From the IMG/VR virus record IMGVR_UViG_3300010885_003488, positions 1 through 23,447 of that record: 23,447 nucleotides of DNA. One strand, written 5' to 3'. The notes beneath the pieces were generated by a model that saw only the letters and a program-made list of their open reading frames with translations, made no database searches and had not been told where the DNA came from. Source of the stretch: a virus. The first letter of the stretch is position 1; each line of letters opens with the position of its first letter. Below, one piece after another: positions 1 through 23,447 of the stretch. A program made the translations under genes and the position numbers.

Positions 1-40
1 GAGGGATACAACATCCACCCTACATCCCCGCGCGTGGGCT

Positions 41-254
41 ATTCTGAGGGGGCTGGAAGCCGATGGGCCATTGGGGTCGCTAGGGTACCCGCGCAACCTG
101 GCATCACTGCCCTGTAGCCCTCTCAGAATCGGTCCTGGGACATGGGACGGGGCACCGGCCGCTGACACCGGCGCTAGACCTAGACGCCACCGCCCGCCAA
201 GCCTGAAAGCTCCGGTCCGGCGATGGGTCGCGGCCCGGCTTGATAGCGTGCCCC
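41..254 (+). ncRNA. Candidate structured RNA or structured DNA element upstream of the packaging genes
   Basis: This stretch is GC-rich (about 68% over 31-260 by hand count) and folds well on paper. Stem 1 pairs 41-55 with 115-129: 15 base pairs with two G-U pairs, beginning ATTCTGAG/CTCAGAAT. A hairpin at 132-148 follows (GTCC/GGAC plus a U-G pair). A closing helix then pairs 149-155 (GGGGCAC) with 248-254 (GTGCCCC), seven perfect pairs. Inside it are a hairpin at 170-188 (GGCG..CGCC with a bulged A) and one at 212-238 (CCGG..CCGG, then GCGA-TGGG-TCGC). Helices abut with almost no unpaired linker, which is unusual by chance. I do not recognise the fold as tRNA, tmRNA, RNase P RNA, a group I intron or any phage RNA family I know. 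It could be a functional RNA, a 5' leader, or a DNA packaging-site structure. The strand is assumed from the direction of the genes. Confidence 0.5.
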
Positions 255-258
255 TCTC

Positions 259-341
259 CTTGTTCCCCCCAAGAAAAAACCGTGTTTTGGCTTATGGTAT
301 ATATACGTTATGACGTGTGTGTCAGATGAAGGGTGTGTGTG
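259..341 (+). promoter_or_regulatory. AT-rich leader before the first gene, possible promoter
   Basis: The composition changes abruptly from the GC-rich structured segment to AT-rich DNA. A short inverted repeat lies at 259-273 (CTTG..CAAG), and another at 276-288 (AAAAC-CGT-GTTTT). Then comes TATATATAC at 298-306, a plausible -10-like element about 35 bases before the first start codon. I see no convincing -35 hexamer at 17-base spacing, so a host-type promoter is only a guess. The AAGGG at 329-333 serves as ribosome binding site for the ATG at 342. Confidence 0.25.
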
Positions 342-701
342 ATGGACACGGTGACTATGAACAAAGTGTTGGACTTGTATGCAAGTGGAGCGGTTGTGAG
401 GGTTGTATGCAACCGTTGCAATGTGAGCATTAGTTCGGTGATGCGTGTGGTGAGGCAGGCGAGGGCTGAGGGTGATGTGAGGGTATTGAGGCGTAGGAGG
501 TTGGTGGGTGGTGAGCGTAGCAGGATGATTGAGGGTGTGTTGGGGGTTGAGGGTGGTGTGAGTGCTACTGAGATTGCGGAGTTGTTGTGGGGCGAGGATG
601 TGCCGAGCACTTGGCGCAATGTGGTTTCGATAGAGATAACGAAGCTGCGGCGTGCTGGGGTGGTTGTGAAGAACCTCAAGGGCCGCTATGTGTTGGTATA
701 A
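342..701 (+). CDS. Two-HTH DNA-binding protein, candidate small terminase subunit or regulator
   Basis: The 119-residue protein has two predicted DNA-binding parts. Residues about 7-42 form a helix-turn-helix of the type used for DNA recognition (VSISSVMRVVRQAR around the recognition helix), followed by an arginine run (LRRRR, 49-53). Residues about 61-118 resemble a winged helix ending in GRYVL. It lies directly before the large terminase, where the small terminase normally sits, so DNA recognition for packaging is the best guess; a transcription regulator is the alternative. I chose ATG 342, with AAGGG eight bases upstream, over the in-frame GTG at 333. The base composition is extreme: in 421-600 I count about 50% G and 7% C, far more skewed than the neighbouring terminase gene, which hints at a different origin. 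Confidence 0.65.
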   Translation: MDTVTMNKVLDLYASGAVVRVVCNRCNVSISSVMRVVRQARAEGDVRVLRRRRLVGGERSRMIEGVLGVEGGVSATEIAELLWGEDVPSTWRNVVSIEITKLRRAGVVVKNLKGRYVLV

Positions 702-719
702 AGTTTAGGGGCTAACGCA

Positions 720-2480
720 GTGAAGTTTGACCTCAAGAAGTTTTATCAATTTTGTTCTCAGTTGCAGATTGAGACGAAGGAGAAGGGCTTGCAGCGGCTG
801 GACAAGCTGTTGGGCACGCAGACGTATGTGATGAACGAGATAGCGCGCGGGCTGGAAGAGGATGTGCATTTTTTTACCATCTTGAAGGGCCGGCAGCTTG
901 GCGTGACGACGATCAGCTTGGCGTTGGATTTGTACTGGGTGTTCACGCATCCGGGCTTGGGTGCCACGTTGGTGACGGACACTGAGGAGAACCGGGAAAT
1001 GTTTCGGTCTACCTTGGGGATGTATTTTGAGCATCTGCCGCGGCAGTACAAGATTCCGATGGAGGGGCATAACCGCAACCAGTTGCTGCTTAAGAACCGC
1101 AGCCGTTTGTTTTATCAGGTGGCTGGTTTGCGGGCTAAGGGCAGTCTGGGGCGCGGTAAGGCTATTACCTATTTGCATGGCACGGAGACGAGTTCATGGG
1201 GCGATGAGGAGGGTCTGGCGTCGTTGCTGGCTTCGTTGGCTGAAACCAACCCGGACCGCTTGTATATGTTTGAGAGCACTGCGCGAGGCTTCAACCTGTT
1301 CCATGATATGTATGTCACGGCCAAAAAAGCTCGCACGCAGAGGGCCATCTTTTGCGGCTGGTGGCGAAATGAGTTCTACACCGCAGACCCAGAAACGGCG
1401 GTATATAAAACATATTGGGATGGAAGACTGACCCCCGAGGAGAAGGAGTGGGTCAGGGACATCAAGAAGCTATACGGCTTTGAGATTAACAGCCGGCAGA
1501 TGGCTTGGTGGCGGTGGAAACTGGCTGAGGGCATTAAGGACGATGCGCTGATGTATCAGGAGTTTCCGCCCACGGAAGACTATGCGTTCATCATGACGGG
1601 CACTTCGTTCTTTAGCACGTCGCGTTGCACGGATGCTGCTAAGGCTGCCAAGGCTATGAAGCCGGATTACTATCGCTATGTGATGGGGCAGTTGTTTCAG
1701 GACACTGAGGTGATGAAGTCTCAGGAGCGGTTGGCAACGTTGCAGATTTGGGAGGAGCCTGTAGACAATGGGTATTATGTTATTGGTGCCGACCCTGCTT
1801 ATGGCAGCAGTGATTGGGCTGACCGCTTTTGCATTCAGGTGTTCCGTTGCTATTCGGACGGCATGGAGCAAGTGGCTGAGTTTGCTACGAGCGAGTTGAA
1901 CACCTACCAGTTTGCGTGGGTGATTAGCCATTTGGGTGGCGCATACAAGAACAGCATTCTCAATCTTGAGGTTAATGGTCCCGGCCAGGCCGTCATCAAT
2001 GAGTTGCGTAATCTGAAGCGCCAGGCGGTTGCCATGGGCGGCAAAGACGGCACTAGCTTGATGAACGTGCTGGGCCATATGCAGAATTACATTTGGCGCA
2101 AGAACGATACGTTGGGCGGGCTGTCCAATAGCATTGGGTGGGTGACCACCTCGGCCAGCAAGGAGCGGATGCTGAACTACTTCAAAGATTATTTTGAACG
2201 CGGAATGCTTATCGTAAAGTCTATGGACACGTTGGATGAGATGAAAACGGTAACGCGTCAGGATGGGACTATTGCGGCGGCTGGGCGTGGCAAGGATGAC
2301 CGAGTGATTGCCTCTGCGTTGGCAGCGGCGGCGTATGCAGAGCAATTGCAACCGCGGTTGATTGCTATGAACCTGACCAAGCTGCGCAACCGGGCGTTGG
2401 ATGAGTTGGATGCTGAGGAGCGCGGGCGGGAGCGCACGGTGGTGAGCAAGTACCTCAAGAACATTGGGCTTGGTGTCTGA
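720..2480 (+). CDS. terL: Terminase large subunit (TerL), packaging ATPase and nuclease
   Basis: This is the DNA-packaging motor. It docks on the portal, hydrolyses ATP to push DNA into the prohead and cuts the concatemer. The 586 residues fit the family. The ATPase half shows a Walker A-type motif KGRQLGVTT at residues 56-64, a Walker B region YLHGTETSSW at 151-160 with E156 as likely catalytic acid, and a coupling motif ESTARG at about 185-190. The RNase H-like nuclease half shows the three expected acidic positions: D358 (GADPAYGSSD), E417 (LNLEVNG) and D526/D527 (GKDDRVIASA). The GTG start at 720 follows an AGGGG ribosome binding site, with no credible ATG nearby. It ends in a TGATG overlap with the next gene, which suggests coupled translation. 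Confidence 0.95.
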   Translation: MKFDLKKFYQFCSQLQIETKEKGLQRLDKLLGTQTYVMNEIARGLEEDVHFFTILKGRQLGVTTISLALDLYWVFTHPGLGATLVTDTEENREMFRSTLGMYFEHLPRQYKIPMEGHNRNQLLLKNRSRLFYQVAGLRAKGSLGRGKAITYLHGTETSSWGDEEGLASLLASLAETNPDRLYMFESTARGFNLFHDMYVTAKKARTQRAIFCGWWRNEFYTADPETAVYKTYWDGRLTPEEKEWVRDIKKLYGFEINSRQMAWWRWKLAEGIKDDALMYQEFPPTEDYAFIMTGTSFFSTSRCTDAAKAAKAMKPDYYRYVMGQLFQDTEVMKSQERLATLQIWEEPVDNGYYVIGADPAYGSSDWADRFCIQVFRCYSDGMEQVAEFATSELNTYQFAWVISHLGGAYKNSILNLEVNGPGQAVINELRNLKRQAVAMGGKDGTSLMNVLGHMQNYIWRKNDTLGGLSNSIGWVTTSASKERMLNYFKDYFERGMLIVKSMDTLDEMKTVTRQDGTIAAAGRGKDDRVIASALAAAAYAEQLQPRLIAMNLTKLRNRALDELDAEERGRERTVVSKYLKNIGLGV

Positions 2481-2875
2481 TGTTTGCGTTGCGGCCCAAG
2501 AAGGAATTGCTTGAGTGGTTTCGCCGGTTTTGGGCTGATAGCGACCGCGGCATTGGTATGGACTTGCTGGTGGAGTTTACCGGCGTTTCCAAGAAGACGT
2601 TTGAGGAAGTGGTGAGGCGCGGCAACCGTCCTATGCAAGACTGGGTGCAATCGGCGCTGAGCAAGTTTGCCCATGAGTGGGAGGCGGGCATGATCGAGGT
2701 TTACATGCGCCCCAACCGCACAAAGGCCATTAGGTACAGGCGAGAGCCTAAGTTGGACATGCGGCCTAGCGTTGGGCTGCAAGTGGTGGGCGGTGAAATC
2801 CGTCTGAACGTGGGTATGAGAAACCGGGCGCAGTATATGACGCCCACCTTGAAGGAGCAGTTGGATGGCAATTAA
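2480..2875 (+). CDS. Small HTH-like protein of unknown function between TerL and portal
   Basis: A 131-residue protein whose ATG overlaps the TerL stop (TGATG), so it is probably made by coupled translation. Residues about 25-65 look like a lambda-repressor-type helical bundle: LLVEFTGVSKKTFEEVVRRG resembles helices 2-3 of an HTH, followed by a further helix. The C-terminal half is basic and beta-like, with no recognisable motif. Its place in the packaging block suggests a role in packaging (an alternative small terminase or a packaging accessory) or in regulating late genes. I cannot tell which. The fold call is from sequence pattern only. Confidence 0.6.
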   Translation: MFALRPKKELLEWFRRFWADSDRGIGMDLLVEFTGVSKKTFEEVVRRGNRPMQDWVQSALSKFAHEWEAGMIEVYMRPNRTKAIRYRREPKLDMRPSVGLQVVGGEIRLNVGMRNRAQYMTPTLKEQLDGN

Positions 2876-3323
2876 GCGTCATTATAAGTGCCCGAAGCAC
2901 GGGTTCTTTGAATCATGGGAAGCCGTGTGCAGCCATGGTTGCTTGGACGGCATCAAGGTGGCGTTCCTCAAAGCGCCGGCCTATCTGTCCGATAAGACTA
3001 GGCGAAACGATGCCAACCTTAAGGGGCTGGCAAATGAGTTCAACATGACGAACATCAAGAGCACCCGCGAGGGCGAGCACCAAGAGGGCTACCTGACCCG
3101 CAACAACGCGCCGCCTTTAGAGCAGCCTCCTGAGCAGCGGCCAGGCTCTGGCGTGATCTGGGGCGGCGGTGCGGGGCATAGCATGCAGTCAGTGCTAGGT
3201 GGCGGCATCAAGTCGGTGCGCGGCGAGAGCGTTGGGTTCAATCCGCGGGAAGCAGGCGAATTGCGTGGACCCCGGACGGCGAGTTATGTAGGGGATCATG
3301 AAAACCTTCAGGTGAAACCGTGA
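2865..3323 (+). CDS. Protein with N-terminal zinc-finger-like cluster, unknown function
   Basis: The 152-residue protein begins with C9-P-K-H12 and, ten residues later, C22-S-H-G-C26. This spacing would suit one bound zinc ion (C9, H12, C22, C26, with H24 as an alternative ligand). The rest is polar and glycine/proline-rich with few predicted secondary elements (residues about 75-150), like a virion or adaptor tail. It starts 11 bases inside the preceding gene and its stop overlaps the GTG of the portal gene, so it sits in a translationally coupled chain with terminase and portal. A DNA- or protein-binding role in packaging is possible but is inference. Confidence 0.65.
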   Translation: MAIKRHYKCPKHGFFESWEAVCSHGCLDGIKVAFLKAPAYLSDKTRRNDANLKGLANEFNMTNIKSTREGEHQEGYLTRNNAPPLEQPPEQRPGSGVIWGGGAGHSMQSVLGGGIKSVRGESVGFNPREAGELRGPRTASYVGDHENLQVKP

Positions 3324-4933
3324 TTATTCCAAAAGACCCGATTGAGCGTGAGACGCTGTATCTGGATTTGATGGAGAAGTGCTTTGTGTCCCGCGAGGAG
3401 CGCAAGGCCGATTACAGCAGTTTGCGGTCTTGGTATCTGTTTGGCGCTGGCCCTGACGAAAGCCCGGCACACTACAACAAGATTTACCCGCACATTGACC
3501 AAGTGACGGCGTTTTTGTTTAGCGCCGACACCACGCGCTTTAGCATTAACCTTGGGGCGTCGGTGCCTGAAAACGAGCATACCAAGGTTCAGGTGCTGAC
3601 CACCGCTTTGAACGATAAGTGGTCGGATTCCAACGGCGACCAAGTGTTTGCCATGGCGATGACATGGGCGCTTTGTTATGCATCCACGTTCATTAAGCTG
3701 GTTGTGCGCAACGGGTCCATTCACCCCTACATGGTGGAACCTGGCAGCGTTGGCGTGTTGCGCGAGGATACGCCTTACACAGACCGCCAAGAGGCGTTGG
3801 TCCAGACCTACCACATTACCAAGTCTGATCTAGCTCGCCGGCTGTACGGGCATCCAAAGCGCAAGTCGATTATGGATCGGATTACCGCGGGGCAGCATCA
3901 AGTAAGCCATGTGCCCGAGGGCCTTAACCGCATTGTGATGTCGCAGACCAATCCCACGATCTACGGCACCGTCAATCTTGATCTGTACGGCTACAACCGC
4001 ATGAACGCGCGGGTAGCCGAAGACACGGTTGAAATGCGAGAGTTGTATCTGTGGAACGACGAGATAAACGACTATCAGGTCGTGACCATCGCGGACCCTG
4101 ATATTATCATCTATGACCGCCCCGGCGAGCAGCTTTTTATGAAGGGCGAGCTGCCGTTTATCCAGATTACGCCTAACCCGCAGTACGACTACTACTGGGG
4201 GCAATCTGAGGTGCAGAAGCTGATTTTCTTGCAGCAGATGCGCAACCGCCGCATGACGGAAATTCTTGACCTGTTGAGCAAGCAAGTAAACCCGCCCACG
4301 GCGTTAATGGGTTTTACCGGCATTCTGGATGAGAAGAATTTTGCGTTAAACCGCGCTGGCGGGCTGCTGTCTAACGACATGGCACAAGGCAAGGTTGAGC
4401 GGATGGCCCCGGAGATGCCGGCTGATTTGTTCCGCGAGATTGACGCCATTGACGCCATGTTCAGCGAAGCGTCTGGTATTTCCAGCGTGCTATCTGGCCG
4501 CGGTGAGTCTGGGGTTAGGTCACAGGGCCATGCGTCTCAATTGGCGCGGCTTGGCTCATCGCGCATTAAGAAGCGCGCTTTGGTGATTGAAGACGCGCTT
4601 GAAAAGATGGCGACGTTGTATCTCAAGCTGATGCAGAAGTATGACCCTACGCATTTTAAGGATGCGTTTGGCAATCAGTTTATTGCTGAGCAATTCACCA
4701 AGGACTTCATGGTGAAGGTTGACGCGCACTCCAACAGCCCTATTTTTATGGAGGATATGCGTCAGTTGGCGTTCAATTTGTTCAAGGCGCAAGCCATCGA
4801 CAAAGAATCCTTGATTGACCTGCTTGATCCGCCTATGAAGCAAATGTTGAAAGACAAGCTGAAGAAGCAAGCCGTTCAACAAAAGGCAGGCCCCCCTCCC
4901 GAGGGCAAGCCACCAGGCAAGCAGGGTAAGTGA
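3320..4933 (+). CDS. Portal protein (head-tail connector)
   Basis: The portal forms the dodecameric ring at one capsid vertex through which TerL pumps DNA and to which the tail attaches. The 537 residues fit a podovirus-type portal, as does its place after terL. The protein has the expected mixed alpha/beta N-terminal body with wing and stem regions. A long C-terminal helical region starts near residue 390 with GRGESGVRSQGHASQLARLG, followed by an amphipathic helix (SRIKKRALVIEDALEKMATL). The last 20 or so residues are Pro/Gly/Lys-rich and probably disordered. The start is GTG 3320, overlapping the previous stop by four bases; an internal start would remove conserved N-terminal residues. Confidence 0.85.
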   Translation: MIIPKDPIERETLYLDLMEKCFVSREERKADYSSLRSWYLFGAGPDESPAHYNKIYPHIDQVTAFLFSADTTRFSINLGASVPENEHTKVQVLTTALNDKWSDSNGDQVFAMAMTWALCYASTFIKLVVRNGSIHPYMVEPGSVGVLREDTPYTDRQEALVQTYHITKSDLARRLYGHPKRKSIMDRITAGQHQVSHVPEGLNRIVMSQTNPTIYGTVNLDLYGYNRMNARVAEDTVEMRELYLWNDEINDYQVVTIADPDIIIYDRPGEQLFMKGELPFIQITPNPQYDYYWGQSEVQKLIFLQQMRNRRMTEILDLLSKQVNPPTALMGFTGILDEKNFALNRAGGLLSNDMAQGKVERMAPEMPADLFREIDAIDAMFSEASGISSVLSGRGESGVRSQGHASQLARLGSSRIKKRALVIEDALEKMATLYLKLMQKYDPTHFKDAFGNQFIAEQFTKDFMVKVDAHSNSPIFMEDMRQLAFNLFKAQAIDKESLIDLLDPPMKQMLKDKLKKQAVQQKAGPPPEGKPPGKQGK

Positions 4934-5094
4934 TGGCGCAGGATTTTAGAATCCAATCCGACCAGCCCCGAGCGCAAGCAAAAGACATTGCGCGCGGTAA
5001 TCCTTCGCCCTCCATAGAATACAGGGTATCCTCCATTCGCACCCTTGGTAACAGGGCAGCGCCACGCGCTAATGCGCGTTCGGAAAGGAGGTGA
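4933..5094 (+). CDS. Small 53-residue ORF coupled to the portal gene
   Basis: An ATG overlapping the portal stop (TGATG) opens a 53-codon frame. Its own TGA stop (5092-5094) falls inside the strong Shine-Dalgarno of the following micro-ORF. The peptide is polar and becomes basic toward the end (RAAPRANARSERR). It has no cysteine pair, membrane segment or motif I recognise. The frame may encode a small structural protein. It may also serve mainly to carry ribosomes to the micro-ORF start, since a ribosome terminating at 5094 stands directly on the next ribosome binding site. The overlap arrangement is seen directly; expression is inference. Confidence 0.55.
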   Translation: MAQDFRIQSDQPRAQAKDIARGNPSPSIEYRVSSIRTLGNRAAPRANARSERR

Positions 5095-5098
5095 TACC
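5085..5098 (+). promoter_or_regulatory. Near-perfect Shine-Dalgarno for the 14-codon micro-ORF
   Basis: AAGGAGGTGAT at 5085-5095 matches the complement of the bacterial 16S rRNA 3' end over 11 bases. GGAGG sits seven bases before the ATG at 5099. This is the strongest ribosome binding site in the window, stronger than that of the major capsid gene, and it serves a frame of only 14 codons. It contains the stop codon of the preceding small ORF. Confidence 0.8.
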
Positions 5099-5143
5099 AT
5101 GTACAAGTCCGTCAAGCGCGGTCGCCGTAAAGGCTGCCGCTAA
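5099..5143 (+). CDS. Micro-ORF 1: 14-residue Arg/Lys-rich peptide
   Basis: The frame reads MYKSVKRGRRKGCR, with seven of fourteen residues Arg or Lys and one cysteine. The ribosome binding site is almost ideal (5085-5095), and the ATG is the first start codon after it, so initiation here is highly likely. The product resembles arginine-rich nucleic-acid-binding peptides: the tiny basic J protein of microviruses, which is packaged with DNA, and arginine-rich RNA-binding motifs such as that of lambda N. Neither relation can be shown from so short a sequence. Alternatives are a leader peptide that controls downstream translation, or a virion component that neutralises DNA. Confidence 0.6.
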   Translation: MYKSVKRGRRKGCR

Positions 5144-5168
5144 TGCGGTGTGTGCAACTCTAACCACG

Positions 5169-5182
5169 AAAGGAGGTTTCCC
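5169..5182 (+). promoter_or_regulatory. Strong Shine-Dalgarno for the 10-codon micro-ORF
   Basis: AAAGGAGGT occurs at 5169-5177, with GGAGG six bases before ATG 5183. It is a second consensus ribosome binding site, less than 90 bases after the first, again in front of a very short basic frame. Confidence 0.75.
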
Positions 5183-5215
5183 ATGCGTCGCAAGGGTCGT
5201 AAGGCTCGCCGGTAA
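5183..5215 (+). CDS. Micro-ORF 2: 10-residue Arg/Lys-rich peptide
   Basis: The frame reads MRRKGRKARR and then TAA; seven of ten residues are Arg or Lys. Like micro-ORF 1 it has a consensus ribosome binding site at ideal spacing. Both peptides share a K/R-G-R-K pattern (GRRKG and RKGRK), so they may be diverged copies or may serve the same job. The frame stays open after the TAA for about two dozen codons, up to a TGA at 5288-5290. I see no established readthrough signal, so I call the 10-residue product. Function could be DNA or RNA binding, or translational control of the head genes downstream. Confidence 0.55.
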   Translation: MRRKGRKARR

Positions 5216-5222
5216 CTAACGC

Positions 5223-5317
5223 ACTGCCTTGAGCAGTCGTTAATCCGCGACTTCCGCGCGGGACCGGAGGAGAAAAATAGTCCCGCTTGACTTTGCATTA
5301 TCGTGGGTGTTACCCCG
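5223..5317 (+). promoter_or_regulatory. Cluster of hairpins in the leader of the head genes
   Basis: Several inverted repeats follow the micro-ORFs. They are ACTGC/GCAGT (5223-5237), CCGCG/CGCGG (5245-5249 with 5257-5261), GCGGGAC/GTCCCGC (5258-5264 with 5280-5286, seven perfect pairs) and GGGT/ACCC (5305-5308 with 5312-5315). The second and third share bases 5258-5261 and therefore exclude each other. The loop of the third (5265-5279) displays GGAGGAG, a Shine-Dalgarno-like sequence with no start codon at normal distance. None is followed by a T-run, so a rho-independent terminator is unlikely. A translational or RNA-processing control element is the best reading. Confidence 0.45.
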
Positions 5318-5340
5318 CGATTGTTATTTTGGAGCATCAA

Positions 5341-5922
5341 GTGTCCGAAAGCGTTATGAGGCTGCTGCAAAACCAGCGCCCGAAAGAAGCACCGGAACTG
5401 ACAGCGCCTGATCCGGGTGAAGGCGGCATTACGTCTCCTCCGATGGCGTCTCCCATGAGTACGCCCGAGCCTAAGATGGGTTCGCGCGAAGCCGCGCTAA
5501 TCAATGTTGGCATGGCAATGGATTTGATCGAGCAGTCTCTTCCCGCAATTGGAAGCGAGACTGCGGACGGCCAAAGGTTAGTATCCGCGCTGCGCTCTTT
5601 AACGGGCGCTATGGGGCCTCGCCGTCAGAAGGTTGGCGAGCTTCAGAACGCCGAAATTCTTCAGTTGTTGCAGAATCTGCCGCAAGCTGGTGGCGCAACG
5701 CCCGAAATGAAGGCGATGGCCAGTATGCCAGCTATTCCTGGTATGGGTGGTGCCGGTGGTCCTCCGGGCGCACCCCCGCCGCCTCCGGGTCCGCCGATGC
5801 CAATGCCGGGCGGAATGCCTGGTGGTCCGCCTCCGGGCGGTATGCCAATGCCGGGTGGTCCGCCGCCTGGCCGTCCCCCAATGCCGGGTGCGGGTGGTCC
5901 GCTCCCTGGAATGCCCCGATAG
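5341..5922 (+). CDS. Head-region protein with Pro/Gly/Met-rich low-complexity tail
   Basis: The 193-residue protein has two parts. Residues about 45-112 are helical (MGSREAALINVGMAMDLIEQ, then a second helix around 105-112). Residues about 127-193 are almost only Pro, Gly and Met, in short repeats such as GGPPPGG and PMPGG, and are surely disordered or polyproline-like. I chose GTG 5341, with GGAG six bases upstream, over TTG 5287, which lies at the foot of a hairpin. It sits between portal and scaffold, so a capsid-assembly or virion role is likely by context only. The tail might bind capsid proteins or host surfaces. I know no function for it. Confidence 0.65.
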   Translation: MSESVMRLLQNQRPKEAPELTAPDPGEGGITSPPMASPMSTPEPKMGSREAALINVGMAMDLIEQSLPAIGSETADGQRLVSALRSLTGAMGPRRQKVGELQNAEILQLLQNLPQAGGATPEMKAMASMPAIPGMGGAGGPPGAPPPPPGPPMPMPGGMPGGPPPGGMPMPGGPPPGRPPMPGAGGPLPGMPR

Positions 5923-5931
5923 GAGTTTGAA

Positions 5932-6117
5932 ATGGACCTTTTTAAGCCACGCGGGGCTTCTAACCCCCGCCGCCCCACTGACAACACCCAGCAGAACGGT
6001 CAAGTCATCAACACGCCGCGGTTTTCGCAGCTTGGTGGCCTGAAAAATTCTGCCGCCACGGGTTCAAAGAACCGGATGGCTATTAAGCCTCCCGGCGACG
6101 GTAAAAAGGTAATCTGA
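5932..6117 (+). CDS. Small basic head-region protein, 61 residues, unknown
   Basis: A clean AGGAG just after the preceding stop precedes ATG 5932. The product is polar, rich in Asn, Pro, Gly, Arg and Lys (FKPRGASNPRRP near the start, a GDGKKVI end) and has no predicted membrane or helical core, so it is probably disordered in isolation. It is followed after one base by the scaffold candidate. Such small basic proteins in head operons may help assembly or bind packaged DNA, but the sequence does not settle this. Confidence 0.65.
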   Translation: MDLFKPRGASNPRRPTDNTQQNGQVINTPRFSQLGGLKNSAATGSKNRMAIKPPGDGKKVI

Positions 6118-6118
6118 T

Positions 6119-6661
6119 ATGGCGTCTCTTGAAGATTTGAGCTTTGAAACCCGCGACGAACTGGCTCGTTTGGCTCGTTCGCTGGCTGAAAACCCAGATA
6201 CCCGTAAGGATTTTCTGCGGTTGACCAAGAAGGCGCAGCCGGGCCTTAACATCCCCGAATTGGAGATTGAAGAGTCCGTTACGCGCCATGCGTCGGCTTC
6301 TGAGGCTCGCATTCAGATGCTGGAAGCCAAACTTCAAGAGAAAGACGCTCTTGCTGAGTTGGAAAAGCGCCGTCAGTCTTTAATGAAAGCCGGCAAAATC
6401 CGCAGCGAAGATGAAATCCAAGAAGTGGAGAAGGTGATGCTTGAGAAAGGCATTACCAACCACGAAACGGCGGCGGATTACCACCGCTGGATGAAGGAAG
6501 CAGCCGCTCCCACGGCATCGTCCTTCAACATGAATGTGCTGGACGGCAAAGCGCGCGATACTCTCCAGTCTTACTGGAAGAATCCGCAACGTGCAGCGCG
6601 TGACGAAGCGTTCAAGGCTCTTGCGGAACTGCGCAACCCGCGCCGTCCCATTGGTCTCTGA
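6119..6661 (+). CDS. Probable capsid scaffold / assembly protein
   Basis: The 180-residue protein is acidic and helical through its middle. Residues about 58-100 (SASEARIQMLEAKLQEKDAL and onward) form a good coiled coil, and the C-terminal end is short and basic (ELRNPRRPIG). A coiled-coil body with a basic capsid-binding tail, lying directly before the major capsid gene, is the classic scaffold pattern: the protein directs coat assembly and leaves before or during packaging. No protease gene or domain is visible nearby, so release without cleavage is plausible. The sequence does not match a scaffold family that I can name, so the call rests on composition and position. Confidence 0.7.
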   Translation: MASLEDLSFETRDELARLARSLAENPDTRKDFLRLTKKAQPGLNIPELEIEESVTRHASASEARIQMLEAKLQEKDALAELEKRRQSLMKAGKIRSEDEIQEVEKVMLEKGITNHETAADYHRWMKEAAAPTASSFNMNVLDGKARDTLQSYWKNPQRAARDEAFKALAELRNPRRPIGL

Positions 6662-6691
6662 TGCGGTATCAACAGTAGTTAGGAGAAAGAC

Positions 6692-7708
6692 ATGCCAATT
6701 GGTGGTGGTATTCTCCCCGCATCGGGGAGCACGCAGTACACAGAACTGACCTACCTTACTCGTAGGGCGTTCATTCCGAAACTCGTTGTCCAGATTTACA
6801 ACAGCACCCCGCTTATGGCGGCGCTGATTGCAAACAGCCAGCAGGCCACGGGCGGTGTTTCGTCCGTTACCGTGCCGGTGCAGGGCAGCCAGTTTATCAA
6901 CGCGCAGTGGTCGGACTATTCCGGTTCGTTCACTCAGCCTGCGGTGCAGCAGGGCGCGTACAACGCTGAGTTTAACCTCAAGTTGATGATCGCCCCGGTG
7001 CCGTTCCTTGGTATGGAAGGCGCTGTGCAGCAGGATCACGCGGTTATCCCGCTGATCGAAGCGCGCATGAATGACGCTACCAACGTCATGATGGACGGTA
7101 TGGCGACGGCGCTGTACAACAACACCACCAACACCCAGCAGTTTATTGGTCTGCCGGGCGCGGTGGATGACGGCACCACGCTGGGCACCTACGGCAACAT
7201 TGCCCGCTCTACCACGGTCAATACCTGGTGGCGCTCCAAGGTGTACGCTGCTGGTTCGGTCAACCCGACCCGTCAGAACGTGCTCCAGTACATTAGCGGT
7301 ACGGTCAAAAACGGCGCGGAAGTGCCGACTTTCGGCGTGTGCGGCTTTGGCACTTGGACCCTGTTGGCGCAGGATTACGTTGGTCAGGAGCAGTACGTCA
7401 TTACGCCGGGTTCCGGCTTTGACGGCGATGCCAATGGCCCGCAGGCTGCGTTCCGCGCGCTCATGGTTGCCGGTGTGCCGATCTATCCCGATCCGTACTG
7501 CCCCGAAGGCACCATGTACTTCCTGAACACCAACTACCTGTCGTTGTATATCCACGATCAGGGTTCGTTTGTGTTCACGGGCTTTGAATCAACCCTGCCT
7601 AACTGGCAGATTGGTTATGTCGGTGCTGTGCTCATGATTGCGGAGTTGGTGAACACCAAGCCTCGCGCCATGACCAAGGTTACTGGCTATAACGCTCTAA
7701 CGATCTAA
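6692..7708 (+). CDS. Major capsid protein
   Basis: At 338 residues with an AGGAG site (6681-6685) seven bases before ATG 6692, this is the main shell protein, expected to have the HK97 fold. The N-terminal arm (ILPASGSTQYTELTYLTRRA) leads into a helical spine region (VIPLIEARMNDATNVMMDGM at about 120-139). The second half carries the alpha/beta A-domain, with the VAGVPIYPDPYCPEGTMYFL stretch typical of HK97-like coats. The position after scaffold and before small virion genes agrees. No cleavable delta domain is obvious in the protein itself. Codon use looks smooth, and the gene is likely among the most highly expressed. Confidence 0.88.
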   Translation: MPIGGGILPASGSTQYTELTYLTRRAFIPKLVVQIYNSTPLMAALIANSQQATGGVSSVTVPVQGSQFINAQWSDYSGSFTQPAVQQGAYNAEFNLKLMIAPVPFLGMEGAVQQDHAVIPLIEARMNDATNVMMDGMATALYNNTTNTQQFIGLPGAVDDGTTLGTYGNIARSTTVNTWWRSKVYAAGSVNPTRQNVLQYISGTVKNGAEVPTFGVCGFGTWTLLAQDYVGQEQYVITPGSGFDGDANGPQAAFRALMVAGVPIYPDPYCPEGTMYFLNTNYLSLYIHDQGSFVFTGFESTLPNWQIGYVGAVLMIAELVNTKPRAMTKVTGYNALTI

Positions 7709-7720
7709 GGAGGCAGAACA

Positions 7721-8083
7721 ATGGCTCTCGGTCTAAACAAGATCATCGTTGCAAATGCCTCGGCTAACACGCCGGCCGCGTATTTGCAGCCTGTGACCAT
7801 TTCTAGCGTTGGTGCTGGCAATGCCACCGCGATGACAAACTCTCAGTTTGTCCCGGCTGGCACTTATCTGCTGTTGCCCACGGCTAACGTTACGATTGAA
7901 GTCAACAATTACACGGGTACGGCAAATAGCTGGACCACGTTGATTGCGAACAATGTCGGCGGTGTGCTGATTTCGGACGGCTTCAACGTGCGCGCCAACG
8001 CCGTTACGGGTACTCAGAGCGTTACGCTGCTGACCGTGAACGGCGGTGGCAACGTGACCAGCGGTTCCGGCACGGCTTGGTAA
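7721..8083 (+). CDS. Small beta-rich virion protein, possible capsid decoration protein
   Basis: AAGGAGG sits at optimal spacing before ATG 7721. The 120 residues are almost devoid of charge and rich in Thr, Asn, Val, Ala and Gly, which suggests a beta-sandwich exposed on the virion (for example VPAGTYLLLPTANVTIEVNN and TGTQSVTLLTVNGGG). It directly follows the major capsid gene and shares its ribosome binding site style, which suggests high expression. Head decoration or spike is the natural guess; a connector or fibre component is possible. No family recognised. Confidence 0.65.
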   Translation: MALGLNKIIVANASANTPAAYLQPVTISSVGAGNATAMTNSQFVPAGTYLLLPTANVTIEVNNYTGTANSWTTLIANNVGGVLISDGFNVRANAVTGTQSVTLLTVNGGGNVTSGSGTAW

Positions 8084-8095
8084 AGGAGGCAACCC

Positions 8096-8560
8096 ATGGC
8101 GTCCCCACAATACGTTGGTAATGACTATCAGGACTCGTTCGGCAATTACCGGATGGCGTTTGTTTCCGGACAAACGCTTGCCAGCACGGGCAACGCCGTG
8201 GTTAGCCTTCCCGTTTTGAACGGCGGCATTGGCAGCCCGTTTGGCAACGGCTCGTATATCATTCGGCGCATTACCGTGACTAACCCGTCTAACACGGCGG
8301 GTGGTTCGGTTCCGAATATTGCGACCGCTAACGTGGTGGTGTTTACGTCTAACGATGGCAACACCTCCAACGCTGTCACCACTTCTGGCGGTCAAACGCT
8401 GGGCAACGTGACCGCTGCCAACACTTGGCAGGATTTGACGCTTGCTTCTGGCGCGGCCACTACCGCTTACACGGCACCTGTGCTGTTTTTGAAGGTGGGT
8501 ACGGCTGTGGCTAACTCAGCGGTGAACATTTCCGTTTATGGCGACATTGTTTCGCTATGA
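8096..8560 (+). CDS. Beta-rich virion structural protein
   Basis: A 154-residue protein with another AAAGGAGG site. The sequence is a run of beta strands with Ser/Thr/Asn/Gly turns (IRRITVTNPSNTAGGSVPN, VLFLKVGTAVANSAVNISVY), as in jelly-roll proteins that coat heads or form fibres. It carries few charges, like its upstream neighbour, and the two may be partners on the capsid. Its stop overlaps the start of the next gene. No specific family is evident, and virion location is inferred from position and composition. Confidence 0.65.
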   Translation: MASPQYVGNDYQDSFGNYRMAFVSGQTLASTGNAVVSLPVLNGGIGSPFGNGSYIIRRITVTNPSNTAGGSVPNIATANVVVFTSNDGNTSNAVTTSGGQTLGNVTAANTWQDLTLASGAATTAYTAPVLFLKVGTAVANSAVNISVYGDIVSL

Positions 8561-8841
8561 GCGAAGTGTGGGTGACTAACGCAACCAAAGAGACGTTTGA
8601 GGATATGTGGCATGGGGACAAGTACACGTTCCCGGCCGGCAAGTCCGTCAACGTACCTTTGGAAGTTGCGCGGCACGTCTTTGGGTACGGATTGGTTGAT
8701 CGCGTACCCGTGCTTGCCAGGCTAGGGTGGGCGGTAACGTCTAATGACGTTCCTGCCGCCTTGAAGCGGCTAGATCGGTTTGTTATTGCCACTGAGGAAC
8801 CGCGCGAAGAACGGCCAAAGGTTGTTGCGCTTGTATCATGA
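8557..8841 (+). CDS. Small head-region protein, unknown
   Basis: The 94-residue product begins at an ATGA overlap with the preceding stop, so translation is probably coupled. The first half has a compact pattern, KYTFPAGKSVNVPLEVARHVFGYG, which I associate with small phage structural proteins between capsid and connector genes. The C-terminal third is charged (EEPREERPK). It may be a head-completion or minor capsid protein. I cannot assign it further. Confidence 0.6.
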   Translation: MSEVWVTNATKETFEDMWHGDKYTFPAGKSVNVPLEVARHVFGYGLVDRVPVLARLGWAVTSNDVPAALKRLDRFVIATEEPREERPKVVALVS

Positions 8842-8853
8842 GGTGGAGTTTAG

Positions 8854-9489
8854 ATGGCAACGCTTTCAAGTTACATCACGCAATGCCGCAGGCTTCTGCA
8901 TGATGCTAACGCCAACTTCTGGACCGATGACGAATTAACCGATTACATTAACTCTGGCCGCGAAAGGCTGGTGCGCGATACTGGTTGTCTGCGCACTATT
9001 CAAGCAGAACCTACCGTAACAAACCAAGAAGTCTATCCGTTTAACGATTTGCCTAGCGGCATCCAAACGATGGACATCCTCAACATCAATTTAATCTGGG
9101 GCAACACGCGCATACCTTTGCGCTACATGCCTTGGACCCAGTTTAATTCCGAGTTGCGGTTCTGGCAGAATTACTATGGTCGGCCGATTGCGTTCTCTAT
9201 CTTTGGGCAGCAGTCGTTCTACCTAGGGCCGGTGCCGGATCAGGTGTACCAAATGGAGTTGGACACCATCATCCTGCCCACGGCGCTGACCACTAGCACA
9301 GCAACGGACCCGATTATCAGCCCATGGACGGACCCGGTGCCGTACTACGCCTGCCATTTGGCCAAGTTCAAAGAGCAGTCTTACGGCGAGTCTGAGATAT
9401 TCCTCAACCAATACAAGGCTAAGGCTTTGTCGGTGATTAACACTTCGTTTACTCGCCGGATGCCTGACCCTTATAGCTCTCCGTATTGA
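8854..9489 (+). CDS. Head-tail adaptor (connector) protein
   Basis: The 211-residue protein starts with two helices of the connector type, YITQCRRLLHDANANFWTDD followed by ELTDYINSGRERLVRDTGC. This layout is seen in podovirus adaptor proteins that attach under the portal ring. A beta-rich middle follows (PFNDLPSGIQTMDILNINLI, then a region with FYLGPVPDQVYQMELDTIIL), and a helix near the end (ACHLAKFKEQSYGESEIFLN). It sits between the head genes and the gp10-like hub gene, where the adaptor belongs. A GGTGGAG site precedes ATG 8854. Confidence 0.75.
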   Translation: MATLSSYITQCRRLLHDANANFWTDDELTDYINSGRERLVRDTGCLRTIQAEPTVTNQEVYPFNDLPSGIQTMDILNINLIWGNTRIPLRYMPWTQFNSELRFWQNYYGRPIAFSIFGQQSFYLGPVPDQVYQMELDTIILPTALTTSTATDPIISPWTDPVPYYACHLAKFKEQSYGESEIFLNQYKAKALSVINTSFTRRMPDPYSSPY

Positions 9490-9490
9490 T

Positions 9491-11428
9491 ATGGCCGCAG
9501 CAGAGCAGAAAAAATCCTATCAGGTCGTCAAGAACTTCAAGGGTGTAAACACCCAAGCTAACCGCACGGCCATTGATAGCGACCAATTTGCTTGGCTTGA
9601 GAATGTGCAGCCCATTGGGTTTGGCAACCTTAAAACGCTTGGCGTACAGAGCGCCGACTTGTTCACTTGGTCTGGCACGCCGTCTGCCTGCTATAGCTGC
9701 AACATCAAGAACGTAGATTACATCATAGCGTTCTTCACCAACGGTGGTGCTCAGTATTATCGCGTGGACACGGGCGCTACGGGAACGGTTGCCGCTGCGG
9801 CTAAGTTTTCGGCTTCTGGTGTGCGTATTGCGCAGTGGAAGACTGACCGCATTTTGATTTGCGACACCGTAAAGGGGCTGTTCAATTGGGACGGCACCAA
9901 TGTTGTGTCCATCGGTTCGATTTCCGGTTACGGAATGGTGAACCGCGGATCGGGTTACACCTCTGCGCCATCGGTTGCTATTGGACCGCCTAACGAGACA
10001 GGTGGCGTTCAGGCTGTTGCCCAAGCGATAATGACGGCCAATGGCGTGAGCGGGCTGTTGTTTACTGAGGCTGGTACGGGCTACACGTCGCCTCCCACGG
10101 TCACGTTCACGGGTGGCGGCGGCACCAATGCAAACGCTGTAGTAAGCACGCTGAGCTTCGCCAAGGGCACTGTGGGCGCTTACGTGCTGAGTGGCGGCAC
10201 TGGTTATACAGCGGCCCCCACGGTTACCATAACGGGTGGCGGAGGCACTAACGCTGCGGCCACGGCAATTGTTGAAGGCAATGCGGTTATCGGGTTGGTT
10301 TTCAGCAACAACGGCATCAACTACACCTCGCCGCCCACCATTGCGTTTAGCACGGGCGCTGCAATTGCGACGGCTGTAGCAACCACGGATAACAGCCCGG
10401 CCGTAAGCACGTTCTCTGGGCGTGTGTGGGTGGCGCAGGGGCGTTCGGTCTACTACTCGGCCGCGGGCAGCTACAACGACTTTGTGAGCGTGAGCGCCGG
10501 CAACATCAACATCCAAGATGAGACGCTGCACAATAACATCACGGCGATGCTCTCGGCCAACAACTTCTTGTACATTTTTGGCGATAGCAGCATCAACGTG
10601 TTTTCAGATGTTCGTGTACAAACGAACGGTACCACGATCTTCACCAACACCAACGTCACGGCCTCGGTGGGCAGCAAGCGGGAAATGACCATCTTCCCGT
10701 ATTTCCGCTCTGTGCTGTTTATGAACGACTACGGCGTTTACGCGCTGGTGGGCAGCACCACTACCAAATTGAGCAACGAGCTTGATGCCATTTTCCCGCT
10801 GATCGACTTTACGCAGCCGGTGACGGGCGGCCAGGTGCTGATTAACAACATTCTGTGCGCGGCTTGGTCGTTTACCTACAACGATCCGTTGTCCAGCGCG
10901 CGGCAAATCCAGGCCGTGTTCTTTGACAAGCGGTGGTTTTTTACGTCGCAGGGTGCGTTGACCTATGTGACTAGCATTCCCGCGGGCGGCGTAATAAGCC
11001 TTTATGGCACCACCAGCACGGGCCTTTTCAGGCTGTACAACAGCAGCACGGTAGGCGCTAACGTCATTGTGCGTAGCGCGCTGTGGCCGATGAATGACCC
11101 AATTAGGGACAAACAGGCGCTGAAAGCGGCCATAGAGGCTACAACGAGCACTGTTGGCACGTTTGCAGCCACGATTGATAGTGAGACTAGCTCTAACCCG
11201 GTCGCGTTGAATGTTGGTTACCTTAGCTGGGTCAACAACGCTGGAACCACGATTCCGTGGACAAACAACAGTAGCGCGGTTATAAATTGGACCAACACGG
11301 GCTATCTGCTGTACAAGGCGGATGCTCAGCAGTATGGCAAGTACCTAGGTTTGACGATTACGGCGTCTAATGCTTTGTTTACGTTAAACACTCTTGAACT
11401 TGAATACGAACTCAGAGCGAGGTTCTAA
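9491..11428 (+). CDS. Tail hub / packaged-DNA stabilisation protein, P22 gp10-like, with inserted beta repeats
   Basis: The N-terminal pattern (VVKNFKGVNTQANRTAIDSD, then FAWLENVQPIGFGNLKTL) is that of podovirus hub or nozzle proteins, which close the portal after packaging and hold the fibres. The body is beta-propeller-like, with short strand motifs such as NFLYIFGDSSINVFS and VLFMNDYGVYALVGS. Residues about 150-295 hold a separate array of four repeats of the form G-x-G-Y-x-x-P-P-x-V-x-F-x-G-G-G-G, absent from the rest. At 645 residues it is longer than P22 gp10, largely because of this insert. It starts one base after the adaptor stop with no strong ribosome binding site, so it probably depends on coupling. 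Confidence 0.75.
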   Translation: MAAAEQKKSYQVVKNFKGVNTQANRTAIDSDQFAWLENVQPIGFGNLKTLGVQSADLFTWSGTPSACYSCNIKNVDYIIAFFTNGGAQYYRVDTGATGTVAAAAKFSASGVRIAQWKTDRILICDTVKGLFNWDGTNVVSIGSISGYGMVNRGSGYTSAPSVAIGPPNETGGVQAVAQAIMTANGVSGLLFTEAGTGYTSPPTVTFTGGGGTNANAVVSTLSFAKGTVGAYVLSGGTGYTAAPTVTITGGGGTNAAATAIVEGNAVIGLVFSNNGINYTSPPTIAFSTGAAIATAVATTDNSPAVSTFSGRVWVAQGRSVYYSAAGSYNDFVSVSAGNINIQDETLHNNITAMLSANNFLYIFGDSSINVFSDVRVQTNGTTIFTNTNVTASVGSKREMTIFPYFRSVLFMNDYGVYALVGSTTTKLSNELDAIFPLIDFTQPVTGGQVLINNILCAAWSFTYNDPLSSARQIQAVFFDKRWFFTSQGALTYVTSIPAGGVISLYGTTSTGLFRLYNSSTVGANVIVRSALWPMNDPIRDKQALKAAIEATTSTVGTFAATIDSETSSNPVALNVGYLSWVNNAGTTIPWTNNSSAVINWTNTGYLLYKADAQQYGKYLGLTITASNALFTLNTLELEYELRARF

Positions 11429-11973
11429 TGCCACTTCCCATCACGATCCCTAACACGTTTGCCACGGCTACAACGGTTATTCCGCTGTCGCAGTTGGACA
11501 ACAACTTTACGACCGTCGTGAACGGCGTGAACGGCATCGGCAATGGCACCAACAGCCTTGCCAACGTAGTTGTAACTGGCGGCACCATTAACAACGCCAC
11601 CATCACATCAAGCACTTTTACATCTCCCACATTTTCAGCGCCAACCATCAACGATGGCTACACGGAAGAAACTGTCACGGCCAACACAAGCACGGCCTAC
11701 ACGGTGGCTCTAGCCAACGGCACCTTGCAAATTCTGACGCTGACGGGTAACTGCACGTTTACGTTCCCAACCGCCACTGCTGGGCAATCCTTCATGATGT
11801 TCCTCAAGCAAGACGCGACTGGTTCTAGAACTGTGACATGGCCTGCTACGGTTAAGTGGCCCTCTTCAACAGCGCCGACCATCACGGCGACAGCCAGTAA
11901 GGGGGATAAGTTTGTGTTCACGGCTGACGGTACGAATTGGCTTGGTTCAGTTTCTGGGCAGAATTACCTGTAA
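11428..11973 (+). CDS. Short tail fibre protein
   Basis: The ATG overlaps the previous stop. The first 35 residues (IPNTFATATTVIPLSQLDNN) look like a virion-attachment segment found at the start of many phage fibre proteins. A short Asn/Thr/Ser repeat region follows (GTINNATITSSTFTSPTFSA), likely a triple beta-helix shaft. The C-terminal domain (LTGNCTFTFPTATAGQSFMM, then VTWPATVKWP and FVFTADGTNWLGS) is a common fibre tip type that ends in an aromatic strand. At 181 residues it is short and could bridge the hub and the large modular fibre encoded next. Confidence 0.7.
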   Translation: MPLPITIPNTFATATTVIPLSQLDNNFTTVVNGVNGIGNGTNSLANVVVTGGTINNATITSSTFTSPTFSAPTINDGYTEETVTANTSTAYTVALANGTLQILTLTGNCTFTFPTATAGQSFMMFLKQDATGSRTVTWPATVKWPSSTAPTITATASKGDKFVFTADGTNWLGSVSGQNYL

Positions 11974-13928
11974 TGTTTAGCGCGAATACAACCCAGGTTT
12001 CGACCGCCGCAAACTACATCGAGGACGTGTTCTCGACGTGGCTTTACACGGGTAACGGCTCCACGCAGACGATCACGAATGGGATTGATTTGGCGGGTCA
12101 AGGTGGGTTGGTTTGGATTAAGCGCCGCGATGCAGCGGGCAATAATAATCTCTCAGACACCAATCGCCCCGGCTCATCCGCTAATGCTAAAACTTTATTT
12201 AGTAATTCAACAAATGCGGAAAGCACTGGAGGTTTTGTTGATTACGTCAGCTATAACTCCAATGGTTTTAATGCAAATTTAGTTTCTGGCGGAGGAGCAA
12301 TCACATCAAACGGGTGGACATTTGCCTCTTGGACCTTCCGCGAGCAGCCGAAGTTCTTTGACATCGTAACCTACACCGGCACGGGCGCTAACCGCACTAT
12401 TGCCCATAACCTCGGCTCAGTGCCGGGCTGCATCTTTGTAAAGCGCACTGATGCGGCGGCAGATTGGCAAGTCTATCACCGCAGCCTTGCCAACACGCAG
12501 TATATGGTGCTGAACAGTACTGCGGCTGCGGCAACCGGAGCAACACGTTGGAACAGCACAACGCCCACCAGCACGGTGTTCAGCGTTGGCACCGATACCA
12601 CGGTTAACGCCAGCGGCGGCACCTACGTCGCCTACATCTTCGCCCACGACGCGGGCGGGTTTGGCAATGCTGGCACGGATAATGTGATTAGCTGTGGAGG
12701 TTATACGGGCAACGGCAGCACGAGCGGGCCATCTGTCACGCTGGGGTATGAGCCTCAGTGGTTAATGGTAAAGCGAGCTTCAGGTGGAACTGGGAATTGG
12801 TATATTTGGGATAATATGCGAGGATTTCCTGTTGGCGGTAACGATGCAATACTTTTTTTAAATCTCACAAATTTAGAAACAACTACTGTAAATTATATTG
12901 ACACTAAATCAACAGGTTTTATTATTAAAGATGACAATTCTGGAGTTAATAATGTAGATGACTCTTACATCTACATCGCCATCCGTCGCGGCCCGATGAA
13001 GACGCCGACTGTGGGGACGAGTGTGTATACATCTGCGTCGCGTACTGGGACTGCTGGCGTTATGCCTAGGTGGGTTGCTGGCTTTCCTGTCGATTGGGCT
13101 ATTCGCAAGTCAGATGTCACGGCTGGGGGAGGGGACTGGCAGGCTGGAGACCGTCTACGCGGAGCGGTGCAAGTTAAACCAAATTTAACAGAGGCAGAAA
13201 CTGCTGCGTCTCCGTTGTATATTTTTGATGGGATGACAGGATATTCAACATTAGGGGCAGCAGGATCGGATTCGGGTGACCGGTCTTGGATGTTTCGCCG
13301 CGCCCCCGGCTTCTTTGATGTGGTGTGCTATACTGGGACGGGCGCAGTAAATACATTAAATCATAATCTTGGCGCGGTGCCGGAATTGTGGATTATAAAA
13401 AGACGCGATGGTATAACAGATTGGATTGTAGGTGGAGGCGCATTAGGAACCGCCACTGATAAATATCTTTCGTTAAACAGTAATATAGCAACTCAGACTT
13501 TTTCAAATGCTTGGCTAGCACCAACAGCGACAACTTTTGGTATTGGATCAGGAATACCAGCATCAACTGCGTTTAATGCTTCCGGAGGCACATACGTTTC
13601 CTACCTATTCGCCTCCTGCCCTGGCGTCAGCAAAGTCGGTTCCTACACCGGCACAGCAGCCTTGCAGACGGTCAACTGCGGCTTCACATCAGGCGCAAGG
13701 TTTGTCCTCATTAAGCGCACCGACAGCACAGGCGACTGGTATGTTTGGGATAGCGCGCGTGGCATCACTGCCGGTAATGATCCATATCTACTCCTGAATA
13801 GCAGTGCTGCTGAAGTCACCGGCACCGACTATGTTGATACAGACAGCACAGGGTTTAAGGTCACGGCGGCAGCGCCTGCGGGTTTGAACGCCAGCGGCGG
13901 CACATATATTTTTCTTGCGGTGAGCTAG
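11973..13928 (+). CDS. Modular tail fibre / receptor-binding protein with six repeated beta modules
   Basis: The 651-residue protein (ATG 11973, overlapping the previous TAA) is built from repeats. Each module begins with a YTGNGS-like strand, then a short segment ending in N/G-L, then a hydrophobic strand ending in (V/I)KR, then D/G-x-W. I find six: near residues 25, 133, 244, 352 (degenerate), 457 and 565. Sub-segments such as NASGGTYVAYIFA recur between modules. Such proteins decorate virions and are good candidates for receptor binding. Base composition swings with the modules: about 25% GC in 12841-12960 against 64% in 12541-12660 by hand count. This suggests that modules were exchanged with AT-rich relatives. 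Confidence 0.72.
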   Translation: MFSANTTQVSTAANYIEDVFSTWLYTGNGSTQTITNGIDLAGQGGLVWIKRRDAAGNNNLSDTNRPGSSANAKTLFSNSTNAESTGGFVDYVSYNSNGFNANLVSGGGAITSNGWTFASWTFREQPKFFDIVTYTGTGANRTIAHNLGSVPGCIFVKRTDAAADWQVYHRSLANTQYMVLNSTAAAATGATRWNSTTPTSTVFSVGTDTTVNASGGTYVAYIFAHDAGGFGNAGTDNVISCGGYTGNGSTSGPSVTLGYEPQWLMVKRASGGTGNWYIWDNMRGFPVGGNDAILFLNLTNLETTTVNYIDTKSTGFIIKDDNSGVNNVDDSYIYIAIRRGPMKTPTVGTSVYTSASRTGTAGVMPRWVAGFPVDWAIRKSDVTAGGGDWQAGDRLRGAVQVKPNLTEAETAASPLYIFDGMTGYSTLGAAGSDSGDRSWMFRRAPGFFDVVCYTGTGAVNTLNHNLGAVPELWIIKRRDGITDWIVGGGALGTATDKYLSLNSNIATQTFSNAWLAPTATTFGIGSGIPASTAFNASGGTYVSYLFASCPGVSKVGSYTGTAALQTVNCGFTSGARFVLIKRTDSTGDWYVWDSARGITAGNDPYLLLNSSAAEVTGTDYVDTDSTGFKVTAAAPAGLNASGGTYIFLAVS

Positions 13929-13936
13929 AGGAAGCC

Positions 13937-14386
13937 ATGGAAATCAGATTGAGAAACACGGGCGAAGTGATCACGGACGGAGAGTTCCGCTCTCTTCATC
14001 CCACCACCAGCTTCCCGCCACAGCTTTCCGTAGAGCTATTGGATAGCTTTGACGCTGATGTGGTCTTTGAAGGGCCGCAGCCAGCAGCAACCAGATACCA
14101 GTTTGTCGCGCGTCAGGGCGTCATCCAGATGTCTGATGGGAACTGGTATCGGAACTACGTCGCTCTTGATATGTCCGACGAAGCTAAGGCCGCTCTTGAT
14201 GCCCAACAGGCATTTTCAGTGCGCGCAGAGCGGAATGCCCGGCTAGCTGCTTGCGATTGGACGCAGTTGGCTGACGCGCCTGTGGACGATCTTGTTTGGG
14301 CTGTGTACCGGCAAGAATTGCGAGATGTGCCAGATCAGGCGGGTTTTCCCACAGAAATTATTTGGCCCACGCAGCCGGCAGGGTAA
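13937..14386 (+). CDS. Tail fibre assembly chaperone-like protein
   Basis: The 149-residue protein ends with the pattern RNARLAACDWTQLADAP followed by WAVYRQELRDVPDQAGFPTE, which is the signature of phage tail assembly chaperone domains commonly found just after fibre genes. The N-terminal half (LHPTTSFPPQLSVELLDSFD, then VIQMSDGNWYRNYVALDM) matches the N-terminal region of the same proteins. It may help fold or trimerise the fibre encoded immediately upstream. GAGGAAG lies just before ATG 13937. Confidence 0.78.
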   Translation: MEIRLRNTGEVITDGEFRSLHPTTSFPPQLSVELLDSFDADVVFEGPQPAATRYQFVARQGVIQMSDGNWYRNYVALDMSDEAKAALDAQQAFSVRAERNARLAACDWTQLADAPVDDLVWAVYRQELRDVPDQAGFPTEIIWPTQPAG

Positions 14387-14387
14387 C

Positions 14388-14618
14388 ATGGACCAAAACC
14401 TTTACAACATTGCCGTAGCAATAGCGGGTGCAGCCATTGGCTGGATTGTAAAGGTTATTTGGGACGCTGTGCGCTCCCTAGAAGCTGACATTCGGGACAT
14501 GGAACGTGATCTGCACGTCAACTATGTCTCTAAGGACGACTATCGCCAAGACATCCTTGAGCTAAAGGATATGGTGAAGCAGATATTTGATAAGTTAGAC
14601 CGTAAAGCAGACAAATAG
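14388..14618 (+). CDS. Membrane-anchored coiled-coil protein, possible lysis accessory
   Basis: Starting at ATG 14388, one base after the previous stop, the 76-residue product has one N-terminal membrane segment (IAVAIAGAAIGWIVKVIW, about 7-24), followed by a charged helix to the end (EADIRDMERDLHVNYVSKDD, then a heptad-like DILELKDMVKQIFDKL). One membrane anchor plus a coiled coil, directly before a holin-like gene, suggests a partner in lysis (antiholin, spanin-like or holin regulator). A membrane-docking virion protein is also possible. The TAG stop and the next AGGAGG overlap. Confidence 0.65.
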   Translation: MDQNLYNIAVAIAGAAIGWIVKVIWDAVRSLEADIRDMERDLHVNYVSKDDYRQDILELKDMVKQIFDKLDRKADK

Positions 14619-14627
14619 GAGGCTGAC

Positions 14628-14795
14628 ATGAACAACGATATGTGGCTTGGCTTTTTTCGTCATCTTCTTACTATGGTTGGTGGCGTTTTTGTCGCTAAAG
14701 GCTACGTTGACACTGACACTGTTAACACTGCCATCGGGGCTACTACCGCGTTAGCGGGTGTGGCATGGTCCCTTGCGGACAAGAGGGGCCGGTAA
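14628..14795 (+). CDS. Probable holin
   Basis: A 55-residue frame with AGGAGG six bases before ATG 14628. It shows the pattern of small phage holins of the Pam3 gp28 type: a short polar start, the RHLLTMVGGVFVAKGYVD segment (first hydrophobic helix about 11-24), a turn, a second hydrophobic helix (about 33-49, ending ALAGVAWSLA), and a charged DKRGR end facing the cytoplasm. Holins permeabilise the inner membrane to time lysis. No endolysin is recognisable in this window, so the murein-degrading partner must be elsewhere. Its place among fibre genes is unusual but known in podoviruses. Confidence 0.72.
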   Translation: MNNDMWLGFFRHLLTMVGGVFVAKGYVDTDTVNTAIGATTALAGVAWSLADKRGR

Positions 14796-15125
14796 ATGGG
14801 CGTTCAGGCTTTCACCAAGCTGGGTAACACGGTTGTGTTTACTGCTGCTTCCACGGCACCCACGCCCGTGCAGGCTGCGAGTACGACGCTTGGTGGAAAC
14901 CAATATCGTCTTATCAACAGCGGCAATGTGGTAGTGTTTTTGGGTTATGGCACTACCAGCGCCGATGCGGCTAACACCGCGGTAGTGGTATCGGCTTCTC
15001 AGCCTGCGTTACCGTTGCTGCCGGGTACTGACGAGATTTTGACTTTTGTGCCTAACGCTTATTTTACGGGGATCACAAGTTCCGGTACTGCGGCGGTGTA
15101 TGTAACCCCTGGGGACGGGATGTGA
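14796..15125 (+). CDS. Small beta-rich virion protein between holin and second fibre
   Basis: The ATG directly abuts the holin stop. The 109-residue product is almost uncharged and beta-rich (NTVVFTAASTAPTPVQAAST, then YRLINSGNVVVFLGYG). It resembles the small decoration- or fibre-associated beta proteins encoded at 7721 and 8096. A surface role on head or tail is likely; no family recognised. Its TGA overlaps an alternative ATG at 15125 in another frame. Confidence 0.6.
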   Translation: MGVQAFTKLGNTVVFTAASTAPTPVQAASTTLGGNQYRLINSGNVVVFLGYGTTSADAANTAVVVSASQPALPLLPGTDEILTFVPNAYFTGITSSGTAAVYVTPGDGM

Positions 15126-15128
15126 TGT

Positions 15129-15989
15129 ATGCTCAAGACGGTAGCCATTACCAGCGGCGGTTCAAACGGCACGGTTACTAACGTAGCCACCGGGACTGGC
15201 TTAACGGGCGGTCCTATTACCAGCACGGGCACGATTAGCCTAGCAAACACGGCTGTCACGGCTGGTTCCTATGGTAATGCCACTACCGTTGGTTCTTTCA
15301 CCGTTGATGCGCAAGGACGTATTACTGCGGCCAGCAATGTGACCATCTCTGGTGGCGCAAGCGGCACGGTAACCAACGTAGCGACGGGCACAGGCTTGAG
15401 TGGGGGGCCGATTACCACCACTGGCACTATCAGCCTTGCCAATACCGCGGTGACGGCTGGATCGTATGGCAACGCTACGACCGTCTCATCGTTTACAGTG
15501 GATGCGCAGGGGCGTCTAACGGCTGCGTCTAACGTGACCATTAGCGGTTTGCCTAACAGCGCCTTGACTAACAGCACGGCTACGTTGGGCAACGCCACAA
15601 TCACGCTAGGAAGCGCCACAACGAGCGTGGGCAACCTTACTGTGACCAATGTAACCATCACAGGTGCGGCGTTTGCTTACGTTGCTAAGACCGCTGGTTA
15701 TACGGTTACGGCTACGGACTACACGGTGGCGGCAAATGCCAGCACAGGCGCTTTGTCTATTACGCTGCCTACCTCGGTGGGCATTACGGGCAAGGTGTAT
15801 GTCATCAAAAAGATGGACAGCACGGCTAATGTGGTCACTGTGGCTACCACATCTTCTCAAACCATTGATGGTGCCACCACGCGCGCTCTAAGCTTGCAAT
15901 ATGATGCTATATCGGTGCAGGCAGATGGTGCTAACTGGATCGTAATTAGCAACACTTTTGGGCGAAACGGTACAGCCGGGAGCTTCTAG
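15129..15989 (+). CDS. Second tail fibre with a tandem 65-residue repeat
   Basis: Residues about 14-78 and 79-143 are two copies of one unit (GTVTNVATGTGL, then GGPIT, TISLANTAVTAGSYGNATTV and FTVDAQGR), a repeat common in phage fibres and trimeric adhesins. An Asn/Thr shaft follows (STATLGNATITLGSATTSVG). The C-terminal tip (AGYTVTATDYTVAANASTGA, then VYVIKKMDSTANVVTV and ADGANWIVISN) is a frequent fibre head domain and has the same design as the end of the short fibre at 11428. The 286-residue protein probably forms a trimeric side fibre. ATG 15129 is used rather than 15125, which opens a frame of only 18 codons. Confidence 0.78.
   Translation: MLKTVAITSGGSNGTVTNVATGTGLTGGPITSTGTISLANTAVTAGSYGNATTVGSFTVDAQGRITAASNVTISGGASGTVTNVATGTGLSGGPITTTGTISLANTAVTAGSYGNATTVSSFTVDAQGRLTAASNVTISGLPNSALTNSTATLGNATITLGSATTSVGNLTVTNVTITGAAFAYVAKTAGYTVTATDYTVAANASTGALSITLPTSVGITGKVYVIKKMDSTANVVTVATTSSQTIDGATTRALSLQYDAISVQADGANWIVISNTFGRNGTAGSF
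15168..15557 (+). repeat. Tandem 195-base coding repeat, two copies
   Basis: Unit 1 is 15168-15362 and unit 2 is 15363-15557. The encoded residues are nearly identical, but many third-codon positions differ between units. This suggests an old duplication kept in step at protein level and not a recent one. Confidence 0.75.
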
Positions 15990-16330
15990 TGGACTTTAGC
16001 ACGCTCAGCATCGTCAAATTCGGGGACAAGGACAGCCTAGGCGAGTTCTTGTTCGTAAATGCTGTGCAGCACCAGACTTTCCGAGAGGTTTTTTTTGATC
16101 AGGGCATTCAGGTGCCGGCATACCCGCTTGGGGACGCTGATATTGAGAATTTGGACGACTGGTTGCAAGCTCACCAGGTCGAACACCAGCAATTTGCGAG
16201 CCTTCTGGGCCTGCAAAACCCGTTTAATATGCTGGATGCGGACTGGAATAACGAGGCGTCGTTCTACGATTGGCTTGCCACGCACTTGACGATCCATGAG
16301 CAGATTGCGGCTGAGTTGGGGCTTTCCTGA
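15989..16330 (+). CDS. Small His-rich repeat protein, unknown
   Basis: The GTG start overlaps the previous TAG. The 113-residue helical protein contains an internal repeat: DWLQAHQVEHQQFASLLGL (residues 57-75) and DWLATHLTIHEQIAAELGL (94-112), with a third weaker copy around VQHQTFREVF (27-36). The conserved D-W-L-x2-H-x3-H-x-Q-x-A pattern puts histidines on one helix face, which could bind metal or form a repeated bundle. No family recognised. It lies between the second fibre and the ejection genes, so a virion or tail-tip role is possible. Confidence 0.65.
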   Translation: MDFSTLSIVKFGDKDSLGEFLFVNAVQHQTFREVFFDQGIQVPAYPLGDADIENLDDWLQAHQVEHQQFASLLGLQNPFNMLDADWNNEASFYDWLATHLTIHEQIAAELGLS

Positions 16331-16776
16331 TGCCTTCTCAGCAGATGACCACCACCCAGATTTTGCGGAAGGGCATGAACGCTGAAACCGGGTCTCCAAA
16401 AGAAACCGAAAAGGCATTAATTCACATTGGCGCTTTGGTTAAGGCTAAGGTGTTAACGCTATCTCGCATTGGGAACACGGTGTTTACGAGTACGCGCATT
16501 ACATCTGACGGGCGTTGGCTGCCAAAGACGGAAGCGGAGGTGCATATGTACACCGCGGAAGGGTTGCAAGAGGTTATACAGCGCCTAGCGGTGTTACCTA
16601 ACGCGCTGCGGGCTATGGGCATCCAGAAGTTTTATTCGTATGCGATGCAGCCGGCGATTATGCGGGTGATCCAGTCCGGTTTGGAGCGTGGCGGCGTGAA
16701 GCCTATTGTGACCACGCAGATGAAGTACGTTGGTGGTAATATGACGCCTGTTTATATCTTGGAGGTGCCGATCTAA
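16330..16776 (+). CDS. Unknown 148-residue protein before the ejection genes
   Basis: The start overlaps the previous stop (TGATG). The protein is a mixed alpha/beta chain. An N-terminal region contains LTLSRIGNTVFTSTRITSDG, a central helix is LQEVIQRLAVLPNALRAMG, and a C-terminal part contains AIMRVIQSGLERGGVKPIVT. Size and strand-helix order faintly recall small N-acetyltransferases, but I see no coenzyme A-binding motif (Q/R-x-x-G-x-G/A). It is clearly coding, given its tight overlaps on both sides; function is open. Confidence 0.62.
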   Translation: MPSQQMTTTQILRKGMNAETGSPKETEKALIHIGALVKAKVLTLSRIGNTVFTSTRITSDGRWLPKTEAEVHMYTAEGLQEVIQRLAVLPNALRAMGIQKFYSYAMQPAIMRVIQSGLERGGVKPIVTTQMKYVGGNMTPVYILEVPI

Positions 16777-18326
16777 TGTCGGAATCCTCAAGCTACGCTG
16801 GTGCTACCCCTGACGCGGCTCCTGAAAGCTATAATGCTTATGCTGCGGCCGAAACGGCGGCGGGTCGGCAGGCTTTTGACTACAATAGCCCGCAATATAG
16901 CGGGATGCTTGCCGAGCAAAGGCAGGCTGCGGATGATGCTTTCCGGCGTAGCCCTGCCGGCCAAGAGTGGCAAAGACAGCAAGACCTTGGAACGGCAAGG
17001 AAGGCTCAGCGCGACTCTAAAGGCACGTTCAACATCATTGCTGGCATTTTTGCGGCTGTGGCGGTGGTGCTTACCGCTGGTACGGCGCTAGGGTTTCTTG
17101 GTCCGGCTGTAGCGGCGGCGGAAGGAGCGGCGGCGGGGGCGGCTGCTGGTGGGTTGGAAGGCGCTGTTGCTGCTGCGGTGGCAGAGGGCGCTATTGAGGC
17201 GGGGGCGGCTACTGCGGCGTTGGCGGAAGCTGCGCCTGCTGTGGCGGCGGTAGAGACGGGCGTGAGCGCGGCGGCGGGCGGCGCTGCTGGTGCTGCTGAG
17301 GCTGCTGCGCCCTCAATATTCTCGTCCATCATTGACGGCGCTACATCGGTTTACAACGCGATTAGCGGTGTGGTTGAGACTGTTGGCGAACTGACCAACA
17401 TTAGCGGCCCTCTTGGAAAGGCGGCGGCAGAGGCGACGGGCATTAATTCTACCGTTGCCGATCTTGCTGCTAAAACCTTGGTGGGCGCGGGCCGCGGCGC
17501 GCTGACTTCCGGTATTCAGGGGCAGGACATTGGCCTTGGCGCTTTGGGCGGTGCTGCTGGTGGGTTTGTCGGTGCGGGCACGAAAGAATTGCTGGGCGCT
17601 GCGGGTTTGGGCAGCACTGGATTTGAGGGCGGCATTAAGGGCACCCTTTCTAGCGCGCTTGGAGGCGGTGCCAGCGGCGCGGCTAGGGCTGCGGCTAGTG
17701 GTGGCGACATAGGCGGCGCGGCTCTGCGTGGCCTTGCTACGGGCGGCGCTAGCGGTGCTGCTAACTACCTGTTGAGCGATGCGCTTGGACTAGGTAGTCA
17801 GATAGGTTCGCTGGGCGGCACTCTTGCCAGCGGTTTTGTGGGTAGTGCTTTGGCTCCTGACACGCCAACGCCGACTGCAAGGTCACGCGAAGTGATTAGG
17901 GTGCCAAGGCCAACAGCGTCCACGCCGAATACGCCAACTTCATCGGGACCAACTGGCGGCGGTTCGTTGAACCTGGCGGGGCTTTTCGACCTTGGTGGTG
18001 GTAGGCCAAGCGGTGGCGGTAGCACGGGTGGTGGCGGTGGAACGGGCGGTGGGACGGGCGGTGGCGGTTCAGGCGTTAGCGCGGGCGGCACGGGTATCAG
18101 CGGCGTGTATGGCACCAGCGGGGCCAGCGGCGGAAGCGGTGTGACCACTTCTGGCACGCCTAGCACGATCAGCACCACGGCACTTGCCAGTTTGCTTTCA
18201 TCGCCAAGTGATCCGGGTTATAGTTCGCCGCTTTCGGATAATACCGAACCCAGTTCTTCTCAACCGTCTCCTTGGAATAGGTCTTCGCTAAGGACGACTG
18301 ACCCATTGGGATCATCCTATGGCTAA
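16776..18326 (+). CDS. Internal virion (ejection) protein A with hydrophobic Ala/Gly domain
   Basis: The 516-residue protein has a polar N-terminus with a short helix (LAEQRQAADDAFRRSPAGQE), a strong membrane-like segment (FNIIAGIFAAVAVVLTAGTA, about 85-112), and a long Ala/Gly-rich region to about 360 that could insert into membranes. A Gly/Ser/Thr-rich tail follows (from about 390, with runs such as GGGSTGGGGGTGGGTGGGGS). A hydrophobic, low-complexity first member of a run of long proteins at the end of a podovirus structural operon fits an ejection protein that builds a channel in the host envelope. It overlaps the next gene by eight bases. No enzyme motif seen. Confidence 0.65.
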   Translation: MSESSSYAGATPDAAPESYNAYAAAETAAGRQAFDYNSPQYSGMLAEQRQAADDAFRRSPAGQEWQRQQDLGTARKAQRDSKGTFNIIAGIFAAVAVVLTAGTALGFLGPAVAAAEGAAAGAAAGGLEGAVAAAVAEGAIEAGAATAALAEAAPAVAAVETGVSAAAGGAAGAAEAAAPSIFSSIIDGATSVYNAISGVVETVGELTNISGPLGKAAAEATGINSTVADLAAKTLVGAGRGALTSGIQGQDIGLGALGGAAGGFVGAGTKELLGAAGLGSTGFEGGIKGTLSSALGGGASGAARAAASGGDIGGAALRGLATGGASGAANYLLSDALGLGSQIGSLGGTLASGFVGSALAPDTPTPTARSREVIRVPRPTASTPNTPTSSGPTGGGSLNLAGLFDLGGGRPSGGGSTGGGGGTGGGTGGGGSGVSAGGTGISGVYGTSGASGGSGVTTSGTPSTISTTALASLLSSPSDPGYSSPLSDNTEPSSSQPSPWNRSSLRTTDPLGSSYG

Positions 18327-19911
18327 ATTGGCTGCCGCTCTCCGCACTGACTCTTTAGCTGACGTGGATTTGCGCCAATTGGCGCAGATGCTGCGGAAGA
18401 AGGGTCGTGGGCGTGACACGGTGTTGGCGCACATCACGCCGCAGGAAGCCAGGCTGCTGAAGCGCCGGGGTGGGCGTGGCAGCATTAACCCAAAAACGGG
18501 TTTGCCCGAGTTTGAGGATGATTTTTACGATTTCGGCGGGGGCGACTACGGCGGCGGCTACGATTACGGCGGGGGCGGCGATTACGGGCCGATCTATGAA
18601 TATTACGATGAGCCTGTGCAAGATTACGGCGGGGGCGAGCCAACTGGCGGCGGGTACGTTGATGAGGTTGCCACAACGTCTGCTGATAGCGGTGAAGGAC
18701 AAGGTGGTGCAGGCCCTCAAGACGGCGCTGCTCCGCCTATTACAACCGCACAACAGCAAGCGGAAGATGCGCGCCGTGCAGCGGACGTTGCGGCTATAGG
18801 GCAGGGCGGGGCGGCAGCCACAGCTTTTCCAACGGATGCTGACGGCAACCCCATAGTTCCGCCTGATCCTGATACGCCTGAAGCAACCGCCGCAAGGGAT
18901 GAATACGACTCAAGAAACTCTTTCTTGGGGCAATTGCTTGGCGGGCTTGGTTTAAGCGGGAACGGCGCTGGCGGTTTGCTAGGCGCAACGGGCTTAGCGC
19001 GGCTTTTGGCTGCCGGTGGCGCTGGTGCAACCGCATTGCAAGCGGGTAATCAGGCTCAAGCGCAATCTCAAAACGCAGCAAACCAAATTCGTGATGTTGC
19101 CAATAACGCAACGGCTGCGGGTTCAAACGCTCAGCAGCAATTGAACGCTCTTGCCGGCCAACAGCAAGCGAGGGCTGATACGGCGCAATCGGGCATTCAA
19201 CAGCTTGCGGACACTGCCAACAAGCGCGCTGTAGACCTTCAAGCTGGTTTGTCTGGGATTGCTGGCAATTCTGCGGCACGGGCGGCAGAGGTGCAGCGTC
19301 AATACAACGCGCTGGCAAGCCCGTATCAGACCCAAGGCCGTGAAATAGCCCAGATGGGGCTTACGGGTGGTTTGACCCCAGCTTCCGCGCAGGCTTATCA
19401 AGCGGCACAAGCAAGGTTGGCTCAGCAGGGTATTGGCCGCGGTGGTGTGGCTTCGGCGCAGGCTGCAACTCAGCTTGAGAGCCTTCGAGCACAGCTTTTG
19501 GGCGACCAATACCGTCAAGGTTTGGACACTCAGCAGATTGGCGATAGGTATGCCTCTCAAGGAATCTCCGCTGGTTTGGCACAATCTAACCTCGCGGATG
19601 TGCTTAATGCCAACGCTCTCAATTCAGGTCTTTCTCAGTACAATTACGCCAACACCTTAAGTTCAAACGCCATTACAACTGGCATGTCGGCTAGTGCTAT
19701 GGCTAATTCGCTTAGCTCTGCGGGCATTACGGCGGCTTTGAATGCTTCTGGCATTTCCAACGGGTATTTGATCCAAGCCATTCAAACCTCTCTTACGGGT
19801 GATGCTGCGGCTCGCCAGGCTATGCAGGGCTTTTGGACCCAGATCGGCAATTTTGTGGGCGGCGGTACGGGCGCAAGTGCCGGTAACGCGGCTGCCGCAG
19901 CGAGGATTTAG
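18319..19911 (+). CDS. Internal virion (ejection) protein B with Gly/Tyr-rich segment
   Basis: Residues about 1-67 form a basic module (LAQMLRKKGRGRDTVLAHIT, then PQEARLLKRRGGRGSINPKT and GLPEF) of a kind I have seen in phage virion proteins. Residues about 69-113 are an unusual Gly/Tyr/Asp-rich run (FGGGDYGGGYDYGGGGDYG). The second half (from about 230) is Ala/Gln/Asn-rich helix with coiled-coil character (AGNQAQAQSQNAANQIRDVA, then VQRQYNALASPYQTQGREI). The 530 residues fit an internal virion protein that leaves the capsid with DNA. The start is ATG 18319, overlapping the previous gene. Confidence 0.65.
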   Translation: MAKLAAALRTDSLADVDLRQLAQMLRKKGRGRDTVLAHITPQEARLLKRRGGRGSINPKTGLPEFEDDFYDFGGGDYGGGYDYGGGGDYGPIYEYYDEPVQDYGGGEPTGGGYVDEVATTSADSGEGQGGAGPQDGAAPPITTAQQQAEDARRAADVAAIGQGGAAATAFPTDADGNPIVPPDPDTPEATAARDEYDSRNSFLGQLLGGLGLSGNGAGGLLGATGLARLLAAGGAGATALQAGNQAQAQSQNAANQIRDVANNATAAGSNAQQQLNALAGQQQARADTAQSGIQQLADTANKRAVDLQAGLSGIAGNSAARAAEVQRQYNALASPYQTQGREIAQMGLTGGLTPASAQAYQAAQARLAQQGIGRGGVASAQAATQLESLRAQLLGDQYRQGLDTQQIGDRYASQGISAGLAQSNLADVLNANALNSGLSQYNYANTLSSNAITTGMSASAMANSLSSAGITAALNASGISNGYLIQAIQTSLTGDAAARQAMQGFWTQIGNFVGGGTGASAGNAAAAARI

Positions 19912-19914
19912 AAA

Positions 19915-21759
19915 ATGTCAGGCTCTAACAACATGTACGGCCGCAACGCCGATTTGGCGGCAGAGCGTGATGCTATCCTGAGTCTGCCGCCTGACCAGCA
20001 GCAAGCGGCTTTGATGGCGATGAGCCAGCGGCGTTCTAGTGTGCCTGCAATGCCTGGTGGGTTTCGTGAGCCTACAGCGGATAGTGCGGGTGGCGCTTAC
20101 ACGGAAGGTTTGCCCCCCGCTTCTGGCGTTTTTGCGGATGTTTCTAGAGCTTTCCAGCCTCGCAACATGGCCGCGGTAAGCGGTGGCGTTTCCGAAAAGC
20201 GGGGGGAAGACACTGCTGCCGGTGGCGCATCGTCTTCGTCTAACCCTCTGAGCGGTTTGCCGGCTGGTATGCAGAGCATTTTGAGCCAGCAGCGCGAGCT
20301 TAATAGGCGGGCGGGCGAAAATGCGCGAGGTATTGCTGATATTGAACAACAGCAGCGCGTTCGTATAGCCGAGGGTGAGGAGCGAACTTCTCGGGATTAT
20401 GCCAACACTCAGCGGCAGCTTACGCAAAACCTAGACCAGCGGATGCGGCCTATTCCTGAGTTTGTGCCTACTCAGGAAACCGCACGCGACATTGGTATGC
20501 TTGGCAGCCTGTTAATGCTGGCCGGCGCTACGTTAGGTGGTAAAGGCAAGCAAGGCGCGCTTATGGCCGTGCAGTCTATGACCGGCATGATGAACGGCTA
20601 CCGTCAGGGCCGGATGGACCTGTATCAGCGGGAGCGCCAAAACTTTGAAACTGGGGTGCGCCAGGTGCAGGCGCAGAACCAGCAGTTGCAGCAAGCGTTT
20701 GAGCGGGCGCAGCGGTTGGCACAGACTGACATGGAAGCCGCACAACGAAATTTCCGGCTTGATGCTGTTAGGCTTGGCGCTGAGTTGCCAAGGCTTGCGG
20801 GTGAGCGGGCTGGAATTGAGGGCGATAGGCAAGTTTTGCAGACCGGGATGACATTGGTAGGGCAAATTGAGCAGCGTAAAGCGGCGGCTGAACAAGCGGC
20901 GGCTGTACGGCGACAGGCTCTTGAGGAGGCGCAAGCCCGAGAGGCCAGGTCGCGCCAAGCAACTATTGATAGCCAACGTCGAAATGTTCAAGGCAGGGAA
21001 GTTTATCTAGAACAGCAAGGAATACCACGGGAGGCTTCTCGCCGCATTGGTGAACGTGAAGTTGTTGAAACCACCGCACTTATTGAAGCGGCGGAATTGA
21101 CTTTTCAGTTGGCTGAGGCCGTTAGAAACAATCCGCAAGCAGCCGGCGTGGCCGCGCAAATTATCAATAGGTTTGAGAGGTTTGATCCCAGCAGATACGG
21201 CAATGATGTTAGTGGTGGGTTCTTTAATTCACTGTTAAACTCAATGGTGGACCGTTCGGAGCTTAGGGGTACGCCAGACCAAATTGCTGCGGCGCGTACC
21301 ATCGCAAAAGTGGCAATTGACGTTATCAACGCTAGAGCACTTGCGGCTAGTGGTGGCGGGCGGATGCTGGTTGCTGAGTTTAACGCGCAGAAAACCGCCA
21401 TCGGCTTGGAGGCGCAATCCCCACAAACGGCTGTACAAGCCTATACTAATTTGGCCAGGGGAGATATTGCGTCAATTAGGCGTTTTGGTCTTCAGGAGTA
21501 CGTTCCTGGGTTGCAAGAGCGCATTCAACAACACGCAAGAGAATACGCCGCAACCAATTTTCCTGGGCCTCGCGGTGCCAATGGAACGACGACGCCTCCG
21601 ATTGGCCAGACGCAACAGCGTCAGAGAGATGCGAATCAGGCCCGTGCCAGTGAACCCGTCAGAATTACGGACGATGATGCTGGTGTGGCAGCTTATGAGG
21701 CTTTGCCGTCAGGTACACTATATACCCTTCCTAACAACGTCACTCAGAGGAAGCCATGA
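19915..21759 (+). CDS. Internal virion (ejection) protein C, coiled coil
   Basis: The 614-residue protein has a disordered start, then long charged helices rich in Gln, Arg and Glu (IADIEQQQRVRIAEGEERTS, and NFETGVRQVQAQNQQLQQAF at about 243-262), interrupted by a hydrophobic stretch (MLGSLLMLAGATLGGKGKQG, about 195-214). A second, more globular part follows from about 380. Long coiled coils with one short hydrophobic segment are typical of podovirus ejection proteins. It begins three bases after protein B and ends in an ATGA overlap with the next gene. No lysozyme or transglycosylase motif seen. Confidence 0.65.
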   Translation: MSGSNNMYGRNADLAAERDAILSLPPDQQQAALMAMSQRRSSVPAMPGGFREPTADSAGGAYTEGLPPASGVFADVSRAFQPRNMAAVSGGVSEKRGEDTAAGGASSSSNPLSGLPAGMQSILSQQRELNRRAGENARGIADIEQQQRVRIAEGEERTSRDYANTQRQLTQNLDQRMRPIPEFVPTQETARDIGMLGSLLMLAGATLGGKGKQGALMAVQSMTGMMNGYRQGRMDLYQRERQNFETGVRQVQAQNQQLQQAFERAQRLAQTDMEAAQRNFRLDAVRLGAELPRLAGERAGIEGDRQVLQTGMTLVGQIEQRKAAAEQAAAVRRQALEEAQAREARSRQATIDSQRRNVQGREVYLEQQGIPREASRRIGEREVVETTALIEAAELTFQLAEAVRNNPQAAGVAAQIINRFERFDPSRYGNDVSGGFFNSLLNSMVDRSELRGTPDQIAAARTIAKVAIDVINARALAASGGGRMLVAEFNAQKTAIGLEAQSPQTAVQAYTNLARGDIASIRRFGLQEYVPGLQERIQQHAREYAATNFPGPRGANGTTTPPIGQTQQRQRDANQARASEPVRITDDDAGVAAYEALPSGTLYTLPNNVTQRKP

Positions 21760-23447
21760 GCAGGCCGTGGGATAACGATCAGGTTGTAGAACAGCCTGCA
21801 AGCGCCAGGCCGTGGTCTAACGATCCGGTTGCAACGCCCGATCAGCCTTCTTCTGCTCCCACTGCGCCTGCTTCCGCCCCAAAAAATCAACGCTCAACCT
21901 TAGAGCGCGTCACCGCTCCTATGTTAGCCGCCCCGCAAGGCACTTTGGGTGGAACGGCGCAGTTGGTTGGTGGTGCATTGGAGCTATCGCCTGGCGCTGT
22001 AGGGCGCGCTGGTGCCGCTGTGGGCCGTTTTGGTGATGAACAGGTGCGCCAAGCGCGAGAGCGCAACTTTATCATGGGCACCGCGGGCCAATTGGCTCCT
22101 TCGCTTCTTGGAACTGGCGCTAGTATCGTCGGCCAAGGTCTTTCTATGGGCGCTCGCGCTTTGCGTGGCGGAACTACAGGCGCGTTTTTGGGCGCTGCTG
22201 GCACAACGTCAGGCCAAGAAGAATTGCCCGCCAGGTTGCGAGATAAGGCCATTCCAGCGGTTATTGGCGGTGCGTTGGGCGGTACTTTAGGTGTCGGGGC
22301 TGGTGTTCTTGAGCGGGTCACGGGCGCTCAAAGCCGCCGCCAATTGGACGAACTTAAAGATCTTATTACCAGCGGCAATTTTGAGCGCGAAGTGACTGCC
22401 GGGGCGCGTTCCAACCTTTTGCGGGAATCCCAAACCACAGAGGCGATGATTGCGTCATTGCGGGCTGAAGGTAGGCTTACAGAAGCTCAAGCGCGGGATG
22501 CCGTTCGCCAATTGCGCCTTGGCCGAGACCGGAAAAACAATCCTTTTGTGGAGCGGCGTGAGGCTGGGCGTGAAGCAGCGCAAGACAGAAGGTTTTTCCA
22601 AGACGCGCTGCGCCAAGCTCCCACAGAAGCCGAGATTGGGCAGGCGGGTCTTAGCCGTATTACGCAGTTTGTGCAGAACTTGCGAGGCAACAACCGCAGC
22701 GTTGCGGATGCCATGTACCGTGAAGCTGACGATGCCATGCTTCAAAAGTTTGAAGCTGGTAACATTTGGCAAAACTCGCCGTCCGGTAGGCGGTATATTG
22801 CCGACCTGAGAAGCAGGCTGGACACTAGCTCTACAACGCGAGCGACTGGCGATGAACGCGCGCTGGTAGAGCGTTTGTTGCGAGATTTGGAAGGTGTTTC
22901 CACTTCAACGCCAGCAAGCTCTGTGCTCAACGCTGCGGGGCAGCCGGTAACGGCCGCGGGTACGCGCGTGGCACCATCGGAACCCAATGTTATCCGGGAA
23001 ACGCTCAGGAGGCTTAGAGACGCTGCCTCAGGCCGTCCAGAGCAGGGTTTTGCGGCCATCGGCCAGCAGCGCGCCGGCAATTTGGCGGACGATCTTGCCA
23101 AAGCGATTGAGCCTTGGGAGCCTAGTTTGGCTCGCGCAGATGCGCGTTACCGGGAATTGATGCAACTTTTGCAACCGGCCCAGACAGGGCGCGGGCGTGG
23201 CGTGACCGCGGGCGAACGGTTTGACTATACGGCACCCTCCATTGATCCCTCTCGTTTGCCCAATATGTTCTTCACATCGCCGCAGGGGGTTCGCCAGCTA
23301 ACGGATTTGGTGGGCGGTGACACGGCTTTTGTGAACAACCTAGCCAATCAATACGTTGCTAGGCAGTTGGCAAACAAGACGCCAGAGCAGGCAAGGGCGT
23401 GGCTCAATTCCAACCAAACGCTGAATTGGCTGAACCCTAGAACCCTA
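21756..23447 (+). CDS. Internal virion (ejection) protein D, partial at window end
   Basis: From ATG 21756 the frame stays open to the last base, giving 564 residues without a stop, so the gene is cut by the window edge. The start carries a repeated motif, RPWDNDQVVE and RPWSNDPV, followed by a Pro/Ala-rich linker. Residues about 65-190 hold Gly/Ala-rich hydrophobic segments (APSLLGTGASIVGQGLSMGA, and AIPAVIGGALGGTLGVGAGV), which may insert into a membrane. The remainder is helical with repeated Arg/Glu/Gln patterns (ASLRAEGRLTEAQARDAVRQ). It is probably the largest ejection protein, and enzymatic domains could lie beyond the window. Confidence 0.68.
   Translation, partial: MSRPWDNDQVVEQPASARPWSNDPVATPDQPSSAPTAPASAPKNQRSTLERVTAPMLAAPQGTLGGTAQLVGGALELSPGAVGRAGAAVGRFGDEQVRQARERNFIMGTAGQLAPSLLGTGASIVGQGLSMGARALRGGTTGAFLGAAGTTSGQEELPARLRDKAIPAVIGGALGGTLGVGAGVLERVTGAQSRRQLDELKDLITSGNFEREVTAGARSNLLRESQTTEAMIASLRAEGRLTEAQARDAVRQLRLGRDRKNNPFVERREAGREAAQDRRFFQDALRQAPTEAEIGQAGLSRITQFVQNLRGNNRSVADAMYREADDAMLQKFEAGNIWQNSPSGRRYIADLRSRLDTSSTTRATGDERALVERLLRDLEGVSTSTPASSVLNAAGQPVTAAGTRVAPSEPNVIRETLRRLRDAASGRPEQGFAAIGQQRAGNLADDLAKAIEPWEPSLARADARYRELMQLLQPAQTGRGRGVTAGERFDYTAPSIDPSRLPNMFFTSPQGVRQLTDLVGGDTAFVNNLANQYVARQLANKTPEQARAWLNSNQTLNWLNPRTL

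Follow-up and report, generated by a model that had tools for sequence, protein, structure and literature searches.

Very short arginine/lysine-rich genes conserved in the head-gene region of uncultured tailed phages, with a possible role in DNA condensation

A little-known group of tailed phages carries strongly conserved genes for mostly positively charged peptides of about 9-28 aa, which have been missed by gene-finding programs. Two of them, here called micro1 and micro2, are located in the window, the whole stretch of 23,447 bases of an IMG/VR virus record that was analysed, and almost certainly have a coding function. Sequence comparison tips slightly towards their being protamine-like peptides, which would bind the phage dsDNA, enter the head, and aid condensation.

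Genome layout and ribosome-binding sites

The terminase, portal, and major capsid protein (MCP) were assigned by PHROGs, and the remaining genes by ORFs and position. The gene order on the + strand is terminase, two unknown genes, portal, gpS, micro1, micro2, an unknown gene, a 61-aa gene, probable scaffold, and MCP. The main features are listed below.

720-2480, + strand: terminase (PHROGs)
3320-4933, + strand: portal protein (phrog_1216/156)
4933-5094, + strand: gpS, 53 aa, net charge +6 (35-member alignment)
5085-5095, + strand: Shine-Dalgarno of micro1, AAGGAGGTGAT (11-base match to the anti-Shine-Dalgarno, -18.9 kcal/mol)
5099-5143, + strand: putative Arg/Lys micro-gene micro1, MYKSVKRGRRKGCR (sequence, conservation, codon-level selection)
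5169-5177, + strand: Shine-Dalgarno of micro2, AAAGGAGGT (-12.8 kcal/mol)
5183-5215, + strand: putative Arg/Lys micro-gene micro2, MRRKGRKARR (sequence, conservation, codon-level selection)
5258-5292, + strand: hairpin GCGGGAC - CGGAGGAGAAAAATA - GTCCCGC, then TTGACT (near-clade conservation; the hairpin itself is 5258-5286)
5341-5922, + strand: next gene, head-region protein without an assigned role (ORF, position, conserved core)
6119-6661, + strand: probable scaffold (position only)
6692-7708, + strand: MCP (phrog_9953)

The initial annotation had described both micro-ORFs together with their Shine-Dalgarno sites; its coordinates, peptide sequences, sites, and 11-base pairing all proved correct when the sequence was rechecked. 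The Shine-Dalgarno of micro1 is complementary to the 16S 3' end across 11 bases, with GGAGG ending 7 nt before the ATG at 5099; that of micro2 precedes the ATG at 5183. These sites had been called the best in the window. This holds for micro1, whose anti-Shine-Dalgarno duplex ranks first among the 25 window genes and first among the 377 + strand ATGs, and nearly holds for micro2, which ranks third among the genes and fourth among the + strand ATGs. Arg and Lys account for 7 of the 14 residues of micro1 and 7 of the 10 residues of micro2, in keeping with the annotated share of at least half. Throughout the window and five relatives of 33-36 kb, this post-portal pair is the sole convincing set of R/K-rich micro-ORFs.

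The gpS gene between the portal and micro1 is an extra gene that the initial annotation had overlooked. Its start overlaps the portal stop, and its stop TGA (5092-5094) falls within the micro1 Shine-Dalgarno. The gpS homologues, about 50-60 aa in the 35-member alignment, share the motif ADQPRV...LQYRV and an Arg-rich C-terminus; Pfam and PHROG searches with gpS returned no family and no significant match. T7 gp6.7 was considered as a relative and rejected (1 of 35 members matched, E 0.2). A frameshift product fusing gpS, micro1, and micro2 was also rejected, given the spacers of 38-88 nt and the separate start and stop of each ORF. Further downstream, the core of the 5341-5922 product (SPMSTPEPKMGSREAALINVGMAMDLIEQ) is highly conserved and gave no PHROG match; its C-terminus is a long low-complexity Pro/Gly/Met tract.

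Conservation in related phages

Relatives were collected by a portal search (best 80 of 367) and an MCP search (80 further loci), and are all uncultured and metagenomic. Micro-ORFs were detected by composition (45% K+R cut-off) and ribosome-binding-site thresholds. Where the DNA is present, the post-portal interval almost always contains gpS followed by Arg/Lys-rich micro-ORFs. A search at the same junction in related phages had been proposed at the outset, and 109 of the 112 distinct portal-to-next-gene intervals were found to carry one to three of them. The intervals contain 203 micro-ORFs in 59.8 kb, versus 4 in the remaining 1,694 kb of these loci; the densities are 3.4 and 0.0024 per kb, an enrichment of more than 1,000-fold. 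A typical micro1 reads MYK(A/S/T)xKRGRKTRR, and a typical micro2 reads M(A)RRKGRKARR or MARKxRKGRKARK. When the micro-ORFs were compared with the portal, MCP, and next gene, the strongest ribosome-binding site belonged to a micro-ORF in 80 of 99 loci.

The pair is also contained, unannotated, in GenBank MW202825 and MW202753. In both records, antisense "hypothetical protein" ORFs are annotated over the micro-ORF region (L082 6779-7039 and L083 4740-5038, respectively). The micro2 homologue after the portal of locus L037 begins with an Ile codon instead of ATG (IARKGRKSRKMCK), which is either a sequencing error or a non-standard start.

A distant clade, with portals 28-30% and MCPs 43-49% identical to those of the window, was reached via a DNA pattern encoding MAxxGRK... 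downstream of a ribosome-binding site. The peptide MAKRGRKSKRSHRRSKR occupies the same position there. A basic micro-ORF lies 1.27-1.77 kb upstream of the MCP start in 35 of 36 loci, several of which are redundant contigs; the remaining locus (L208) has a weaker, Lys-rich version. A further group (48% portal and 65% MCP identity) carries MAKRGRKHKRK. At least one basic micro-ORF was found in 7 of 9 MAG contigs with related MCPs, and no obvious one in the MAG-derived L222 and L226. Up to four different basic micro-ORFs stand in tandem on a MAG contig labelled Paludibacterium (L224 4087-4460).

In a third clade (L163, L166, and L246-L250), portals and MCPs were confirmed, and no micro-ORFs were found between them. 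Instead, three or four ORFs for strongly Arg-rich products of 14-36 aa are located downstream of the homologue of the window gene at 9491, within the virion-gene cluster and after a virion-structural gene. Third-clade micro-ORFs (L270 11198-11278, L247 5386-5496) share A(A/S)RRNLRKARR, which is more sequence-specific than the others.

On a single contig of a very distant phage (L170 8471-8719), an 82-aa basic protein that starts with MAKRGRKAKRK and ends with MRKGRKRK is encoded upstream of the probable scaffold and MCP; it is possibly a fused or expanded micro-ORF version. No equivalent was seen in the stretches examined of named phages with MCPs 23-30% identical (Mx9, BUCT555, TM7 phage, ppBjS10J-1, and others). 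The longer relatives (22, 36, 44, and 82 aa) gave no significant Pfam or PHROG match; peptides shorter than 20 aa are below the limit of these tools.

All clades share the small size and charge of the products, strong initiation, and a location among the virion genes; the sequences, the number of copies, their spacing, and their place in the genome change from clade to clade. The genes are linked to head/virion genes.

Selection on the peptides

The initial annotation had also proposed a test of codon-level conservation, and a clear excess of synonymous change was found. Differences between nearest relatives fall on codon positions 1:2:3 in the ratio 59:35:193 (chi-square p ~1e-33, with the nearest-neighbour pairs partly non-independent), and the codon changes are 172 synonymous versus 66 non-synonymous. 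Within same-length families, pN/pS is 0.19-0.63. For 281 pairs with portals 70-80% identical, identity is 64-69% in the DNA of the micro-ORFs and 49% in the inter-ORF spacer. In the most distant class the values are 60-65% versus 42%, with shuffled spacers at 37%. Reading frame, start, ribosome-binding site, and residues are kept, as in protein-coding genes; the view of these ORFs as real, conserved basic micro-genes, with frames and basic residues retained alongside the ribosome-binding sites, is strongly supported. Chance ORFs were rejected on the interval enrichment and the codon-position bias. A structured RNA as the conserved object at the micro-ORFs was rejected on the same bias and the unconserved spacers.

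The 94 distinct peptides (1,194 residues) contain 32% R and 26% K, a single acidic residue, and 3% V/I/L/M/F/W after Met1. R-to-K exchanges needed three base changes in 1,224 of 1,362 pairwise cases. K/(K+R) drops as the locus GC rises (rho -0.62), and K+R stays at about 0.6, a constancy that is partly a consequence of the 45% collection cut-off. CGT and CGC make up 87% of the Arg codons in the micro-ORFs versus 64% in the portal. The peptides are selected for positive charge.

Proposed role in DNA condensation

The micro-ORFs would be translated strongly from the virion-gene region, beside the portal, scaffold, and capsid genes. Their products, with about 60% Arg+Lys, almost no acidic residues, and few hydrophobic ones, would bind the phage dsDNA non-specifically, enter the head with it, neutralise charge, and help condensation or ordered packaging. 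As an illustration, a 34-kb genome has ~68,000 phosphates, and 300 copies of each peptide, at +7 per copy, would neutralise about 6% of them. Selection for charge over sequence, together with the strong synthesis predicted for genes next to those of the head, suggests that the peptides bind nucleic acid electrostatically and without specificity, and some nucleic-acid-binding role is probable. We infer further that the ligand is the genome, that the peptides end in the virion, and that the effect is condensation; the chances for condensation of virion DNA are evenly balanced.

Among the roles listed by the initial annotation, genome condensation fits best, and leader peptides and antitermination are disfavoured. 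Charge, size, and initiation persist through drift in sequence, copy number, spacing, and position, which argues against leader or specific antitermination roles. It may be, though the chance seems a little below even, that an uncultured freshwater/soil tailed-phage lineage packs its dsDNA with a protamine system of its own, encoded by stand-alone micro-genes that are 9-28 codons long and occur in arrays. Selection would then act on little apart from net positive charge, so that sequence, copy number, and genome position could drift.

Several observations count against condensation. Residues for J-like anchoring, which could retain the peptides in the head, are absent from them, and DNA packaging in most tailed phages does without peptides of this kind. 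Some sequence specificity is suggested by the motifs MYKxxKRGRKxRR in micro1 and A(A/S)RRNLRKARR in the third clade, and the two MAG-derived relatives L222 and L226 lack an obvious micro-ORF.

Alternative explanations

The peptides might instead be head-assembly cofactors, which bind the acidic face of the portal, scaffold, terminase, or capsid, or act as DNA "sleds" rather than bulk condensers. The model for the latter is the 11-aa adenovirus peptide pVIc, which slides on DNA (PMC7998265). The location of the micro-ORFs, which in two clades lie after the portal gene and before those for scaffold and capsid, would suit this explanation, as would the net charge of -6 of both portal and MCP. However, the scaffold is almost neutral (-1), the third-clade genes lie away from portal and scaffold, and a specific protein partner would constrain the sequence more than is observed; the copies vary from 1 to 4 and the lengths from 9 to 36 aa. 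A cofactor role is unlikely.

The region after the last micro-ORF bears on a possible role in RNA binding. In the near clade, the last micro-ORF is followed, ahead of the next gene, by a hairpin with a 6-9 bp stem, the loop GGA...AAATA, and TTGACA immediately after. The stem shows many compensating (covarying) variants, and its sequence is unconserved. TTGAC is present in 75 of 90 regions (versus 13% of shuffles), and the hairpin in 53 of these 75 (versus 13% of shuffles). The combination was found 62 times beside micro-ORFs versus 4 times elsewhere in about 4 Mb scanned. RNAalifold reported no pairs on a MAFFT alignment of the hairpins because the stem register differs between groups; the stems were instead compared individually against shuffled controls. 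A sigma-70 -10 box after TTGACA is in weak excess (3.33 versus 3.14 +/- 0.11 matches), and an Rfam search of the window gave no match. This element may serve as a head-gene promoter (or its -35), as a signal in RNA processing or regulation, or as the target to which the peptides bind.

If it were the target, the peptides would bind the hairpin at 5258-5286, or other phage RNA, and control late transcription or translation in an N-peptide/boxB-like manner. Arg-rich motifs are known binders of RNA hairpins, and the covarying element adjoins the micro-ORFs of near-clade phages. Yet the distant clade keeps the peptides with no hairpin seen downstream of the micro-ORF, the peptide sequence drifts, and neither a conserved stem sequence nor an Rfam match was found. 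For antitermination, a second domain for polymerase contact is absent; the peptides are 9-22 aa with no other domain, in one to four copies. Regulation of this kind is improbable.

Late cationic peptides that are strongly expressed could also be directed at the host, acting on its nucleic acid, ribosomes, or membranes, or be ejected to protect the DNA, as is the T4 internal protein IPI (PMC9958956). This is quite improbable for micro-ORFs located in the structural gene region, the products of which have few membrane-type hydrophobic residues (3%).

That translation rather than its product controls the next genes, as in leader peptides or translational coupling, is hardly credible: the very strong ribosome-binding sites and the gpS stop within the micro1 Shine-Dalgarno would fit, but the peptide composition is conserved at the codon level, the distance to the next gene varies and the spacers are near-random (42% identity versus 37% when shuffled), one clade has the cassette elsewhere, a separate hairpin-TTGACA element stands between cassette and next gene, and neither fixed spacing nor an attenuator was found before a regulated gene.

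Significance

No published description of such peptides was found in a partial literature search, and they may be listed in a large phage small-gene survey (Cell Reports 2022). The micro-ORFs show that conserved, clearly coding genes of about ten codons occur in phage structural clusters and escape annotation; few conserved protein-coding genes known would be as small. Tailed phages are thought to confine their DNA by the motor and small cations. If the proposed condensation role is true, dedicated protamine-like peptides would also be used by tailed phages, to our knowledge the first dedicated genome-condensing peptides in this group, and the view of packing and ejection pressure would change. 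The ~150 natural variants offer a resource for the study of DNA condensation by short cationic peptides.

Comparison with known systems

The lambda N protein, of about 100 aa, contains a short Arg/Lys-rich segment, contacts NusA and RNAP, and has a fixed boxB partner. The Arg-rich segment is common to N and the micro peptides, as a resemblance only. The NusA/RNAP-binding region of N was not found in the near-clade peptides, which total 9-22 aa. A conserved hairpin accompanies the micro-ORFs of near-clade phages and was not seen after the micro-ORF in the distant clade.

The microvirus J/VP8 proteins are very small, highly basic phage virion proteins, held to bind the packaged DNA (PMC11281519). 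Both they and the micro peptides are short and highly basic, although J/VP8 are longer. The C-terminal residues of J/VP8 are buried in a mostly hydrophobic coat pocket, whereas nearly all micro peptides have a basic end and 3% hydrophobic residues. J/VP8 belong to T=1 ssDNA phages; the window derives from a tailed phage with dsDNA that encodes a terminase, a portal, and an MCP of a tailed-phage family, and has relatives of 33-42 kb. The micro peptides are placed outside the J family because they lack the pocket-type C-terminus and come from another type of phage.

Along with J/VP8, adenovirus mu and baculovirus P6.9 are the nearest working analogues. T4 IPI-IPIII are held at about 360 copies each in a tailed-phage head together with the DNA (PMC9958956); unlike the micro peptides, they are larger, have a capsid-targeting sequence, are processed by protease, and are non-essential for assembly. 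The baculovirus P6.9 is a protamine-like analogue (PMC6669607), but at about 50 aa, from an unrelated virus and regulated by phosphorylation, it also differs from them. The adenovirus core protein X (mu) is a basic peptide of 19 aa, present in 100-300 copies, which helps to condense dsDNA (PMC7998265). Mu is released by protease from a precursor of ~79 aa, whereas the micro peptides are encoded by genes of their own, each with its own ribosome-binding site, in arrays of one to four.
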